The notes under the pieces: generated by a model
Told to the model about the DNA's origin: nothing
What the model saw: only the letters and a program-made list of their open reading frames with translations
Database searches by the model: none
Source of the DNA: Gemmatimonadota bacterium
Lineage (GTDB): Bacteria; Gemmatimonadota; Gemmatimonadetes; Gemmatimonadales; GWC2-71-9
Direction: 5' to 3'
DNA length: 64,000 bases
Assembly (NCBI GenBank): GCA_009692185.1
Contig: SHZT01000003.1
Coordinates: forward strand, 1 to 64,000
In this document: positions 1 through 64,000 of the stretch, piece by piece
Layout: every line of letters begins with the position of its first letter
How positions within the stretch are numbered: the first letter of the stretch is position 1
Made by a program: the position numbers and the translations under genes

Positions 1-621
1 GTCTACTATGTGAATGGATCGACCGGCGCTACTTGGGTGGCGCGCATTGTTGCCGACACGGCGCAGCCAATTGGGCCGATCGTCGTCGATGGTGTAACAG
101 CACCCGTGGGCATTGTGGATCCGGACGTACAAACGGTCGTCGGCAACAAGATCCGGATGTTCTACCTCAATGGGTTTGGCGCGCCGGTGGGCGTCGCGCG
201 CGCGATGTGCAGCGCCGAATCTGATGATGGCGTGCGGTTCACGACGCGCGCGGCGGCCTTTGTCTGGAGCACGGGGGAACCGTACACCGACCCGAGCGTG
301 GTTCCGCTCGCCGATGGCACCTGGCTGATGGCGATATCGCTTGGGCAGCAGACCGTGATGGCGCGATCAGCGGACGGCCTGAGGTTCTCGCAGGGGGCGA
401 CACTGACGTTCGGCGGCGTGCCGGAACTTGCGATCGCGCCGGACGGTGCGGTGCGGCTCTACGTCTGTGGCGCCGGCATTGTTGCCTACCGCAGCAATGA
501 CCTCGGCCGCAGTTTCACGCGTGAGCAGACCGTGATTGGCCCGGGGTTCAATGGGCGCAAGATTGTCTGCGATCCGTCGTATGTGGCCGGTGCGGGGTTA
601 TTTGTGTTCAAGACCGGCTAG
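1..621 (+). CDS. Secreted beta-propeller (sialidase/GH43-like) protein, C-terminal part
   Basis: The reading frame is open through base 1, so this is the 3' part of a gene starting outside the window; the GTG at 10 is internal. The visible ~206 residues carry repeated short strand motifs of the type seen in five-bladed propellers and BNR/Asp-box proteins (a 'SADGLRFS' unit, a 'SNDLGRSFT' unit, and a 'YTDPSVVPLADGTW' blade). No catalytic residues can be assigned. No membrane segment is visible in this part. It is followed on the opposite strand by minor-pilin fragments and has no obvious functional link to them. Function is unknown; an extracellular carbohydrate-related role is only a guess from the fold. 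Confidence 0.55.
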   Translation, partial: VYYVNGSTGATWVARIVADTAQPIGPIVVDGVTAPVGIVDPDVQTVVGNKIRMFYLNGFGAPVGVARAMCSAESDDGVRFTTRAAAFVWSTGEPYTDPSVVPLADGTWLMAISLGQQTVMARSADGLRFSQGATLTFGGVPELAIAPDGAVRLYVCGAGIVAYRSNDLGRSFTREQTVIGPGFNGRKIVCDPSYVAGAGLFVFKTG

Positions 622-696
622 CGCCACGCCTGCGCCATGGGTCGAGTGGATCTTCGAGTATGTCGTTGGCAACAGGAAGTGTATCGGTAGCGACGA

Positions 697-1131
697 TCAA
701 GCACATCGTTTCGAATACTGCATGTGATTCATGATTGGCTCCCCGCAGCGTGCCGCAGCCAGTCGGATGATCACGGTGACTTGCTGGCGGGCGAGCCGCT
801 TGAACGATTCTGTCAGGATCAGGAACAGGGAGTCAGCAAGCCGGATCACGACGACTGAGGTCCTGAGGCCGCCCCCTGCCGGGACCTGGACGCGCAGGCT
901 GTCGGACAATGGTATGGCGTTGTAGGCCAACGTGTTCCAAAAGGCCAGAATACTGTCCGCGCTTCCCTCGGCGCTCGCTCGAGTGAGCACCAGGTCTAGC
1001 AGGCTCCGAGCGGAGCGCCGCTCTTGCACGGCAAGGAAGAATGACGCCGAAGCCATCAGGCTGAGCGTAACCAGGGCGTAGATGACGACCGCAAGGGCAA
1101 CTCCGTGGCAATCTCCGCGAGAACCCCGCAC
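697..1131 (-). CDS. PilX/GspK-like minor prepilin
   Basis: 144 residues from a GTG that lies 3 bases after the TAA of the upstream PilW-like fragment. The first 40 residues form a short basic leader (RGSRGDCHG) and a long hydrophobic helix (VALAVVIYALVTLSLMASA), the class III prepilin signal layout with cleavage expected after Gly10. The usual Glu at mature position 5 is absent, as in PilX/GspK minor pilins. The remainder is a small globular domain with two beta-rich segments. Minor pilins prime pilus assembly at the inner membrane. A longer frame runs upstream through 1764, but its N-terminal part is the product of unrelated sequence in another gene. The C-terminus ends in an atypical basic tail and may be altered. 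Confidence 0.6.
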   Translation of the reverse strand: MRGSRGDCHGVALAVVIYALVTLSLMASASFFLAVQERRSARSLLDLVLTRASAEGSADSILAFWNTLAYNAIPLSDSLRVQVPAGGGLRTSVVVIRLADSLFLILTESFKRLARQQVTVIIRLAAARCGEPIMNHMQYSKRCA

Positions 1132-1133
1132 CG

Positions 1134-1484
1134 TTACCTCGGTCCATCTCGCAAGGACGCCGACGCCTCGAGTTTGAAGGTAAGGAACGGACGGTCCACC
1201 GTCCGCCCGGTGACTGACACGCCGATTCGAGTAACAGCTTCGGGAAACCCGGCCAACCCGCCGCCGGAATCGAGGTACACGAACTCGAGTCCGCCCGCCG
1301 CGACCGGCCCGGCAAACGGCTGTACGTCGCTCCAAGCCCCGTTGTCGTCCCCGGCCCGCGCGCCGAGCCAGTAGGAGCCGTTGGCATCGGGGTAGGCCTG
1401 AATTCGGGTCAACTCCCTCGTCATGAATAGAGCGCCGCTCTCTACCAGCGCCAGTTGGGCAGGGCTCACGTCCGCGAGGCGCAC
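1134..1484 (-). pseudogene. PilW/GspJ-like minor pilin, 5' truncated
   Basis: 116 residues from the first possible GTG. The sequence resembles the C-terminal half of PilW/GspJ-type minor pilins: an early helix (MTRELTRIQAY), then strands around LEFVYLDSGGG and RIGVSVTGRT. The hydrophobic prepilin N-terminus that such proteins need is missing, because the frame is closed by a TGA about 48 bases upstream. Directly upstream, in another frame, is the N-terminus of a sensor kinase. The gene therefore looks decapitated. It is followed after 2 bases by the PilX-like gene, the normal order in minor-pilin operons. Assignment to PilW is from pattern and neighbours, not from an alignment. Confidence 0.45.
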
Positions 1485-1518
1485 GGTCGTCCCCCGGCGT
1501 CCCCCTGGGCACGGAGCT

Positions 1519-1764
1519 CGGTCGGAGGATCAGCCGCTCCACCAGGTATCGCCCGAACAGCACGACGACCAGCACCTCGGCCGCGATGAGCAGCACCAAG
1601 GCGAACGTCGCGATTTCCGGGTCAACGATCTGCCCTATGAGGGAAGCCAGCACCGCCACTGTGACGGCCGCGGTGGCCAGGACGGAGAGGCCGAACAGGA
1701 ACTCCCGCCGAAGGCTTGGTTGATTGCGTCCGGCGCAGCCCGCAGGTGCATCGGGAGTGCTCAC
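1519..1764 (-). pseudogene. Orphan N-terminus of a HAMP-type sensor kinase
   Basis: From the GTG at 1764 about 82 residues look like the start of a membrane sensor: a short cytoplasmic leader, two hydrophobic helices (around FLFGLSVLATAAVTVAVLA and FALVLLIAAEVLVVVLF) and then 'FGRYLVERLILRP', the classic entry into a HAMP linker of histidine kinases. After about 1519 the frame degenerates into low-complexity Arg/Gly/Pro text. No HAMP, HisKA or ATPase domain follows in any frame. The frame stays open to 697 only because it later coincides with the PilX-like gene. This is a gene fragment joined to a PilW-like fragment, by deletion, recombination or misassembly. Confidence 0.45.
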
Positions 1765-1789
1765 GGGATCATTACCCCTCCAAAAGCGA

Positions 1790-1818
1790 CGAGGCGGTGG
1801 AAACTCTCCACCGCCTCG
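1790..1818 (-). terminator. Intrinsic terminator of pilA
   Basis: A 12-bp perfect stem (CGAGGCGGTGGA / TCCACCGCCTCG) with a 5-base loop lies 24 bases past the pilA stop. On the minus strand it is followed by a short T run (CTTTTGG). It separates pilA from the fragments downstream. Confidence 0.7.
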
Positions 1819-1842
1819 CGCTCAATCTTTACAACCGGAACG

Positions 1843-2214
1843 TTAGCTGCACTTCGGCTCGCCCTCTTTCGTAGCGGGCGACAGGGACGAGGTGCCGATG
1901 AAGATGGCGCAGGACCGGGTGGTCTGCGTGTGGGCAACATACGCCGTCACGTCCGAACCGAGGACCGTGATGGTCGGGCCGGTGACGCCGGTGGAGACCG
2001 TGTACATCGTAGCGGGCAGCCCCGTGGTGTACGCGGTGTTGTCGCCGAAGTAGGACTCCTGCGCGGTGATCAGGTTGCGCAGATCCGACTTCATCGTGGC
2101 CAGATACGCCTTTTCCTTCGTGTTGGCGAACTTCGGAATCGCGATAGCGGCCAAAATGCCGATAATCACGACCACGATCAGAAGTTCGATAAGTGTGAAG
2201 CCCTTGCGGTTCAT
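1843..2214 (-). CDS. pilA: Type IV major pilin PilA
   Basis: 123 residues. The N-terminus MNRKG|FTLIELLIVVVIIGIL is a canonical type IVa prepilin: short basic leader, prepilin-peptidase site Gly5|Phe, Glu at mature position 5, then the polymerisation helix. The globular domain is small, with a Cys pair (the SCAIF segment and the terminal Cys) that could form the usual C-terminal disulfide loop. The product is the structural subunit of the type IV pilus, processed by PilD and assembled by PilB/PilC. The upstream region has a sigma-54 promoter and a palindrome, and pilS-pilR lie about 6 kb away, so PilSR control is likely. A terminator follows, so the gene is probably monocistronic. Confidence 0.92.
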   Translation of the reverse strand: MNRKGFTLIELLIVVVIIGILAAIAIPKFANTKEKAYLATMKSDLRNLITAQESYFGDNTAYTTGLPATMYTVSTGVTGPTITVLGSDVTAYVAHTQTTRSCAIFIGTSSLSPATKEGEPKCS

Positions 2215-2277
2215 GGATCTGCCTCCGTGACAGGTGGAATACGCGCCCGAGTGGGTCTAGGCGTCACCCCCATGAGG

Positions 2278-2292
2278 TGCAAGCACCGTGCC
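2278..2292 (-). promoter_or_regulatory. Sigma-54 (-24/-12) promoter of pilA
   Basis: The minus strand reads GGCACGGTGCTTGCA. It has the invariant GG and GC doublets exactly 10 bases apart and matches the RpoN consensus (TGGCACG-N4-TTGCA) at all positions except the first T. Transcription would start near 2267, leaving a leader of about 50 bases before the pilA ATG. Confidence 0.8.
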
Positions 2293-2310
2293 GTGCCGGC
2301 ATGGCATTCT

Positions 2311-2339
2311 AACTGTATGATTAACAACAAGATACAGTT
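2311..2339. promoter_or_regulatory. Palindrome upstream of the pilA sigma-54 promoter
   Basis: Perfect 8-bp inverted repeat AACTGTAT-N13-ATACAGTT, AT-rich against a GC-rich background. It lies 19-47 bases upstream of the -24 element, where an activator of RpoN could bind. The PilR protein encoded at 8449-9831 is the obvious candidate. Its binding is inferred, not shown. Confidence 0.5.
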
Positions 2340-2405
2340 CATTCGGTCAAGCGGTGGGGGGTCGGGGGGGTCAAATTGCAAGGCGCAACGGAGAGCGCCA
2401 GTCCC

Positions 2406-4253
2406 TCAGCGGAGGCCTTCACACTCCTTCCCCGCGTCTCGGGCCGCCTCGATCGCGCGGTCCAGCACCCCTGCCGCCAGCATCCGCAGGGGCCTCGCCG
2501 AGATCGCCAGGTCGTCGCAAAAAGTCGGGGCGCGGGCCGAAGCTGGCAGCGTTGCGGAGAATGAATCGAGCCGGGCGGCGGCCTGCACGAGCCGGCCCAC
2601 GAGCCAATCGTTTTGGGCATCGGCGAGAAGGGTCCGCGGCCGCGCCGCATGGGCCAAATCGAGGAATTGCTGGTAGTTGTGGATCATCCCGATCGACTCC
2701 GGGAGGCGTCGCGCGTTCCTGGCTGTCACCGCCAGTGCAGAATCACGCCGGCCAGCCGCGACGTAGGCCTGCGCCAGCCACAACCCCGGCCGCGGGTCGT
2801 CCGGCGCGAGTTCATGAACCCGCCGCCCCTCTGCCACGGCCAGTTCAGGACGCCCGACCGAAATCGCCGCCCGCACCGTGAAGCGGGCGACGAACGGGTC
2901 GTGCGGCGCAAGCGCCGCCGAGGCCAGGTACTCGGCCAGCGCGCGCGCACTGTCCCGCTTGAACCCGAACAAGTCGCCCAGGTAGAGATGCTCGCGATAG
3001 TTCTCGGGGTTGTCGGCGGCGTCCTCGATAATGGGTGAGGGAGCATCTTTGAAGTACGGGGTGCGGACGAATGAACGGGCGGCGAACACCGCCACCAGCA
3101 GCCCGCCGGCCGCCCACCCAAGCCGACGGTACGGGCGCTCGGTGACATGCGCCCAAAGCCAGCCGAACGCGAGCGCCGGCGCGAGCACTCCCAGGTACAG
3201 CGCTCGCTCGGCAAGGACGACGCCCGAGGCGAACAACAGGTTCGACGTCGGGGCATAGCTCCCGGCGGCGACCAGCAGCCCGAACGCGATGACGGGAGCC
3301 CGGCGCACGAGCGCGAAAGCCAACCCGAGCAGGGACGCCGCGACGCCCAGGCCAAGCCACGCGAGGGCGCCCCACTCAGGGCGCAGCGGAATCGTGTGCG
3401 GACTGTAGTCCGCGTGGAGATCCATGGGCCATACGAGCAGACGAAGCAGGTCCAGCTGGACCGGCATCATGTGGCTCACGCGCTGACCCCACGAGAGCCC
3501 ATAGAAAGCCGACGTGGCTCCCGGCGCGATGTAGTCACCGGCGATGGAGTGCCAGAGGAAGAACCAAGCGACGGTGACCCACAGGACACCGACGTACACC
3601 GGGACCAGGGAACGCCGCGCCGGTATCGGGTCCAGGGCATGGTCCACCGCGATCACGGCCACGGCGATGGCCGCGTGTTCTTTGGATAGAAGCCCCAGCA
3701 GGACTACCGCCACACCACACCCGAGCCACGCCCGGGCTTTGCGCGCGTCCGGCGTATCGCGGTAGTGACGCGCGGCGAGCAGGGCGCCAAGAATCGAGGC
3801 CGCGCCGAAGAGTTCGGCGCGCCCCACGACGTTGGACACGGCTTCCACGTGCACCGGGTGCACCGCGAACAAGACCCCCGCCGCCAGAGCGCCGGCCATG
3901 GGGAGCCATCGCCGCGCGACCGCCACCACCATCGCGGCGGTCGCGGCATGGAGAAGCACGTTGTCGAGGTGGAACAGCCACGGCTTGCCGCCGACCAACG
4001 TCCACTCGATGCCGTACGTCAGGATCGTGAAGGGCCGGTACAGGCCGGCGCCGTCGTAGGGAGGCGGCCAGTAGGACAGAAACCACGAGTTCAGCGCGGC
4101 ACGGGCAGAATGCACCCGCGCGTTGTCCATGATGACCAGCACATCATCCCCGGCCCACCCATTCGCGATCGAGTTGGCGAACACGAGTACCGCAATAGCT
4201 GCGACCAGCCATGCGGCGCTCCGGGGCGAGAGCGACCAGCTCAACGGGGGCAC
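2406..4253 (-). CDS. TMTC-like membrane protein with TPR tail (GT-C fold)
   Basis: 615 residues from a GTG that overlaps the end of the upstream gene by 13 bases. About ten hydrophobic helices fill the first ~430 residues. The first periplasmic loop holds GDDVLVIMDN and an 'LYRPFTILTYGIEW' segment, and a later segment reads 'FAVHPVHVEAVSNVVGRAEL'; both are hallmarks of TMTC/DUF1736-type proteins related to O-mannosyltransferases. The last ~170 residues are TPR-like helical repeats (ALAEYLASAALAP, ELAVAEGRRVHELAPDDP). The family uses lipid-linked sugar donors in the membrane; donor and acceptor here are unknown. It is the last gene of the pilS-pilR-glycosyltransferase unit, so modification of the pilin or another surface protein is plausible. 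Confidence 0.7.
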   Translation of the reverse strand: MPPLSWSLSPRSAAWLVAAIAVLVFANSIANGWAGDDVLVIMDNARVHSARAALNSWFLSYWPPPYDGAGLYRPFTILTYGIEWTLVGGKPWLFHLDNVLLHAATAAMVVAVARRWLPMAGALAAGVLFAVHPVHVEAVSNVVGRAELFGAASILGALLAARHYRDTPDARKARAWLGCGVAVVLLGLLSKEHAAIAVAVIAVDHALDPIPARRSLVPVYVGVLWVTVAWFFLWHSIAGDYIAPGATSAFYGLSWGQRVSHMMPVQLDLLRLLVWPMDLHADYSPHTIPLRPEWGALAWLGLGVAASLLGLAFALVRRAPVIAFGLLVAAGSYAPTSNLLFASGVVLAERALYLGVLAPALAFGWLWAHVTERPYRRLGWAAGGLLVAVFAARSFVRTPYFKDAPSPIIEDAADNPENYREHLYLGDLFGFKRDSARALAEYLASAALAPHDPFVARFTVRAAISVGRPELAVAEGRRVHELAPDDPRPGLWLAQAYVAAGRRDSALAVTARNARRLPESIGMIHNYQQFLDLAHAARPRTLLADAQNDWLVGRLVQAAARLDSFSATLPASARAPTFCDDLAISARPLRMLAAGVLDRAIEAARDAGKECEGLR

Positions 4254-5773
4254 CGAAAGCGGTAGAGCGCAGGGCCGTTCGCCAGCCGGAACAGCTGGGT
4301 CACCGACGAGTCATTCCGGGCCTCCAGCAAGGCAACCACCGGGGCCGCGCCCCCTTCCGCGGCAAACAACGCGATGTGCGTGACGCCGGCATCACAGTAA
4401 AAGCGGACTATCGAATCGGGCGGAAGGTTCTGCACATCGCGGCCGTGCCACCGGAACGGACTGTTCAGAACCACGCGCCGGCCCGAATACAGGTAGATGC
4501 CGGCCTCGGCCTCCGTGGCAATGACGGCATCCGGCGGCGACCCGTGCTCGATCGCCGGGGCGAGCCAGCGGATCGGGAGGCTGGCCTGTTCCGCGGTCTG
4601 GGTGAACACGCGCCCCGACAGCGACTCGACATTCCGGCGCGCAAACCCCGCGACGAGTGCAACCACGAGCACCATGGTGAGGCCGCGGAGCACCCGCCCG
4701 CGCCGCCAAGCCGCGGCGAACGCCGCGGCGAGGAAGAGGGCGACCAACGGCGTCAGTATCCACATGAAGCGGTCGGGCACGTACGGCCACACGCCCACGA
4801 TCGCGGTGTAGAGGGCGAGCGAGAGGACGAGGGCAGACGCAACCTGCCACACCAGCACGGCACCCCACGCGACAAACGCCATGAGCAGCAGGGCGAGCGG
4901 ATACCACAGGCCGAACGGCAGGCTGGGAATCGCGAGCCGGGCCATCGGGCTCTGGTTGCGCAGGTCGAACGCGGGGATGAGCGTGCACAGGCCAGCCTGG
5001 CCCGCCTCGGTCGCGTAGGTGCCATAGTTGGCCGCCATGCGCGGATCTACCTCGTGCGCATGCCTCGCAACCCACAGGAACCACGGAGCGGCGACGACCA
5101 CCGCGACCCCGAGACTCACCAGCGCCGCGGGTCGTTCACCGCGAACCCAGAGCGCGATCACGATGCCGCCGACCACCGACACCCCGATGCTGCGCGTCAG
5201 CACGGCGAGCCCGGCAAGCACGCCGGCCAGCGCCGCGCCCCGCAGGCTGACGGCGGGCCGGTCGACGATGGCCACCGCCGACAGCAGCAGGACGAGGAAC
5301 AGCGGCTCGGAGAACCGCACGCCGATCATTGTGAGGAGGGGGAACGCCAGGAACCCGAAGAGCATGGCCGCGTATCGCGCCGGCGCCGACAGCGGCCACC
5401 GAGTCGTTCCCCTCGCGATCAGCCACGCACCGGCGCCCAGCGTCGCGGCATCGAAGAGCTGAAACAGAACCACGTTCGCGGGAAACGAGGGCCACAACCG
5501 CCATAGCAGGCTCAGGGCCGCCGGATAAAGGACCGGGTAGTGGATGCTTGCGGGGGAACCCGGAAGGTGGATGTTGCGATATCCCTGCCCCTCAGCCAGG
5601 GCCTTCGCCAACGTGACGTAGACGCCATCGTCGTAGAACGATCCGACCAGGGCGCCCGGCTGGGCCCAGAGGGACAGGACGAAGACGAACAGACCGCAGA
5701 GTGGGGGCCACGCGCTGGGAGGAATGAAATGAACGGCGGAACGGACGAACGAGCGGACGCCGCCCGGAATCAA
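4241..5773 (-). CDS. GT39/ArnT-like membrane glycosyltransferase
   Basis: I place the start at the TTG at 5773, which overlaps the TGA of the upstream gene (TTGA); no ATG or GTG lies between it and the conserved domain. The longer open frame upstream is a shadow. About 510 residues with roughly ten membrane helices. The first periplasmic loop after helix 1 reads SFYDDGVYVTLAKALAEGQGY, matching the Asp-containing catalytic loop of GT39/ArnT enzymes that transfer sugars from polyprenyl phosphate. The C-terminal ~120 residues form a soluble periplasmic domain (IATEAEAGIYLYSGRRV). It is in the middle of a tight operon with other glycosyltransferases. Specificity cannot be read from sequence. Confidence 0.7.
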   Translation of the reverse strand: MIPGGVRSFVRSAVHFIPPSAWPPLCGLFVFVLSLWAQPGALVGSFYDDGVYVTLAKALAEGQGYRNIHLPGSPASIHYPVLYPAALSLLWRLWPSFPANVVLFQLFDAATLGAGAWLIARGTTRWPLSAPARYAAMLFGFLAFPLLTMIGVRFSEPLFLVLLLSAVAIVDRPAVSLRGAALAGVLAGLAVLTRSIGVSVVGGIVIALWVRGERPAALVSLGVAVVVAAPWFLWVARHAHEVDPRMAANYGTYATEAGQAGLCTLIPAFDLRNQSPMARLAIPSLPFGLWYPLALLLMAFVAWGAVLVWQVASALVLSLALYTAIVGVWPYVPDRFMWILTPLVALFLAAAFAAAWRRGRVLRGLTMVLVVALVAGFARRNVESLSGRVFTQTAEQASLPIRWLAPAIEHGSPPDAVIATEAEAGIYLYSGRRVVLNSPFRWHGRDVQNLPPDSIVRFYCDAGVTHIALFAAEGGAAPVVALLEARNDSSVTQLFRLANGPALYRFRCPR

Positions 5774-7710
5774 GGACTCACCCGGGTCAGCACCGGCAAC
5801 ATATCCGGCCGCCCGGGCGGCGGCGCATAGCGCCAGACCTCCCAACCGGGGTAGCGCCGGAACAGCGCGGGGTTCCGCTCGAAGAGAGCCCGCGCAAACA
5901 CGATGCCGGAGTCGAGACCGATCCGGTTCCGCCACGCCAGGTAGCCGTATAGCGTGAAGCCCGCGAGATCCCGCCGGAGCTCGATCTGGCATGCCTCCGG
6001 AGGGCTGCCCGGTTTCAGCTTGATGGAGGGATCGGGCCAGGTTTCCATGCGGGGCGGCGCTGGCGGGGCAAGGATCATGTCCTGGACGAGGCGACTCTCG
6101 ATGGCACCGCTCTCGACCTCGGCGCTCCGGGCCATGCCGGCCGTGTAGTAGAGATCGCAAGTGTCGAGCCGGCGGTAGGCGCGTTCCACGGTGCCGGGGG
6201 TCACGCCCAGGGCCCACAGGCTCACCATCACGCGGCTGCCCCAGCTCTCGGGAACGAGGACCAGCGCCTGGTGAACTCCGCGGGCGGCCAGCTCCCGTTC
6301 CGGGTGCTGCTTCATGGTCGCGAGACTCGTGCGATACACCAGCACGCGCTGGGGCAGGACCTCGATCCAGCCCCATACCAGCACGACGGCGGCGGCCGTC
6401 GCGAGGGCCACGTCGCCGCGAATCCAGCGCCGGGGAGCCAGCCGGGCGGCCTTCCAGCCCCAGCGCCACGCGCGCGCGGTGGCGATGACCAGGAACGGGG
6501 CGGCCGCGAAATAGAAGCGGGGCCCGAGGTAATACCCGGAGTGCCAGTAGAAGAAGTAGAGGATCGGCGCCGCGACGGCGGCCGTGCCCAGCACGAAATC
6601 ACACCAGGTGCGCTGCCGACCGGCCAGCGCCCACACGATCACAGGCAGCATCGCGGGAATGGGCCACTCGTACAGGTACATGTTCAGCCGCTGCACCGCG
6701 AGCACCATGTTGCTGAGGCCCACCGCCGGGCTGTACACATCACCCCACGGATCGGCGTGGAAGCCCAGGCCGTGCTCTTGGCCATAAAGGATGTCGTACC
6801 CCAGCGTCAGCGCGCTGCCGAAGATGCGCCAGTTGAACCAGCCCCACGCGATCAGGATCGGCGCGCCGCCGACCGCCATCAGCGGAAGGGCGAGCCATTG
6901 CCGGCGCCGGACGATCCAGATCACGACGGGAATCGCCACCGCCACGGCATCGAGGGGCCGGTGCGCCGCGACGCCGGCAATCGCGAGGCCGGCCAGCGCG
7001 GCGTGCCACCACCGGTGCTGACGGGGGCCCCAGAGAATGGCGCAGGTCGCGAGCGCGAGGGTCGTCGCGCCCACGTGATTGAGGTACGTGCCCGACATGA
7101 ACATGACCCACGGTGCCGCGACCCACAGGAAGGCGGCGGTCAACGCCGTCTTGGGGCCGTACAGCCCGCGGGCCGCGTAGTAGAGACAGAAAACGCCAAG
7201 CCCGGCGAGCACCGGGTTGACCAGCCACTCCGCCTTGAACAGCAGGCCGAGGGCGAGAAATGCGGTTTCGCCCGGCGGGTATTGCGAGAACCAGAGGTTG
7301 TTGGTGATCCAGGTATGGGTAATGAAGAAAGCGTCGGGCGGGTTCGGCACCGGGGCACCGATGCGGCCGGCCGCGAAGGCGCGCGCGTGCAACAACTGCG
7401 CCATCTCGTCCACCAGGTGCGGGTTCCCGGCGAAGATGTCTAGCATGACCCAGGAGGAGAGACCGGTCAGCAGGACGGCGAGAATGGGAATCACGAGCCG
7501 TGGCGACGGCGTTCTCCAGCGCGGCGCAAACCCCGCCTGGTGAGCCAGCCGCCCGCCCAGCAGGCCGAGGACGGCGACGACGATGGTCCCGATGATCCAC
7601 GACTGCACCTGCGGGGCCCAGAGCAGGCCCTTCGCCGTGGGGTTGATCGGGGGAAGCCAGGGCAGCACGGCGAGCGCCGCGCCGATGGCGAGCCACAACG
7701 CCCGCGTCAC
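5770..7710 (-). CDS. GT39-like membrane glycosyltransferase
   Basis: Start chosen at the GTG at 7710 because it overlaps the upstream stop (GTGA), giving 646 residues starting VTRALWLAIGAAL; an ATG at 7755 would overlap the upstream gene by 49 bases. About twelve hydrophobic helices are visible. The first large periplasmic loop contains NPHLVDEMAQLLHARAFAAG, the acidic 'DE' loop of GT-C enzymes, followed by a 'WFSQYPPGETAFLALGLLF' region typical of the family. A soluble C-terminal region of ~200 residues follows. It probably transfers a sugar from a polyprenyl-phosphate donor made by the adjacent GT2 enzyme. Donor and acceptor are not identifiable. Confidence 0.68.
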   Translation of the reverse strand: MTRALWLAIGAALAVLPWLPPINPTAKGLLWAPQVQSWIIGTIVVAVLGLLGGRLAHQAGFAPRWRTPSPRLVIPILAVLLTGLSSWVMLDIFAGNPHLVDEMAQLLHARAFAAGRIGAPVPNPPDAFFITHTWITNNLWFSQYPPGETAFLALGLLFKAEWLVNPVLAGLGVFCLYYAARGLYGPKTALTAAFLWVAAPWVMFMSGTYLNHVGATTLALATCAILWGPRQHRWWHAALAGLAIAGVAAHRPLDAVAVAIPVVIWIVRRRQWLALPLMAVGGAPILIAWGWFNWRIFGSALTLGYDILYGQEHGLGFHADPWGDVYSPAVGLSNMVLAVQRLNMYLYEWPIPAMLPVIVWALAGRQRTWCDFVLGTAAVAAPILYFFYWHSGYYLGPRFYFAAAPFLVIATARAWRWGWKAARLAPRRWIRGDVALATAAAVVLVWGWIEVLPQRVLVYRTSLATMKQHPERELAARGVHQALVLVPESWGSRVMVSLWALGVTPGTVERAYRRLDTCDLYYTAGMARSAEVESGAIESRLVQDMILAPPAPPRMETWPDPSIKLKPGSPPEACQIELRRDLAGFTLYGYLAWRNRIGLDSGIVFARALFERNPALFRRYPGWEVWRYAPPPGRPDMLPVLTRVSP

Positions 7711-8477
7711 TGACGCTGGTCGGCTCGGAACAGGTTGAAACGGAGAATGTGCCAAAGGGCGGCAACGCCGTCCTTCCAGCCGATCTTCTTGCCCTCGGCG
7801 TACGTGCGGCCGCTGTAGCTGATGGGCACCTCCCAGATCCGCGCGCCGGATCGTGCGAGCCGGGCGGTCAGCTCGACCTCGATCCCGAACCGTTCGGACA
7901 CCAGAGGAAGCGATTTCATGAGGTCCGCCCGGACCATCTTGTAGCAGGTTTCCATGTCGGTCAGGTTCAAATCGGTCAGCATGTTCGACAGTAACGTCAG
8001 CACCTTGTTCCCGACCGAATGCCAGAAGTACAACACCCGCCGCGGACCGGACTGGAAACGCGAGCCAAACACCGCGTCGGCCTTGCCCTGGAGAATCGGG
8101 TCAAGCAGGACCGGAAGTTCTCGCGGGTCGTATTCCAGGTCGGCGTCCTGGATCACGATCACGTGCCCCGTCGCCGCCTGGATGCCCGTGCGAACGGCGG
8201 CGCCCTTGCCGCGGTTCACCGGATGATGGATGACCTTGCTGATCACCCCCGCCTTCTGGAGGCGATCGAGGATCTCGCCGGTGCGGTCTCCCGACCCGTC
8301 GTTCACCGCCACGATTTCCACGGTGAGCGGGACCGCGGCGAAACGCCCGATGGACTCCTCGATCGTCGACTCTTCGTCCTTTGCGGGCACGACGGCCGTC
8401 ACCACCAGTTCGGCGAGGCTCCTCGGAATCGGCGCGGAGCGCCGGGCGTCAGCCGGCAACACGGTCGGGGGTCTCAT
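7707..8477 (-). CDS. GT2 glycosyltransferase, dolichyl-phosphate sugar synthase type
   Basis: Start at the ATG at 8477 (MRPPTVLPADA), inside the last 29 bases of pilR; the longer frame upstream is pilR in another frame. About 256 residues. A GT-A fold is evident: AVVPAKDEESTIEESI near residue 30, a 'VNDGSGDRT' nucleotide-binding segment, 'GKGAAVRTG', and the DXD-like 'IQDADLEYDP'. It lacks C-terminal membrane helices, like soluble DPM1 enzymes that load mannose or glucose onto polyprenyl phosphate at the cytoplasmic face. The next three genes encode GT-C enzymes that would use such a donor, so the cluster is self-consistent as a lipid-linked glycosylation pathway. Confidence 0.8.
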   Translation of the reverse strand: MRPPTVLPADARRSAPIPRSLAELVVTAVVPAKDEESTIEESIGRFAAVPLTVEIVAVNDGSGDRTGEILDRLQKAGVISKVIHHPVNRGKGAAVRTGIQAATGHVIVIQDADLEYDPRELPVLLDPILQGKADAVFGSRFQSGPRRVLYFWHSVGNKVLTLLSNMLTDLNLTDMETCYKMVRADLMKSLPLVSERFGIEVELTARLARSGARIWEVPISYSGRTYAEGKKIGWKDGVAALWHILRFNLFRADQRQ

Positions 8478-9831
8478 AGCGGGCCAGCTTCCGGTGCAGG
8501 GTGGACGGGTCGATGCCGAGTACCTCGGCCGCGCGGGTCTTGTTGCCGCCTTCGGCCTGGAGAACCCACAGGATGTACGCGCGCTCAATCACGTCGAGCG
8601 TGGGGTTCTGGGGCGGCCGGTCGCCGACCAGCAGCTGGGCTTTCCGCTGGGTGATGCGTTCGGGGAGCTGCTCGGCGGTGATCTCGTCCCCGCGCGACAG
8701 CGTCGCCGCGTTCTCCAGCGCGTTCTCCAGCTCACGCACGTTGCCGGGCCAGTCATAGGCCATGATGGCGTCGAGCGCGTCGGAAGAAATCCGCCGGGCG
8801 GTAGCGCCCCGTTCCTGGGCGATCCGCTGGAGGAACGCATTCGCCAGGATCGGAATGTCCTCGCGCCGGTCGCGCAGCAACGGTAGATGGAGCGCGATGA
8901 CGTTCAGGCGGTAGTACAGGTCCGACCGGAACGCGCCGCGGCGAATTTCCTCATCCAGGTCGCGGTTGGTGGCGGCAATGACCCGGACATCCACGGGAAT
9001 CGGCTCGGTCCCACCGACCGGGAGCGCTTCACGCTCCTGCAGGACCCGGAGGAGTTTCACCTGGGTGGACGGTTGCATCTCGGCGATTTCGTCCAGGAAG
9101 AACGTCCCGCCGCGGGCCGCCGCGAACAGGCCCTGCTTGTCGCGGATGGCTCCAGTGAACGAGCCCTTCACGTGGCCGAACAACTCGGACTCCAGCAGGC
9201 TCTCGGGCAGGGCACCACAGTTTATGGACATGAATGGCCCGTCGGCCCGTTGGGAGAGCTCGTGGATATACCGGGCGACCACTTCCTTTCCCGTTCCGCT
9301 CTCTCCCAGGACCAGCACGGTGGACTCGGTCGGCGCGACCTGCTCGGCAAGCTTGAGGACATCGAGGAACCGCTTCGCCTTGCCCAGCGGCTGCACCGAG
9401 CGGGAACGGTCCCGGCGGCGGATCTCGCGCTTGAGGTGCTTGTTCTCCGACCGCAGGGCGCGGTATTCGACGGCACGGCGCAGGATCGCCACCATGTCGT
9501 CGTTGGAAAACGGCTTCTGGATGTAGTGGAAGGCGCCCTGGTTCACCGCCTGGATCGCCGATTGGAGCGAGGCCTGGGCAGTCATAAGGATCACCGGCGT
9601 CTCAGGGTCCTGCTCGCGCACCGCGTCGAGAATGTCGATCCCGCCGACCTGCGGCATCCGGATATCCGTGAGGACGATGTCGTGCGAGCCTTTACGGATC
9701 GCCTCGAGCCCCGCGGTGCCGCCCTGCGCCGTCTCGACCTCAAAGCCCGAGTTCTTGAGCAGGATCCGCAGCGTGCCGAGGATCGCTGACTCGTCGTCCA
9801 CGATCAGGATGGAAGGAAGTTGCTGGCTCAT
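8449..9831 (-). CDS. pilR: NtrC-family sigma-54 activator, PilR-like
   Basis: 460 residues. Receiver domain 1-120 with acidic pocket D12/D13, phospho-acceptor D56 (VLTDIRMP) and K106. The AAA+ domain has Walker A GESGTGKE at 176-183, the sigma-54 contact loop as GSFTGA at 223-228 (the usual GAFTGA with Ser for Ala) and Walker B GGTFFLDE near 241-248. A Fis-type helix-turn-helix lies at the C-terminus (GNKTRAAEVLGIDPSTLHRKL). The ATG overlaps the pilS stop (ATGA), so the kinase upstream is its partner. The expected target is the sigma-54 promoter of pilA at 2278-2292. Family members without a pilus role exist, but the locus supports PilR. Confidence 0.88.
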   Translation of the reverse strand: MSQQLPSILIVDDESAILGTLRILLKNSGFEVETAQGGTAGLEAIRKGSHDIVLTDIRMPQVGGIDILDAVREQDPETPVILMTAQASLQSAIQAVNQGAFHYIQKPFSNDDMVAILRRAVEYRALRSENKHLKREIRRRDRSRSVQPLGKAKRFLDVLKLAEQVAPTESTVLVLGESGTGKEVVARYIHELSQRADGPFMSINCGALPESLLESELFGHVKGSFTGAIRDKQGLFAAARGGTFFLDEIAEMQPSTQVKLLRVLQEREALPVGGTEPIPVDVRVIAATNRDLDEEIRRGAFRSDLYYRLNVIALHLPLLRDRREDIPILANAFLQRIAQERGATARRISSDALDAIMAYDWPGNVRELENALENAATLSRGDEITAEQLPERITQRKAQLLVGDRPPQNPTLDVIERAYILWVLQAEGGNKTRAAEVLGIDPSTLHRKLARYETPDRVAG

Positions 9832-11507
9832 GCTGCCGCCTCCGCGGCCTTGGCGGGGAAGACAGCGGTGAACACGGTGCCGTGCCCCGGCTCGGAGTCC
9901 ACGAACACCAGCCCGCGGTGGGCCTGCACTGCCCGCTGGACGATGGCGAGCCCGAGCCCGGTGCCGCCGGCCCGCCCGGTCACGAACGGATCGAACAGGC
10001 GTTCGCGCAGTTCATTGGGAATTCCCGGGCCGTTGTCCGACACCTTGAGCAGGACGGGTGTCTCGAGTCGCACGCCGCGCGGCAATTCGGAGGACACGGC
10101 GGCCCGCACTTCGACGGTGACCACCGCCTTGGCGCCGGCGGCCTGCACCGCGTTGAGGACCAGGTTCTGCACCACCCGGTGCAACAGGTCTTCATCACCT
10201 TCGAGCAAGGCGGGGCCGCGAACGACCCGGAGTTCAGCCCCGGTGGGGCAATCCGGGTGCGCGCGCACCATGTCCACCGCGGCCTGCGCCACGCCTCCCA
10301 GATCCACCGGGCGGCATCGGGTCACCTGTACACGGGAGAAGTCGAGAAACTCGGACAGGATTCTCGACAGCCGGTCGCTTTCGCGGAGCACCAGTTGGGA
10401 CAGAAAGCGTTCATCCTCGTCGCCCCGCGACCGCCGGGCCAGTTGCTCGACGGACGAGCGGATGGACGCCAGCGGGTTCTTGATCTCGTGCGCCAGCGAC
10501 GCCGAAAGCTCAGCCACCGCCTCGAGGCGCTCGTTCCGCATCTTCAACTGCTCCATGCGCTTCTGATCGGAAATGTCAGTAAAGATCGCGGTGACCGAGG
10601 CCGGCAGGGTTGCGTCGCTCCGGACCGCGGTGGTGGTCAGCCCGATCGCGAACGTCCGATCCCCGCGGGTGATCTTGCCCTCGGCGCGAGAGACCCCTTC
10701 TCCGCCCTGCCGAGTCGCGACGATAGCCCGGTACAACTCCGGCGAGTGCGCCTGAAGCCAGTCGAGGATCGGCTCCCGCACCCAATCGCCGGAAGAGAAC
10801 CCGAGCAGTACCTCGGCGGCGGGGTTGGCAAACAGGAGCTCTCCGGCGGCATCCACGGAGACTACGCCTGAGGAAATGTTGCGCAACACGTCGCTGGCCT
10901 CGAGCCGCAGGCGGTGAACTTCTTCCTGCAGGACCTGACGCTCTGCACCCACTGCGCGAACCCGGCTCGCGACCCAGCCGGTGGCCACGGCCACGCTCAC
11001 GAAGACGCCCAACTGAAGCCCGAGGACCAGCGACATCTGGGGAGGGGCCGGACGGCCCCACACGTTGTCGGCGACGTACACCAGGCAAGCGAGAACGGTG
11101 AGCAGGAATCCCGACCGGACCGGCATCAGCACCGAGCTGACGGCTATGACCAGGATGTAGAGCGCCGTGAAATTGCTTTCCAGGCCGCCGGTCACATGCA
11201 CAATGGTCGTAACCAGGGCGAGGTCGAACAGCGCCTGGGCATAGAGGAGCGTCAGCCCCGGAACCGTACTAAGCACGTAAATCTGGAACAGGGAGCCACC
11301 GGTGACGACGACGGCGAGGATCGTGGCCACGGCCAGCGCGACCAGCCAGCTGGGGGGAACGTTGTTGAGGTAGAACGCCGCCACGGCGAACACGACGACG
11401 GCAACCGTCACCCGCCACAACGCTACCCAGCGCAAAAGCCGGCTGACTTCGGGCATGGCTCGCCCGATGCCGAGGTGCTGCAGTCCGGTGCCCGGAGACT
11501 TGCGCAT
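9828..11507 (-). CDS. pilS: Membrane sensor histidine kinase, PilS-like
   Basis: I use the ATG at 11507 (MRKSPGTGL; 559 residues); a TTG at 11537 would add 10 residues. Six hydrophobic helices fill residues ~25-180, the PilS layout without a large periplasmic domain. Then come a short coiled coil (QVLQEEVHRLRLEASDVL), a PAS domain (~210-310), the H-box SLAHEIKNPLASIR with His340, N-box LNAVQAA, G1 SDNGPGIP and G2 GTGLGLAIVQ. All catalytic boxes are intact. It overlaps pilR by 4 bases. In known systems PilS monitors pilin in the membrane and phosphorylates PilR to drive pilA. Confidence 0.85.
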   Translation of the reverse strand: MRKSPGTGLQHLGIGRAMPEVSRLLRWVALWRVTVAVVVFAVAAFYLNNVPPSWLVALAVATILAVVVTGGSLFQIYVLSTVPGLTLLYAQALFDLALVTTIVHVTGGLESNFTALYILVIAVSSVLMPVRSGFLLTVLACLVYVADNVWGRPAPPQMSLVLGLQLGVFVSVAVATGWVASRVRAVGAERQVLQEEVHRLRLEASDVLRNISSGVVSVDAAGELLFANPAAEVLLGFSSGDWVREPILDWLQAHSPELYRAIVATRQGGEGVSRAEGKITRGDRTFAIGLTTTAVRSDATLPASVTAIFTDISDQKRMEQLKMRNERLEAVAELSASLAHEIKNPLASIRSSVEQLARRSRGDEDERFLSQLVLRESDRLSRILSEFLDFSRVQVTRCRPVDLGGVAQAAVDMVRAHPDCPTGAELRVVRGPALLEGDEDLLHRVVQNLVLNAVQAAGAKAVVTVEVRAAVSSELPRGVRLETPVLLKVSDNGPGIPNELRERLFDPFVTGRAGGTGLGLAIVQRAVQAHRGLVFVDSEPGHGTVFTAVFPAKAAEAAA

Positions 11508-11544
11508 GGGCGCCAAGTATCTAGACGTGTCTAGCAAAATGCAA

Positions 11545-11593
11545 CGCCCCGAAAACGAAGTCGTTATTTGTCAACGACTTGGCTTTCGGGGCG
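11545..11593 (-). terminator. Long hairpin between the pilC remnant unit and pilS
   Basis: Two 9-10 bp perfect arms interrupted by a 3-base internal bulge (CGCCCCGAAA...AAGTCGTT / AACGACTT...TTTCGGGGCG) form a stem of about 20 bp, ending 38 bases before the pilS ATG. A T-containing run follows on the minus strand. It probably ends transcription from the pilC side; a role as a leader structure of pilS is possible. Confidence 0.5.
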
Positions 11594-11611
11594 CAAGCAA
11601 GAACGAAGCTG

Positions 11612-11773
11612 CTATTTGCTCGACTTGGCTGGAACCCCGCTCCGAACATGTTCGTAGGCCAGGGCGAAAATGGCGGTAAAGAACCCGCCGAACGACCCCC
11701 ACACGACCCCAATCAGGGCCAGCCAGAAGCAGGCGAGGCCAATGACGAAGAAGCCGGCCAGAGAGGGGCCCAC
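11612..11773 (-). CDS. Small hydrophobic membrane protein, 53 residues
   Basis: Starts with GTG 3 bases after the pilC stop and ends at TAG. Residues 4-24 and 26-41 are strongly hydrophobic (LAGFFVIGLACFWLALIGVV and GGFFTAIFALAY), giving one long or two short membrane helices. A polar basic tail follows (EHVRSGVPAKSSK). No known domain is recognisable. Immediate coupling to pilC suggests translation with it and a membrane role near the pilus platform, but no function can be assigned. A typical GC-rich third-position pattern and the clean hydrophobic pattern favour a real gene. Confidence 0.5.
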   Translation of the reverse strand: MGPSLAGFFVIGLACFWLALIGVVWGSFGGFFTAIFALAYEHVRSGVPAKSSK

Positions 11774-11776
11774 GGC

Positions 11777-12640
11777 TTACCCCTGCACCGCGTTGATCAT
11801 GTCGAAGATGGGCAGGTACATGGCGACGATCATGCCGCCGACGACTCCGCCCAGGAACACGATCATGACCGGTTCCATGAGGGAGAGCAGCGTGCCGACG
11901 GCCGCGTCCACCTCGTCGTCGTAGAAATCCGCGACTTTCGAGAGCATTTCGTCCAGGCCGCCGGTAGCTTCTCCGACCGCGATCAGTGACGTCACCATCG
12001 GGGGGAACACGCCAGACTTTTCCAGCGGGCCCGCGATCGTTTCACCGCCGGCGATCGAGGTCCGGGACCACATGACCGCATCGTGAATCACGCGGTTGCC
12101 CGATGTGCGCGCCGTGATCTCGAGGCCGTCGAGAATCGACACACCCGAGGCGATCAGGGTGCCCAGCGTGCGGGTGAAGCGTGACACGGCCTGCTTGCGG
12201 AGGAGGTTGCCGAGTACCGGGAAATTGAGCAGGAACCGGTCGCAGACCAGCTGGCCTTTGTCCGTCTTGTAGTAGCGCTTGATGAAGGTGTACCCACCGA
12301 ACGCGCCGACCGGGATGCCGATGTACCCGAACGGGCTCTGGAGAAACTCGGACATCGCGATCACGATTCGCGTGGGCAGGGGCAGCGTCAGGTTCACCGA
12401 CGCGAACATCTGCTGGAAGGTCGGGATCACGAAGATCAGCAGCACGCTGACGGCGATGCCGGCGACGCTGAAGATGACGCCCGGGTACACCATGGCGCCC
12501 TTCACCTTCCGGATGATCGCGTCGTTCTTTTCCATGAATACCGCGAGACGCATCAGGATGGTGTCCAGAATACCGCCGGCCTCGCCCGCCTGGACCATAA
12601 GGTCGCCGAGTCGTTCGGAAGTCGCTGCCGCTGTTGCCAT
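11777..12640 (-). pseudogene. pilC: PilC pilus platform protein, N-terminally truncated
   Basis: 287 residues from the first ATG, against about 400 for full PilC/GspF. Both conserved GspF boxes remain: 'LMVQAGEAGGILDTILMRLA' (first repeat, late part) and 'LIAVGEATGGLDEMLSKVADFYDDEV' (second repeat), with the three membrane helices (SVAGIAVSVLLIFVIPTF, YIGIPVGAFGGYTF, VMIVFLGGVVGGMIVAMYL). The cytoplasmic N-terminal ~110 residues are absent. In frame, a TAA lies about 45 bases upstream of the ATG and the text between has no similarity to PilC. An IS1-like element begins 110 bases upstream. PilC anchors the assembly ATPase, so a protein lacking this part is unlikely to work normally. Confidence 0.7.
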
Positions 12641-12750
12641 TAACGCCCTATACGAGGGAAGTTGAGAAGGTTCAATGTTTTACGGGCAATATCGGAAGCT
12701 ACCGGGGCCCCTAGGAGAGTCAAGGCACGCGGGTGATGTCCTGGTTTGAC

Positions 12751-13623
12751 TGTGACATGGAGCACGTTGTTACGAACCGATCAGGGTTTCGGCGTTCATG
12801 GCGTCGAGGATTGCTTCCATTTTCCAGACGTGGCCGGTCACGCCAGCCGCCATTGCCGGGGTGGTGTGAACGCCCTTCCGCTCCTTGGTCAACGTGCCGT
12901 GCGGACGGCAGAAGTTGTAGACCATGAAGTGCAGGGCCACGGCGTAGGCGTGGTTTTCTTCCTTCTTGCTGAACCCGTTCGTAAGCCGTGTGAAGCGCCG
13001 TGAGCGCATCCGCAGGTCCAGGTTGTTCCGCTCGACATAGGACGTGCTGACCAGCTTGGGGTCCGGGTTGCCGAGGCACCGAGTCTTTTCGATTTTGAAC
13101 GCCCCAAGCACAGCATTGAGGTAGTGGGTGTTGCCGTCCGTGGTCAGTTGAATCCGCCCCGACATCCGCCCCGCCAAGTCCCGCATGAACGTGTTGAAGT
13201 TCTCCGCCGTCCGCATCCCGACCAGCCACGTCACCATGAGCTTGGAGTCGGGGTCAATCGCGGTGAACGTCCAGCAGTCACCCATCCCCGGCCCGCGTGC
13301 GTGTTTCTGCTTCTTCCCCACGAACGCCCAAATCTCGTCTGCCTCGATGCGGACGGACGGCAAGCGCCGGAGGGCGTAGTCCTGGTACAGCTCGCAGAAC
13401 TGGCCGACCTGAACCAAGAGCTTGAGCACGGTGTCCTTGCTGACACCCACCAAGCGAGCGGTCGCCCGAACGGACGAGCCTTCCGTGAGCGCCTTGAGGA
13501 TGGCGACCTGTTTGGTCTGCGGTAGCACGTTCATTGTAACGGACATAGTAGCCAAATGGTCATGCATGGTCAACTCCGGTGGCACAGTTTCGGGATCTAT
13601 CGGGGTATACAAACCATGTCACA
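12751..13623. mobile_element. IS1-like insertion sequence
   Basis: A perfect 10-bp inverted repeat, TGTGACATGG at 12751-12760 and its complement CCATGTCACA at 13614-13623, brackets the transposase gene and defines an 873-bp element. I see no matching target-site duplication outside the repeats. The ends are therefore tentative; the true element could be somewhat larger. It separates the truncated pilC from a Fic gene. Confidence 0.5.
12770..13534 (-). CDS. IS1-family DDE transposase
   Basis: Start set at the ATG at 13534 (MNVLPQTKQVAILKALTEG; 254 residues); three earlier in-frame starts back to 13612 are possible. An N-terminal helix-turn-helix (SSVRATARLVGVSKDTVLKLL) is followed by a DDE core: Asp in 'RIEADEIWAFVGKK', Asp in 'LTTDGNTHYL', Glu in 'SYVERNNLDLRM'. 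The 'GFSKKEENHAYAVALHFMVYNFCRPH' C-terminus is typical of IS1-like enzymes of the long single-frame type, with no programmed frameshift. It appears intact. Transposition of this element may have caused the loss of neighbouring pilus sequence. Confidence 0.85.
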   Translation of the reverse strand: MNVLPQTKQVAILKALTEGSSVRATARLVGVSKDTVLKLLVQVGQFCELYQDYALRRLPSVRIEADEIWAFVGKKQKHARGPGMGDCWTFTAIDPDSKLMVTWLVGMRTAENFNTFMRDLAGRMSGRIQLTTDGNTHYLNAVLGAFKIEKTRCLGNPDPKLVSTSYVERNNLDLRMRSRRFTRLTNGFSKKEENHAYAVALHFMVYNFCRPHGTLTKERKGVHTTPAMAAGVTGHVWKMEAILDAMNAETLIGS

Positions 13624-13638
13624 ACATATATTATATGT
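13624..13638. promoter_or_regulatory. Perfect AT-rich palindrome upstream of fic
   Basis: ACATATA-T-TATATGT, a perfect 15-bp palindrome, 28 bases before the fic ATG and directly touching the right end of the IS. The position suits an operator for a dimeric repressor over the fic promoter. Nothing in the window shows which protein would bind. Confidence 0.4.
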
Positions 13639-13666
13639 CGCGCAGACACTTAGAAAAGGTATTTGA

Positions 13667-14920
13667 ATGCTCTTCAAGCCCCCAGTGCTCGAACGGATTG
13701 ACCTCGACGTGGTCGACCAGATCAACGCGGCGAGGGAGAGCCTTGGCCATGCCCTCCAAGCACCTCGCGTGTGGAAGGGACTACTACGTCGAAGCACGAT
13801 GGGTCGCGCCATTCGTGGCTCAAACAGCATCGAGGGCTACCGCATCGAGAAACAGGACGTTGTAGCGGCGGCGGAAGGCGAGGCGGTGAAAGGCGATGAA
13901 CAGACCACGAAAGCCATCGAGGGCTACCGTCGGGCCATGACGTATGTGCTACATCTGGCCAAGGACCCTTACTTCATGTGGTCCGAACAGACCATCAAGA
14001 GTTTGCACTTCATGATGCTCGAGCATGACCTAGACAAGGGCCCTGGAAGGTGGCGGGCGGGGGCAATCTTCGTCTACGACGAGGATAAACAAGAGACCGT
14101 CTACCAGGGGCCAGATTTCGCCTTAGTTCCACCCCTGATAGACGAGCTTGTGGAGTCCTTGGCCAATCCCGACCAGAACGTGCCATACATCGTTCGGGCG
14201 GCTCTCGCACACCTCAACCTCACCATGATTCACCCATTCCGTGACGGCAATGGCCGGATGGCTCGATGCTTACAAACGCTGGTGCTGGGAAGGTCCGGAA
14301 CCCTTGAGCCCCCTTTCTCAAGCATCGAGGAGTATCTAGGTGTCAACCAGTACCCGTATTACGACGCCCTCAAGGAAGTGGGTCACGGCGGCTGGCACCC
14401 AGAGAATGATGCCCGGCCGTTTATCCGGTTCTGCCTCCTTGCTCACTACTACCAGGCACATACGCTCCTGCGTCGTATTCAAGAAGGTGAGCGTGTGTGG
14501 AATGCGTTGGAAGAGGAGGTCAAGAGGCGTAAACTTCCGGAACGCACGGTCCTAGCCCTGTTTGATGCGGCTCACGGCTACAAGATCGTGAATGCCACCT
14601 ACCGCTCTGCGGCGGACATCAGCCAGCCGGTAGCCAGCCGAGAGCTGACCGCGTTAGTGGACGCCAAGCTTTTGATAGCCCAGGGGCAGAAGAAGGGGCG
14701 GTCATATACTGCGGCCACTGAGATTCTGGAACTGCGGAAGAAGGTCGCCGTGGATAGACTCATTCCGAACCCTTACAGAAATGCGCCGACCAACCTCATG
14801 ATGACTACGGGGACTGCGGCGACACAAACAGCAACCTTTACGGTGTTATCCCCTACGGTTCCTTCTTCCACCGGCCCGACGCCGCCTGCTTTGCAATCTC
14901 CGAGCGACGGGCAGAACTGA
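13667..14920 (+). CDS. Fic-domain AMP-transferase, class II, with winged-helix tail
   Basis: 417 residues. The Fic motif HPFRDGNGR is complete at 189-197. An N-terminal inhibitory motif S-x-x-x-E-G (SNSIEG, 52-57) marks a class II Fic protein whose Glu56 would block ATP binding until released. The C-terminal part (about 290-360, TVLALFDAAHGYKIVNATYRSA onward) resembles a winged helix. The last ~50 residues are Thr/Ser/Pro-rich and overlap an antisense gene. Such proteins transfer AMP to target proteins or remove it. It lies in the island with the IS element, next to no recognisable antitoxin gene. Intrinsic inhibition may replace an antitoxin. Confidence 0.85.
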   Translation: MLFKPPVLERIDLDVVDQINAARESLGHALQAPRVWKGLLRRSTMGRAIRGSNSIEGYRIEKQDVVAAAEGEAVKGDEQTTKAIEGYRRAMTYVLHLAKDPYFMWSEQTIKSLHFMMLEHDLDKGPGRWRAGAIFVYDEDKQETVYQGPDFALVPPLIDELVESLANPDQNVPYIVRAALAHLNLTMIHPFRDGNGRMARCLQTLVLGRSGTLEPPFSSIEEYLGVNQYPYYDALKEVGHGGWHPENDARPFIRFCLLAHYYQAHTLLRRIQEGERVWNALEEEVKRRKLPERTVLALFDAAHGYKIVNATYRSAADISQPVASRELTALVDAKLLIAQGQKKGRSYTAATEILELRKKVAVDRLIPNPYRNAPTNLMMTTGTAATQTATFTVLSPTVPSSTGPTPPALQSPSDGQN

Positions 14921-15101
14921 GACTTCCGGCTCGGACCTGCCCGCCCTTCTTGCCACCCTGTCGTCCGCGTTTCACGGCCTCTGGGTTCTTCTCTGTCCGT
15001 TCCCTTGGCGGGAGGGTTTTGGGGTCCTCCCCCGTGGCTCCCCGCAGGACGCGGAACGCCGTTTCGTTCAGATCGGGCCGAAGCTTCGGGCGTGGTGGCA
15101 T
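14853..15101 (-). CDS. Small basic KGG-type protein
   Basis: 82 residues. The C-terminal half carries a Lys-Gly-Gly stretch (RGRQGGKKGGQVRAG) followed by LSSARRSEIAKQAASGRWKK, a pattern of small DNA-associated or stress-related proteins with 'KGG' repeats that is often seen next to mobile genes. It is highly basic and has no membrane segment. Its ATG overlaps the TAA of an upstream reading frame (TAATG). Its last 68 bases overlap the 3' end of fic on the other strand. Function is not known; nucleic acid binding is the reasonable guess. Confidence 0.55.
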   Translation of the reverse strand: MPPRPKLRPDLNETAFRVLRGATGEDPKTLPPRERTEKNPEAVKRGRQGGKKGGQVRAGSLSSARRSEIAKQAASGRWKKEP

Positions 15102-15325
15102 TAGCGTCGGGCCATGCCCCCACCCACCTCATGAACCAAGCTTACGAGCTTGGAGAGTAGCCGTTGCTGAAATTCCCGTTCGCACTCAAACTGCCGTCGC
15201 AAGTCTGCCACCTCTAATTCGAGTTGCTCGCTTGTTGCCTCTCGCCTAACCCGTCGCTTGGCATGGTCACGCCGAACGAAGAAGCGGACAAGGTGTTTCT
15301 TGCACGGTCGCCACGCTAGCCCCTG
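15101..15325 (-). other. Possible coiled-coil reading frame without a standard start
   Basis: An open frame of 74 codons, closed upstream by TGA, ends in TAATG coupled to the KGG-type gene. The sequence is protein-like: a basic segment (CKKHLVRFFVRRDHAKRRVRRE) and then a heptad-rich helix (TSEQLELEVADLRRQFECEREF). No ATG occurs before the helix; the only candidates are a GTG/TTG inside it. It may be the tail of a gene whose 5' end was lost at the island boundary, near 15340. No function can be given. Confidence 0.3.
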
Positions 15326-15341
15326 TCAAGTTTTGTCACGA

Positions 15342-15758
15342 TCAAAAACGCCCAGTACCAGGCACGCGGGGCCCCAGCGTAAAGACGGCGTAGGGCACCA
15401 CGGCTTTGAGCACGGACGGCCCAATTCCCGACACCCGATCGAGGCCCTGGAGGGACCCGAAGGGGCCATGGGCTTCCCGGTCGGCGACGATCCTCGCGGC
15501 CAGCCCGGGGCCGATGCGCGGCAAGCGGCTAATTTCCTCCGCGTTGGCCTTGTCCATGTCGATCCGATCCCCCCTCCCCAAGGGACGGGCCAGCCTCCGG
15601 GCCCGCGCGGCGACGGAATCCAGCGAACGCGGGGACACGGGCTGGCCACGATAGGCCACGGCGCCGGGGGGCCCCGGCGGATGGGCAACGACGCGGACCA
15701 AGACACCTGCCGCCCCGAGAAGCAGAAGCCACGTAACGGCACGTTGTTCGGAGGTCAC
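15342..15758 (-). CDS. comEA: ComEA-like helix-hairpin-helix DNA-binding protein
   Basis: 138 residues. An N-terminal hydrophobic helix (AVTWLLLLGAAGVLVRVVA) anchors it to the membrane. A linker follows, then a double helix-hairpin-helix unit: 'IDMDKANAEEISRLPRIGPGLAARIVADREAHGPFGSLQGLDRVSGIGPSVLKAV'. This is the ComEA arrangement, in which the HhH domain holds incoming double-stranded DNA during transformation. It sits at the edge of the island that interrupts the pilus genes; its last ~10 residues (GPRVPGTGRF) may come from foreign sequence. DNA uptake through the pilus would fit the locus, if the pilus is functional. Confidence 0.8.
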   Translation of the reverse strand: MTSEQRAVTWLLLLGAAGVLVRVVAHPPGPPGAVAYRGQPVSPRSLDSVAARARRLARPLGRGDRIDMDKANAEEISRLPRIGPGLAARIVADREAHGPFGSLQGLDRVSGIGPSVLKAVVPYAVFTLGPRVPGTGRF

Positions 15759-15796
15759 AGAACAGTCTTCCGCGAGGTGGAGGTCCTCGCGTCATC

Positions 15797-15821
15797 AAAA
15801 AAACTCCGCCGGGAGCGGAGT
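15797..15821 (-). terminator. Intrinsic terminator after the M28 peptidase gene
   Basis: Stem ACTCCGC / GCGGAGT with a 5-base loop, followed on the minus strand by seven Ts. It starts 9 bases past the M28 peptidase stop and ends the sprA-like/M28 unit. Confidence 0.85.
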
Positions 15822-15829
15822 GTTGCGCC

Positions 15830-16741
15830 TTACCGGGTCAATGCGACCGCGACATCACCCACAATTCCAAGGCTCTTCGCGCTCACCTTGTCCGCGGTGT
15901 CGTCCGTGGTGTGCCAATACTTGTTGCTGGGGCCATACTCGAAGTCGATCACGTCAATGGCCCGGATGCCAGCCTTCTGCAGGACGACATGATCGTCGCT
16001 CACGGCGCAGGTGACGCCCGGCCGGAAACTGCGGCCGTACCCCAGCTCTTCCGCGCGCGTCCAGACACGCTCGACGACCTCGGGGGCGCCGGCCATGGAG
16101 TACGACTCCTGGCAGATCTGGAGATCGGCGTCTCCCACCATGTCGAACACGATGGCGAACAGCGGTTTGGCGCTGGCCGGCTCGAGGTTCTTCACGAAAT
16201 AGCGTGTGCCCATGAAAACGTCCTTGTCCACGCCGAAGTCCCCGAAGTCCTCGCCATCCACGAAAACGAGATCCACGCCGAACGTGGGGGGCAGCTTCTT
16301 CAGCGCGTCCGCCACGCCCAACAGTACGGCGACGCCGGACGCGCCGTCGTTCGCGCCGGGAGTTGGGCGTCGCTGGTCCGCGAGGTTGGGGGAGTTCTCC
16401 GCCTTGGGACGGGTGTCCCAGTGGGCGACGTAGAGAATCCGGTCCTTGAGCGCGGGCCGGAACCGTCCGATGAAGTTCCGCAGCTGGAGTTTCTCTCCCG
16501 TTACCGAAATATGTTCGAAGGCCTGCACCTCCACGGAATCAGCGCGGGACTTGAGCTTTTCGAGAATCCAGTCGCCGGTCTTCCGGTGCCCGTCGGTGTT
16601 GGGAATGCGGGGCCCGAATGCCATTTGCGCATTGACGTAGGCCATGGCCGTATCGCCGTTGAACTCCCGCGCCTGCTCGCGCCCCGCGCCACACGCCGCG
16701 AGTGGCATCAGCAGGAAACAGAGGGAGAACGGCACTTTCAT
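15830..16741 (-). CDS. M28-family glutaminyl-peptide cyclotransferase-like lipoprotein
   Basis: Start at the ATG overlapping the sprA-like stop (ATGA), 303 residues. The N-terminus MKVPFSLCFLLMPLAAC is a lipoprotein signal with lipobox LAAC. The metal ligands of the M28 fold are visible: 'AHWDTRP', 'GANDGASG', the Glu-rich 'VDGEDFGDFGV', 'FDMVGDAD' and 'NKYWHTTDDT'. The WDTRP and HTTDDT signatures are those of glutaminyl cyclases, which form N-terminal pyroglutamate on exported proteins. It is periplasmic or outer-membrane-attached. Translational coupling to a giant SprA-like outer-membrane protein hints at processing of exported surface proteins, as in type IX secretion organisms; that link is inferred. 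Confidence 0.82.
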   Translation of the reverse strand: MKVPFSLCFLLMPLAACGAGREQAREFNGDTAMAYVNAQMAFGPRIPNTDGHRKTGDWILEKLKSRADSVEVQAFEHISVTGEKLQLRNFIGRFRPALKDRILYVAHWDTRPKAENSPNLADQRRPTPGANDGASGVAVLLGVADALKKLPPTFGVDLVFVDGEDFGDFGVDKDVFMGTRYFVKNLEPASAKPLFAIVFDMVGDADLQICQESYSMAGAPEVVERVWTRAEELGYGRSFRPGVTCAVSDDHVVLQKAGIRAIDVIDFEYGPSNKYWHTTDDTADKVSAKSLGIVGDVAVALTR

Positions 16742-19700
16742 CGCACCTGGCCGGCCTGGAAGTTGATCTCCACGAACCCGGTGAAAATGAGCTGCGACAG
16801 CCGGGTCGCGGTATGGCGCTGCTCCGTCAAAACATAACCGAAGCTGGCGCCGCCGCTGACCGACGTCGAGAACCCGGTGTCGAGCTTGATATCCGCCTGG
16901 CGGCGCCGGCTGTCGGAAATGGGAATACACTCCCCTTCCGGTGCCCCGGCGCGCACAAGGCACACCAGGATGTCACTCAGCGCCACGGCCACGCTCGTGC
17001 GGACGGGGTTGGGCAGGCGCACCAGCGAGCGCGGGACGCGGAACGCGAGCGCGAAGGTCCCACCCCAGTCGTCACGGTCGGTTCGGGTCAGGTTCCCGGC
17101 CGTGACGTTCTCGGAAGACGAGCGGGCATACTGCCCCGCCGTGAGGATGCCGCCCGCCCAGCTCACCGTGAGCGAAGGGTTGAGAGTGGTTGTCCGCGTC
17201 TCGCCGGCAGCCTGGTCACCCGCGAATTCGCCGCCGGTCTGCCGATTGCTGGTCGTGGACCGGCGGTACCGCGTCTGCGCCGAAATGCTGTTCACCAGGT
17301 GGCGCAGGGCCCACCGCGGCGTGTACAGCCACGAGAGGGAGCCCGAGGGCCATTCCTTGCTCGACTGGAGAATCTCGACCTGGGTCGCATTGCGCCGGAC
17401 CAAAGTCGCCGTTTCCAAGTCCTGGTAGTTCCACCGGAGGCGAATTCCGGGGGGCAGCTCGAAGCCGCCAGCGAACGTGCGTGTATCAGTCTGCACCGCC
17501 GCCGTAGCCGGCAGACCATCTCGGGAGCGGAACTCACCGAGGCCGCCCAGCCCCAGCTGGTAGCGCAACGTGGGGTAGAACGGCGCGCGGTCGAAGCTTG
17601 AGCGGAATTCCCGGGCCACTGACAGGTCGGCGGGCAGGACGCCCCGGAAAAACCGGCCGATGATTCCGGAGTCGCCGAGTACCTGGGCGGCGAGCCGCCC
17701 CGGGTCCACCGTGGCGCCCAGCTCACGGCGCCTCGAGTTGTTGATCGTGTGCGGGACGAGGAAGTCACCGGTGGAAGCCGCGCCGGCGCGCACCGGGTCG
17801 CGGGCGTTGGGATCGCGGTTGAAACCGAAGGCACTGCTGAACAAGGCCCGCGGCCGGACCCAGCTCGACACGACCGGCGCCACGCTCACCGCAGTGGTCA
17901 GGGTGCGGTTCCGTTCAAACCCCGCGTTCCTCCCCAGGAACTGCTGGCGGTTCTCCTGCAGCAGGCGCCCGACCGTCGTCGAATCGCCGTAGTCCTGAAG
18001 ATCCTGCACCCGTCCATAGTCTACCCGCGCAGTCAGCGTGTTGAACGGCCGAAGGTCGAGTCCGGCATCGTGGCGCCACGTGCGCACGAGCGTCGCGACC
18101 GGCCGAACCGCAGCATCGCCCGGCAGGAGGACGGGCGCACGGAACGCTGAACGGTCGGTCCGATTGTCCGTGACGGTAGACCCGAGCCGAACCTGGGCCG
18201 GGTTCCACCGCAACCGCGCGGTCCGGAGGGCACGGCCGAATTCGCCCTCCCGAATGAACCGGGGCAAGGCTCGGCCGATCGCATTCAACGGGGCCAAGGC
18301 CACGGTTCGCTCCCCGGGTGGATTCGAATAGGCTGCCGATGCCTGCCGGTTGAGTGTCCGGGTATCGGAAAGCTGGGCGGTGGCCGATGCCCGCTGGGTG
18401 CTCGCCACGAGTGACACCGGGTCAAGGAACATGTGCTCCAGCACGCCTTCGCCTCGCCGGCTCCGCCGAACCGCCAGCGCCCAGGTAGTGGACGTACCCT
18501 GCGGACTCCGGAGGCCCGCCAGGGCATCCGCCCGAACGTCCCCGTGACTTACGTAGAACGGATTTTCGGCAGTGCGCGCATGTTGCACGGTGAGCGGCGC
18601 GGACAGTCCCCAGGACTCGGGCAAGAGCTTCCCAAGCTGGAGGTTCGACGTCACCTGCGCCGCCCTCGACCCCAGGTAGTTCGGGTCTTCGCCCAGCTGG
18701 CGGAACTGCGGGCTCCGCCCGGTGACTGCCACGCTGGCATCGGCGACGTCCGCGGCGGTGAACCGGGCATCGAACGCGCCGGCCAAACCGACATCATCAA
18801 TCGCGTCGGACAGGCGGATATCATCGACCCACAACTCGGCCTGCGGTATCACCGCGGCCTGGGCGGCCCGGTAGACACCCACCGCGACCTCGGAGACCCG
18901 GGCCAGGTTGGGCGGTGACGTTCCGGGGTCCCGCACATGCACCATGTAGGGCCCGTCGCAGGCCACGTAGGCCTGCGGATCACCGCCACACAGCGCCGAT
19001 CCCGATGGTGGCTGACCTCCCAGCCAGGCCGTCTCGATCTGCGCCCGGAGCAGCAGCCAGCGGTTCACGTCTATGACGACTTCCGGCTCCCACGTATCGG
19101 TGCGGGCCGGCGTTTGATAGAGATAGAAGTTCTGTTCGTCGCGCCCCGCCTTTATGTAGAAACGGAGATCGCCTGATTCCCATCCCGGCCCGCGCCCGCG
19201 GGCCCACACGCGGAGCGCGCGATACTTGAGGAAGTTCTTGTCTGCCTCGTCCACGAACCGCACAAAGGCCTCTGCGCGTTCGTTGATGCGAAGGTCCGTA
19301 GCCAGCAGGCGCAGCGACTGCTCGTTGATCTGCTGGGTGCCGAACTGCACCGCGGCACCGAACCGGTCCGCCTCGTTGAACACGCCGGGGGGTGGCGTAT
19401 AACCCAGGTCGCCGCTTTCCGTCGAAATGACCGAGGCGACCACTTCGCCGTGCGGCAGGCCGACCGCCCCCGAGAGCCCGGCAATCGGCGTACCGGCGCG
19501 CTTCACCCACGGCGCGCCCACCAGGCGCAAGCGCGCCAGCGCAAAGAAGAACTCGCGCTCCGCCGGTCCGCGATCCGGGGCAACCAGCGTGACACGAAGG
19601 GCCCGGACGGCGCGCGGATTCGGCGTGCCGACCTGTAGGGAGTCCGTCCGGAACGGGATGCGATACAGCCGCCAGGTAAGGGAGCGGCCGCCCTGGTCGG

Positions 19701-22700
19701 GGATCGAGCCGCCGGTCCGCACGAAGTAGCGGTTGTCGCCGACCGGGAACACGTAACGCAGGACGTCTTCGCGCGCCGCGCCGACGTTCACGTCCAGCCG
19801 GTTGTCGCCGTCCAGATCCTCGGTATCGCCCAGGCCGTTGTGGCGGGTGCAGTTCGCGGCCACGTCGCCCAGCGGGTAGGTGGGAAACCCGCCGGTCGGC
19901 TGGTCGCAGGTGCGCACGTCTGCCACGCTTCGACCGGCGGTGACATCGAACAGCGAGTCCACCCGGTCTCCGTGAATACCGACGTCGTTGACCGCAGCGT
20001 TGAACACGTTGGTCAGCGTGTCTTTCTCCGAGTCCAGCCGACCCACGCCCTGCAGGCGGGTTCCGGTGAACACGGTGTCCCGCCCCGACACGCGGAACGA
20101 ATCGGGTACGAGCGCCACCGCGTCCTCGAACACGGTGCCGAAATCGAACAGGAGCGCGGCGCCTTCCCCGCGGGCTGTCCGGTCAGCGTCTTCCAGCACC
20201 CAGAACTCCAGGAACTCGGTGCGCGACAGGTCTACGCCGAGTCCCGTGCGCTCGAGCGGCTGGGTAATGCTCCGCCACCGCGGGCCCGGCGTGTGCGGCC
20301 TCAGCCAGCGCGGCCGCCCGGTGAGCGGGTCTGCCGCGCCACCGATCGTGTCGGCCCTGAGGTTCAGCCAGAGCACCGTCTCGACCTGGCGCGTCACTCC
20401 GGCGGTCAGGATGGTCGAGTCGATTTGCTGGGCCTCGAACTCGAGCGCGGTGTTTCCGATCTGGATCGTGTTCTGCCAGGTCATGACGGCCGCGTCGAAC
20501 GGCGAGAAACCGCCCCCGGCATCCAGGTAGGTCGGTCCAAGGCCCCGGCCCGACGCGGGCCGGCTACCCAGCTGAAACGTGTTTTGAATGAGCGTCACCG
20601 GGCGGGCGGAGAGGCCTTCGAATTCCTCCACGTACGCCTGGCCTGCGCGATTGGTTGTGGGCCGGGAGGCTGCGAGTTCTCCGCGGAGCGTGAGCGTTGA
20701 CGGAACGCCGGTCCGGATAACCGGAAGCCGGTCGAGGAAGTGTGTGACGCCGATCGGCCGGAAGGCGAAGTCGGCCGAGAGGCCGCCGACGGCGGAGGAC
20801 CTGGGCTCGAACCCCAGCGGCGGACGGGTCAGCGGCGTCTGCTCCCGCTGGTACAGGCCCACCGCATTGATCTTCCCCCAAGGCCCCAGGGCATAGGTCG
20901 CGGCCAGGCCCATGTTGTTTTTCGGCGCGTCGTCGAACCGCTGGTTCTCCTCGAACGTCGCCCGGATCTGGACGGACGTCGCGGACCGGAAAAGCGAGTC
21001 GGGCCGCGTGAAGGTCACCTGGCCGACATCGTAGCCGATCTCGTAGTCCCGCCCGCGGGTGAGTTCGCGGTCTCCCAGGTAGAGTTTCTCGCTTCCTTCG
21101 CGTATCTGGATCGCGCCGAGGCTCAACGTGGTGCGGTCTCCGGCCCCGGCCGCCTCATAGCTCAGCCGCATGCGGAAGCGCGGCGGGGGGCCTTGTGAGG
21201 CCAGCAGGTAGGCCGGCGTGCGGTACAGGGAATCGTTCCGTTCCGACGGCGACAGGCGTGCGGAGTCGGCAAACGGCCGGGTGCCGGGGAAGACGACGAA
21301 CAGGTCCCGGATGGGAGCGCCGGCGTTCGGGTCCCGCTCCCGCGGGAAGACCCGGTTGAACCCATCCAGCGACGACGCGTCGTTCGCGCGCGCGAGCCCC
21401 AGCCGCGACAGGTACGTGCCCACGCCATCGAGCGGAGTTTCAGATTCGTTCAGCACGACCGCCAACCCGATGGACGAACGGGTCACTTCGCCCCCGCCGA
21501 GCCGGTAGACGTTGCGCATTTCGTACGGGAAGGTCGGGACCTCGGGGCCGCGCCGGGGCTCGTAGATCAACTCGAGCGTATCTCCCCCGCCCCGGTTCAA
21601 CGCCGGGAATGTGCCGATGGTGTCGCCGGCGGTCGTGACAAAGGAAACGGCGAGGAAGTCGTCCTGGCCCACGCGGTTGACCAGCGCGAACCAGAGGCCC
21701 GACGGGTCGAGGTAGTAGTCCTTTCCCTCCAGCAGACGTTCCCACGAAAAGGGGCCGACGCGCTGGGGGCCGACGCGGCGCACGGCCACGGCGTCGATCC
21801 CGCCAAGGTTGGAATTCGACCCCGCCTGCCCCGACTGGGCGCGCAGGCGGTACACCCGTGCCTGGGCGACGCGCGTGTCCGGGGCAAGCTGGTCCTGTGC
21901 TACGTTGAGAATGTCGAACGCGGGATAGCCTGGGAGCGTGGCCGGGTTGACCACGAAGAAGAACCTTCCCGGCTCGAAATCCAGGTCGCGGACTTCGCGA
22001 CTGACCGGCTGGGTCGCCTGGTCCCCACCGATGGTGAACACGCGGGACCGCAGGGCCGATCCGCGCTGCTGGGCGATGATTCCCCGGAACTCCAGGGGGC
22101 CAAGCTGACCCAGCGCCTGCACGCCAAACGAGTTGGCCGGGACCGAAGAAGTAATGAAACGGGACCCGGGCGCCTGGAACGTGACGTTCCCGATGTCTAC
22201 CCGGCGGAGGATCTCGTCCTCGAGGCCCTGGTAGTAGACGTTGATGTTGTTGTTCGCGCTGAATTCGCGTTCGCTGTCGAAGTCCACGTTCACATGGACC
22301 CGTTGGCTCACGATGCCCCCGGCGCGCACCGCGAACTGCTGGGCCACGGCCGGGGTCGGGAACCCGGAGCGGCACCCGGGCGAGATCACCGAGATGTCGA
22401 ATGCCGTGCATCGTTCGTTCTTGAGCCGGTCGAGCTTGAACTCCAGCCGCGATCGGAAATCGAGCCCCACGTCGGCGTACCGGCCCAGGGCGGCAAACGT
22501 CGTCGGTGGGGGAGGCGGCGCCAGGGCTGGTGGCTCGGGAGGCGGGGGTTCGGGAGCGGCCGCCATGGGCATTTCGCCGCGAGCCGTCGCGAGCGCCCAG
22601 CTCCGCCACCGGGCTTCCCGGGCGGCGCGAACCCGACGCTCGGTGGCCTCGGTCCACCGGAATGCAACGACCGATGCCGGAACCCGGAGTCCGAAAAGGC

Positions 22701-22869
22701 CTCCTGGCTCAAACTCCGGTCGAGCCCTGGCCTGGATGGAATCATTGGGAAACCGCAGGTCCGACTGTTGCGCGGCGGCCGTGCGCGCCCCCAGCCAGGA
22801 GGCGGCACAAAGCAGGAAAGCAGTTCGTCCGAGGCGGGATATGGTCAAGTTTGGTAGCTTGGAACGCAC
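16738..22869 (-). CDS. Giant SprA-like outer-membrane protein
   Basis: About 2,043 residues. Candidate starts are GTG at 22905, GTG at 22869 and TTG at 22848; all lead into the signal peptide ISRLGRTAFLLCAASWLGARTAAAQ. I use 22869, just before lptF on the other strand. After a Pro-rich linker (~residues 110-135) the protein is beta-rich with units such as 'LYLGDRELTRGRDYEIGYDVGQVTFTRPD', 'FDSEREFSANNNINVYYQGLEDEI' and 'GVDLSRTEFLEFWV'. These are typical of SprA, the very large outer-membrane barrel that is the translocon of type IX secretion. Length fits (SprA ~2,400). No other type IX component is visible here, so its role in this organism is open. Confidence 0.75.
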   Translation of the reverse strand: MRSKLPNLTISRLGRTAFLLCAASWLGARTAAAQQSDLRFPNDSIQARARPEFEPGGLFGLRVPASVVAFRWTEATERRVRAAREARWRSWALATARGEMPMAAAPEPPPPEPPALAPPPPPTTFAALGRYADVGLDFRSRLEFKLDRLKNERCTAFDISVISPGCRSGFPTPAVAQQFAVRAGGIVSQRVHVNVDFDSEREFSANNNINVYYQGLEDEILRRVDIGNVTFQAPGSRFITSSVPANSFGVQALGQLGPLEFRGIIAQQRGSALRSRVFTIGGDQATQPVSREVRDLDFEPGRFFFVVNPATLPGYPAFDILNVAQDQLAPDTRVAQARVYRLRAQSGQAGSNSNLGGIDAVAVRRVGPQRVGPFSWERLLEGKDYYLDPSGLWFALVNRVGQDDFLAVSFVTTAGDTIGTFPALNRGGGDTLELIYEPRRGPEVPTFPYEMRNVYRLGGGEVTRSSIGLAVVLNESETPLDGVGTYLSRLGLARANDASSLDGFNRVFPRERDPNAGAPIRDLFVVFPGTRPFADSARLSPSERNDSLYRTPAYLLASQGPPPRFRMRLSYEAAGAGDRTTLSLGAIQIREGSEKLYLGDRELTRGRDYEIGYDVGQVTFTRPDSLFRSATSVQIRATFEENQRFDDAPKNNMGLAATYALGPWGKINAVGLYQREQTPLTRPPLGFEPRSSAVGGLSADFAFRPIGVTHFLDRLPVIRTGVPSTLTLRGELAASRPTTNRAGQAYVEEFEGLSARPVTLIQNTFQLGSRPASGRGLGPTYLDAGGGFSPFDAAVMTWQNTIQIGNTALEFEAQQIDSTILTAGVTRQVETVLWLNLRADTIGGAADPLTGRPRWLRPHTPGPRWRSITQPLERTGLGVDLSRTEFLEFWVLEDADRTARGEGAALLFDFGTVFEDAVALVPDSFRVSGRDTVFTGTRLQGVGRLDSEKDTLTNVFNAAVNDVGIHGDRVDSLFDVTAGRSVADVRTCDQPTGGFPTYPLGDVAANCTRHNGLGDTEDLDGDNRLDVNVGAAREDVLRYVFPVGDNRYFVRTGGSIPDQGGRSLTWRLYRIPFRTDSLQVGTPNPRAVRALRVTLVAPDRGPAEREFFFALARLRLVGAPWVKRAGTPIAGLSGAVGLPHGEVVASVISTESGDLGYTPPPGVFNEADRFGAAVQFGTQQINEQSLRLLATDLRINERAEAFVRFVDEADKNFLKYRALRVWARGRGPGWESGDLRFYIKAGRDEQNFYLYQTPARTDTWEPEVVIDVNRWLLLRAQIETAWLGGQPPSGSALCGGDPQAYVACDGPYMVHVRDPGTSPPNLARVSEVAVGVYRAAQAAVIPQAELWVDDIRLSDAIDDVGLAGAFDARFTAADVADASVAVTGRSPQFRQLGEDPNYLGSRAAQVTSNLQLGKLLPESWGLSAPLTVQHARTAENPFYVSHGDVRADALAGLRSPQGTSTTWALAVRRSRRGEGVLEHMFLDPVSLVASTQRASATAQLSDTRTLNRQASAAYSNPPGERTVALAPLNAIGRALPRFIREGEFGRALRTARLRWNPAQVRLGSTVTDNRTDRSAFRAPVLLPGDAAVRPVATLVRTWRHDAGLDLRPFNTLTARVDYGRVQDLQDYGDSTTVGRLLQENRQQFLGRNAGFERNRTLTTAVSVAPVVSSWVRPRALFSSAFGFNRDPNARDPVRAGAASTGDFLVPHTINNSRRRELGATVDPGRLAAQVLGDSGIIGRFFRGVLPADLSVAREFRSSFDRAPFYPTLRYQLGLGGLGEFRSRDGLPATAAVQTDTRTFAGGFELPPGIRLRWNYQDLETATLVRRNATQVEILQSSKEWPSGSLSWLYTPRWALRHLVNSISAQTRYRRSTTSNRQTGGEFAGDQAAGETRTTTLNPSLTVSWAGGILTAGQYARSSSENVTAGNLTRTDRDDWGGTFALAFRVPRSLVRLPNPVRTSVAVALSDILVCLVRAGAPEGECIPISDSRRRQADIKLDTGFSTSVSGGASFGYVLTEQRHTATRLSQLIFTGFVEINFQAGQVR

Positions 22870-24345
22870 ATGAGGATACTCAGCCGGTACCTGCTCAAGC
22901 AGCACGCCGCCCCATTCATCTTCGCGTTGGGGGCGACGACGGGGATCATGCTGCTCAACCAGATCGCCAAGCGGTTCGGCGACCTGGTGGGCAAGGGCCT
23001 GCCCGCCTCCGTGATCGCCGAGGTCTTTGCCCTGTCGGTGCCGTTCATCGTGGCCATGACGCTCCCGATGGCGGTGCTGGTCGCCGTGCTGTACACGTTC
23101 TCACGCCTGGCGGGCGACAACGAGCTGACGGCCCTCAAGGCCAATGGCGTGTCGCTGGGCCAGCTCACCCGCCCCCTGCTGCTCGCGGCGACCGGCGTGT
23201 CGATCGCCGCCTTCCTGTTCAGCGATCACGTGCTGCCGCCGTCGAACCACCGGCTGCGCACCCTGCTCACCGACATCATGCACAAGAAGCCCACCTTCTC
23301 GCTCAAGGAGCAGGTGATAAACGAGGTGCGGCGCTCGTCGCTGTTCCTCCGGGCGGGGCGCATTGACCAGGGCACGTTCGGCATCCGTGACGTAACGGTC
23401 TACGATGTCCTCGACCAGGAACGCACCCGTGTGATCTATGCCGACAGCGGCCGCCTGGCGCTATCGCCGACCCAGGAAGACCTGTACCTGACGTTGTACG
23501 ACGGCACCATGCACGAGTTCAGCCGAAACGATCCCAAGATATTCCAGCAGATGCTCTTTCGCCGCGAAGTCGTCCGGGTCACCGGTGTTGCCAACACCCT
23601 CGACCGGACCGGGTCGGACTCCTATCGCGGCGACCGCGAGATGGGCACCTGCGAAATGGAAGGGATCATTAACGCGGCGAGACGGGAAGAGTGGATCGCC
23701 TTGAGCCGCGCCACTGCCGTGGAAGCAAGCGACTTGCGGGCCCTGGTGGGCCTGGCCCCCCTGATCGCCGACACGATTCCACCAGCTTCGAAGCGCTCAT
23801 GGTATTGCGGCGCGCTCGACTGGGTGCTGCCCGCGGAGGCGGAGGCCCAGCAGGGGACCCCACCCAACCGGCAGGGCCTCCCGGCCGAGACGCTCCGGCA
23901 CCTGAACGAACCGGCCCGGCAGGCGCTGATTACCGGCAAGATCCCCGTGCCGCGGTGGAACGAAGTCCAGTCCTACCGGGACCGCGTGCGCGGCGCCCGC
24001 CTGCGGGAGGCGAACTACCTTGTGGAGGCGCACAAGAAGCGCGCGATCGCTTTCGCGGCCATCGTGTTCGTGCTCATCGGCATCCCCGCCGCCCTCAAGT
24101 TCCCGCGCGGCGGCGTCGGGCTCGTCATCGGCGTCAGCATGGCTGTATTCACGATCTACTATGTCGGCCTGATTGCCGGCGAGGCGCTGGGGAACCGGAT
24201 GCTGGTCCCCCCCTTCTGGGCAATGTGGAGCACCAACCTGATATTCTCGGCGGTCGGCATCACCTGGCTGTGGCGAACCCGTCACGCCGCCACGCCCAGG
24301 GGGTCGGGCTGGGCCGAGATCACCCGCGCCGTGGGGCTCGGTTGA
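22870..24345 (+). CDS. lptF: LPS export permease LptF
   Basis: 491 residues. Membrane helices in the first ~110 residues (FIFALGATTGIMLLNQI, VPFIVAMTLPMAVLVAVLYTF), a 'GDNELTALKANGVSLGQL' cytoplasmic coupling helix, a periplasmic beta-jellyroll domain, then three C-terminal helices. It is longer than the usual ~360 residues because of an extra Ala/Pro-rich segment between about 240 and 360 that includes a Cys and possible long helix. LptF and LptG form the inner-membrane part of the ABC transporter that lifts lipopolysaccharide to the outer membrane. It overlaps lptG by one base. Its ATG lies head-to-head with the sprA-like gene with essentially no gap. Confidence 0.88.
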   Translation: MRILSRYLLKQHAAPFIFALGATTGIMLLNQIAKRFGDLVGKGLPASVIAEVFALSVPFIVAMTLPMAVLVAVLYTFSRLAGDNELTALKANGVSLGQLTRPLLLAATGVSIAAFLFSDHVLPPSNHRLRTLLTDIMHKKPTFSLKEQVINEVRRSSLFLRAGRIDQGTFGIRDVTVYDVLDQERTRVIYADSGRLALSPTQEDLYLTLYDGTMHEFSRNDPKIFQQMLFRREVVRVTGVANTLDRTGSDSYRGDREMGTCEMEGIINAARREEWIALSRATAVEASDLRALVGLAPLIADTIPPASKRSWYCGALDWVLPAEAEAQQGTPPNRQGLPAETLRHLNEPARQALITGKIPVPRWNEVQSYRDRVRGARLREANYLVEAHKKRAIAFAAIVFVLIGIPAALKFPRGGVGLVIGVSMAVFTIYYVGLIAGEALGNRMLVPPFWAMWSTNLIFSAVGITWLWRTRHAATPRGSGWAEITRAVGLG

Positions 24346-25430
24346 TGAAGATCGGGGGCCTGCTCGACCGCTACGTCGCCCGGGAATGGATCAAGGTCTT
24401 CCTGATCGCGATTCTCGGATTCCCTCTGGTGGTGTCGTCGATCGACCTGGCGGATAAGCTGGATGACTACCTCGCCCGGGGGCTGAGCACGAAAGCCATT
24501 GGGCTGGCCTACCTGTACGGCTTTCCGGAGAAACTGTTCATGGTGCTCCCAGCGGCTGTCCTCTTCGCCAGCGTGTTCACCATTGGCGCCATGGGGCGTC
24601 ATTCCGAGCTGACGGCGGCCAAGGCGACCGGGCGGAGCTTCTTCCGGATCATCCTTCCCACCATTGTCGCGGGCCTCGCCGCCGTATTCCTGGGCCTCGG
24701 GCTGGCAGAGATCGCGCCGCCCGCCACGTCCCGCCAAGCCGAATTGCTCGGCGAGAAGCAGATGCGCGTGGTCAACAGCCGGTACAACTTTGTCTTCCGG
24801 GCAGACCAGGGCTGGGTGTACGCCATCCGCTCGCTGGACCAGAGCGAGCGGGTGATGCGCGATGTCGTGCTCGAGCGGGAAGGCACGGGCGCCGACTACC
24901 CCACGCTCGCGATCCAGGCATTCTGGGGGAAGTACATCGATAGCGCCGGCACGTGGACGCTGGGACAGGGACGATTCCGGGTGATCCCATCCCCGCAGAC
25001 CAACCTGACGTTCGCATTCGACTCGATGTATCACCGCGCCCTGGTCGAGACCCCAGCCGAACTGCTGGCGGAGCCCAAGACGCCCGAGGAAATGCGCTAC
25101 GCGGAGTTGGGCCGCTACATCGACGCGCTGGACCGTTCGGGGGGCGACGCGCGGAAGCTCAAGGTGGACCGCGCGCTCAAGCTGGCGGTGCCGGCTACCT
25201 GTCTCATCATTGCCCTCTTCGCGGCGCCGCTCGCCATTACTGGCCCGCGCAGCAGCGCGGCGTATGGTGTGGCGCTCTCGCTGGCAGTGACTATCTTCTT
25301 TCTCATCATGGTTCAACTTTCTCGCGCCATCGGCACCGGCGGACTGCTGCCGCCCACGCTCGCCGCGTGGACACCGAACATTTTGTTCGGCGCCGTCGGC
25401 CTTTGGATGTTGAAGCGGGCCCCGACATAG
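24345..25430 (+). CDS. lptG: LPS export permease LptG
   Basis: 361 residues from the ATG overlapping the lptF stop (TGATG). Six membrane helices in two groups flank a periplasmic jellyroll domain: 'KVFLIAILGFPLVVSSIDLADKLDDYL' at the N-terminus, 'GRHSELTAAKATGRSFFRI' as the ATPase-coupling helix, and 'VPATCLIIALFAAPLAI' plus 'VALSLAVTIFFLIMVQLSRAIG' at the C-terminus. Length is normal for the family. It pairs with LptF; the LptB ATPase is not in the window. A strong terminator follows 44 bases downstream. Confidence 0.88.
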   Translation: MKIGGLLDRYVAREWIKVFLIAILGFPLVVSSIDLADKLDDYLARGLSTKAIGLAYLYGFPEKLFMVLPAAVLFASVFTIGAMGRHSELTAAKATGRSFFRIILPTIVAGLAAVFLGLGLAEIAPPATSRQAELLGEKQMRVVNSRYNFVFRADQGWVYAIRSLDQSERVMRDVVLEREGTGADYPTLAIQAFWGKYIDSAGTWTLGQGRFRVIPSPQTNLTFAFDSMYHRALVETPAELLAEPKTPEEMRYAELGRYIDALDRSGGDARKLKVDRALKLAVPATCLIIALFAAPLAITGPRSSAAYGVALSLAVTIFFLIMVQLSRAIGTGGLLPPTLAAWTPNILFGAVGLWMLKRAPT

Positions 25431-25473
25431 GGGGTTGAGAGCCAACGTTCCGGTTGTACCTTTGCTTTCACGC

Positions 25474-25502
25474 CCCGCCACGCGAACCGGCGGGCTTTTT
25501 TT
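25474..25502 (+). terminator. Intrinsic terminator just ahead of the lysine operon
   Basis: Stem CCCGCC / GGCGGG with a 9-base loop and a run of eight T's with one leading C, ending 6 bases before the ATG at 25509. It can end lptG transcription. Because no room is left for a promoter, it may instead be a leader attenuator: CCGGTT at 25450-25455 can pair with AACCGG at 25485-25490, which overlaps the right arm. Confidence 0.7.
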
Positions 25503-25508
25503 AGACAC

Positions 25509-26504
25509 ATGGATCCTATAGCACTCACGCGCGACCTCGTGAAGATCGCTTCGCCGACCGGCCAGGAAGGGCCGGTGGGCGAGTTCTTCGCGTCCACGCT
25601 CGAGCGGCTCGGCTACACGGTGCAGCGACAGGAAGTCACGCCGGGCCGGTGGAACCTGTACGCGACCCGGGAACACCCGGTAGTCGTGTTCTCGACGCAT
25701 ATCGACGTCGTGCCGCCCATGTTGCCGATCAGCGAAGATGCTACGCACCTCTACGGCCGCGGCACGACCGATGCCAAGGGTATCGCGGCAGCACAGGTCG
25801 CGGCGGCGGAGCGGCTCGCGGCGCAGGGCGAGCGGCGCGTCGGGCTCCTGTTCGTGGTCGGAGAGGAGTACGGCTCCGACGGCGCGCGGGCGGCCAACGC
25901 ACTTAGCCCCAAGGGCCGGTTCCTGATCAACGGGGAGCCGACGGAGAACCGGCTTGCGCTCGGACACAAGGGTTCCATGTACGTGAAGCTGACCGCACGG
26001 GGAAAGGCGGCGCACTCGGCGTATCCCGAGGAAGGCGCGTCGGCGATTGACGCCATGCTCGACGCGCTCGCGCGCATCCGGCAGATTCTGCTGCCCGTGG
26101 ACGACGTGCTGGGCCAGGGGACGCTCAACATCGGCACCATAGCGGGCGGAGTCCGGCCTAACGTGATTCCGGAGTACTGCCAGGCGGAGCTCCTGTTCCG
26201 AACGGTCGCCGAAACGAAGGCGCTGAAGACGGCCGTGACGCAGGCGGCGGGTGCCAGGGTGCAGGCCGACTTCGCGTGGGAGTGCGACTATATCCGCCTG
26301 CGCGCGGTGCCCGGGTTCGACACCGTGCTGGTCAAGTTCACCACGGACTTGCCGTATTTCGCACCGTGGGGCGAAGGGTTCCTGCTCGGGCCGGGAACCA
26401 TCAAGGTGGCCCATACCGACCATGAGTCCGTGGCGAAAGCCGACCTGCTGACGGCGATAGACCTGTACGTCCGGCTCGCGACCCAGCTGATGGGAAAGGA
26501 CTGA
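25509..26504 (+). CDS. dapE: M20-family deacylase, probable succinyl-DAP desuccinylase
   Basis: 331 residues. Zinc ligands of the M20 fold are intact: 'STHIDVVPP', 'RGTTDAKG' (bridging Asp), 'VGEEYGSDG' (catalytic Glu then ligand Glu), 'NGEPTENRL' and 'VAHTDHESV' near the C-terminus. It is shorter than classic DapE (~375) and some segments look like the ArgE/LysK branch, so family alone does not fix the substrate. Position does: it opens an operon with asd, lysC, dapB, dapA and the succinyltransferase dapD, whose pathway needs exactly a desuccinylase to release LL-diaminopimelate. The asd GTG follows after one base. Confidence 0.72.
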   Translation: MDPIALTRDLVKIASPTGQEGPVGEFFASTLERLGYTVQRQEVTPGRWNLYATREHPVVVFSTHIDVVPPMLPISEDATHLYGRGTTDAKGIAAAQVAAAERLAAQGERRVGLLFVVGEEYGSDGARAANALSPKGRFLINGEPTENRLALGHKGSMYVKLTARGKAAHSAYPEEGASAIDAMLDALARIRQILLPVDDVLGQGTLNIGTIAGGVRPNVIPEYCQAELLFRTVAETKALKTAVTQAAGARVQADFAWECDYIRLRAVPGFDTVLVKFTTDLPYFAPWGEGFLLGPGTIKVAHTDHESVAKADLLTAIDLYVRLATQLMGKD

Positions 26505-26505
26505 C

Positions 26506-27537
26506 GTGACGCAGAAGACACCGGTCGCCATCCTCGGTGCCACCGGCGCGGTGGGGCAGAAGTTCGTCACCCTGCTGGCAGACCATCCGTGGTTCGAGAT
26601 CGCCGCGCTGGCGGCCTCGGAGCGGAGCGCCGGCAAGAAATACGGAGACGCCGTCCGCTGGCTCGACCCGACTCCCCTGCCCCGCCACATCGCGGACATG
26701 CCGGTCCTCGCGTGCGAGCCGGGCATTCCCGGCGCGATCGCCTTCTCGGGAATGGACGCGTCGGTCGCGGGACCGATCGAGCAGGCGTTCGCGGCCGCGG
26801 GCCGCGCCGTCGTGACCAACACCCGCAACCATCGCATGGACGCGGACGTGCCCCTGCTCATTCCGGAGATCAACCCGGAGAGCCTGTCTCTGCTGACCCT
26901 TCAGCGTTCTCAGCGGCAGTGGAAGGGGTTCATTGTCGCCAACCCTAATTGTTCGACGATCGTGCTCGCTATGGCGCTGGCGCCCCTGCACCGTGCCTTC
27001 GGTGTGGAGAAGGTCTTCGTCGCGACCATGCAGGCGACGTCCGGCGCCGGCTACCCCGGCGTCCCGTCGCTCGACATTCTCGGGAACGTGATCCCCGGCG
27101 TCCCGGGCGAAGAAGAGAAAATGGAAAGCGAGACGCGGAAGATCCTGGGCGCGAACATCCTGATCAGCGCGCATACCAATCGCGTCGCGGTCGTGGACGG
27201 CCACACCGAGTCCATCTCCGTCGGGCTCCGGAAGAAGGCCACGCCGGAACAGGCCGCGGAGGCGCTCGCAGCGTTCCGCGCGCCGGCCGACGTCGAGGCG
27301 CTCCCGACGTCTCCCCGCCCACCAATCGTCGTGCATGCGCAGGCCGATCGTCCCCAGCCGCGGCTGGATGTCGGCCTCGGCCACGGGATGCAGACCTCGG
27401 TCGGCCGGGTGCGCGCGTGCCCCATTCTCGACATTCGCCTGACCGCATTGGGCCACAACACCATCCGTGGCGCGGCCGGCGCCGCCGTGCTCAACGCCGA
27501 GTTGCTGGTGAGCAAGGGACTCGTCCCCGCCCGATGA
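26506..27537 (+). CDS. asd: Aspartate-semialdehyde dehydrogenase
   Basis: 343 residues from a GTG. N-terminal NADP-binding loop 'AILGATGAVGQKF' at about 9-21, catalytic Cys in 'VANPNCSTIVLAMAL' near residue 148, and 'MQATSGAGYPGVPSLDILGNVIP', the signature of the archaeal/fungal-type Asd lineage; the later His is in 'SAHTNRVAVVDGHTES'. It reduces aspartyl phosphate to the semialdehyde, the branch point to lysine/DAP and threonine/methionine. It overlaps the lysC start (ATGA), so the two enzymes of the common aspartate pathway are translated together. Confidence 0.92.
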   Translation: MTQKTPVAILGATGAVGQKFVTLLADHPWFEIAALAASERSAGKKYGDAVRWLDPTPLPRHIADMPVLACEPGIPGAIAFSGMDASVAGPIEQAFAAAGRAVVTNTRNHRMDADVPLLIPEINPESLSLLTLQRSQRQWKGFIVANPNCSTIVLAMALAPLHRAFGVEKVFVATMQATSGAGYPGVPSLDILGNVIPGVPGEEEKMESETRKILGANILISAHTNRVAVVDGHTESISVGLRKKATPEQAAEALAAFRAPADVEALPTSPRPPIVVHAQADRPQPRLDVGLGHGMQTSVGRVRACPILDIRLTALGHNTIRGAAGAAVLNAELLVSKGLVPAR

Positions 27538-28886
27538 TCGTCCTCAAGTTCGGCGGCACATCGGTCGGCGACAGCGCGGCGATCGTGCGGGCCAGCGAGA
27601 TCATCGCGACCCGGCGCGAGCGCCAGCCGGTCGTGGTCGTCTCGGCCATGGCCGGCGTCACCGACCGGCTGCTGGACGCGGCGCATCTCGCGGGCGAGGG
27701 AGACCTCCGTTCCGCCCTCACGGTGGCGCACGAACTCCGGGAGCGGCACGAGACCGCCATCAACGAGGCGGTGTGCCGGCCCGGGCCACGGGGCCAGGCG
27801 TCGGAAGCGGTCGGCACCCACTTCGCCGGGCTCGACCTCATGCTGGAAGCCCTGACGCTCCTCCGGGAGGACGGGGCCAAGGCGGAAGACGCCGTCCTGG
27901 CGCACGGCGAGCTGTGGAGCGCAGAAATCATGGCGCGCGCATTGGAGGCGCGGGACGTACCGGGCCTGTTCGTTGACGCGCGCCAGGTGATGATCACCGA
28001 TGCCACGTTCGGCCGCGCAGTTCCTGACCGGACCATGCTGGCCGAGCGGGCACGGGCGCACCTAGCCTCGGCAGTGCAGAAGGGAAGCATTCCCGTCACC
28101 CAGGGCTTCGTCGGCTCAACGCTCAAGGGAACGCCGACGACGCTGGGCAGGGGCGGGTCGGACTACACGGCCGCGCTGCTGGGCGCGGCGCTCGGCGCCA
28201 CGGAAGTGGAAATCTGGACCGACGTGGACGGGCTCATGACCGCAGACCCCCGGGTGGTGAAGAACGCCCGCACCCTGCCCGAGGCGAGCTACGACGAGGC
28301 GGCAGAACTCGCGTACTTCGGCGCCAAGGTCCTCCACCCGGCAACGATCGTCCCGCTGGTGGAGCACGGCATTCCGGTCTGGATCAAGAACTCGCGCCGG
28401 CCGGAAGCCGCGGGCACGAAGGTGATCGCGAAGGCCATGCGCTCGGACCACACGGTCAAGTCCATCGCGTGGAAACGCGGCATGACGATTCTCAACCTGC
28501 GGGCGCCACGCATGCTCGGCACCCACGGGTTCCTCAAGTCCATGTTCGAAGTCTTCGAGCGGCACGGCACGGCGGTAGACGTGGTCACGACGAGCGAGGT
28601 GAGCGTGTCGGTATCGCTGGAAAACGGCGCGCCCCCCACGGCTCTCCTGGCGGACCTCGGCGCGCTGGGCGAACTGACCGTGAGCCGGGAGCGGAGCATT
28701 TTCTGCGTGGTCGGCGAAGGCCTCCGGGACACGCCGGGAATCCCGGCGCGCATCCTGCAGGCGCTGGGGAGCTTGCCGGTCGAGATGATTTCCCTCGGCG
28801 CATCCAAGATCAACCTGACCTTCGTGGTGCAGGACGCGCAGGCCAACGAGGCCGCGCAGGCGTTGCATCGTGAGTTTTTCCCTTGA
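27534..28886 (+). CDS. lysC: Aspartate kinase
   Basis: 450 residues from the ATG overlapping the asd stop; the longer open frame upstream is asd in another frame. Kinase motifs 'VLKFGGTSVGD' at 3-13, 'TTLGRGGSDYTAALLGAAL' and 'VEIWTDVDGLMTADPRV' are intact. Two ACT domains follow from about 310 ('MTILNLRAPRMLGTHGFLKSMFEVFERHGTAVDVV' and 'GIPARILQALGSLPVEMISLGASKINLTFVV'). The ACT pair indicates feedback control by lysine, alone or with threonine. It phosphorylates aspartate, the committed step of the operon's pathway. It overlaps dapB by 4 bases (TTGA). Confidence 0.93.
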   Translation: MIVLKFGGTSVGDSAAIVRASEIIATRRERQPVVVVSAMAGVTDRLLDAAHLAGEGDLRSALTVAHELRERHETAINEAVCRPGPRGQASEAVGTHFAGLDLMLEALTLLREDGAKAEDAVLAHGELWSAEIMARALEARDVPGLFVDARQVMITDATFGRAVPDRTMLAERARAHLASAVQKGSIPVTQGFVGSTLKGTPTTLGRGGSDYTAALLGAALGATEVEIWTDVDGLMTADPRVVKNARTLPEASYDEAAELAYFGAKVLHPATIVPLVEHGIPVWIKNSRRPEAAGTKVIAKAMRSDHTVKSIAWKRGMTILNLRAPRMLGTHGFLKSMFEVFERHGTAVDVVTTSEVSVSVSLENGAPPTALLADLGALGELTVSRERSIFCVVGEGLRDTPGIPARILQALGSLPVEMISLGASKINLTFVVQDAQANEAAQALHREFFP

Positions 28887-29569
28887 AAGTGGCCATTGTG
28901 GGGCCCGGCAAGATGGGACGCGCGATCCGGGACTTGGCTCGTGCGGACGGGCACGAGATCGTGGCCGAGCTGGATATCGGCCAGGTGACGCAGGCCGCGC
29001 TCCAGGGCGCGGACGTAGCTATCGAGTTCACCCAGCCAGACGCTGCCGCGGAAAACCTGATTCGCCTTGCCGGGTGGAAGGTGCCGACGGTGTGCGGCAC
29101 GACCGGGTGGTACGGCCGGCTCGGCGAGATTCGCGCGGCGGTCGAGAAGGCGGGCACCGCGCTGGTGTATGCGCCAAACTTTTCCGTGGGCGTGCAGGTG
29201 TTCCTCCAGATTGCGCGGGCGACGGGCGAGGCGCTCAAGGCCCGGCCCGAGTTCTCCGCGCACCTGGTCGAGACGCATCATAAGGCCAAGAAAGACGCCC
29301 CATCCGGCACCGCGGTCGCCGTGCGCGATGCGTTGCGGAGCACGGATCCCCGACGTGACTACCCCATCACCTCGATCCGCGAGGGCGAGGTGCCCGGCAC
29401 GCACGAGGTTCACATCGAGGGAGCAGGCGAGACGATCACGTTGCAGCACGTGGCAAAGGATCGGACCATTTTTGCCCAAGGCGCTCTCGTGGCGGCGACG
29501 TGGCTGACGGAACGCCCCCGGCGTGGCGTGTTCACGTTCGACCAGGTCCTCTTCGGAGGGGCCCGATGA
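28883..29569 (+). CDS. dapB: 4-hydroxy-tetrahydrodipicolinate reductase
   Basis: 228 residues from a TTG overlapping the lysC stop. 'VAIVGPGKMGRAI' is the dinucleotide loop (variant of GxxGxMG), 'EFTQPDAAAENL' and 'VCGTTGWYG' line the cofactor site, and 'VETHHKAKKDAPSGTA' is the catalytic E-x-H-H-x-x-K-x-D-x-P-S-G-T signature. It is a little shorter than the ~240-270 usual, with a trimmed N-terminal domain as in some thermophile and Bacteroidota-type enzymes. It reduces the DapA product to tetrahydrodipicolinate with NAD(P)H. The stop overlaps the dapA ATG. Confidence 0.92.
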   Translation: MKVAIVGPGKMGRAIRDLARADGHEIVAELDIGQVTQAALQGADVAIEFTQPDAAAENLIRLAGWKVPTVCGTTGWYGRLGEIRAAVEKAGTALVYAPNFSVGVQVFLQIARATGEALKARPEFSAHLVETHHKAKKDAPSGTAVAVRDALRSTDPRRDYPITSIREGEVPGTHEVHIEGAGETITLQHVAKDRTIFAQGALVAATWLTERPRRGVFTFDQVLFGGAR

Positions 29570-30453
29570 GACTTCAAGGGTGCGGCACCGCGCTCGTCAC
29601 GCCGATGAAGCCCGACGGCGAGCTGGACCTGCCGGCGCTCAAGGCGCTGGTCGAGTGGCAGATCGCCGAGGGCATTCACTTCCTCGTTCCGTGCGGCACG
29701 ACCGGCGAGGCGGTGACGCTCTCGCCCGACGAGCGCGTGGAAGTCGTGAAGACTGTGGTGGGCGTCGCGAAGGGCCGGTTGAAGGTCGTGGCCGGCGCGA
29801 CGTCCAACGACACGCGGCTCGCGATCGAGGAAACCAAGCGGATGGCGGCCGCCGGCGCGGATTACATCCTCTCGGCGACGCCGTACTACAACAAGCCGAC
29901 CATGGAAGGGCTCTACCGGCATTTCGGCGCCGTGGCAGACGCCGGCGGGAAGCCGGTCGTGCTCTACAACGTGCCTGGCCGTACATCGGTCAACATGGAT
30001 GCCGCGACGACGCTTCGGCTCGCGGCGCGTCAGGGCATCGCCGCCGTGAAGGAAGCGAGTGGCAACCTCGGCCAGATCATGGACATCATCAAGGGCCGGC
30101 CCGAAGGGTTCTCGGTGCTCTCTGGTGATGACGGGTTCGCGCTCGCGGTCGTAGCCCTGGGCGGTGACGGCCTGATCTCGGTGGCGTCCAACGAGGTTCC
30201 CGGGCCGATGGCGAAACTGATAGGTGCCGGGCTCAAGGGCGACTATGCCGCCGCGCGGAAGCTCCACTACCAGCTGCTGACACTGATGAACACCAACTTT
30301 ATCGAGTCGAGCCCGATTCCCGTCAAGTGGGCTTTGCATGCCATGGGAAAAATCAGTGAGGGCATCCGCCTGCCACTGGTGTCCCTCTCGGAAGCCAGGC
30401 GGCCGGCCCTGATCGCCGCGCTGAAGGAAGCCGGCGTGGCCGGACTTCGATGA
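29566..30453 (+). CDS. dapA: 4-hydroxy-tetrahydrodipicolinate synthase
   Basis: 295 residues from the ATG overlapping the dapB stop. TIM-barrel aldolase with 'PCGTTGEAVTLSPDER' (substrate loop), 'ATPYYNKPTMEGLYRHF' with the catalytic Tyr, 'LYNVPGRTSVNM', and the Schiff-base Lys in 'IAAVKEASGNLGQI'. It condenses aspartate semialdehyde with pyruvate. Length and motifs are normal. Position between dapB and dapD keeps pathway order. The dapD ATG overlaps its stop. Confidence 0.94.
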   Translation: MRLQGCGTALVTPMKPDGELDLPALKALVEWQIAEGIHFLVPCGTTGEAVTLSPDERVEVVKTVVGVAKGRLKVVAGATSNDTRLAIEETKRMAAAGADYILSATPYYNKPTMEGLYRHFGAVADAGGKPVVLYNVPGRTSVNMDAATTLRLAARQGIAAVKEASGNLGQIMDIIKGRPEGFSVLSGDDGFALAVVALGGDGLISVASNEVPGPMAKLIGAGLKGDYAAARKLHYQLLTLMNTNFIESSPIPVKWALHAMGKISEGIRLPLVSLSEARRPALIAALKEAGVAGLR

Positions 30454-31283
30454 ACGATCTCGAACAGCGCATTGCCAAGTTCTCCGGCGGCGTGCCGCCG
30501 GAGTTGCGGGCCCAGGCCAGGGCGGTCGCGGACGACCTCCTCATGGCGCTCGAAAAGGGAGAGGTTCGCGCAGCGACCCGTGACGACACCGGAACATGGC
30601 ACGTCAACAGCTGGGTCAAGGCTGGCATCCTCCTCGCGTTCAAGGTCGGTGACATCGTGGAATCCGGGGCCGGCCCACTCCGGTTTCTGGACAAGGACAA
30701 CCTGACACCCAGGACGATGGTTGCCGCCGACGGCGTGCGATTGGTTCCGGGCGGGTCATCTATCCGCACCGGCGCATACGTCGCGCCCGGCGTCATTTGC
30801 ATGCCGCCCATGTTCATCAACGTGGGTGCGTACGTCGGCGAGGGGACCATGGTGGATTCCCACGCCCTGGTGGGCTCGTGCGCGCAGGTCGGCAAGCGGG
30901 TGCACCTCTCAGCCGCAGCGCAGGTGGGCGGCGTCCTCGAGCCGACCGGCGCCTTCCCCGTAATCATTGAAGACGATGTGTTCGTGGGCGGGAACTGCGG
31001 CATCTACGAGGGGGCGCTGGTCCGCGCGGGAGCGGTGCTGGCGCCCGGGACGATTCTCACCGGCGCGACGCCGGTCTACGACCTGGTGAAGGACCGGGTG
31101 TATCGCCGCGAGGGATGCCGGCCGCTGGAAATCCCCGCCGGCGCCGTCGTCGTCCCGGGATCCCGGCCGGCGACGATGGGCAAGGGCAAGAAACATGGCG
31201 TGTCGCTGTACACGCCGGTGATCGTGAAGTACCGCGACGAGAAGACCGACGCGAAGCTGGTGCTGGAGGAGGTCCTCCGGTAA
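30450..31283 (+). CDS. dapD: Tetrahydrodipicolinate N-succinyltransferase
   Basis: 277 residues. A helical N-terminal domain is followed from about 100 by left-handed beta-helix hexapeptide repeats (IRTGAYVAPGVICMPPMFINVGAYVGEGTMVDSHALVGSCAQVG...), the fold of the trimeric succinyltransferase. 'VGGVLEP' and 'EDDVFVGGNCGIYEGALV' are typical DapD segments. It uses succinyl-CoA, so this organism uses the succinylase route; the aminotransferase DapC and epimerase DapF are not in the window. It is the last gene of the operon and is followed by a strong bidirectional hairpin. Confidence 0.92.
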   Translation: MNDLEQRIAKFSGGVPPELRAQARAVADDLLMALEKGEVRAATRDDTGTWHVNSWVKAGILLAFKVGDIVESGAGPLRFLDKDNLTPRTMVAADGVRLVPGGSSIRTGAYVAPGVICMPPMFINVGAYVGEGTMVDSHALVGSCAQVGKRVHLSAAAQVGGVLEPTGAFPVIIEDDVFVGGNCGIYEGALVRAGAVLAPGTILTGATPVYDLVKDRVYRREGCRPLEIPAGAVVVPGSRPATMGKGKKHGVSLYTPVIVKYRDEKTDAKLVLEEVLR

Positions 31284-31290
31284 TCGCAAG

Positions 31291-31361
31291 AAGTAAGGCG
31301 TTAGAAGTGAGAAGGGGGCCCCAACCTTTGGAGCCCCCTTCTTACTTCTTACGTCTTATGT
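31291..31361. terminator. Bidirectional terminator between dapD and the Oar-like gene
   Basis: A very long, nearly perfect stem of about 28 bp; the inner part is AAGTGAGAAGGGGGC / GCCCCCTTCTTACTT with one G-T pair, loop of 13 bases. T-rich and A-rich flanks suit termination from both converging genes. Confidence 0.85.
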
Positions 31362-34300
31362 CTAGTTGAACGTGTACCGCAAACCGATCTGCAGCCGGAA
31401 CACGTCGTCAAATCCCGCCGTCGGTTCGTAGGACGTGGTCATCAAGGCCGCCGCGGTGGCGACGCCAATCGCCCTGAGCCGGTACAACGCCCGCCCGGTA
31501 CCGTCCACGCCCTGGGGAAGCAACGGCTGAGTGCTGACCAGGCGCTGCCCGATGCCCCACTTGTTGTTCAGCAGGTTGCCCACGTTGAGAACGTCCACCC
31601 GGATCTGCAGGGTGTTGCGCTTGGTGAAGGCACTGGCAAACAACTCCTGTGAAACGCTGAAGTCCGCCCGCTTGATCATCGGGAGGAAGACCGCGCCACG
31701 CACCGCGTACTGTCCCCGGTTCGCGCTCAGGTACTTGTCCTGCACGATGTAGGCTTCCCACGCGTCGTTCTGTTGCTGGACGGTGAACGTCGGGCCGCCC
31801 GTCACCGTGAACTGCTGGAAGTTCATTTCAGACTGGTCGCGCGGGATGTAGATCAGGTCGTTGGCCGTGCCACCGTCGCCGTTCATGTCGCCGCCGAACA
31901 CGTAGCTGGTGTTCCCGATGGTGCGGGCTTCCCAGAACAGGGAGACGCTCGTCGCGCCAAACTTGAAGTACTCCTTGCGGTACGAGAGCGCCACGAAGAC
32001 CCGGCTGCCAGGCGAGGCACCGGAGAAGCCAAGCCCGGGGTTGTTCGGGTCGCCCGGGTGGGGATTGCCGTTCCATGAGCCGAAGGCGATTGAACCGGCA
32101 TCCACGGTGTTCTTGGACTCACCGTAGCTGTAGGCCGCCTTCGCGAAGAAGCCGTTGCTGAATGCTTTTTCCAGCGAGCCGGCGAGGTTCCAGGAGCGCC
32201 CCGTGTTCTGATTCTTCAGGACCACCGCGTCGGTGACGTTGCAGTTAAGCAGGATCTGGGTACCGGCGGTGGCTGGGCAGCGGTCTACCGAGTACCGGGG
32301 GCGGGCATCGGCGCCGACAAAGGGCGCATCCGGAACGGGCAGGTTGGCGTTGATGTAGTACGCGCCATTTACGTCGCGGTTGTACAGGTACTCGAGGGTC
32401 GCACTCATTCCCCAGCCCAGCTTCTGGTCAATGCCGATATTGGACCGCCAGACCTGCGGGAACTTGAAACTGGGATCGGTCAGGGCCAGCTGGTAGCTCG
32501 CCGGGGGGGCGCCGGTCGCCGCCTTCTTGTAGTGATCCGGATCCGGGTGGAAGGGCCGGGCGGTCGTGGCGAGAAGCTGCTCGAAGCCGGTAAGGACGCC
32601 CGTGTTGCCGATCTGGTTGGAGATCCAGACATAGGGCGGGCGGCCGGTGAAAATGCCCGTCCCACCCCGGATTTGCGTGCTGCGCTTGCCGGTGACGTCC
32701 CAGTTGATGCCGACGCGCGGAGACAGCAGCAGTTTCGGATCGGGCAGCTTCTTGGTGGAGTACTGCACCGACGCACCGGTCTCGTCCCGGAACGACTGGG
32801 CATCGGCGATGGCGTTCGCGTACCCGGTCTGGCCGAACACCGGGACATCCAGCCGGATGCCCGCGGTCAGCTTGAACCCGTTACTCACCCGCCACTCGTC
32901 CTGGGCATAGACGCCTCCGTACAGCACCTGCAGCGGCTGCACCGGCTTCGTCTGCCCGGCGATGTTATTCCAGCGGACCTGGAACCGGTTGAGCGTGATC
33001 GGCGACGTCGTACGCGTCGGGTTCGCGAGGTACCCGTTCGCGTCCGTGTAGAAGTCAGCCAGCGAGTTGTAGACATAGACGCTTTGTGAGCCGGGGAAGA
33101 AAATGTTGGTGGACTTGTATCGCTCGCCACCCGCACCCAGCGTGATCGTGTGCTTGTTCCTGAAGAACATCAGGTTGTTCTGGATCTGGAAGCTGTTGTA
33201 GTACAGCTCGTTGTTCGGCGTGAACGGCTCGAACCCGAACGACGTGTACACCGTGTTGGTATTGAGAATGTCGACAAAGGGGAACAGGGAATACCGGGCC
33301 GGGTCCCGGCTTTCGTTGTTGTACGTGTAGCCGATGATGAAGTTGTTGGCCGTATTGGACCCGATCTTCGCATTCCACTCGCCGACGACCGACCGGATGT
33401 TCTCGAGGATCACGTAGTTCGAGTTCTGGTAGTTCAGGCCGTTCAGGTTGGTCCGACGGGTTCCGAACCCCAGCGAGGACGAGTTCGACAGCAGCACGTC
33501 GGTGTTCGAATTGAGGTGCGTGTACCGCACGCTCAGCTTGTTCCTGTCGTTGATGTTGTAATCCAGTTTTACCAAGCCCCTCGTCGCGGGGGTCTTGTTG
33601 CTGTAGCCCGTGTAGGCCCCGGGGTCGTACTGGAAGTTCGTTTTCAGGAACGTGCTGAGCGCATCGAGGTCGGAAGCCAGCACGCGGGTCGTGCTTCCCG
33701 TAACGGCCTGGCCACCCGTGTTGGCCAGGAACGTCGTTCCCGGAGCTTCGAGCGCTTCGTTCTCGAGGTTCACGAAGAAGAAGAGCTTGTTCTGAATGAT
33801 CGGCCCCGACAGCCACCCGCTCACCAGCTTGTAGTTGAACGTGCCGGGGTTGAAGACGTTGGTCCCTGCCTGCGTGCCGACCAGGCTCTGGTCACGGAAA
33901 CTGTAGCCGAATGACCCGGCGACATGGTTGGTGCCGCTTCGCGTTACGGCGTTGACCGCCGCGCCCACGAAATTGCCCTGGCGGACGTCGTACGGGGCGA
34001 TATTGATCGACACCTGCTCGATGGCCTGCAATGAGATCGGCGCGACGCCGGTCCGGTCACCCGGGGTGTTGCCGAGTCCGAAGGAGTTGTTGAAGTAGGA
34101 GCCATCGATGGTGATGTTGTTGAGCCGACTGTCCTGGCCGGCAAACGACATGCCGCCGCCGGATTGCGGCGTAAGCCGCGCGACGGACTCAATTCTCCCG
34201 GAAATGGTTGGGAGCGTCGCCAGCGCCTCACGGGTGACCGAGGTTGCCGCACCGGTCCGTTCGGAGCTGAAGATTGGATCGCGCCCACCGGTGACCGTGA

Positions 34301-34661
34301 TGGCCTCGAGGACCACCGCCGTCGCACTCATCGTAAACGTAAGATCCGTGGATACGCCCAGATCGAGCGTGGGGATTTCCTGCACACCGGGCCGGAAACC
34401 AATGTAGGTGACAGTTACCTTGTAAGGGCCGCCGACCCTCATCCCTGGAATCGACAGTCTCCCGTCCGCCCGCGTACGCGTCGAGTACGTGGTTCCCGAT
34501 GGGACATGCACCGCGACCACCGTAGCGCCCGCGAGGGGCATGTGGGCGTCGTCGGTGACGATCCCGCCGATCGACGACGTAGTAACCTGCGCCGCGAGCG
34601 ACCCCACGGAACAGAACGCAAAGAGCACCACCGCGCTCACGGTGCCGACAAAGTTCCGCAT
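31362..34661 (-). CDS. Oar-like TonB-dependent outer-membrane receptor
   Basis: Start at the ATG at 34661 behind AAGGAG; an upstream in-frame start (34703) has none. 1,099 residues. Signal peptide MRNFVGTVSAVVLFAFCSVGSLAAQ, then a carboxypeptidase-regulatory-like beta-sandwich (~25-115: SIGGIVTDDAHMPLAGATVVAV...), a plug domain (ITIDGSYFNNSFGLG..., VSINIAPYDVRQGNFVGAAVNAVTRSGTN) and a large barrel ending in aromatic LQIGLRYTFN. This is the Oar/CarboxypepD_reg-TonB architecture of Myxococcus and related phyla. No ligand can be named and no TonB box is clear. A possible promoter with phased repeats lies upstream. Confidence 0.85.
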   Translation of the reverse strand: MRNFVGTVSAVVLFAFCSVGSLAAQVTTSSIGGIVTDDAHMPLAGATVVAVHVPSGTTYSTRTRADGRLSIPGMRVGGPYKVTVTYIGFRPGVQEIPTLDLGVSTDLTFTMSATAVVLEAITVTGGRDPIFSSERTGAATSVTREALATLPTISGRIESVARLTPQSGGGMSFAGQDSRLNNITIDGSYFNNSFGLGNTPGDRTGVAPISLQAIEQVSINIAPYDVRQGNFVGAAVNAVTRSGTNHVAGSFGYSFRDQSLVGTQAGTNVFNPGTFNYKLVSGWLSGPIIQNKLFFFVNLENEALEAPGTTFLANTGGQAVTGSTTRVLASDLDALSTFLKTNFQYDPGAYTGYSNKTPATRGLVKLDYNINDRNKLSVRYTHLNSNTDVLLSNSSSLGFGTRRTNLNGLNYQNSNYVILENIRSVVGEWNAKIGSNTANNFIIGYTYNNESRDPARYSLFPFVDILNTNTVYTSFGFEPFTPNNELYYNSFQIQNNLMFFRNKHTITLGAGGERYKSTNIFFPGSQSVYVYNSLADFYTDANGYLANPTRTTSPITLNRFQVRWNNIAGQTKPVQPLQVLYGGVYAQDEWRVSNGFKLTAGIRLDVPVFGQTGYANAIADAQSFRDETGASVQYSTKKLPDPKLLLSPRVGINWDVTGKRSTQIRGGTGIFTGRPPYVWISNQIGNTGVLTGFEQLLATTARPFHPDPDHYKKAATGAPPASYQLALTDPSFKFPQVWRSNIGIDQKLGWGMSATLEYLYNRDVNGAYYINANLPVPDAPFVGADARPRYSVDRCPATAGTQILLNCNVTDAVVLKNQNTGRSWNLAGSLEKAFSNGFFAKAAYSYGESKNTVDAGSIAFGSWNGNPHPGDPNNPGLGFSGASPGSRVFVALSYRKEYFKFGATSVSLFWEARTIGNTSYVFGGDMNGDGGTANDLIYIPRDQSEMNFQQFTVTGGPTFTVQQQNDAWEAYIVQDKYLSANRGQYAVRGAVFLPMIKRADFSVSQELFASAFTKRNTLQIRVDVLNVGNLLNNKWGIGQRLVSTQPLLPQGVDGTGRALYRLRAIGVATAAALMTTSYEPTAGFDDVFRLQIGLRYTFN

Positions 34662-34717
34662 AGCTAGGACTCCTTCACTCGGAAAAAACGGGTAGGACTT
34701 CAATCAAGGGCTACGCT

Positions 34718-34773
34718 AAAATCGCCCTCTTGGGAGCGAGTGTCAAGTAACGCTAAGTAACGTAGCCGTAACT
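34718..34773 (-). promoter_or_regulatory. Candidate promoter and phased direct repeats upstream of the Oar-like gene
   Basis: On the minus strand TTGACA (34746-34741) is followed after 17 bases by the weak -10 GATTTT. Directly upstream lie three direct repeats of the core GTTAC(T/G) at about 10-11 bp spacing (plus-strand GTAAC at 34747, 34757 and 34768), placing them on one face of the helix. An activator site is plausible. Confidence 0.35.
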
Positions 34774-34779
34774 ATTTGC

Positions 34780-36153
34780 CTATTTTCTCGCGGCGCGTTT
34801 TTCCCACCACCAGTAGACCGGCAAACCAGCCAGCACCACGGCCACGTCCGCCGCGAAAATGAGGGGCTTCGAGACCATGTAATTACCCAGAATAAACAGC
34901 GCGGCAAGCAGGAAGAGCGCCGGCACCACCGGGTACCCCCACGTGCGGTACGGCCTCGGCATGTCCGGCAACCGGCGGCGCAGGACAAACACCGCCGCGA
35001 CTCCGAGCGCGTAGAACGGCCAGATGCCGATGATGAACTGGTCGGCCAATTCCGCGAACTCGCGCAAGGACACATAGACCACACCGAGCGTCGCCGCGAG
35101 GACGATGGCGGCGGCCGGCGTGCCGAACCGGGGGTGGACCTCGCCGAGCTTCTTGAAGAAGAGTCCGTCTTCCGCCATCGCGTAGAACACCCGCGGACCG
35201 GTCATAGTCGAACCGTTGAGCGTGCCGAACGTGCTCACCATGACCGCCGCGGAAACAAACACGACGCCCGCGTGCCCCAGGATCACCAGCGCCGCATCTG
35301 CCGCGACGAGCGGCGAGCCCGGCATGCGGGCCAGCCCCACCAGATGCAAGTACACCGCGTTCGCACCAAGGTAGACCGCAACAACCAGGAGCGTCCCGGC
35401 GAAAAGTGCCTTGGGCAACGTGCGCTGGGGATCCTTCACCTCTCCGCTCACGAACCCCAGGTCCGCGAAGCCGTCGTAGGCCCAGAGAATGGGGACGAGG
35501 GCGAGTCCGAAGGCGGAGACGGGAGAGAGGGCGGACAGGACGGGCGAGACGGGCTGGACGGACGTGAGCGCATCCGGGTTGGGCGTCATTACGAACCCGA
35601 GCAGGATGAGCAAGCCGAGCGCGCCGACCTTGAATACCGTGCTCACGTTCTGTACCACGGCTCCCAGCTGCACGCCGCGGTAGTTCACGGTGCCGATGAT
35701 GATGATGAACAGCACCGCCGTCGCCTGGGCGACGGTCATGTCGCCCAGGAAGGGCGCGGCGCCCTCGCGCCCTATCAGGCGCCAGAAATACTCGGCGGAC
35801 ACAATGGACACCGCACCCAGCGCAGCGGGGCGAATCAGCAGCAGCTCGGCCCACCCGAACAAGAAGGCCGGGGCCCGGCCGAACGCCTCCCTGATATAGA
35901 CGTAGATCCCGCCGGTGCGGGGGTACATCGCCGCCAGCTCGGAATAGGTCAGCGCACCCGCCAGCGCGAGAACAGCGCCGAGGACCCAACCGGTGACAAA
36001 GACGGGAAGGTCAGGAAGCCGGGAGGCCACGACCGCGGGCGTCCGGAATATTCCGGAGCCAATCGTGGAGCCGACAACCACGGCAACGGCGCTCCAATAC
36101 CCCAGTTTGCGGGGAAGGCGCTCGCCCCAGGGATCAGCGGTGGGTTGAGTCAT
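34780..36153 (-). CDS. APC-family amino acid permease
   Basis: 457 residues with about twelve membrane helices. 'AVAVVVGSTIGSGIFRTPAVVAS' at ~22-44 is the unwound first helix with the G-S-G-I-F motif of APC/LAT-type transporters; 'LTYSELAAMYPRTGGIYVYIREAFGRAPAFLFGW' is the matching helix 3 region. It is a proton- or exchange-driven amino acid transporter of the inner membrane; substrate is not predictable. The start is 33 bases from divergent ctaA, so the two promoters share that space. Confidence 0.88.
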   Translation of the reverse strand: MTQPTADPWGERLPRKLGYWSAVAVVVGSTIGSGIFRTPAVVASRLPDLPVFVTGWVLGAVLALAGALTYSELAAMYPRTGGIYVYIREAFGRAPAFLFGWAELLLIRPAALGAVSIVSAEYFWRLIGREGAAPFLGDMTVAQATAVLFIIIIGTVNYRGVQLGAVVQNVSTVFKVGALGLLILLGFVMTPNPDALTSVQPVSPVLSALSPVSAFGLALVPILWAYDGFADLGFVSGEVKDPQRTLPKALFAGTLLVVAVYLGANAVYLHLVGLARMPGSPLVAADAALVILGHAGVVFVSAAVMVSTFGTLNGSTMTGPRVFYAMAEDGLFFKKLGEVHPRFGTPAAAIVLAATLGVVYVSLREFAELADQFIIGIWPFYALGVAAVFVLRRRLPDMPRPYRTWGYPVVPALFLLAALFILGNYMVSKPLIFAADVAVVLAGLPVYWWWEKRAARK

Positions 36154-36186
36154 GAAAAGAAGGTAACCGCGCTATCTTTCCGCGCC

Positions 36187-37119
36187 ATGAGAACCATTCG
36201 AACGCTTGCCTTCGTCACGGCCGGTTTTGCCTACGCGCTCATCGTCCTCGGCGCCGTCGTCCGGGTCACCGGGTCCGGCCTCGGGTGCGGCGATGACTGG
36301 CCGCTCTGCAACGGTCAGATCATTCCTCAATTCCACGACATCGAAACAGCGATCGAGTACACCCACCGACTCGCCGCCGCGACGATCGGGATCCCCATTA
36401 CCGCCCTCGCCGTCCTGGCGTGGCTCAAGCGCAAGGAACCGGGCGTCAGCGGTCCGGGCGGCCCTCTCCGGCCCGCCCTCGCCGCTTTCGTGCTCCTGGG
36501 CGTCATCGCCTCACTCGGCGCCGTGACCGTGAAGCTCGACCTCCATGCGGGAGCGGTGGTGCCGCACCTGGCGACGGCACTGATGCTCCTGGCGGCGCTC
36601 CTGGTAACCGGCTTCAGGGCCGGCGCCCCCCGCGGACCGACCGCCATCAACTGGGCGAACGGTCGCGCCAGCGGGTTCCGCGCCGCAGCCGCCGCCCTCG
36701 TACTCTCGGGCATCGTGATCCTGCTCGGCGGGCTCACCGCCACCACCGGGGCCTCGGCCGCGTGCCAGGGCTTCCCCTTCTGCAACGGGCAGATCTGGCC
36801 ATCCAGCGGCGGCGGGCCGGTACACCTGCACTGGATCCACCGGCTGCTGGCCTACGCCTTGTTCCTGCACCTCGTGGCGTTGGGGTTCACGCGCACCCGC
36901 CAATTGCCCCCACCCCTTCGGAATGCCGCTTGGCTCGCGATCACGGCCGCCACGGCACAGGTCGTCGTCGCCGCGGTCATGGTGCTGGGGGGGCTCCCGA
37001 CGGTGTGGCGAGCGCTTCACGCCGCCATGGGCTTCGCGCTGTGGGTGGCGCTGGTGCGGTTCACCTGGATGGCCAGGCACCCGGGCTCAAGCCCGGGCTC
37101 GGCCGTGGAGCTGTCCTGA
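36187..37119 (+). CDS. ctaA: Heme A synthase (CtaA/COX15)
   Basis: 310 residues, eight membrane helices in two homologous halves. Conserved heme-ligand His are in 'EYTHRLAAATIG', 'LHAGAVVPHLATAL', 'LHWIHRLLAYALFLH' and 'WRALHAAMGFAL'. Cys pairs in the extracytoplasmic loops ('CGDDWPLC' and 'CQGFPFC') mark the Cys-containing CtaA type. It oxidises heme O to heme A for cytochrome aa3 oxidase, indicating aerobic respiration. The ATG at 36187 is chosen because the hydrophobic core begins at once; the longer open frame is antisense to the permease. The C-terminus contains a palindromic CCCGGGCT...AGCCCGGG. Confidence 0.9.
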   Translation: MRTIRTLAFVTAGFAYALIVLGAVVRVTGSGLGCGDDWPLCNGQIIPQFHDIETAIEYTHRLAAATIGIPITALAVLAWLKRKEPGVSGPGGPLRPALAAFVLLGVIASLGAVTVKLDLHAGAVVPHLATALMLLAALLVTGFRAGAPRGPTAINWANGRASGFRAAAAALVLSGIVILLGGLTATTGASAACQGFPFCNGQIWPSSGGGPVHLHWIHRLLAYALFLHLVALGFTRTRQLPPPLRNAAWLAITAATAQVVVAAVMVLGGLPTVWRALHAAMGFALWVALVRFTWMARHPGSSPGSAVELS

Positions 37120-37154
37120 AGGACACACGCTTCAGCGTTGTCTCCGCCGCCGAG

Positions 37155-37172
37155 CCCAGCCTTCAGGCTGGG
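37155..37172. repeat. Small palindrome downstream of ctaA
   Basis: CCCAGCC-TTCA-GGCTGGG, a perfect 7-bp inverted repeat. It resembles the palindromes at about 37082-37099 (CCCGGGCT-based) and 58078-58096 (GGGCTGAAGCCC-based) and may belong to a family of dispersed REP-like units. Confidence 0.4.
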
Positions 37173-37180
37173 AAAGACGA

Positions 37181-37205
37181 AGGGCCGGGCGATTCGCCCG
37201 GCCCT
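37181..37205. terminator. Bidirectional terminator between ctaA and the IPT/PPC fragment
   Basis: Perfect 11-bp stem AGGGCCGGGCG / CGCCCGGCCCT with a 3-base loop. It lies between converging genes and has pyrimidine-rich flanks on both sides. Confidence 0.75.
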
Positions 37206-37229
37206 TATCGTTTGAAGGTACACCACGTG

Positions 37230-37906
37230 TTACGGCAGGCCGGTGACGTTCACCTTGACGAAGGCGAAGTCATCGCCGCCGTTGTCGTAAAGATTCAAGT
37301 ACAACCGCCACGTGGTGGCTGCCGGAATCGACACGGTGGAAACCTCGGGATTGGCGCCCGTGGCTCCGGCGAAGTTCCCGACGAACGCCCCGCAGGGGGC
37401 GTCGCACCATAGGAGGTCCACGTCCGAGGCCTCGTGCCAATCCAGTCGCACCCTAACGCTGACTGGCGCGCCGGTGGCGTTCGTGATGGTGAAGAAATCG
37501 TCGCAGTCGTCACTGGGGCCGGTCGCGACGCCCTCATCGCAGTCCCCGTGCAGAACGACGAAATAGTCGCCGTTGGCGGCGATCAAGGGCGACGTCGTCG
37601 GGTCGTTGTTCACCGCCTCGTAGGTGTCATCCAGGGAAATCGAGTTGACGGTGAACGTGGTACGCTGGGCGAACTGGTTCGCGCCGATGTTGGAGAAGAT
37701 CAGCGGGAACGCACCGGTCGCCGCCATGGGCGGAATCGCGAACTGGAAGGTGCTCGCCGACGGGGTTCCCGCGACGTACAGGTCCACACCGTTCAGGCTT
37801 ACGGCCATGTCGGCGTCATACGCCGGCCCGGCACCGGCCGCGGTCGCAGTGAACACCTCGCCCGTGCCGCCCGTTGCGGCCGACAGTGACCCGTTGGATT
37901 GCCAAC
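37230..37906 (-). pseudogene. Secreted IPT/TIG plus PPC-like protein, 5' truncated
   Basis: The frame is open from a TGA at about 37907 down to the stop, with the first possible start only at GTG 37856 (208 residues). No signal peptide is present. The first part (GSLSAATGGTGEVFTATAAGAG... FAIPPMAATGAFPLIFSN) looks like an IPT/TIG domain already in progress. The second half (AANGDYFVVLHGDCDEGVATGP... LDWHEASDVDLLWCD... WRLYLNLYDNGGDDFAFVKVNV) resembles a bacterial pre-peptidase C-terminal (PPC) domain with a possible disulfide. Such modules sit at the end of long exported proteins. Here the front is missing, so it is probably a remnant. Confidence 0.5.
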
Positions 37907-37907
37907 G

Positions 37908-38148
37908 TCAGGTCTTTTCTGCTGCAGTGTGGAACTGCGGTCGCCTGACGAAACAGAAAGCGTCTCTGGCCTGCTCTCGTGTGCGACGATGCGACGCCAA
38001 TGTGACGCGCCGGTTACACGGTGTCAAACGGGAACAACTCTTAGTCGTCAAACGGAGAGGGCAGCGGTTCAAGGCATGGGATGAAGCGCTTATCGCAAGC
38101 TGCTGCATAAACTTACGATGTGATGCATAACTCTGCATAATTGTCGTC
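37908..38148. other. Intergenic region with three TGCATAA repeats
   Basis: No credible gene. Near its right end, three copies of TGCATAA start at 38104, 38124 and 38134, that is 20 and 10 bases apart (one and two helical turns). The rest shows a pair of CCGTTTGAC motifs on the minus strand. It follows the M24 peptidase stop and precedes the truncated secreted protein; it could be the lost gene's upstream region. Confidence 0.4.
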
Positions 38149-39324
38149 TCAGGAGGACAGAATCAGGTCGCGTTGTGGAACGCGTGGCGTGACTTCCGGG
38201 CCGGTCTCGAGCAGCGTGACGTTGATTTCACTGCGGACCCCGAACCTCCCGGTGAGGTAGACCCCTGGTTCCACCGAGAACCCAACCCCGGTCACCAGTT
38301 CCCTGTCGTCGTCGGTCTCGAAGCTGTCCAGGTGGGGGCCGGAACCGTGCAGGTCTATGTCGATCGAGTGACCGGTTCGATGAACGAAGGCATCGACGTA
38401 ACCCCTTTCGCGGAGCAGACTTCGGGCCGCAGTATCCAAGTCCCGCCCGGCCACCCGCTCGCCCGCCGCCAGGCCTTGCCGGAGCCGCAAGACCACCTTG
38501 TCCCGAGCATCCCTCACGGCCTCCCAAACCCTCGTGACCTCGGTCCGCGGGGTAGGACCGGAGAAGCCCATCCAGGTCTGATCGGCGAAAACGGTGTTCA
38601 GTGAACACCCCGCCCACAGGTCCAGAAGAACGACCTGGTCCCGCTCGAGGCGGGCGGAGCCTTCCCGCGGCGGTTCGTAATGGGGCAGGGCCGCATTGGC
38701 GCCAAAGGCGACGATGGGAGGGTCCCGGGTAACCAGGCCGGCCCGTTCGATCTTCTCCAGGACCTCCTGCTGAACCTGGTATTCCGACACCTGTCCCGCC
38801 CGCCCAACGACCTCCTTCAGCGTACCCCGCGCGATATCCGCCAGGATCTCCGCCGCCTTGCGATGATCCGCCAGCTCGGTGGGGGACCACACGGCCGCGA
38901 ACCGCGAGACGAGCGGCGACGACGACACGACCGTGGCGCCGAGTGTCCGGAGGAGCTCGATCACGCCGGCGGGAACGCGATCGAGGTACGGGACGGCGTC
39001 GTTGGGCGAGTATTCGACTGCAACGCGCTTTCCTTTTACCAGAGCCCCAACGGCGGCATGAAGATCCTGCCACGCGGCGTACGGCCGGACCTCTCCGGGG
39101 AAGTCCTTTAGCCCCTGCAGCTCGATCTTGTGCACCACCGCCACCGGCTTGCCCACCGCCGGGAGCCATACGAACAGCCGGCGGGTCGCCAGGCCCGGGA
39201 TGGCCAGCAGGCGCTTGGCGACCGGGTTGATCCCGTGAAAATCGAATAGCAGCCAGCCATCGAGCTTGAGGTCGCGAAGGGTCTTCGCGAGGCGGTCGAG
39301 GTCCAGCGTTTCGAGCGGGCGCAT
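38149..39324 (-). CDS. M24-family Xaa-Pro aminopeptidase-like protein
   Basis: Start at the ATG at 39324, two bases after the upstream stop with GGGGAG in front; in-frame ATGs at 39330 and 39354 overlap the neighbour. About 391 residues: a creatinase-like N-terminal domain, then the pita-bread catalytic domain. Metal ligands are recognisable in 'VVLLDLWAGCSLNTVFADQTWMG' (two Asp), 'HRTGHSIDIDLHGSGPHLD' (His) and 'GFSVEPGVYLTGRFGVRSEINV' (two Glu). It is probably cytoplasmic and cleaves X-Pro peptides. It is coupled to the V4R-like gene upstream. Confidence 0.85.
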   Translation of the reverse strand: MRPLETLDLDRLAKTLRDLKLDGWLLFDFHGINPVAKRLLAIPGLATRRLFVWLPAVGKPVAVVHKIELQGLKDFPGEVRPYAAWQDLHAAVGALVKGKRVAVEYSPNDAVPYLDRVPAGVIELLRTLGATVVSSSPLVSRFAAVWSPTELADHRKAAEILADIARGTLKEVVGRAGQVSEYQVQQEVLEKIERAGLVTRDPPIVAFGANAALPHYEPPREGSARLERDQVVLLDLWAGCSLNTVFADQTWMGFSGPTPRTEVTRVWEAVRDARDKVVLRLRQGLAAGERVAGRDLDTAARSLLRERGYVDAFVHRTGHSIDIDLHGSGPHLDSFETDDDRELVTGVGFSVEPGVYLTGRFGVRSEINVTLLETGPEVTPRVPQRDLILSS

Positions 39325-39326
39325 GG

Positions 39327-39959
39327 TCATCCAGATCTCCCCGACCCCTGCCATTCACAGGTGGATTCCCCGCGTGAGCGGCAACGGACATGGAACAAGG
39401 CGCCGTCAAAATCGGTCAGGGCGCGCAGGATTTCGGCGAGGGCCGAGCCGTAGAACCCGCAACCCGTCCCATTTGGCGTGGCCGTAGCGGAAGGCGAGTC
39501 GTCTATCACCGCGTTGGGAATGCTCGGGTCCCGCAACAGCCGGGCATCGAGGATACGCGCGGCGGCGCGGCGCGCGAGGAGGAAGCCGAGCCGGTTGCGG
39601 GCGAAGGCGGGCAACGCGCGGATGAGAAGAGCCGGCGCCCGCACGCCTCGAACCGCCCGTCGTCCTACGCGCCGGCCGGCGTCGGCGAAGACCAAGCCGG
39701 CATCGGTGCGCCGTCCCACCAGGCGGAACAGGGCGGCCACCTCCTCCAGCTCTACCCGCCCACTGCGCGCGGCGAGGCGCCGGTAGCGCTCGATCTGGGC
39801 GGCGACGGTGTCGCTCATGCCAAGGCGCCTGGCCGCCAATTCTGTGTTGAACTCGTCTCCGCCGCCGTGGGCCGGCGCGTCGACGTGCCGCAACGATTCG
39901 AGAATCGTGAGCGGAACGGCGGCATGAGCGCCAGATCGGCTGGAAGGAGGACCGGACAC
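39327..39959 (-). CDS. Uncharacterised protein with V4R-like C-terminus
   Basis: 210 residues if GTG 39959 is the start; the earlier in-frame start at 40109 would run under the divergent sigma-factor gene. An Ala/Arg-rich helical region fills ~35-135 (ELAARRLGMSDTVAAQIERYRRLAARSGRVELEEVAALFRLVGRR). The C-terminus 'GSALAEILRALTDFDGALFHVRCRSRGESTCEWQG' resembles the end of 4-vinyl-reductase-like (V4R) sensory domains, with two Cys spaced as in that fold. V4R domains bind small hydrophobic molecules or metal. It is coupled to the M24 peptidase and divergent from the ECF sigma gene. Function unknown. Confidence 0.5.
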   Translation of the reverse strand: MSGPPSSRSGAHAAVPLTILESLRHVDAPAHGGGDEFNTELAARRLGMSDTVAAQIERYRRLAARSGRVELEEVAALFRLVGRRTDAGLVFADAGRRVGRRAVRGVRAPALLIRALPAFARNRLGFLLARRAAARILDARLLRDPSIPNAVIDDSPSATATPNGTGCGFYGSALAEILRALTDFDGALFHVRCRSRGESTCEWQGSGRSG

Positions 39960-40052
39960 GATGATGAAGTAGCTGGCAAAGCCGGTGAAAGACGAGGAAC
40001 AAAATACTCCCGTTGCGCCGCTCCGCACACGAGGGCATCCTACCAGCCTGCC

Positions 40053-40619
40053 ATGACCATCACTGTTGACGAGCAGCGCCGTGCCTTCGAGCAGGAAGCG
40101 CTGCCCCATCTCGACACCCTGTACCGGGTAGCCCTCCGCCTCACCAGCGATCCCAGCCGGGCGGAAGACCTGGTGCAGGACGCCATGCTCAAGGCGCTCC
40201 GTTCCTGGGAGCAGTACCAGCCGGGCACCAACCTCAGGGCGTGGTTGTTGACCATTCTGCGGAACACATTCATCAACGACTACCGCCGCGAGAAGGCCCG
40301 CGGGCCGACGGTGGACCTGGCTGACGCGGAGACCTTCCGCCTGTTCGACGAAGTCGGCGACCGGGACCCGGAAGGCCGGTTCTTTGACCAGATCGTGGAC
40401 GACGAGGTACTCCGGGCGATTGACCAGCTACCCGAGGAGTTTCGCGAGACGCTGGTGCTGTCCGACGTGGAGGGGCTGCCGTACCAGGAGATCAGCACGA
40501 TCACCAAGGTGCCGGTCGGGACCGTGAAGTCGCGGCTGTTTCGCGCGCGCCGGGCCCTGCAAAGCAAGTTGTACGACTACGCCGTCGAAATGGGCTACAT
40601 CAAGAAGAACCCGGAGTGA
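40053..40619 (+). CDS. ECF sigma factor, SigR/RpoE-like
   Basis: 188 residues. Region 2 contains 'LTSDPSRAEDLVQDAMLKALRSWEQYQPGTNLRAWLLTILRNTFINDYRR' (core-binding and -10 recognition) and region 4 'LPEEFRETLVLSDVEGLPYQEISTITKVPVGTVKSRLFRARRAL' (-35 helix-turn-helix). Its stop overlaps the next gene, a ZAS anti-sigma factor, so the pair forms a classic zinc/thiol-switch module like SigR-RsrA. The target promoters cannot be read with confidence, but the biosynthetic-looking genes directly downstream are the obvious candidates. The longer upstream frame is antisense to the V4R-like gene. Confidence 0.9.
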   Translation: MTITVDEQRRAFEQEALPHLDTLYRVALRLTSDPSRAEDLVQDAMLKALRSWEQYQPGTNLRAWLLTILRNTFINDYRREKARGPTVDLADAETFRLFDEVGDRDPEGRFFDQIVDDEVLRAIDQLPEEFRETLVLSDVEGLPYQEISTITKVPVGTVKSRLFRARRALQSKLYDYAVEMGYIKKNPE

Positions 40620-40882
40620 GCATGAAGAAACATGAAGGGCTCAACTGCGACGACTGCGTAGAGCACCTGTATACCTACCTCGACGGGGAGCTCACGGGGG
40701 AAACCGAGTCCGACGTGCGCGTCCATATCGAGGGCTGCGGCGACTGTTTCGGGCATTTCGAATTCGAGCGGACGTTCCTTCGCTTCCTCGAGGCGCGGGC
40801 CAAGGCCCAGTGCGCGCCCGAGCCGCTCCGGCGCCGCATTTTCAAGGAAGTGCTGCTGGACAATGGGTCCGAGGCCGAGTGA
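40616..40882 (+). CDS. ZAS-type zinc anti-sigma factor, RsrA-like
   Basis: 88 residues from the GTG overlapping the sigma-factor stop; an ATG at 40622 is the alternative. The ZAS signature H-x3-C-x2-C is present as HIEGCGDC, with an upstream Cys pair in 'NCDDCVEHLYTYLDGELT' that completes the redox-active zinc site of RsrA-type proteins. It has no membrane helix, so it would hold the sigma factor in the cytoplasm and release it on thiol oxidation or zinc loss. A 36-base gap separates it from the FAD oxidoreductase gene. Confidence 0.85.
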   Translation: MSMKKHEGLNCDDCVEHLYTYLDGELTGETESDVRVHIEGCGDCFGHFEFERTFLRFLEARAKAQCAPEPLRRRIFKEVLLDNGSEAE

Positions 40883-40918
40883 GCCCGGGGCTCACCGCCG
40901 CGTGGTGGCTCTGACCGC

Positions 40919-42121
40919 ATGACCATTCGCGACGCGATCGTCATCGGTGCCGGTCCGGCCGGGAGCGCGACGGCCTCGTTCCTCGCAGAGCGGGGATTCG
41001 ACGTCGCCCTGCTCGAACGCGCCCGGTTCCCGCGGCCAAAACCCTGCGCCGAATACCTGAGCCCCGAGGCCTCGCGCATCCTGGACCGGCTCGGCGTCAC
41101 CCAGCGCATCGAGACCCTGGGCCCGGCGCACCTGGCCGGCATGCGCATCATCAGCCCATCGGGCGCGAGTTTCGTGGGGCGGTTCGTCTCCGGACACGGC
41201 TACAAGGCGCACACCGGCTATGGCCTCGCCCTGCCCCGCACGCTCCTGGATTCCGTATTGGCTGACGCCGCCCGGACGCATGGAGCGGAACTCCTCGAAG
41301 ACACGACGGTCGAACGGGTCTCACAGGAAGGCGCATCCGCATCCGTGGCGGTCCGCACACCCAACGGAGTCGAACACCTCAAGGCCCGAATTGTGATCGC
41401 GGCGGACGGTCTCAATTCACGCACCGCCCGGCACCTCGATCTCAACCGGCGCGGCGGGCGGCGCAGAGTGGCGCTGGTGACGCACGCCACCGGTGTCGCG
41501 GACATGACCAACGTGGGAGAGATGCACGTCGGGCCGCGCGGGTACGTCGGCCTGGCGCCCGTGGGGCACGGCCTGACCAACGTCGCCATCGTGTCGGACC
41601 TGTCGCGGACGGACCCCATTGGGCCGCCGGCCGACTGGTTCGCCCGGCTCGTCACCGAGTTTCCGGAAGTCGAGCGCCGCATGGCGGGCGCGCATCTCGA
41701 GTCACCGGTGCGCGCGGTGGGCCCGTTCGCGAGGTGGACGCGCCGCGCCACCGCGGACCGGGTCATGCTCGTGGGCGACGCGGCGGACTTCTGCGATCCG
41801 TTCACCGGCGAAGGGATCTACTCGGCGCTCCGGGGCGCAGAACTCGTGGCGGACCGGGCGGCTGAGGCGCTGAACAGCGACAAGACGTGTGCCCGAGACC
41901 TGGCGGGCTACGATGCCGACCGGCGGCGGGTGTTCGGCGGGAAATGGTGGTTCGAGCGGCTGGTGAGCGGTGCCGTCGCTCTGCCCGCCGTATTCAATCA
42001 CATAGTCTCCCGCCTGGCCCGTCACCCGATGGCCGGGGACCTGATGATCGGCGTCGCGGGCGACTTCATTCCGTTCAGCCGGCTCCTTCGGCCGTCGTAT
42101 GTCTGGCAGCTCGTTGCCTAA
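40919..42121 (+). CDS. FAD-dependent oxidoreductase, geranylgeranyl-reductase family
   Basis: 400 residues. FAD-binding Rossmann motif 'AIVIGAGPAGSATASFLAERGFDVALLER' at 6-34, 'RFPRPKPCAEYLSPEA' (substrate/FAD loop of the geranylgeranyl reductase and halogenase-like group), 'VIAADGLNSRTARHL', and 'RVMLVGDAADFCDPFTGEGIYSAL' near 280-303 contacting FAD. The lysine-containing halogenase motif is not evident. It could reduce, hydroxylate or cyclise a lipid or polyketide intermediate. It leads the tightly coupled five-gene set that ends with a ketosynthase and overlaps the flavin reductase gene by 23 bases. Confidence 0.8.
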   Translation: MTIRDAIVIGAGPAGSATASFLAERGFDVALLERARFPRPKPCAEYLSPEASRILDRLGVTQRIETLGPAHLAGMRIISPSGASFVGRFVSGHGYKAHTGYGLALPRTLLDSVLADAARTHGAELLEDTTVERVSQEGASASVAVRTPNGVEHLKARIVIAADGLNSRTARHLDLNRRGGRRRVALVTHATGVADMTNVGEMHVGPRGYVGLAPVGHGLTNVAIVSDLSRTDPIGPPADWFARLVTEFPEVERRMAGAHLESPVRAVGPFARWTRRATADRVMLVGDAADFCDPFTGEGIYSALRGAELVADRAAEALNSDKTCARDLAGYDADRRRVFGGKWWFERLVSGAVALPAVFNHIVSRLARHPMAGDLMIGVAGDFIPFSRLLRPSYVWQLVA

Positions 42122-42605
42122 TCAACCGGTTGGCCCGGACGAGTTCCGGCGGCTCCTGTCGTACTTCCCCGCGGGGGTCACCGTGGCCACGACGCTCGAC
42201 GCGGCCGGCCGGCCGCAGGGCATGACCGCGAGCGCGGTCGTGTCCGCCTCGCTCGAACCGCCGCTCGTCCTCCTCTGCGTAGATCACACCGCGGATTTCC
42301 ACGCCGCCATCACGGTTGCCAGCGGTTTTGCGCTCAGCGTGCTGGCCGGGAACCAGGAACATCTCTCCCGCCGGTTCGCGGAAGAGAACCCGGACAAATT
42401 CTCGGGGGTGGCCGTTCACCCGGGCCCGGGGGGTCTCCCCCTGCTGGACGGCGCGGTGGCGTACATCGTGTGCGACAACTACGGGGCGCACGAAGTGGGA
42501 GACCACACCGTGTTCATCTGCCGGGTGACCGGCGGCGAGGCCCTCGACGGACGCCCACTAGTGCATTTCCGGGGCGGCTACGCCACGACGACGGACGTGA
42601 AATGA
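42099..42605 (+). CDS. Flavin reductase-domain protein
   Basis: 168 residues. The split-barrel fold is recognisable from 'FRRLLSYFPAGVTVATTLDAAGRPQGMTASAVVSASLEPPLVLLCVD' (flavin loop), 'GFALSVLAGNQEHLSRRFA' and 'DHTVFICRVTGGEALDGRPLVHFRGGY' at the end, as in FMN/FAD:NAD(P)H reductases of two-component monooxygenases. It would supply reduced flavin to a partner oxygenase; the neighbouring FAD enzyme is the nearest candidate, although that one also looks able to bind FAD itself. The stop overlaps the methyltransferase ATG. Confidence 0.82.
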   Translation: MSGSSLPNQPVGPDEFRRLLSYFPAGVTVATTLDAAGRPQGMTASAVVSASLEPPLVLLCVDHTADFHAAITVASGFALSVLAGNQEHLSRRFAEENPDKFSGVAVHPGPGGLPLLDGAVAYIVCDNYGAHEVGDHTVFICRVTGGEALDGRPLVHFRGGYATTTDVK

Positions 42606-43300
42606 CGTCGGTCATGTCGCCGATCGGCCGGGAGGTGCTGGACGAGGCCGTGTGCCCGGACGGGCTGGTGCGCGCCACACTCCGCGACATCAGTGTCGCC
42701 AACACGTTCCTCGGCGGGCGCCAGGCAGCGGCGTGGGGCGTGGACCAGGTGCTCAAACACGCACCCGCCCGGCCACTCACCATTCTGGACCTGGGCGCTG
42801 GCGCCGGGGATATCAGCCACTACCTCGCGCGCCGCGCGGCCGCGCGCGGCGTGCGGCTCGTGCCGATCGCCATGGACCGCCACCGCACCGCGGCAGCCCT
42901 GTGCCGTGACGCGGGCCTCCCGAGCCTGGTGGCCGATGCCTGGGCGCTCCCGTTTACGGAGCGTTCGGTGGATATCGTGGTCGCGAGCCAGCTGCTCCAC
43001 CATTTTTCCCGCGAGGCGGCGGCGACCCTGGCGCGCTCCCTCGATCGTATTGCGCGGGTCGGTGTGGTCGTGGCCGACCTCCGCCGAGCGCGGGTTGCGG
43101 AGGCCGGCATCTGGCTTGCCTCCCATGCGTTCGGGTTCCACCCGGTCACACGGCAGGACGGGGTGACCTCGGTACGGCGCGGTTTCACACCGGCGGAGCT
43201 TTCCCGGTTACTCTTGTCTGCTGGGGTGGCGGGCATCGTGGCCCGGCGGCCGGGGTATAGGTTGGTCGCCGCGTGGCGGACATCACATGCGCACGGTTGA
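42602..43300 (+). CDS. SAM-dependent class I methyltransferase
   Basis: 232 residues. The SAM loop 'LTILDLGAGAGDISHYLARR' is at ~60-79, with 'AMDRHRTAAALCRDAGLPSLVADAWALPFTERSVDIVVASQLLHHF' giving motifs II-IV of UbiE/Coq5-like enzymes. The N-terminal 'LRDISVANTFLGGRQAAAWGVDQVL' is seen in small-molecule methyltransferases, several of which accompany polyketide or quinone-like pathways. The substrate is not predictable. It overlaps both neighbours (4 and 14 bases), which argues for a single coordinated pathway. Confidence 0.82.
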   Translation: MTSVMSPIGREVLDEAVCPDGLVRATLRDISVANTFLGGRQAAAWGVDQVLKHAPARPLTILDLGAGAGDISHYLARRAAARGVRLVPIAMDRHRTAAALCRDAGLPSLVADAWALPFTERSVDIVVASQLLHHFSREAAATLARSLDRIARVGVVVADLRRARVAEAGIWLASHAFGFHPVTRQDGVTSVRRGFTPAELSRLLLSAGVAGIVARRPGYRLVAAWRTSHAHG

Positions 43301-43742
43301 CCGCATCACGGTCAATGCGCCGATTGACCTTACCTTCGCTATCGCCGCCGATGTGGAGCGGTGGCCAGAGTTCCTGCCGCATTACCGGTGGGTCCGGGTC
43401 CTGGAGCGGAGCGCCGAAGACTGCGTGGTTGAAATGGCGGCGTGGCGGCCGTTTGGCCCGCTTCGTTATCCTACGTGGTGGGTTTCCCGCATGCGAGTGG
43501 AACCCAAGCGTTACGCAGTGCAGTATCAACATGTCAAAGGAGTTACGCGGGGCATGGCCGTCGAGTGGCGCCTGACCGCGAGCAACGGGCGGGTTGACGT
43601 CACGATCGTGCACGAGTGGAGCGGCCCCGCGTGGCCGCTCATCGCTCGCCCGGCAGCGGAGTGGGTGATTGGTCCGGTGTTCATACATGGAATCGCGTCG
43701 CGGACTCTCGCGGGTGTGAAGCGGCGCGCGGAGGCTCAATGA
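43287..43742 (+). CDS. SRPBCC / polyketide-cyclase-like protein
   Basis: 151 residues with the START-like fold layout: 'ITVNAPIDLTFAIAADVERWPEFLPHYRWVRVLERS' (first strand and helix pair), central strands 'YAVQYQHVKGVTRGMAVEWRLTAS', 'VDVTIVHEWSGPAWPL', and a long C-terminal helix ending TLAGVKRRAEAQ. SRPBCC proteins have a deep hydrophobic pocket and serve as aromatase/cyclases in polyketide pathways or as lipid carriers. Between a methyltransferase and a ketosynthase, a cyclase role is attractive but unproven. The stop overlaps the ketosynthase ATG. Confidence 0.75.
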   Translation: MRTVDRITVNAPIDLTFAIAADVERWPEFLPHYRWVRVLERSAEDCVVEMAAWRPFGPLRYPTWWVSRMRVEPKRYAVQYQHVKGVTRGMAVEWRLTASNGRVDVTIVHEWSGPAWPLIARPAAEWVIGPVFIHGIASRTLAGVKRRAEAQ

Positions 43743-44974
43743 GATCGGTAGTTATCACGGGCGTAGGATGCGTCACACCGGCCGGCACAGGCGCGGACGG
43801 ACTGTGGCAGGGCTTGAAGGCCCAGCGCTCGAACGTGCGGACTATTACGCGGTTCGACCCCGAACCGTTCAGGACCCGCATAGCTGCCGAGATTCCCGAC
43901 TTCCGGCCCCAGGACCACATGACCACCAAGGCCGCCAAGCGCTTCGACCGCTTCTCCCAGGTGGGCGTCGTGTCGGCGCGGCTGGCCATGGAAGATTCCG
44001 GCATCCGGCCCGAGGCCGAGAACCGCGACCGGATCGGCGTGATGATGGGATCCGCGCTGGGCGGCATCGCGCACGCGGAAAAGCAGTTCCCCGTATTCCT
44101 TTCTGAAGGCATCCGGAGCGTAGACCCGTCGCTCGCCATTGGCGTGTTCGGCGGCGCGGTCTCCTGCAACATCGCGATTGAATTCGGCGTCACCGGGCCC
44201 AACTCGACCAACTCCATGTCCTGCGCTTCCGGCACGATCGCCGTGGGCGAAGCCATGCGGGCGATCCGGGCAGGCCTGGCCGACGTGATGCTGGCCGGCG
44301 GCTCGGAAGCGCCGCTCGCCCCGCTGTGTTTCGGCGCTTTTTCCATCATTCGCGCCATGTCCACCCGGAACGACGACCCGTCGGCCGCGTGCCGGCCGTT
44401 CGACGAAGACCGCGACGGGTTCGTGATGGGCGAAGGCGGCGCGGTGCTGGTCCTGGAAGAGAAGAGCCGGGCGATCGCGCGGGGAGCCAGGATCTACGCC
44501 GAGCTGGCGGGCTACGGGCTCACCAACGACGCGCATCACATGACGGCGCCCAAGCCCAGCGGCCGCGAAGCCGCCCGCGCCATGCAGATGGCGCTGGACG
44601 ACGCGCACGCCTCGGCGAGCGACGTCGGCTACGTGAACGCGCACGGGTCTTCGACGCCGCTCAACGACCCCACCGAGACGCTGGCGATCAAGACAGTGTT
44701 CGGCGACCACGCATATAAGATGAAGGTGAGCGGAACCAAGGCGTATTACGGCCACTCGCTGGGCGCCGTCGGCGCGATCGAGGCGGCCGTCTGTTCGCTG
44801 GCGCTGGATCGCCGCTGGCTGCCGCCCACCGTGAATCACCACCAGCCGGACCCGGCCTGCGACCTGGATTACATCGCCAACGAGGGCCTGGCCGCCACGC
44901 CGGAGATGATCATGTCGAACTCGTTCGGATTCGGCGGTATCAACGCATCCATCGTCATGCGGCGCGCGTCGTGA
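43739..44974 (+). CDS. FabF-like beta-ketoacyl-ACP synthase (KAS II)
   Basis: 411 residues from the ATG overlapping the SRPBCC stop. The catalytic triad is intact: Cys162 in 'SMSCASGTIAVGEAM', His302 in 'VNAHGSSTPLNDPTE' and His339 in 'GTKAYYGHSLGAVGAIEA' with Lys334. The nucleophile motif SCASG differs from the common ACATG, and NAHGSS replaces NAHGTS. The enzyme condenses malonyl-ACP with an acyl primer. No acyl carrier protein, malonyltransferase or ketoreductase lies beside it, so it is not part of a normal fab cluster; with the preceding genes it suggests a specialised lipid or polyketide pathway. A housekeeping FabF role cannot be excluded. Confidence 0.85.
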   Translation: MRSVVITGVGCVTPAGTGADGLWQGLKAQRSNVRTITRFDPEPFRTRIAAEIPDFRPQDHMTTKAAKRFDRFSQVGVVSARLAMEDSGIRPEAENRDRIGVMMGSALGGIAHAEKQFPVFLSEGIRSVDPSLAIGVFGGAVSCNIAIEFGVTGPNSTNSMSCASGTIAVGEAMRAIRAGLADVMLAGGSEAPLAPLCFGAFSIIRAMSTRNDDPSAACRPFDEDRDGFVMGEGGAVLVLEEKSRAIARGARIYAELAGYGLTNDAHHMTAPKPSGREAARAMQMALDDAHASASDVGYVNAHGSSTPLNDPTETLAIKTVFGDHAYKMKVSGTKAYYGHSLGAVGAIEAAVCSLALDRRWLPPTVNHHQPDPACDLDYIANEGLAATPEMIMSNSFGFGGINASIVMRRAS

Positions 44975-45675
44975 GGAACCTGGTCCGGCCGCTGACGGCC
45001 GAATTCATCGGGACATTCGCGCTGGTGTTCATTGGCGCCGGCGCCGTGGTGGTAGACGCCTCGAAGGGCGGCGCACTCGGCCTGCCGGGCATCGCGCTGG
45101 CCCACGCGGCCGTCCTGTCCGTCATGGTCACCGCTTTCATGAACATTTCCGGCGCGCATTTCAATCCCGCGGTCACGTTCGCCGCCTGGATGGCCAGCAA
45201 GATCGAGTTGTCCCGCGCGGTGTGGTACATCGCGATGCAGCTCGCCGCGGGCGTGCTGGCGGCGTTCGCGGTGAAGTGGCTGGCCCCCGCCATGGCCGGC
45301 GAAGTGACCAGCTACGGCGTGCCGCGCATCGCCGGCGACATCACGATGTCCAAGGCGATCCTGATCGAGGCGGTGCTCACGCTGTTCCTGGTGAGCGCGG
45401 TGTTCGGCACGGCGATTTCGAGCGAGGCCCCGAAGGTCGGCGGGTTCGGCATCGGGATGACGCTGCTGGCGGACATCATGATGGGTGGGCCGCTGACCGG
45501 CGCCGCGATGAACCCGGCGCGGGCGTTCGGCCCCGCGCTCGTGGGCAACGACTGGCACGGGCACGCCGCCTACTGGATCGGGCCGATGCTCGGTGCGGCG
45601 GTGGCCGCGATTCTCTGGGCGAAGATTCTCCTGCCGGCTACTGCTGCCCCACCAGCTCAGGGGCCGCGTAAGTAA
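44971..45675 (+). CDS. Aquaporin / MIP-family channel
   Basis: 234 residues from a GTG overlapping the ketosynthase stop. Six membrane helices plus the two half-helices with NPA boxes: 'GAHFNPAVTFAAW' (NPA 65-67) and 'GAAMNPARAFGPAL' (NPA 181-183), the second with the full NPARxFGP signature of the aquaporin branch. It passes water or small neutral solutes across the inner membrane. The last 38 bases overlap the 3' end of hemB on the opposite strand. Why a channel is coupled to the ketosynthase operon is unclear. Confidence 0.9.
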   Translation: MRNLVRPLTAEFIGTFALVFIGAGAVVVDASKGGALGLPGIALAHAAVLSVMVTAFMNISGAHFNPAVTFAAWMASKIELSRAVWYIAMQLAAGVLAAFAVKWLAPAMAGEVTSYGVPRIAGDITMSKAILIEAVLTLFLVSAVFGTAISSEAPKVGGFGIGMTLLADIMMGGPLTGAAMNPARAFGPALVGNDWHGHAAYWIGPMLGAAVAAILWAKILLPATAAPPAQGPRK

Positions 45676-46606
45676 TGATGATATCCGCCCCGGCGCGACT
45701 CAGCGCCGTGGCGGCTTCCCACATGGCGCGTGATCCGTCCAGCGCGCCTTTCTCCGCCGCAAACTTGATCATCGAGTACTCCCCGCTCACCTGGTAGGCC
45801 ACGATCGGCCCACCGAACTGGTCCTTTGCCCGCGAAATGATGTCGAGGCACGGCATGCCGGGCTTGACCATGATCAGGTCGGCGCCTTCGTCGAGATCCA
45901 TCGCGATTTCCTTCATCGCCTCGTCGCCGTTTCGCGGGTCCATTTGATACGCGCGCCGATCGCCGAATTGCGGCGCACTGCCGGCCGCTTCCCGGAACGG
46001 GCCGTAAAACGCGGACGCGTATTTCGCGGCGTACGACAGAATGACCGTGTCACCCAGGCCTTCGTCGTCCAGCCCATGGCGGATAGCGGCGACGCGGCCA
46101 TCCATCATGTCGCTCGGCGCCACGATATCCGCCCCGGCCTCGGCATGTGACACCGCCGTCTTCGCGAGCAGCTCGAGCGTGGCGTCGTTGTCCACCGTGT
46201 CGCCGTTGAGCACCCCGCAGTGCCCGTGCCCGGTGTACTCGCAGAGACACACGTCGGTGACGACGACGACGTCCGGCGCCGCGCGTTTCATTTCCCGCAC
46301 CGCCGCCTGGACCACGCCCTGGTTGTCCCACGCCGCGGAGCCACGGTCGTCCTTGGTATCCGGGAGCCCGAACAGCAGCACGCCACCGAACCCCAGGTCT
46401 GCCGCGCGCCGCGCGAGGTCCCCCGCCGCCTTCACCGGATGCTGCGACACGCCGGGCATGAGCGGAATGGGCGTCGCCTCGCCGCCGGGCTTGATGAACA
46501 GCGGCCAGATGAACTGGGACGGATGAAGGTGCGTCTCCGCGACCAGACGGCGGAGACCCGTGGTGCGGCGAAGCCGCCGCATGCGTATCGTCGGAAAGCT
46601 GCTCAT
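45638..46606 (-). CDS. hemB: Porphobilinogen synthase (ALA dehydratase)
   Basis: 322 residues from the ATG overlapping the hemC stop; the longer frame upstream is antisense shadow. Zinc ligands lie in 'VTDVCLCEYTGHGHCG' (three Cys, zinc-dependent type). The two active-site Lys are in 'LSYAAKYASAFYGPFREAA' and 'LIMVKPGMPCLDII'. It condenses two 5-aminolevulinate molecules into porphobilinogen in the cytoplasm. The hemC-hemB pair makes consecutive steps of heme synthesis, which also feeds the ctaA product elsewhere in the window. Confidence 0.94.
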   Translation of the reverse strand: MSSFPTIRMRRLRRTTGLRRLVAETHLHPSQFIWPLFIKPGGEATPIPLMPGVSQHPVKAAGDLARRAADLGFGGVLLFGLPDTKDDRGSAAWDNQGVVQAAVREMKRAAPDVVVVTDVCLCEYTGHGHCGVLNGDTVDNDATLELLAKTAVSHAEAGADIVAPSDMMDGRVAAIRHGLDDEGLGDTVILSYAAKYASAFYGPFREAAGSAPQFGDRRAYQMDPRNGDEAMKEIAMDLDEGADLIMVKPGMPCLDIISRAKDQFGGPIVAYQVSGEYSMIKFAAEKGALDGSRAMWEAATALSRAGADIIITYAAPELVGQQ

Positions 46607-47550
46607 CGCTGCACGACCTCGTTGCCAAAAGATGCCCCGCCGCGGATCAGTTCCGCGGCGCCCTGCCCCAGCAGAACCCGCGCCACGGCAATTCCGCCGG
46701 CTACCGGGTCCCGCGGGTCCACCGCTCCTTGTGTCGTCAGCGAGCGCGAGCCGTCCACCGCCAGCACCTTGAGATACAGGGTCGAGCGACCGTTCACCGA
46801 AACGCACAGGGCGCCGAGCGGCACTCGGCACCCGCCTTCCAGCTCAGCCATGGCCGCGCGCTCGGCGGTCACGGCCATGCGGACCGCTGAATCGTCCAGC
46901 GGCGCGATCCGAAAGTTAGTCGCCGTGTCGTCGCTTCGGGTCTCGATCGCGAGCGCGCCCTGCCCCGGCGCCGGCACGAATTCCATTGCCTCCAGCGGGA
47001 GCGCACCGGTATCGAGACCGAGACGCCTCAAGCCGGCGAGCGCGAGCACCGCGGCGTCCAGCTCACCGTTCCGCACCCGGTTGACCCGGGTCGGAACGTT
47101 GCCCCGAAGCGCGACCACTTCGACGTCCGGACGGTGGGCGCGGATCAATGCGGCGCGCCGCACGCTGGAGGTTCCTACCCGCGCACCGCTCGGGAGCCCG
47201 CCGAGCCCGCCCGTCCCACCGACGCGGGTGATGATCGCGTCCCGCGGGTCTTCCCGCTCGGGGTACGCGGACAGCACCAGACCCGTGGGCAGTGCGGCGC
47301 CGACGTCCTTGAGGGAATGCACGGCCGCGTCAATCCGCCCGGCGAGCAGGGCGTCTTCCAGTTCCTTGGTGAACAGGCCCTTTCCCTCGAGGTACTGTGC
47401 GGGCCGAGGCGAGCCTTCGTCCCCGGAGGTGCGGACGATGACGAGCTCCACGTCCACGCCACGCTCGCCCAGTCGGGCGCGCATGCGCTCCGCCTGCCAG
47501 AGCGCGAGGGCGCTGCCACGGGTGCCGATTCGCAAGGGGGGAAGGCTCAC
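46603..47550 (-). CDS. hemC: Hydroxymethylbilane synthase (porphobilinogen deaminase)
   Basis: 315 residues. 'RIGTRGSALALWQAERM' at 7-23, 'DAAVHSLKDVGAALPTGL' with the catalytic Asp region, 'ARVGTSSVRRAALIRAHRPDVEV', 'FVPAPGQGALAIETR' and the cofactor-binding Cys in 'AELEGGCRVPLGALC' are all present. It links four porphobilinogen units through its covalently bound dipyrromethane. Length is normal. It overlaps hemB by 4 bases and is divergent from the TPR gene 63 bases away. Confidence 0.94.
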   Translation of the reverse strand: MSLPPLRIGTRGSALALWQAERMRARLGERGVDVELVIVRTSGDEGSPRPAQYLEGKGLFTKELEDALLAGRIDAAVHSLKDVGAALPTGLVLSAYPEREDPRDAIITRVGGTGGLGGLPSGARVGTSSVRRAALIRAHRPDVEVVALRGNVPTRVNRVRNGELDAAVLALAGLRRLGLDTGALPLEAMEFVPAPGQGALAIETRSDDTATNFRIAPLDDSAVRMAVTAERAAMAELEGGCRVPLGALCVSVNGRSTLYLKVLAVDGSRSLTTQGAVDPRDPVAGGIAVARVLLGQGAAELIRGGASFGNEVVQR

Positions 47551-47613
47551 CAGCGGAACGCTAATCCCGCGAAACGGATTGCGACAAGGCTCGCGGGAGA
47601 GAGATTACTGCTT

Positions 47614-48162
47614 ATGCCAGCGGAGTCCATGTGGACCAGGGTCCGGCGCTCACTCTCCCGGGTGGCGGCGAAGCGCGCGGCTCGGCTCGAGGCGCGCAGG
47701 CCGAAGGCGGCAGGCCGGTGGCTCGCGCTCGCCTGCCGGCTGGCGCCGCGCTTCGACTTCGTACACCGGGATCTCTGTGCCCATCACCGACGCATGAACG
47801 ACCGGCTCGCGGCCCTCAACGCCGCGCTCACCGCCGCCCGGCGGTTCGAGCGCTCGGCCGATGCGTGGGTCCTCCTGGGCCAGGCGTACCTGGGCGCATT
47901 CAAACCGCGCGACGCGCTGGCGGCCTTCGAGGCCGCGCTGGGCGTGGAAGAGCGTGTGGATGCGGCGATGGCTGCGGGAGAGTTGTATCTCCGCGAAGCG
48001 GACCCGGCGAACGCGGGCGCCCGGTTCGCGCGCGCCTACGCCGCGGGGGGCGGACCCAAGGCGCTCCGGGCGAACGCCGAGGCACTCAGCGCGGCCGGAG
48101 ATACGGCCGCGGCGGCCGAGGCACGCGCACTATGGGAAAAGGAAACGGGAAAGACCTGGTAG
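47614..48162 (+). CDS. Small TPR-like protein of unknown function
   Basis: 182 residues from the ATG at 47614. The first 45 residues are very basic (RRSLSRVAAKRAARLEARRPKAAGRW). The rest is Ala-rich helical pairs in TPR-like register (ADAWVLLGQAYLGAFKPRDALAAFEAALGVEER, AAGELYLREADPANAGARFARAYAAGG, ALRANAEALSAAGDTAAAAEARALW). No signal peptide. TPR proteins mediate protein contacts; no partner is suggested by position, between hemC and a receiver-domain gene on the other strand. Confidence 0.65.
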   Translation: MPAESMWTRVRRSLSRVAAKRAARLEARRPKAAGRWLALACRLAPRFDFVHRDLCAHHRRMNDRLAALNAALTAARRFERSADAWVLLGQAYLGAFKPRDALAAFEAALGVEERVDAAMAAGELYLREADPANAGARFARAYAAGGGPKALRANAEALSAAGDTAAAAEARALWEKETGKTW

Positions 48163-48165
48163 GTA

Positions 48166-48531
48166 CTACTTGGCTGCGTCGATCAGCGTCCCCAACTCGG
48201 CAAGTTCGAACGGCTTCACCAGGAACCCGCTGTGAATGATCCCCATGACCTGGAGCAGCGGCTGCATGTGGGCATACGCGGTGGTCACCACCACGGGGAG
48301 GCCGGGCTTTTTCGCCCGCAGCTGGTGCAGCAGATCCACGCCGTCGGTATCGGGCAGGCGCATGTCGAGCACCAGCACATCGGGCTGGAAGGCCGCCAGC
48401 TGGACGACCGCCTGCTGGCCGGATCCCGCGAACGCCATGGCCAGCCGGTTCGCGAAATAGCGCCGGTAGGCGGACACGAGCGCTTCTTCGTCTTCGACAA
48501 ACAAGACGCGTGGCTGGGCGGGGGCGGTCAT
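48166..48531 (-). CDS. Stand-alone response-regulator receiver
   Basis: 121 residues forming one receiver domain: acidic residues in 'VLFVEDEEALVSAYRRYF', phospho-acceptor Asp in 'DVLVLDMRLPDTDGVDLL', Thr in 'VVVTTAYAH' and Lys in 'GFLVKPFELAELG'. No output domain follows. It overlaps the STAS gene upstream by 4 bases and ends the cspA-STAS-receiver series, so it may act by protein contact in a partner-switching or phosphorelay scheme. The cognate kinase is not in the window next to it. Confidence 0.88.
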   Translation of the reverse strand: MTAPAQPRVLFVEDEEALVSAYRRYFANRLAMAFAGSGQQAVVQLAAFQPDVLVLDMRLPDTDGVDLLHQLRAKKPGLPVVVTTAYAHMQPLLQVMGIIHSGFLVKPFELAELGTLIDAAK

Positions 48532-48815
48532 CGGGCTCCGCGATCCTCAATGGCGAACAGGTCGTCGAGCTTGGTCAGCACCAGCAGCATCCGGATTTCT
48601 TCGTTGAGGCCGCGCAGGCGAACGACCTGCTTCCGGGTGGCGGCATGCTGGCGCACGAGGATCAGGACGCCGAGCCCCGCGCTGTCTACCAGGCGCGTGG
48701 CCGAGAAGTCCACTACGAGTGAGCCGGTGGTGTCGGGAAGGCTGTCCAGTAATTCCACGGCCGCGCGCCTGAAGTCGGCGCGGGTTTCGAGCCCGAGGTG
48801 TGCGGGCGCGGCCAA
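48528..48815 (-). CDS. STAS-domain anti-sigma-factor antagonist
   Basis: Using TTG 48815 gives 95 residues, but the STAS fold would normally start ~10 residues earlier; the frame is open back to GTT right after the cspA stop (giving VPSIDNTERVLAAPAHLG), with no ATG, GTG or TTG there. The core is typical: 'ETRADFRRAAVELLDSLPDTTGSLVVDFSATRLVDSAGLGVLILVRQHAATRKQVVRLRGLN', with the phosphorylatable Ser in 'DSAGLG'. Such proteins bind an anti-sigma kinase when unphosphorylated. It lies between cspA and a receiver gene and may help integrate stress signals. Confidence 0.8.
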   Translation of the reverse strand: MAAPAHLGLETRADFRRAAVELLDSLPDTTGSLVVDFSATRLVDSAGLGVLILVRQHAATRKQVVRLRGLNEEIRMLLVLTKLDDLFAIEDRGAR

Positions 48816-48845
48816 GACCCGCTCGGTGTTGTCGATGGAGGGAAC

Positions 48846-49052
48846 TTACGCCTTGGTGACGTTCGCCGCCTGCAAACCCTTGGGACCCTCGCGGACTTCA
48901 AACTCGACGTTGTCATTTTCCTTCAGGGACCGGAACCCATCCGCCTGGATGGACGAGTAGTGGACGAACACATCGGGCCCGCCGTCGCGCTCGATGAAAC
49001 CGAAACCCTTTGCGTCATTGAACCACTTGACCCTGCCGGTGATGCGGGACAT
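48846..49052 (-). CDS. cspA: Cold-shock domain protein
   Basis: 68 residues, a single cold-shock beta-barrel. The RNA-binding motifs RNP1 'KGFGFIERD' and RNP2 'DVFVHYSSI' are intact, as is the starting '[14 protein letters not shown]'. The product binds single-stranded RNA and prevents secondary structure. An AAGGAG ribosome site lies 11 bases upstream and a good sigma-70-type promoter at 49117-49145 gives a leader of ~58 bases. The STAS gene follows immediately after its stop. Confidence 0.94.
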
Positions 49053-49116
49053 ACGTTACGCGCTCCTTGTACAAAAGACCGTGGTGGACACGCCGAAAGA
49101 CGCAAAAACCGCGGAG

Positions 49117-49145
49117 ACTATATCAGCCGTGCCGCACGTCGTCAA
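49117..49145 (-). promoter_or_regulatory. Sigma-70-type promoter of cspA
   Basis: The minus strand has TTGACG (49145-49140), a 17-base spacer and TATAGT (49122-49117), a five-of-six match at each box. The predicted start, near 49110, lies ~58 bases before the cspA ATG. The acs start lies 29 bases away in the other direction. Confidence 0.6.
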
Positions 49146-49173
49146 CACTCCAGGACACCACCAGCGAGCAGTC

Positions 49174-51135
<1,962 letters not shown>

Positions 51136-51159
51136 GCGGATGAGCGGATGAGCGGATGA
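51136..51159. repeat. Tandem GCGGATGA octamer
   Basis: Three perfect head-to-tail copies of GCGGATGA followed by a partial copy. A related short run (GCGGATGA then GCGGATA) occurs at 52671-52685. It lies in the antisense tail of the VKOR gene. Confidence 0.7.
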
Positions 51160-51603
51160 GCGGTCGGGAACCGCCTAACGGCGTAACCGCCCGCCCGCGT
51201 ACCAGCCCCACCACCACCGCCACAAAGATCCCCACGATGATCCCCGCTGACGCGAGGCACCACCGGCACCACGCGTGGAGAACGGCGCCTTCGACGTAGG
51301 TCAGATACCCGGTGAAGGCGACACCGATTCCGGAGAGCAGTGCCAGCAGCTGGGTCGGGCCGGGGCTGTTTAGCCAGCGCGGCTGGAGGCCGGCGAGGGA
51401 GACAACGAGCAGGCCCAGGTACCCCAAGACCCCGAAGAACGCCACCGGAATTCCGGCGATTTCCCCGTACCTGCTGAGCTGGACGGTTTCGCACGAGCCG
51501 GTTCCGCAGGCCATTTCGCCCACGATCCCGATCTTCCACAGCCAGAGATACAGCGAGAGCAGGAACCCGAGCAGCGACAGGGTCGCCGCCGCCATCCGGT
51601 GCT

Positions 51604-52257
51604 TCACTTTTTCTTGGCGGGTGTGGCCTTCTCGATGGCGGCCTTCATGTCATCGTACGTGAGCGCGCCACTGACCAGGTGCCCCCCGATGATGAACGTC
51701 GGCGTGGAATTGACGCCGCGGGCCGCGCCCTGCTTGGCGCTGGCCATGATGCCCCCGAGGTACCGGTGAGCCTTGAGGCAGGCATCGTACTTCGCCATGT
51801 CCACGCCGACTTTCTCGGCGTAGCCCCGGATCTTTTTCGCCGGGTTTCCCACGAACTCCCAGTCCCGCTGATTGAAGTACAGCTGGTCGTGCATCTGCCA
51901 GAACCCGCCCTGTTCGCCGACACAGGCCGCGGCCTCGTGGGCAGGAATCGTGTTCTGGTGCCCCTGGAGCGGGAAGTCCCGGAAGCGCCACCGCACCTTG
52001 CCGGCTTTCACCAGCCGCTCCATCACGTCGGGCATGGTGAGAATGGCGTAGCGGCCGCAGGCCGGGCACTGGAAGTCGGCGTATTCCTCGACTTCCACCG
52101 GCGCCGAGTCGCTGCCGGCCAGCCAGCCGGGCGTGGCGATTGTGTCGCCCGGGGCGATGGGCGTGGCGGCGCGCGTGTTGTTTTTCGTCGCCGACAACCA
52201 CATCGCGCCGATGCCGAGGACCGCGATGACTGCCAGCACCATGTAGAAACGCTTCAT
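51604..52257 (-). CDS. DsbA-family periplasmic thiol oxidoreductase
   Basis: 217 residues. N-terminal membrane anchor or signal (FYMVLAVIAVLGIGAMWLSA), thioredoxin-fold active site 'YADFQCPACGRYA' with Cys64 and Cys67, a helical insertion (AHEAAACVGEQGGFWQMHDQLYFNQ) and the cis-Pro segment 'GVNSTPTFIIGGHLVSGALTYDDM'. It would insert disulfides into exported proteins and be reoxidised by the VKOR partner encoded next. Extra Cys in the helical domain are common in this DsbA subgroup. Substrates could include the Cys-containing pilins and receptors in this window. Confidence 0.88.
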   Translation of the reverse strand: MKRFYMVLAVIAVLGIGAMWLSATKNNTRAATPIAPGDTIATPGWLAGSDSAPVEVEEYADFQCPACGRYAILTMPDVMERLVKAGKVRWRFRDFPLQGHQNTIPAHEAAACVGEQGGFWQMHDQLYFNQRDWEFVGNPAKKIRGYAEKVGVDMAKYDACLKAHRYLGGIMASAKQGAARGVNSTPTFIIGGHLVSGALTYDDMKAAIEKATPAKKK

Positions 52258-52404
52258 CTTCCGCCTTCCCTGTCGTCTGAGTAGTACCCGGACACGCTGA
52301 TCCCTCAGGAAAATACACCGCGGTCGCCCGCTTTGCGGAACGAGCCGGTCGGTTTACATTGCTACCCCAGCGCCCACGTCCCAACCCGCAAGGAGCGACC
52401 AGAG

Positions 52405-52665
52405 ATGGCCAAAAATAAGCCCGCAGCCAAAGCAGCGCCCTCGGTACTCGACCAAGCAAGAGACGAACTGTTCAGCCACATCCTGCGGTGCGGGGTTCTC
52501 GGAGCCGCTCCTGAGCATCAAAAGGAATGGCTCGACGACACCATGGACTACCTGGCCGAGCGCTATGACGCTTTGGCAGATGACGAGCTGTCCGGGCTTC
52601 GCCAGTTGGGCGAGCGGTACTGCCAGCCGGTCATTCAGAGGCAGGAGAGTTTGAGTTCGACGTGA
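52405..52665 (+). CDS. Conserved-looking small protein of unknown function
   Basis: 86 residues from the ATG at 52405, preceded by AAGGAG at a good distance; the in-frame ATG at 52333 lacks a ribosome site. A basic Ala/Lys start (AKNKPAAKAAPS) leads into an acidic helical domain (VLDQARDELFSHILRCGVLGAAPEHQKEWLDDTMDYLAERYDALADDELSGLRQLGERYCQPVI). Two Cys are present. No known domain or membrane segment is recognised. It stands alone between the dsbA start and a GCGGATGA-type repeat. Confidence 0.6.
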   Translation: MAKNKPAAKAAPSVLDQARDELFSHILRCGVLGAAPEHQKEWLDDTMDYLAERYDALADDELSGLRQLGERYCQPVIQRQESLSST

Positions 52666-52719
52666 CGTAGGCGGATGAGCGGATAGGCGGCATGAAGGAC
52701 TGTGCCGCCTTTCGTGTTT

Positions 52720-53268
52720 TCAGGGGCGGCGGCGCACCGGCGTGATGCGTCGGATACGAATACCCGCTGAGACCCTCACTCCCCCGCCCACGCCCAGCTC
52801 GACGAACCACCCGCGTTTTCCTGCCGGTGTTGACTCGATTCCCGCCACAATTGTGATGTATCCGTCGGCGCGGGCCTCGCGAGCCAGCAGGGCGAGTCCC
52901 GCGGAGGCATAGGGGCGAACACCCGCGGTAGTGTAGGGGCTCAAGCGGAAGACGGCGAGCGCTTCGGCGCGGAGGGCCGCGACGCCTTCAAGGCCGGCGG
53001 ATGCGCCGAAGAAGAAGCCGAGCCGGCCGGGGGGCCGGATCCCCAGCCCGATACCGCCGCCCAGGAACCGGGTGGCGGCGAATGTCGCCATGCCGTGGGC
53101 CTGCCATTCGCGAATCCGCTGCTGGGCGCTCGCCAGGTTGGGCCAGCCCAGGGCGAGTACGATGGCGAGGACGGCCTTACGCGAGCACCACCTCGTGGGT
53201 GAGCGCGATGTCCGGCGCGAGCGTGGCGATGGCGGAGCAGTACTTCTCCATGGAAAGCTGGACAGCAT
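52720..53268 (-). CDS. Small exported beta-rich (outer-membrane-like) protein, start unclear
   Basis: The mature part is clear: a signal peptide KAVLAIVLALGWPNLASAQ beginning near 53175, then glycine-rich strands (GGGIGLGIRPPGRLGFFFGASAGLEG, AGVRPYASAGLALLAREARADGYITIVAGIESTP, GWFVELGVGGGVRVSAGIRIRR) that look like a small outer-membrane barrel. The frame is open back to 53268, but those ~30 residues are antisense-like Arg/Ser text lying under osmC. No ATG, GTG or TTG sits at the signal peptide, so a non-standard start or a sequence error at the osmC junction is likely. Function unknown. Confidence 0.5.
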   Translation of the reverse strand: MLSSFPWRSTAPPSPRSRRTSRSPTRWCSRKAVLAIVLALGWPNLASAQQRIREWQAHGMATFAATRFLGGGIGLGIRPPGRLGFFFGASAGLEGVAALRAEALAVFRLSPYTTAGVRPYASAGLALLAREARADGYITIVAGIESTPAGKRGWFVELGVGGGVRVSAGIRIRRITPVRRRP

Positions 53269-53593
53269 GCTCGGCGTGGTGGAGTTCGAGCCCTTCGCCG
53301 GCCAGGCGGTAGCGGAAATGGATCGCGGTATAGCGGCGCGGCATGTCCTCGCGGCGGGTGCCTGTCACTTCCACCACGAGCTTCTTCAAGACCACGCGTT
53401 TCTTCCCGAGGATATCCACGATGTCCACGCTGGAGCAGGAGGCCGCGCCCAGGAGGAACGTGGTCAACGGGCTCGGCGCGGACTTGCCATCGCCGTCAAT
53501 GATCGTGGTGGGTGCGCTGGGCTGGTCGAGTCCGCCGGAGAACATGTGCCCTTCGCCCGTCCACTCGAGGCGGATGGTGCGGGGTGCGGCCAT
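53177..53593 (-). CDS. OsmC/Ohr-family peroxiredoxin-like protein
   Basis: Start at the ATG at 53593 (MAAPRTIRLEWTGEGHMFSG), giving 138 residues; the upstream frame is a shadow of the neighbouring gene. The two family Cys are present in 'LLGAASCSSVDIVDIL' and 'LSMEKYCSAIATLAP', on the central helix and the following helix. OsmC-type proteins reduce organic peroxides and act as dimers in the cytoplasm. It is 5 bases downstream of an outer-membrane protein gene and is followed by another, an unusual setting for OsmC. Confidence 0.82.
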   Translation of the reverse strand: MAAPRTIRLEWTGEGHMFSGGLDQPSAPTTIIDGDGKSAPSPLTTFLLGAASCSSVDIVDILGKKRVVLKKLVVEVTGTRREDMPRRYTAIHFRYRLAGEGLELHHAEHAVQLSMEKYCSAIATLAPDIALTHEVVLA

Positions 53594-53598
53594 TGGGT

Positions 53599-54132
53599 TT
53601 ACCCGCGCCGCGTGGTTAGGCCGACGAAGAACCGGTGCCGGCGGAGCGCGTCTTCCCCGTGGTACTCGACCACCCAGTTCATGTTGCTCCGGAACTTGAG
53701 CTCGAACCCGAGGGCGAACTGCGGCATGAGCTTGGGGCACCCGGACGCCGGTCCGCAGCCGACCGCGCCGCCGCCCTCGCCGTACAGCCCCAGGCCGAAC
53801 GCGATGTACGGCACGGCCCGTTCGGTGTCCGGTGTGAAGCGGTACATCAACTCGACGTTGCCGACGTAGGTCGCCGCTCCGCCCCCTGCCCCGATCTCGA
53901 TCGAGGGCCGCAGGCGGACCCGGCCGCTGTAGATGTCCGCGACCTCAACCGCCATGCTGGCGATAGCCTGGTTGGGTCCCTTGAAATCCACGCCCAGCCG
54001 GGAGCTGAAGCCGAAGATCCCGAATTTCACCGTCGTCGGAGGCGAGGTGTCCTCGGTCGGCGGGGCGAAATCCTGCGCCGCGGCGGTAGAAGCGATGACA
54101 AGCAACGCGGCAACCAGCGAAAAAGCGCGCAT
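53599..54132 (-). CDS. Small outer-membrane beta-barrel protein
   Basis: Start at the ATG at 54132 with TGAGGTG upstream; 177 residues. Signal peptide MRAFSLVAALLVIASTAAAQ is followed by alternating strands typical of eight-stranded barrels (FGIFGFSSRLGVDFKGPNQ, IASMAVEVADIYSGRVRLRPSIEIGAGGG, ATYVGNVELMYRFTPD, PYIAFGLGLYGEGGG, LMPQFALGFELKFRSNMNWVVEYHG) and an aromatic end (HRFFVGLTTRRG). A Cys pair sits in a loop (GCGPASGCP). Its role is unknown. It is the first gene of a short unit with osmC. Confidence 0.65.
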   Translation of the reverse strand: MRAFSLVAALLVIASTAAAQDFAPPTEDTSPPTTVKFGIFGFSSRLGVDFKGPNQAIASMAVEVADIYSGRVRLRPSIEIGAGGGAATYVGNVELMYRFTPDTERAVPYIAFGLGLYGEGGGAVGCGPASGCPKLMPQFALGFELKFRSNMNWVVEYHGEDALRRHRFFVGLTTRRG

Positions 54133-54301
54133 GAGCACCTCAGGGAAGTTTCGGGGAGTCATCGGCATCTGCCGGACTCCTTAATCAAGGATAGCGTACA
54201 CATGCACCTGCCGGGGGGCCCTGATGGCGGTATTGCTTGCCCACCCCCAATCGCCCCGGTAGCTTCCAACTTCCAAACGCCTCGGGCCCCGGGTAGACAC
54301 G

Positions 54302-54759
54302 ATGGATCTCGCCCTCATCAAACAAGCCGCCTCTTCGCTAATCTGGAAGAGGACGAGATCGCCCGTGTTGCCGAGATCTGCAAGGAACAGAGCTTCAAGT
54401 TCGGCGTGGCAATCTTCAAAGAGGGCGAGCCGGGGAATCGGCTGTTCATTATTTCCAAGGGCGATGTGCGGATCTCGCGGCAGGTGCCCGGGTCGGGGGA
54501 AGAGGCCCTGACGGTGCTCAAGCCGGGGTCGTGTTTCGGCGAAATGGCGGTGTTCGACCGGTCCGACCGTTCGACTGACGCCATTGCCAACACCGACTGC
54601 ACCCTGCTCACGATCAGCCGTTCCGATTTCGAAATGCTGCTCGACTTCAACCGCGATATCGCCTACAAGGTGCTCTGGCAGGTGACGCGCCTGATGTGCG
54701 AACGCCTGCGGACGGCCAACGACAACCTGCGGGCCTTTCTGGCGATGTCGATGTTTTGA
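54302..54759 (+). CDS. Cyclic-nucleotide-binding domain protein with apparent frameshift
   Basis: The ATG at 54302 starts MDLALIKQA, a normal beginning for this small family, but the frame then runs into unrelated text. The rest of the domain continues in the -1 frame from about 54330 (RLFANLEEDEIARVAEICKEQSFKFGVAIFKEGEPGNRLFIISKGDVRISRQV... CFGEMAVFDRSDRSTDAIANTDCTLLTISRSDFEMLL... FLAMSMF). The phosphate-binding cassette GEMAVFDRSDRSTDAIA is close to consensus, with Arg before the final Ala. There is no DNA-binding domain. A single missing base between ~54320 and 54340 would restore one 152-residue protein; a sequencing error, a recent mutation or programmed shifting are all possible. Confidence 0.65.
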
Positions 54760-54784
54760 CGGTCGAGACGGTCAGGACGGTCGG
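54758..54784. repeat. Tandem 9-mer GACGGTCNN
   Basis: Three copies of a 9-base unit (GACGGTC plus GA, AG or GG) start at the stop of the CNB gene and run toward the TPR gene end. It lies between converging genes and may contribute to termination. Confidence 0.6.
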
Positions 54785-54791
54785 GACCCTC

Positions 54792-55904
54792 TTACCGAAC
54801 GATTCTCAGCAAGCCCGCCACCGCACTGCCCCGCACAAACGCCTCGGCATCACTGGCAGGAATCACGATCCCCGTTGTTGCCTGGTTCCGCCGAGCGACT
54901 TCTTCCATGTAATCCATGATCGACTCGCCGGTGCATTGCCGGTCGTCGCGGCGCATTTGCAGGACGATTTCGTCCCACGTGCCGGTGTAGGTGATTCCGT
55001 CGTTCGTGGCGACGCGGTGCAGTTCACCCGGCGCCCGGCGCATGCCGTGCAGCTCGGAGACCAGCGCGCCGAACAGCTCGAGCTGGCGGGGATCGCGGAT
55101 CGTGCCATCGGGGTGGGTGGACTCGATTTCCATCAGCAGCCGGTCTTCGGGCTGGAGTTCCTCGGCCAGCTGCTTGAGCCGCGAGATCCACGGCACCACT
55201 TCGGGGTCGTCGGATGGCAAGCGGTAGATGGACTTCTTGAGCTCGATCAGCCGCCAGACCGCCAGCTCTTCAAGATGGTCTTCCGGCTCGGTGCGCTCGA
55301 GGTGATAGAGCGACGCATCGTACTCGCCCCGGTCATAGAGCACGTTGCCGAGGTAGATGCGCGCCTCGGCGTGGGTCACGTCGAGTTCGATTGCACGGCG
55401 GAGCCAGCGGAGGGAGCCGGCTTCGTCTCCCAGGCGGTGCAACGCGTACGCGAGGCAGGCAGCGGCCTCGGTGGACTCGGCATGGACCTTGGTGCAGAGC
55501 TCGAAGTAGCGGCGGGCGCCGTCTATCAAGCCTTCGCGGAAGAGCGCCCGGCCCAGCTGGAGCACCAGGTCGTGGTCTTCGCGGAAGCCCAGCGCGAGAA
55601 CGCGCTCGAAGCACTGGAGGGCGCGCTCATGGTGCCCGAACTTGAGCAGTACTTCGCCCAGCCCGGCCAGTGCGTCTTCGTGATCCGGATCCAGCGCGAG
55701 CGCTTCGTCGAAGCTGGTGCGTGCCCAGAGAAACTCATCGCGCGCCAGGCGCGCGTAGGCCAGCCCCACGTGAAGCTCCACCGCGAACGGATACACTTCC
55801 AGCCCGTCGCGGAGAACTTCTACTGCTTCGTCGTATCGACCTTCATTGTAGAGTTGGTGCGCCCGCTCGCCATAATCGTCGGAACTGAGGAAAGAATCCG
55901 ACAT
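54792..55904 (-). CDS. TPR-repeat protein
   Basis: Start at the ATG at 55904 (MSDSFLSSDDYGERAHQLY); 370 residues. At least six TPR units fill residues ~10-230 (e.g. AHQLYNEGRYDEAVEVLRDGLEVYP, VGLAYARLARDEFLWARTSFDEALALDPDHEDAL, GEVLLKFGHHERALQCFERVLAL, LAYALHRLGDEAGSLRWLRRAIELD, IYLGNVLYDRGEYDASLYHLER). The C-terminal ~140 residues form a separate alpha/beta domain with 'GITYTGTWDEIVLQMRRDD', 'SIMDYMEEVARRNQATTGIVIPASDAEAFVRGSAVAGLLRI', which looks like a conserved domain in its own right. No signal peptide. Role unknown; a scaffold is likely. Confidence 0.75.
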   Translation of the reverse strand: MSDSFLSSDDYGERAHQLYNEGRYDEAVEVLRDGLEVYPFAVELHVGLAYARLARDEFLWARTSFDEALALDPDHEDALAGLGEVLLKFGHHERALQCFERVLALGFREDHDLVLQLGRALFREGLIDGARRYFELCTKVHAESTEAAACLAYALHRLGDEAGSLRWLRRAIELDVTHAEARIYLGNVLYDRGEYDASLYHLERTEPEDHLEELAVWRLIELKKSIYRLPSDDPEVVPWISRLKQLAEELQPEDRLLMEIESTHPDGTIRDPRQLELFGALVSELHGMRRAPGELHRVATNDGITYTGTWDEIVLQMRRDDRQCTGESIMDYMEEVARRNQATTGIVIPASDAEAFVRGSAVAGLLRIVR

Positions 55905-56017
55905 CCGTGGGGCTCCCAAGGAGGTTGCGCAACTATATAACCCACCGCGACATAGCACAAGCGGTTTGGAGCGCCCGAAATTCCCGCTCGCCCGCGGAGT
56001 TTCTTGTCTTGCGTCAT

Positions 56018-56042
56018 CGGTAACGAGGGGATACCGTTACCG
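56018..56042. promoter_or_regulatory. Operator-like palindrome upstream of the membrane protein gene
   Basis: CGGTAACG-N9-CGTTACCG, a perfect 8-bp inverted repeat, lies 52 bases before the ATG at 56094 and about 115 bases from the divergent TPR gene. The size and spacing fit a dimeric regulator. No binding protein is identified. Confidence 0.45.
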
Positions 56043-56093
56043 CCGCCCGTCATTCTACCCGATTCCCCCAGACCGTTTTCAGGATTTACACCG

Positions 56094-56735
56094 ATGAGTC
56101 AACCTCGCATGTCCCAGCCCCGTTCGTCGCTCGCGATTGCGCTGGGGCAGTACTACACCGGCCCGGTTCGTCCCGGGGTCGCGCTGACCATTGCCGCGGT
56201 GGCGCTGCTCGCGACGCTGGTGGTCGGCGTATTCCACGTCATCATGCTGGGGCGGTCGGGAATGGCCATTTCCGCAGGCCAGCAGACGATGCGGATGCTC
56301 AACCGGTACAACGCGGTGCTCGAGGTGTGGCGCCAGATGGCGGCGCTGCCGGAGAAAGAAATCCAGTTCCCCCAGCAGATTCGCCTGCGCGACAGTATCG
56401 CCTCGGCGCTCCGGACGGAGTTCACCACGCTCCAGGGCACGGTGGGTGACAGCGTTGACAAGCGGCTCATCGGGTCGGTGCTGAGTGACCTGGCGGCGAC
56501 GGTTCCCGGGAGCGGGACGGGGCGAATGGATCTTGGCACGCAGGGACTGGGCGCCATGATCGTCCTCTCGGCGCGGCAGGACTCGGCGCTCTTCCGCGCG
56601 GCGGCTGATTACCAGCGCTCGCAGTTCCTGGCCGCGGTCCTGATCGGCCTCACGGTGATCGCGTCCGCGTCGCTGATCTTCCCGATTTCGTGGGCGTACA
56701 TTCGATACAAGCAGGGCATACCTCCGGGACTCTGA
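56094..56735 (+). CDS. Two-helix membrane protein with helical extracytoplasmic domain
   Basis: 213 residues. One membrane helix near 29-52 (ALTIAAVALLATLVVGVFHVIML) and one near 180-203 (FLAAVLIGLTVIASASLIFPIS) flank ~125 residues rich in helix (QQTMRMLNRYNAVLEVWRQMAALPEKEIQFPQQIRLRDSIASALRTEF...). This is the layout of a four-helix-bundle sensory domain of chemoreceptors or kinases, but no cytoplasmic signalling domain follows; the C-terminus is just IRYKQGIPPGL. It may be a stand-alone sensor accessory or a structural protein. A conserved palindrome upstream suggests regulation. Confidence 0.55.
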   Translation: MSQPRMSQPRSSLAIALGQYYTGPVRPGVALTIAAVALLATLVVGVFHVIMLGRSGMAISAGQQTMRMLNRYNAVLEVWRQMAALPEKEIQFPQQIRLRDSIASALRTEFTTLQGTVGDSVDKRLIGSVLSDLAATVPGSGTGRMDLGTQGLGAMIVLSARQDSALFRAAADYQRSQFLAAVLIGLTVIASASLIFPISWAYIRYKQGIPPGL

Positions 56736-56783
56736 CAGGGGAAAAGGGAAACGGGAAAAGGGAAACGTAGGACCGCGATGGTT

Positions 56784-56826
56784 GGCTCCCCGTGCAATGC
56801 CAAGCATGGGGAGCCTTACTTTTCCC
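56784..56826 (+). terminator. Terminator within a long purine/pyrimidine inverted repeat
   Basis: GGCTCCCC / GGGGAGCC stem with a 16-base loop, followed by TTACTTTTCCCTTTT. It is the core of a larger imperfect palindrome (~56737-56857) in which repeated GGGAAAAGGGAAA tracts pair with TTTCCCTTTTCCC tracts. Confidence 0.65.
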
Positions 56827-56863
56827 TTTTCCCTTTTCCCGTCTCCCCTGACGGGCGTTCAAG

Positions 56864-58087
56864 ATGACCCGATTCACGCCCTACCAACGCCGCCTGTTCG
56901 TCCTTCTCTCCGCCGCAAATTTCTTCGAAGGCTACGACTTTTTCGCGCTGGGCCAGGTTCTCCCGAGTCTCCGGTCGGACTTTGCCTTGTCCGAGGCGGG
57001 GGCCGGGCGGCTGGTGGGGCTCATCGGGCTCGGGACCATTCTCTCGTACTGGGTCGTGCGGCTGGCCGATCGCCTTGGCCGGCGGCGGGTGCTGATGATC
57101 ACGGTGCTAGGCTACGCCGTGTTCACCGGCCTCACCGGGTTTTCGCAGAATGTCTGGGACTTCGGTGTGTACCAGCTCCTCGCGCGGATTTTCCTGATCG
57201 CCGAGTGGGCGCTGGCCATGGTGTATGCGGCGGAAGAATTCCCTGCGGCCAGGCGCGGGTTCGCGATCGGCATGCTCCAGGCGTGGAGCGCGCTCGGGTC
57301 CATCCTGTGTGCGGTAGTCGTGCCCTTCCTGCTCAAGACCGCGTACGGGTGGCGGAGCGTGTACTTCGTCGGGATTGTGCCGTTGTTATTGCTGGCATAT
57401 GCCAGAAGAGGACTGCGGGAAACAGCCCGTTTCGAAGCGATGGCGGCAGGGGGGGCAGGCCGCAGGTTGTTTGCGATCTGGCACACGCCTTACCGTCGCC
57501 GAGTCATCCAGATGGCCCTCATCTGGGGGTTCACGTACATCTGCACGCAGAACGCGGTGTTCTTCTGGAAAGAGTTCGCGGTCTCCGAGCGCGGGCTGAC
57601 GGATGGACAGGTCGGGCTCGCGATTGCGATCGCGTCACTCGTGAGCTTGCCGATGGTGTTCATGGTAGGCCGCGTGTTTGACCATTGGGGCCGGCGGCCG
57701 AGTGCGGTGTTGATCTGCGGGTTATTGGCGGGGTCGGTGGTGGCGGCGTACCAGGCGACGGGCTACTGGGTACTCGTCGCGGCGCTGACCTTCGCGGTGT
57801 TTGCCAACGCGTCGGTGCTTTCATTGCTCAACAGTTTCACGACGGAGCTGTTCCCCACCGAGTGGCGGGGGGATGCGTTTGGCTGGGCCAACAACCTGCT
57901 CGGGCGAATCGGTTACGTGATCGGGCCGATTGTCGTGGGTGCGGCGGCGGGGAGTATCGGGTGGGGGAACGCGGTGTCGCTTACGGCCATCGCTGTGGGC
58001 GTGACGCTTTTGTTCATCATGGTGTGGTTGCCGGAGACGAAGGGGAAGGAGTTGGAGGAGACAGCGCGGGTCGAGTCCGTGGGCTGA
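56864..58087 (+). CDS. MFS transporter, sugar/aromatic-acid porter type
   Basis: 407 residues, twelve membrane helices. 'NFFEGYDFFALGQVLPSL' in helix 1 with acidic residues, the loop 2-3 motif 'RLADRLGRRRVLMIT' and its repeat 'GRVFDHWGRRPSAVLICGLL' in the second half, and 'SFTTELFPTEWRGDAFGWANNLLGRIG' in helix 10-11 match the metabolite:H+ symporter (MHS/AAHS) group. Substrate is not predictable, though organic acids are typical. It follows a terminator and converges on the propeller genes. The 3' end carries a GGGCTGAAGCCC palindrome just past the stop. Confidence 0.85.
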   Translation: MTRFTPYQRRLFVLLSAANFFEGYDFFALGQVLPSLRSDFALSEAGAGRLVGLIGLGTILSYWVVRLADRLGRRRVLMITVLGYAVFTGLTGFSQNVWDFGVYQLLARIFLIAEWALAMVYAAEEFPAARRGFAIGMLQAWSALGSILCAVVVPFLLKTAYGWRSVYFVGIVPLLLLAYARRGLRETARFEAMAAGGAGRRLFAIWHTPYRRRVIQMALIWGFTYICTQNAVFFWKEFAVSERGLTDGQVGLAIAIASLVSLPMVFMVGRVFDHWGRRPSAVLICGLLAGSVVAAYQATGYWVLVAALTFAVFANASVLSLLNSFTTELFPTEWRGDAFGWANNLLGRIGYVIGPIVVGAAAGSIGWGNAVSLTAIAVGVTLLFIMVWLPETKGKELEETARVESVG

Positions 58088-58169
58088 AGCCCGGGGCTGC
58101 CGCCTGACGGGAGAGGGGAGAGGCGGGCCGGCCTACTCACGGTCGGTCCGCGCTTCGGCGGGGCGGTGA

Positions 58170-58260
58170 ATGCCGCCAGGGATGGTGGGAGAAGCGGTGG
58201 TGAGGATCGCACCCCTCACCATCGCCCCACCCACCATCGCCGCTCTCACCATCGCTGTTT
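58170..58260. repeat. Inverted and direct repeats between converging genes
   Basis: Three CACCATCGC direct repeats on the right (about 58219-58255) face an inverted partner on the left (GATGGTGGGAG and GGTGGTGAGG). The block lies between the MFS gene and the propeller gene and probably forms a bidirectional terminator-like structure. No gene is seen here. Confidence 0.5.
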
Positions 58261-58286
58261 CTTTTTCCGACTATCATTCCCTCACG

Positions 58287-59699
58287 CTACCGCACGCTCA
58301 CCTTCTGCGGCTTCGGCGCGCCATCCGGGCCGTTGTCCCAGTCCTGTGCGCTCGACGTGTTCGGAACGCCCCACTGGCGGCCGTTCCAGCCGTCAAACCC
58401 TTCCATCTTGAACGCCCAGAACCCGGTGCTCATGTCGGCGACGACGATGAGACCGTCGGCGTTCCGGATCTCGGCCTGCCAGGCGCCGTTGTTGGCGTTG
58501 TTCACCTGGCGGGATTCGTGCGGACCGTCGTAGGTGCGGTAGTACCCGACGGTGTACGGGTTCGTCGGGTCCATCATGTTGAAGACCTGGAGACCGTCTT
58601 CATACGCACCGACGAACACGTACGGCCAGCGCACTTCGTGGTTGTGGGCCAGCGCGTTCCACGACGCCGTCCACGCACCGATCGGCCGGGTGACGGTCTT
58701 GGCCAGCGAATCGCCCTGGGGCTTGAGGTCGATCATCCGCAACGGGGCGTACATGTATTCAGACTCGATAATGGCGTAGCGGCCGGTCGGCTCAGGCGTG
58801 AACGTGTGGCCGTTCTGCATGCCCGCAACACCGGTGACCGAGCTCAGCAGTTTCGGATTGGCGAGGTCGGAGATATCCACCACGTAGTACCCGCCGCCAC
58901 CCGCGGCGTAGAGCCGGTCGGTCTTGCTCGCCGGGTCGTACGCGGCGTAGAAGTCGTGGAAGCCACGGGTTGATGCCTCGGTGGACGAGGGGTTCGTGAC
59001 CGTGCCGACGCGCCAACTCTTCTGGTCGCCGCCCGCCGCGATCTTGTCCACGTCCCAGAGGGCCGCTTCCGGCTTCCCGGACACCGTCGTGATCACCAGC
59101 GGCGCCCCGCTCGAGTGCTTGTAGGCGAAGCTCTCGTGGAACCCACCCTGATACTCGGGACCCCTGATCCGGGCGATCTCCTTGATCTTCGACGTGTCCG
59201 GCAGGCCGGTCATGTCGAAGATGATCGCGCCGAGGTCGCTATCGGGGCCGCCCTGCGAGAACTGGAACGTCTGGAAGAAGTAGTACCGGCCCTTGGTCTT
59301 CACGTACACCGGGCCCAGGGCACCCGACCCGAGATGGAGTTCCGGTTTGTCGATGCGCCAGGAGTACATCACGTACGCCTTGGACGGGTCCTTCAGGTTG
59401 ATGATGTCGAACCCGCTCGGCTGGAAGCGCCGGTCGATGTACGCGTACGGCCGCGACAACTCCTGCTCCAGCTCGATATCCGATACGTGCAGGAACCCGC
59501 CGAGCGGAATGTGCGACAGCACCTTCATGTTCCGGCTGCCGCGTTCACCCGGCTTCGGGTAATTCGTGACGCCCGCGCGCGGCGCGAACGGGCCGGGGTT
59601 GCTGCTGTTCTGGTTCGCGGCGGCCGCTGCGGGCGCCTGGGCGAGAAGCGGCGTTGCAGCCAGCAGCGCGACGACGAAAACCGATAGAACTCGACGCAT
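58287..59699 (-). CDS. Secreted LVIVD-like beta-propeller protein, paralogue A
   Basis: 470 residues. Signal peptide MRRVLSVFVVALLAATPLLAQA, a short Ala/Asn/Pro linker, then repeated blades in which a 'YV.DI/FD..' strand alternates with turn motifs: 'SRPYAYIDRRFQPSGFDIINLKDPSKAYVMYSW', 'GAIIFDMTGLPDTSKIKEIARI', 'GYYVVDISDLANPKLLSSVTG', 'PYVFVGAYEDGLQVFNMMDPTNPYTVGYYR'. This pattern (display of a value, then 'd.s.p..p..v') is that of LVIVD-type propellers. The end has a conserved 'WGVPNTSSAQDWDNGPDGAPKPQKVS'. It is probably extracellular or surface-bound. It lies 18 bases from a close paralogue; function unknown. Confidence 0.75.
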   Translation of the reverse strand: MRRVLSVFVVALLAATPLLAQAPAAAAANQNSSNPGPFAPRAGVTNYPKPGERGSRNMKVLSHIPLGGFLHVSDIELEQELSRPYAYIDRRFQPSGFDIINLKDPSKAYVMYSWRIDKPELHLGSGALGPVYVKTKGRYYFFQTFQFSQGGPDSDLGAIIFDMTGLPDTSKIKEIARIRGPEYQGGFHESFAYKHSSGAPLVITTVSGKPEAALWDVDKIAAGGDQKSWRVGTVTNPSSTEASTRGFHDFYAAYDPASKTDRLYAAGGGGYYVVDISDLANPKLLSSVTGVAGMQNGHTFTPEPTGRYAIIESEYMYAPLRMIDLKPQGDSLAKTVTRPIGAWTASWNALAHNHEVRWPYVFVGAYEDGLQVFNMMDPTNPYTVGYYRTYDGPHESRQVNNANNGAWQAEIRNADGLIVVADMSTGFWAFKMEGFDGWNGRQWGVPNTSSAQDWDNGPDGAPKPQKVSVR

Positions 59700-59717
59700 G
59701 AAAAACCTCCTTAAGAG

Positions 59718-61061
59718 TTAACTGACCTTCTGCGGCTTCGGCGCACCGTCGGGACCGTTGTCCCAGTCCTGCGCGGACGAGATGTTCGGTACTCCCCACT
59801 GGTGCCCGTTCCAGCCATCGAACCCTTCCATCTTGAATGACCAAAAGCCGGTGGTGAGGTCGCTGATCACGACGAGCCCGTCGGCGTTCCGGACATCCAC
59901 GCCGAACGCGCCGTTGCACACGTTGTCGCCGCAGGCGCCGACCTTCGTCGGGCCGTCATACGTGTCGTAGAAGCCCACCGTGTACGGGTTGGTCGGATCC
60001 ATCATGTTGAATACCTGGAGCCCGTCTTCGTAGTGCGACACGAACACGTAGGGCCAGCGCACCTCGGTGTTGTGCGGCAATCCCTTCCAGTCCGCCGTGT
60101 ATGCGCCGACGACGCGGGCGCCTGTCTTCACCAGCGTGTCGCCACGCGGCTTCATGTCGAAAACGCGGAGCGGCGCGTACTGGTACTCCGACTCCGCGAT
60201 GGCGTAGCGGCCGGTGGGGTCGGGCGTAAACGTGTGTCCCCGATTGAGCCCCGACGCGCTCATGGAGCTGAGGAGCCTGGGCTCGGCCACGTTGGTCACG
60301 TCGAACACGAAGTAGCCGCCCGCGCCGGCGCCGTAGAAGCGATCCTGGTGACTCGCCGGGTCGTACCCCACGTAGGCGTCATGCCAGCCGCGGAATACGG
60401 TGCCCGGGGCGGCGTCGGGAGGCGTCGGGTTCTCGATCCGCCCGACCAGTCCCTGCTTGGCGTCGCCCGCCACGAACCGGTCGATATCGTAGATGTGCAT
60501 GAACGGCGACTGCGTCGTGGTGAACACGAGCGACGCGCCGCTCGAGTGCTTGTAGCCGTAGATCTCGTGGAACCCGCCGGGCGCACCCGGCTCACGGATC
60601 CGCCCGACTTCCTTGATCTTGCTGGTGTCGGGCAGGCCGGTCACGTCGAAGACGATCGCGCCCAGGTCCACGTCGGGACCGCCCTGCGAGAACTGGAACG
60701 AGCTGACGTAGTAGTACCGGCCGTGGGTCTTCACGTACGTGGGGCCGAGGCCGCCCGCACCCTGGTGCAGGTCCGGGTTCTCGATCCACCAGTTGTACAT
60801 CACGTAGGCCTTGGCGGGATCCTTGAGGTTGATGATCTGGAACCCCGCGGGGTTGAGCCGCCGGGTCACGTAGGCGTACGGCCGGGACAGCTCCTGCTCG
60901 ATTTCGATATCTGCGATTCGCAGGCCGGCGCCCAGCGGGATATGCGACAGGATCTTCACGTTCCGGCTGCCCTGCTCGCCGGGCTTCCGCTGCGCCTGCG
61001 CGGGGGATACCAAGAGACTGGCCAGCGCTGCCACGGCCAGGGAATAGTGCATGACCTTCAT
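59718..61061 (-). CDS. Secreted LVIVD-like beta-propeller protein, paralogue B
   Basis: Start at the ATG at 61061 (MKVMHYSLAVAALASLLVSPAQAQ) behind GGAGG; 447 residues with a clear signal peptide. It matches its neighbour blade for blade (SRPYAYVTRRLNPAGFQIINLKDPAKAYVMYNWW; GAIVFDVTGLPDTSKIKEVGRI; PYVFVSHYEDGLQVFNMMDPTNPYTVGFYDTYDGP) and ends in the same 'WGVPNISSAQDWDNGPDGAPKPQKVS'. It differs by a short insertion with a Cys pair ('GACGDNVCNGAF') absent from paralogue A. The two are a tandem duplication, probably co-transcribed, with diverged loops. Confidence 0.75.
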   Translation of the reverse strand: MKVMHYSLAVAALASLLVSPAQAQRKPGEQGSRNVKILSHIPLGAGLRIADIEIEQELSRPYAYVTRRLNPAGFQIINLKDPAKAYVMYNWWIENPDLHQGAGGLGPTYVKTHGRYYYVSSFQFSQGGPDVDLGAIVFDVTGLPDTSKIKEVGRIREPGAPGGFHEIYGYKHSSGASLVFTTTQSPFMHIYDIDRFVAGDAKQGLVGRIENPTPPDAAPGTVFRGWHDAYVGYDPASHQDRFYGAGAGGYFVFDVTNVAEPRLLSSMSASGLNRGHTFTPDPTGRYAIAESEYQYAPLRVFDMKPRGDTLVKTGARVVGAYTADWKGLPHNTEVRWPYVFVSHYEDGLQVFNMMDPTNPYTVGFYDTYDGPTKVGACGDNVCNGAFGVDVRNADGLVVISDLTTGFWSFKMEGFDGWNGHQWGVPNISSAQDWDNGPDGAPKPQKVS

Positions 61062-61191
61062 GTTCGGGAATCCTCCAGCAAGAAGACCAACGCGTTGGTG
61101 GAAAGGCCCCTCAAAATTGCCGCGAAGGCGGGACGTAGGCAACCCGGCCCGGAGGTGTCGAGGGTTCCCTCCGGGCCGTTATATTCGGCGA

Positions 61192-62103
61192 ATGGTGCCC
61201 GCCGGGTCCTTTAAGATCGCGCTGATACAGATGGCGATGTCGCCCGACCCGGGGCGAAATCTCCTCACGGCCGTGGCCCGCGTGACCGAGGCGGCGAAGG
61301 CCGGCGCCAAGGTCGTGTGCCTGCCAGAGTTGTTCCGGTCGCTCTACTTCGCCCAGCAGGAAAACGCCGACCTGTTCGACCTGGCGGAGCCGATCCCGGG
61401 CCCGAGCACCGAGGCCCTGAAGACGGTCGCGAAACAGCACGACGTGGCGGTCATCGTGCCGGTGTTCGAGCGGCGCGCGGCGGGGCTCTATCACAACACG
61501 GCGGTAACGCTCGATGCCGGGGGCGAAGTGGCTGGCATGTACCGCAAGATGCATATCCCTGACGATCCCGCCTACTACGAGAAGTTCTACTTCACGCCCG
61601 GCGACCTCGGGTTCCGCGCCACCGACACGAAGGCGGGGCGCATCGGCACGCTCATCTGCTGGGACCAGTGGTACCCCGAGGGCGCCCGGCTCACGGCCCT
61701 CCAGGGCGCTTCGGTGCTGTTCTACCCGACGGCCATCGGCTGGCACCCCAAGGAAAAAGCCACGCACGGCGCCAGCCAGCGCGATGCCTGGCGCACGATC
61801 CAGCGCGGCCATGCGATTGCGAACGGCGTATACGTGGCGGCCGCGAACCGCGTCGGCCTCGAGCGGCCCGCGGGTGGCGGGGATGGAATCGAGTTCTGGG
61901 GATCGTCGTTCGTGGCGGACCCGTTCGGCGTGGTGATCGCCGAGGCGCCGGCCGATACCGAAACGATCCTGTACGCCGACGTTGACCTGGCCCGCATCGA
62001 AGAAGTCCGGCGCGGCTGGCCGTTCCTCCGGGACCGCCGGGTGGATGCGTATCAGGGGATCAACGCCCGGTTCCTCGAAGAATCCGCTCTCGATCGCCCG
62101 TGA
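61192..62103 (+). CDS. aguB: N-carbamoylputrescine amidohydrolase
   Basis: 303 residues from the ATG at 61192. Nitrilase-superfamily triad: Glu in 'VVCLPELFRSLYF', Lys in 'GMYRKMHIPDDPAYYEKFYFTPGD', Cys in 'RIGTLICWDQWYPEGARL'. The 'PELFRSLYFAQ', 'HIPDDPAYYEKFYFTPGD' and 'GWHPKEKATHGASQRDAW' segments are typical of N-carbamoylputrescine amidases. It releases putrescine, CO2 and ammonia. The adjacent aguA overlaps by 4 bases and supplies the substrate, so the pair makes putrescine from agmatine. Confidence 0.9.
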   Translation: MVPAGSFKIALIQMAMSPDPGRNLLTAVARVTEAAKAGAKVVCLPELFRSLYFAQQENADLFDLAEPIPGPSTEALKTVAKQHDVAVIVPVFERRAAGLYHNTAVTLDAGGEVAGMYRKMHIPDDPAYYEKFYFTPGDLGFRATDTKAGRIGTLICWDQWYPEGARLTALQGASVLFYPTAIGWHPKEKATHGASQRDAWRTIQRGHAIANGVYVAAANRVGLERPAGGGDGIEFWGSSFVADPFGVVIAEAPADTETILYADVDLARIEEVRRGWPFLRDRRVDAYQGINARFLEESALDRP

Positions 62104-63254
62104 CTCCCTCCAAGACACCGGCGGCAGAGGGCTACCGGATGCCCGCCGAGTGGGATCATCACGCCGCCACGTGGCTGGGCTGGCCCCACAACGCGGCGGA
62201 CTGGCCCGGCAAGATCGCGGCGATCCACTGGGTATACGGGGAAATCATCCGCAAGCTCGCGCCCGAGCCGGTGCGTATCCTGGTGAATTCGGCGGCCCAT
62301 GAAAAACAGGCGCGGGGCGTCCTGGAGCGCGTCGGTACCGACCCGAAGCAGGCGGAGTTCTACCGCATTCCTACGGACCGCGGCTGGACGCGCGACTCCG
62401 GGCCCATCTTCGTCCGGAGTGGCGGCGAGACACCGCAGGTCGCCATAGCCGGGTTCCGGTTCAACGCCTGGGCCAAGTATCGCAACTGGAAGAAGGACGC
62501 CCAGGTACCGGCCCGCGCGGCCCGTTCGCTCGGCCTGAAGGTCCTGCCGGCCGCGTTCGACGGCCGGGACGTCGTCCTCGAGGGCGGGAGTATCGACGTG
62601 AATGGGCGCGGCGCCCTGCTCACCACCGAGGAATGCCTGCTGGACCCCAAGGTCCAGGTCCGGAACCCCGGGTTCACCCGCGAGGACTACGAGCGGGTGT
62701 TCGCGGACGTGCTGGGCGCAACGAAGACCACGTGGCTGGGTCGCGGGATCGCGGGCGACGACACCCACGGCCACGTGGACGACGTATGCCGGTTCGTGAC
62801 GTCGAACACCGTGGTGCTTTGCCAGGAAGAGAACTCCCGGGACGAGAACTACGGGCCGCTCCAGGAGAACCGCGAGCGGCTCGAGGGTGCCCGGCTGGAA
62901 GACGGCTCGCGGTTCGAGGTGCTGACCCTGCCGATGCCCGCGCCGCTCCACTTCGAGGGCCGCCGGCTCCCCGCGAGCTACGCCAACTTCTACATCGGGA
63001 ACGACGCGGTGCTGGTCCCCACGTTCAACGACCCGAACGACCGGGAAGTACTCGGCGTGCTGAAGGAGGTGTTCTCCGGCCGGATGGTCGTCGGCATCCA
63101 CGCGGTGGATCTCGTCTGGGGGCTCGGCACCCTTCACTGCCTCACCCAGCAGGAGCCCGCGCGGAAGCGGAACTCGGGCGATGAACGCCGGCGGTCATGG
63201 CCGCCGGCCGCACGGCCGAGCGGGGTCTTCCGCGGCCACTATGTCGACCGTTGA
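62100..63254 (+). CDS. aguA: Agmatine deiminase
   Basis: 384 residues from a GTG overlapping the aguB stop. 'MPAEWDHHAATWLGWPHNAADWPGK' at the start, 'PTDRGWTRDSGPIFV', 'LEGGSIDVNGRGALLTTEECLLD', 'DDTHGHVDDVCRFV' (catalytic His/Asp) and the nucleophilic Cys in 'WGLGTLHCLTQQEP' are all intact for this pentein-fold enzyme. It converts agmatine to N-carbamoylputrescine and ammonia. The C-terminal ~25 residues after the Cys loop are Arg/Ser-rich and run into idi. An agmatine source (arginine decarboxylase) is not in the window. Confidence 0.92.
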   Translation: MTPSKTPAAEGYRMPAEWDHHAATWLGWPHNAADWPGKIAAIHWVYGEIIRKLAPEPVRILVNSAAHEKQARGVLERVGTDPKQAEFYRIPTDRGWTRDSGPIFVRSGGETPQVAIAGFRFNAWAKYRNWKKDAQVPARAARSLGLKVLPAAFDGRDVVLEGGSIDVNGRGALLTTEECLLDPKVQVRNPGFTREDYERVFADVLGATKTTWLGRGIAGDDTHGHVDDVCRFVTSNTVVLCQEENSRDENYGPLQENRERLEGARLEDGSRFEVLTLPMPAPLHFEGRRLPASYANFYIGNDAVLVPTFNDPNDREVLGVLKEVFSGRMVVGIHAVDLVWGLGTLHCLTQQEPARKRNSGDERRRSWPPAARPSGVFRGHYVDR

Positions 63255-63774
63255 GGAGCAGGTCGTCCTGGTGGATGAGGGCGACCGTGAGATCGGAACC
63301 AGCGGGAAGCTCGAGGCGCATCGGGCGGGCCGGCTCCATCGCGCATTTTCCGTGTTCGTGTTCGACATGCGCGGCAACCTGCTGCTCCAGCGGCGTGCGG
63401 ATGGCAAGTACCATTCGGCCGGCCTCTGGTCCAACACCTGTTGCGGGCATCCGCGGCCGGGCGAGGACACGCTGGCCGCGGCCCACCGGCGGCTGGCGGA
63501 AGAAATGGGATTCGACTGCCCCCTGACCCACCGGTTCGCGTTCACCTACCGGGCGGACCTGGACCAAGGCCTGGTGGAACATGAACTGGATCACGTATTC
63601 GACGGACGGTACGCCGACCCGCCCGAGCCGGACCCCGCCGAGGTCGACGAGTGGCGCCGGGCGCCGGTGCCTGCCCTGCTCAAGGACCTCGAACTCAATC
63701 CCCAGCGGTACTCCGCCTGGCTCAAGGGGGCCTTGCACGGCCTTCGCGAGCGGAACGCGCTCCCGGCTGCATGA
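63241..63774 (+). CDS. idi: Isopentenyl-diphosphate isomerase, type I
   Basis: Start at the ATG at 63241 (MSTVEEQVVLVDEGDREIGT), 177 residues, overlapping aguA by 14 bases. Nudix-like fold with the catalytic Cys in 'WSNTCCGHPRPGED', the metal site 'HRAFSVFVFD' and 'EMGFDCPLTHRFAFTYRADLDQGLVEHELDHVFDG', whose E-x-E/H-x-H pattern gives the second Glu. It interconverts IPP and DMAPP for isoprenoid synthesis. The setting next to putrescine genes gives no pathway link. The stop overlaps the next ATG (ATGA). Confidence 0.92.
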   Translation: MSTVEEQVVLVDEGDREIGTSGKLEAHRAGRLHRAFSVFVFDMRGNLLLQRRADGKYHSAGLWSNTCCGHPRPGEDTLAAAHRRLAEEMGFDCPLTHRFAFTYRADLDQGLVEHELDHVFDGRYADPPEPDPAEVDEWRRAPVPALLKDLELNPQRYSAWLKGALHGLRERNALPAA

Positions 63775-64000
63775 CCCGCCCCGCCTTGCCGGTCGTGTGG
63801 CACGAGGCGTACGAGGTGGACATCGGCGCGCACGTGTTCCCCACCCGCAAGTATCGGCTGGTACGCAACCGGCTCATCGGCGAGGGCACGATCACCGAAG
63901 CGGACATCGGCCGGCCCGAGCCGGCAACCTGGGACGCGGTCGCCCTGGTTCACACGCCGGAGTTCATCGAGAAGATCCGCTCGGGCAAGTTTTCCGAGTA
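63771..64000 (+). CDS. Histone-deacetylase-family protein, N-terminal part
   Basis: The frame from ATG 63771 is open to the window end, so only ~76 residues are seen. 'PVVWHEAYEVDIGAHVFPTRKYRLVRNRLIGEGTITEADIGRPEPATWDAVALVHTPEFIEKI' matches the start of AcuC/HDAC-type deacetylases, with 'VHTPEFIEKI' as the usual early motif. The zinc site lies beyond the window. It would deacetylate lysine side chains or small amides such as acetylpolyamines; the latter would fit the putrescine genes upstream. Confidence 0.8.
   Translation, partial: MTRPALPVVWHEAYEVDIGAHVFPTRKYRLVRNRLIGEGTITEADIGRPEPATWDAVALVHTPEFIEKIRSGKFSE

Follow-up and report, generated by a model that had tools for sequence, protein, structure and literature searches.

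The locus raises the question of how the type IV pilin gene pilA is controlled in a Gemmatimonadota genome, and what role a perfect palindrome plays ahead of its sigma-54 element. The window, i.e. the whole stretch of DNA analysed, comprised 64 kb. The gene and its upstream elements are:

1843..2214, minus strand: pilA, type IV major-pilin-like gene, 123 aa (ORF; PF07963 N-terminal methylation motif and prepilin domain model, both above cut-off)
2278..2293, minus strand: sigma-54 -24/-12 element CGGCACGGTGCTTGCA, with comparable elements ahead of relatives' pilins
2310..2334, minus strand: predicted IHF-type dyad TAT-CTTG-TTG-TTAAT-CAT-ACAG-TTA, 16 bp upstream of -24, 10/12 dyad positions
2311..2339, minus strand: perfect palindrome AACTGTAT-N13-ATACAGTT, overlapping the dyad by near-chance and not read as a separate site
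2371..2400, minus strand: candidate upstream activating sequence (UAS) TGGCGCTCTCCGTTGCGCCTTGCAATTTGA, proposed PilR site; 14.9 bits, rank 2 of 127,942 with a leave-one-out matrix

The sigma-54 element ahead of pilA

The initial annotation had placed a sigma-54 promoter with GG-N10-GC and a near-full consensus upstream of pilA, and this was borne out. The element lies 79 bp before pilA with GG-N10-GC intact. It matches 11 of the 12 specified bases of TGGCACGN4TTGCA, which is the top of the family range. Judged from the position of -12, pilA transcription is expected to start near 2267. This would give a leader of approximately 53 nt, with GGAGG at 2226..2222. No terminator of the upstream gene and no sigma-70 promoter was found in 2150-2480. 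The genome held one match to the rpoN DNA-binding domain and three strong matches to the AAA+ activator domain, one of them inside the window.

Three sets of pilin upstream regions were compared, and the titles of named relatives were nearly all Gemmatimonadetes, Gemmatimonadota or Gemmatimonadales/-aceae. The family set started from 120 upstreams, of which 71 had a sigma-54 score of at least 8; selection for 'RKGFTLIELL' and at least 125 bp left 53, and 52 were non-redundant. The further set comprised 61 upstreams, reduced to 33 with a score of at least 9 and to 30 that were non-redundant and at least 160 bp long. Upstreams of the first set were left out of it, yet some came from the same family. 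The class set, from other families of the class, was reduced from 42 upstreams to 20. GG/GC elements recurred before the pilins in all three sets. Of the 120 family upstreams, 49 scored at least 9/12, whereas shuffling yielded about 2.2 per 120 and the reverse strand 6 per 120; in the further set, 33 of 61 scored at least 9. Class families with elements of at least 9/12 were f10 (5/6), f2 (5/12), f4 (5/8), f6 (1/1), f7 (3/14) and f9 (1/1). The sigma-54 element ahead of pilA is present beyond chance.

Copies of pilA in tandem, several with their own sigma-54 element, were seen at L011, L012, L013 and L018. Another pilin group of the family (MK/R-x-x-GFTLIELL; L059, L060, L062, L064, L068, L076 and L080) carried sigma-54-like elements. 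By eye, several upstreams of this group held an apparent tRNA gene end.

Conserved upstream elements and the state of the pilus genes

A dyad, TAA-N4-TTG-N5-CAA-N4-TTA, was kept in relatives, ending 15-20 bp before the -24 element. The mean best match in the 52 family promoters was 8.46 of 12 versus 4.70 (sd 0.15) in shuffles, and other windows within these promoters gave means of 4.0-5.3. The dyad was first spotted by eye in the family set; the second set therefore matters. There, the 30 promoters reached a mean of 8.70 versus 4.65 (sd 0.20) in shuffles. The 20 promoters from other families of the class reached 7.90 versus 4.64 (sd 0.24). An unaided motif search in the 30 further promoters returned TAAgT..TTg.....cAa.g..TTa; in 29 of them, this motif stops 16-19 bp short of -24. 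Its log-likelihood was 216 versus 77-90 in three shuffles, which were run with fewer restarts. The strongest motif of the unaided search in the family set was the UAS, not the dyad. The f9 promoter was without the dyad (4/12), and the f6 promoter showed it with 11/12 positions at 29 bp. The window's copy deviates with TAT for TAA and CAT for CAA. With a matrix built from 71 dyads scoring at least 7, the window promoter left out, 2334..2310 ranked 1 of 127,952 window positions. The dyad is conserved beyond chance. A hairpin or covarying structure, with arms that differ between relatives yet remain complementary, was considered and rejected. In two sets, 36 column-pair tests gave five with p < 0.05 (lowest 0.013, uncorrected; about two expected). 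On this basis, the element was read as a sequence motif and not as a folded structure.

Upstream of the dyad, the family shared the UAS ttGCg.c.ggCc....G.cTTGCAAAA.gC, with its end 90-95 bp before -24 in 41 of 52 promoters. In the further set the upstream element was related but different, and in 23 of 30 promoters its end lay 80-84 bp from -24. The end of the window UAS is 77 bp from -24, nearer by 13-18 bp than is usual, and the UAS score is weak for the family (range 6.9-33.5 bits; 9 of 51 lower). PilR is predicted to bind at 2400..2371. The genes for the putative activator and its kinase, and the region beyond them, are:

8449..9831, minus strand: PilR-type response regulator with receiver, sigma-54 AAA+ domain with GSFTGA (KGSFTGA) and Fis-type HTH (HTH_8); ORF and domain matches
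9828..11537, minus strand: PilS-type histidine kinase (PF25323 6TM_PilS, 44.9 bits, cut-off 27)
11777-12679 and 12770-13612, minus strand: truncated pilC (T2SSF domains) and IS1-type transposase gene region

The pair lies 6 kb from the pilA promoter, and the kinase with the PilS membrane domain adjoins the NtrC-type regulator. The PilR-type activator with a GSFTGA loop that had been noted nearby was thus recovered. The circuit had also been called complete. In outline, the sigma-54 pilA promoter with PilS/PilR is supported, but completeness is doubtful. The only PilC matches in the genome fell on one 5'-truncated frame, open to 12679, beside the IS1-type transposase gene. Terminal repeats that would clearly mark an insertion were not seen at this locus. 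A PilT-like ATPase frame elsewhere (L234; G000:C14:298282-299100, minus strand) contains one in-frame TAG, which reflects either decay or an assembly error. The pilA circuit may be decaying in this genome, or the assembly may be wrong. In the extreme, the promoter would be a relic of a non-working type IV pilus system with its elements left over, as the apparently broken pilC and PilT-like frames and a UAS scoring below most family members could suggest. This is unlikely, since the sigma-54 element stands at the top of the family range, the dyad and the UAS keep ranks 1 and 2 among window positions, and the pilA, pilS and pilR frames are open. The conservation argument rests on the relatives.

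Identity of the dyad and the palindrome

The dyad reads as a predicted IHF-type binding site. Excerpts of PMC8421141 give the E. coli IHF consensus as WATCARNNNNTTR with two kinks 9 bp apart; it is one-sided, often with an A-tract on the other side, whereas the Gemmatimonadota dyad is two-sided. TTG-N5-CAA corresponds to two IHF half-sites placed back to back at the 9-bp kink spacing. The ends of the dyad read TTR/YAA with matching degeneracy at both (T43/C6 and A36/G12 of 52). The YAA-N4-TTG and CAA-N4-TTR columns agree with the CARNNNNTTR part of the IHF consensus, and the right half of the window dyad, CAT-ACAG-TTA, has one mismatch to it. The WAT before CAR was not conserved in the family columns, although the window's own sequence there is AAT-CAT. 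With a matrix built from 73 sites of Gemmatimonadota, again dyads scoring at least 7, lambda H' ranked 4th of 13,954 positions (7 kb, NC_001416), with three positions scoring higher. H' shares the core TTG-N5-CAA-N4-TTG with the dyad and agrees with YAA-N4-TTG-N5-CAA-N4-TTR at 11 of 12 positions. The ranked position is presumably the IHF site of attP H'.

Many dimeric regulators typically bind symmetric sites, and the dyad could belong to one that is neither PilR nor the IHF-like protein of this genome. The missing WAT is consistent with such a regulator, as are the curated IHF models, which matched the IHF-like protein below cut-off. The TTR/YAA degeneracy, TTG-N5-CAA with its 9-bp spacing and a location between the enhancer and -24 nevertheless fit IHF, and together with the rank of lambda H' they make another regulator improbable.

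The palindrome had been described as perfect arms around N13, 19 bases upstream of the sigma-54 element and in enhancer position for PilR. The arms and the N13 are present, but the distance is 17 bases. No other exact match to these arms and spacing occurs in the genome. Shuffling gave perfect 8-bp inverted repeats with a loop of 3-20 in 4.6% of 200-bp stretches, and there are 70 such repeats in the window. As such, the palindrome is barely beyond chance. The proposed search upstream of relatives' pilA recovered its arms solely in the window's own upstream, 1 of the 223 compared (family 120, further 61, class 42). Among the 124 anchored promoters examined, no other had any perfect 29-bp palindrome with 8-bp arms at that place. 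Of the conservation conditions set in the initial annotation, the one on the GG/GC spacing thus held in relatives, and the one on the palindrome failed. The centre of the palindrome, near -58, lies 3 bp from that of the dyad. The palindrome is probably a DNA-bending site, mostly the conserved dyad seen 3 bp out of register, and not the activator's site. The enhancer assignment was not supported. The IHF-type dyad is what is conserved there, the UAS is the better candidate, and the centre is close for an enhancer. The palindrome or the dyad might still be the PilR site itself, with the upstream TTGC element serving something else, as the dyad lies near the promoter, is conserved together with it and has PilR encoded 6 kb away; this is improbable, given a palindrome confined to one upstream and a dyad that matches IHF consensus and spacing, stays unchanged between sets whose upstream element differs, and has its centre near -55, a short distance for a looping activator.

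The IHF-like protein and the promoter model

The genome contained one IHF/HU-family (PF00216) gene, and no second one for a two-subunit IHF heterodimer was found in it. The nearest curated models of the protein were IHF beta and alpha, below cut-off, with the best match to the IHF-beta model (91.4 bits versus a cut-off of 115). It was therefore filed only as an IHF-like PF00216 member. Its best solved relatives were single-chain IHF, with HU and Hbb among others. Arg46 of IHF beta reads TTR. In E. coli IHF, this residue enters the minor groove (excerpts of PMC8421141). The alignment showed IEIRGFG in the IHF-like protein, as in IHF beta. IE[IV]RGFG was present in all 24 genes of the IHF-like type that were read and absent from 5/5 of the other, HU-like type. 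In 51 family genomes, with match length as the criterion, IHF-like-type genes numbered one in 48, two in 2 and none in 1. Counting all IHF/HU family genes, 10 of the 51 held one and 41 held two or more, so a heterodimer is possible in most relatives, outside the window's genus.

With a single IHF/HU-family gene, the protein could plausibly bind a symmetric site as a homodimer. It is tentatively proposed that in Gemmatimonadota a single-gene IHF-beta-like protein may act as a homodimer reading both site ends, as a class-wide bending module of pilin promoters. Each subunit would carry the E/R pair of IHF beta, so that each end shows TTR/YAA. This would explain a two-sided site as against the one-sided site of E. 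coli. The module would also stay on the same DNA face when shifted by about one turn, as with the 26-bp distance at this genome's second promoter and the 29-bp distance in one f6 genome. Autoregulation of the IHF-like gene was rejected; the 2-mismatch dyad before it shares bases with the last part of the preceding coding frame and was not counted.

Taken as a whole, the pilA promoter is quite likely a three-element sigma-54 promoter composed of UAS, IHF-type dyad and -24/-12 element. The three elements stand at defined positions and are conserved. The protein-DNA contacts, the bend, the start site and the dependence on PilR are predicted from them. Sigma-54 RNA polymerase would wait in a closed complex on 2293..2278. 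PilR, phosphorylated within the PilS/PilR pair, would bind the UAS and use ATP for opening the polymerase complex. The IHF-like protein, probably a homodimer here since only one IHF/HU-family gene was found, would kink the DNA at the dyad and let PilR meet the polymerase.

Excerpts of PMC2725144 and PMC6058289 describe an RpoN promoter under PilR for pilA of Geobacter sulfurreducens and PilS/PilR-RpoN control of pilA in Pseudomonas aeruginosa, respectively. The present locus resembles both, with a pilin gene behind an RpoN promoter and a PilR-type activator nearby. It differs in belonging to another phylum and in having a conserved IHF-type dyad placed between the UAS and -24; no mention of IHF was found in the PMC2725144 main text. 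The orp1 and orp2 promoters of Desulfovibrio, in excerpts of PMC3897727, likewise have an IHF site that lies between the sigma-54 element and the site of the activator. Experiments there established functional sites at -79 (orp1) and -43 (orp2), compared with about -55 here. The protein tested was a heterodimer of two IHF subunits, and the one-sided E. coli consensus served as the reference for the sites. The predicted site ahead of pilA, by contrast, is a two-sided dyad, and the genome has one IHF-like gene. The arrangement suggests a one-gene, symmetric form of IHF and bears on the origin of the asymmetric heterodimer with its one-sided consensus. Gemmatimonas appears a single time in the main text of the survey PMC3162934, for its place among phyla, and pilA nowhere. 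Among the matches listed in Gemmatimonad literature searches, judged from their entries, none dealt with sigma-54 control of pilins in Gemmatimonadota, and no experimental work on type IV pilin control in this phylum was found, for which a concrete promoter model is now provided.

Two sigma-54 sites with at most one mismatch were found in the genome, that of pilA and one preceding a prepilin gene (L179; G000:C5:96323-96389). The latter has a 2-mismatch dyad at a distance of 26 bp upstream, roughly one helical turn more than at pilA. Its gene encodes a GspH-like prepilin (22.0 bits versus a cut-off of 21) with a GTG start and a very short leader. At L229 (G000:C12:241742-241796), a dyad with 11/12 positions lies 14 bp upstream of the 2-mismatch sigma-54 site TGGCACACCGCGTGCA, ahead of a gene whose 251-aa product has a signal-like start and no Pfam match. 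By chance, 0.027 dyad/sigma-54 pairs were expected and P(two or more) was 0.0004, with pilA as the discovery site and the 10-30-bp range set afterwards. Sigma-54 sites with at most two mismatches numbered 136 versus 263 for a reversed control pattern (positions from the first 100 of the 136). Only sites with at most one mismatch or paired with a dyad were therefore used, and a regulon from the consensus alone was rejected. The closest paralogue of pilA (C9) was set aside, having CGGCACG at -24 but GT for GC at -12, and no clear dyad was seen there. Dyads with at most two mismatches occurred at 25 places versus 15 for the reversed control, a modest excess. One-mismatch dyads away from sigma-54 sites were seen at L231 and L232 (G000:C14:193336 and C27:165628), by eye beside parA-like and typA-like sequences. 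From these two, the dyad may serve as a general IHF-type site.
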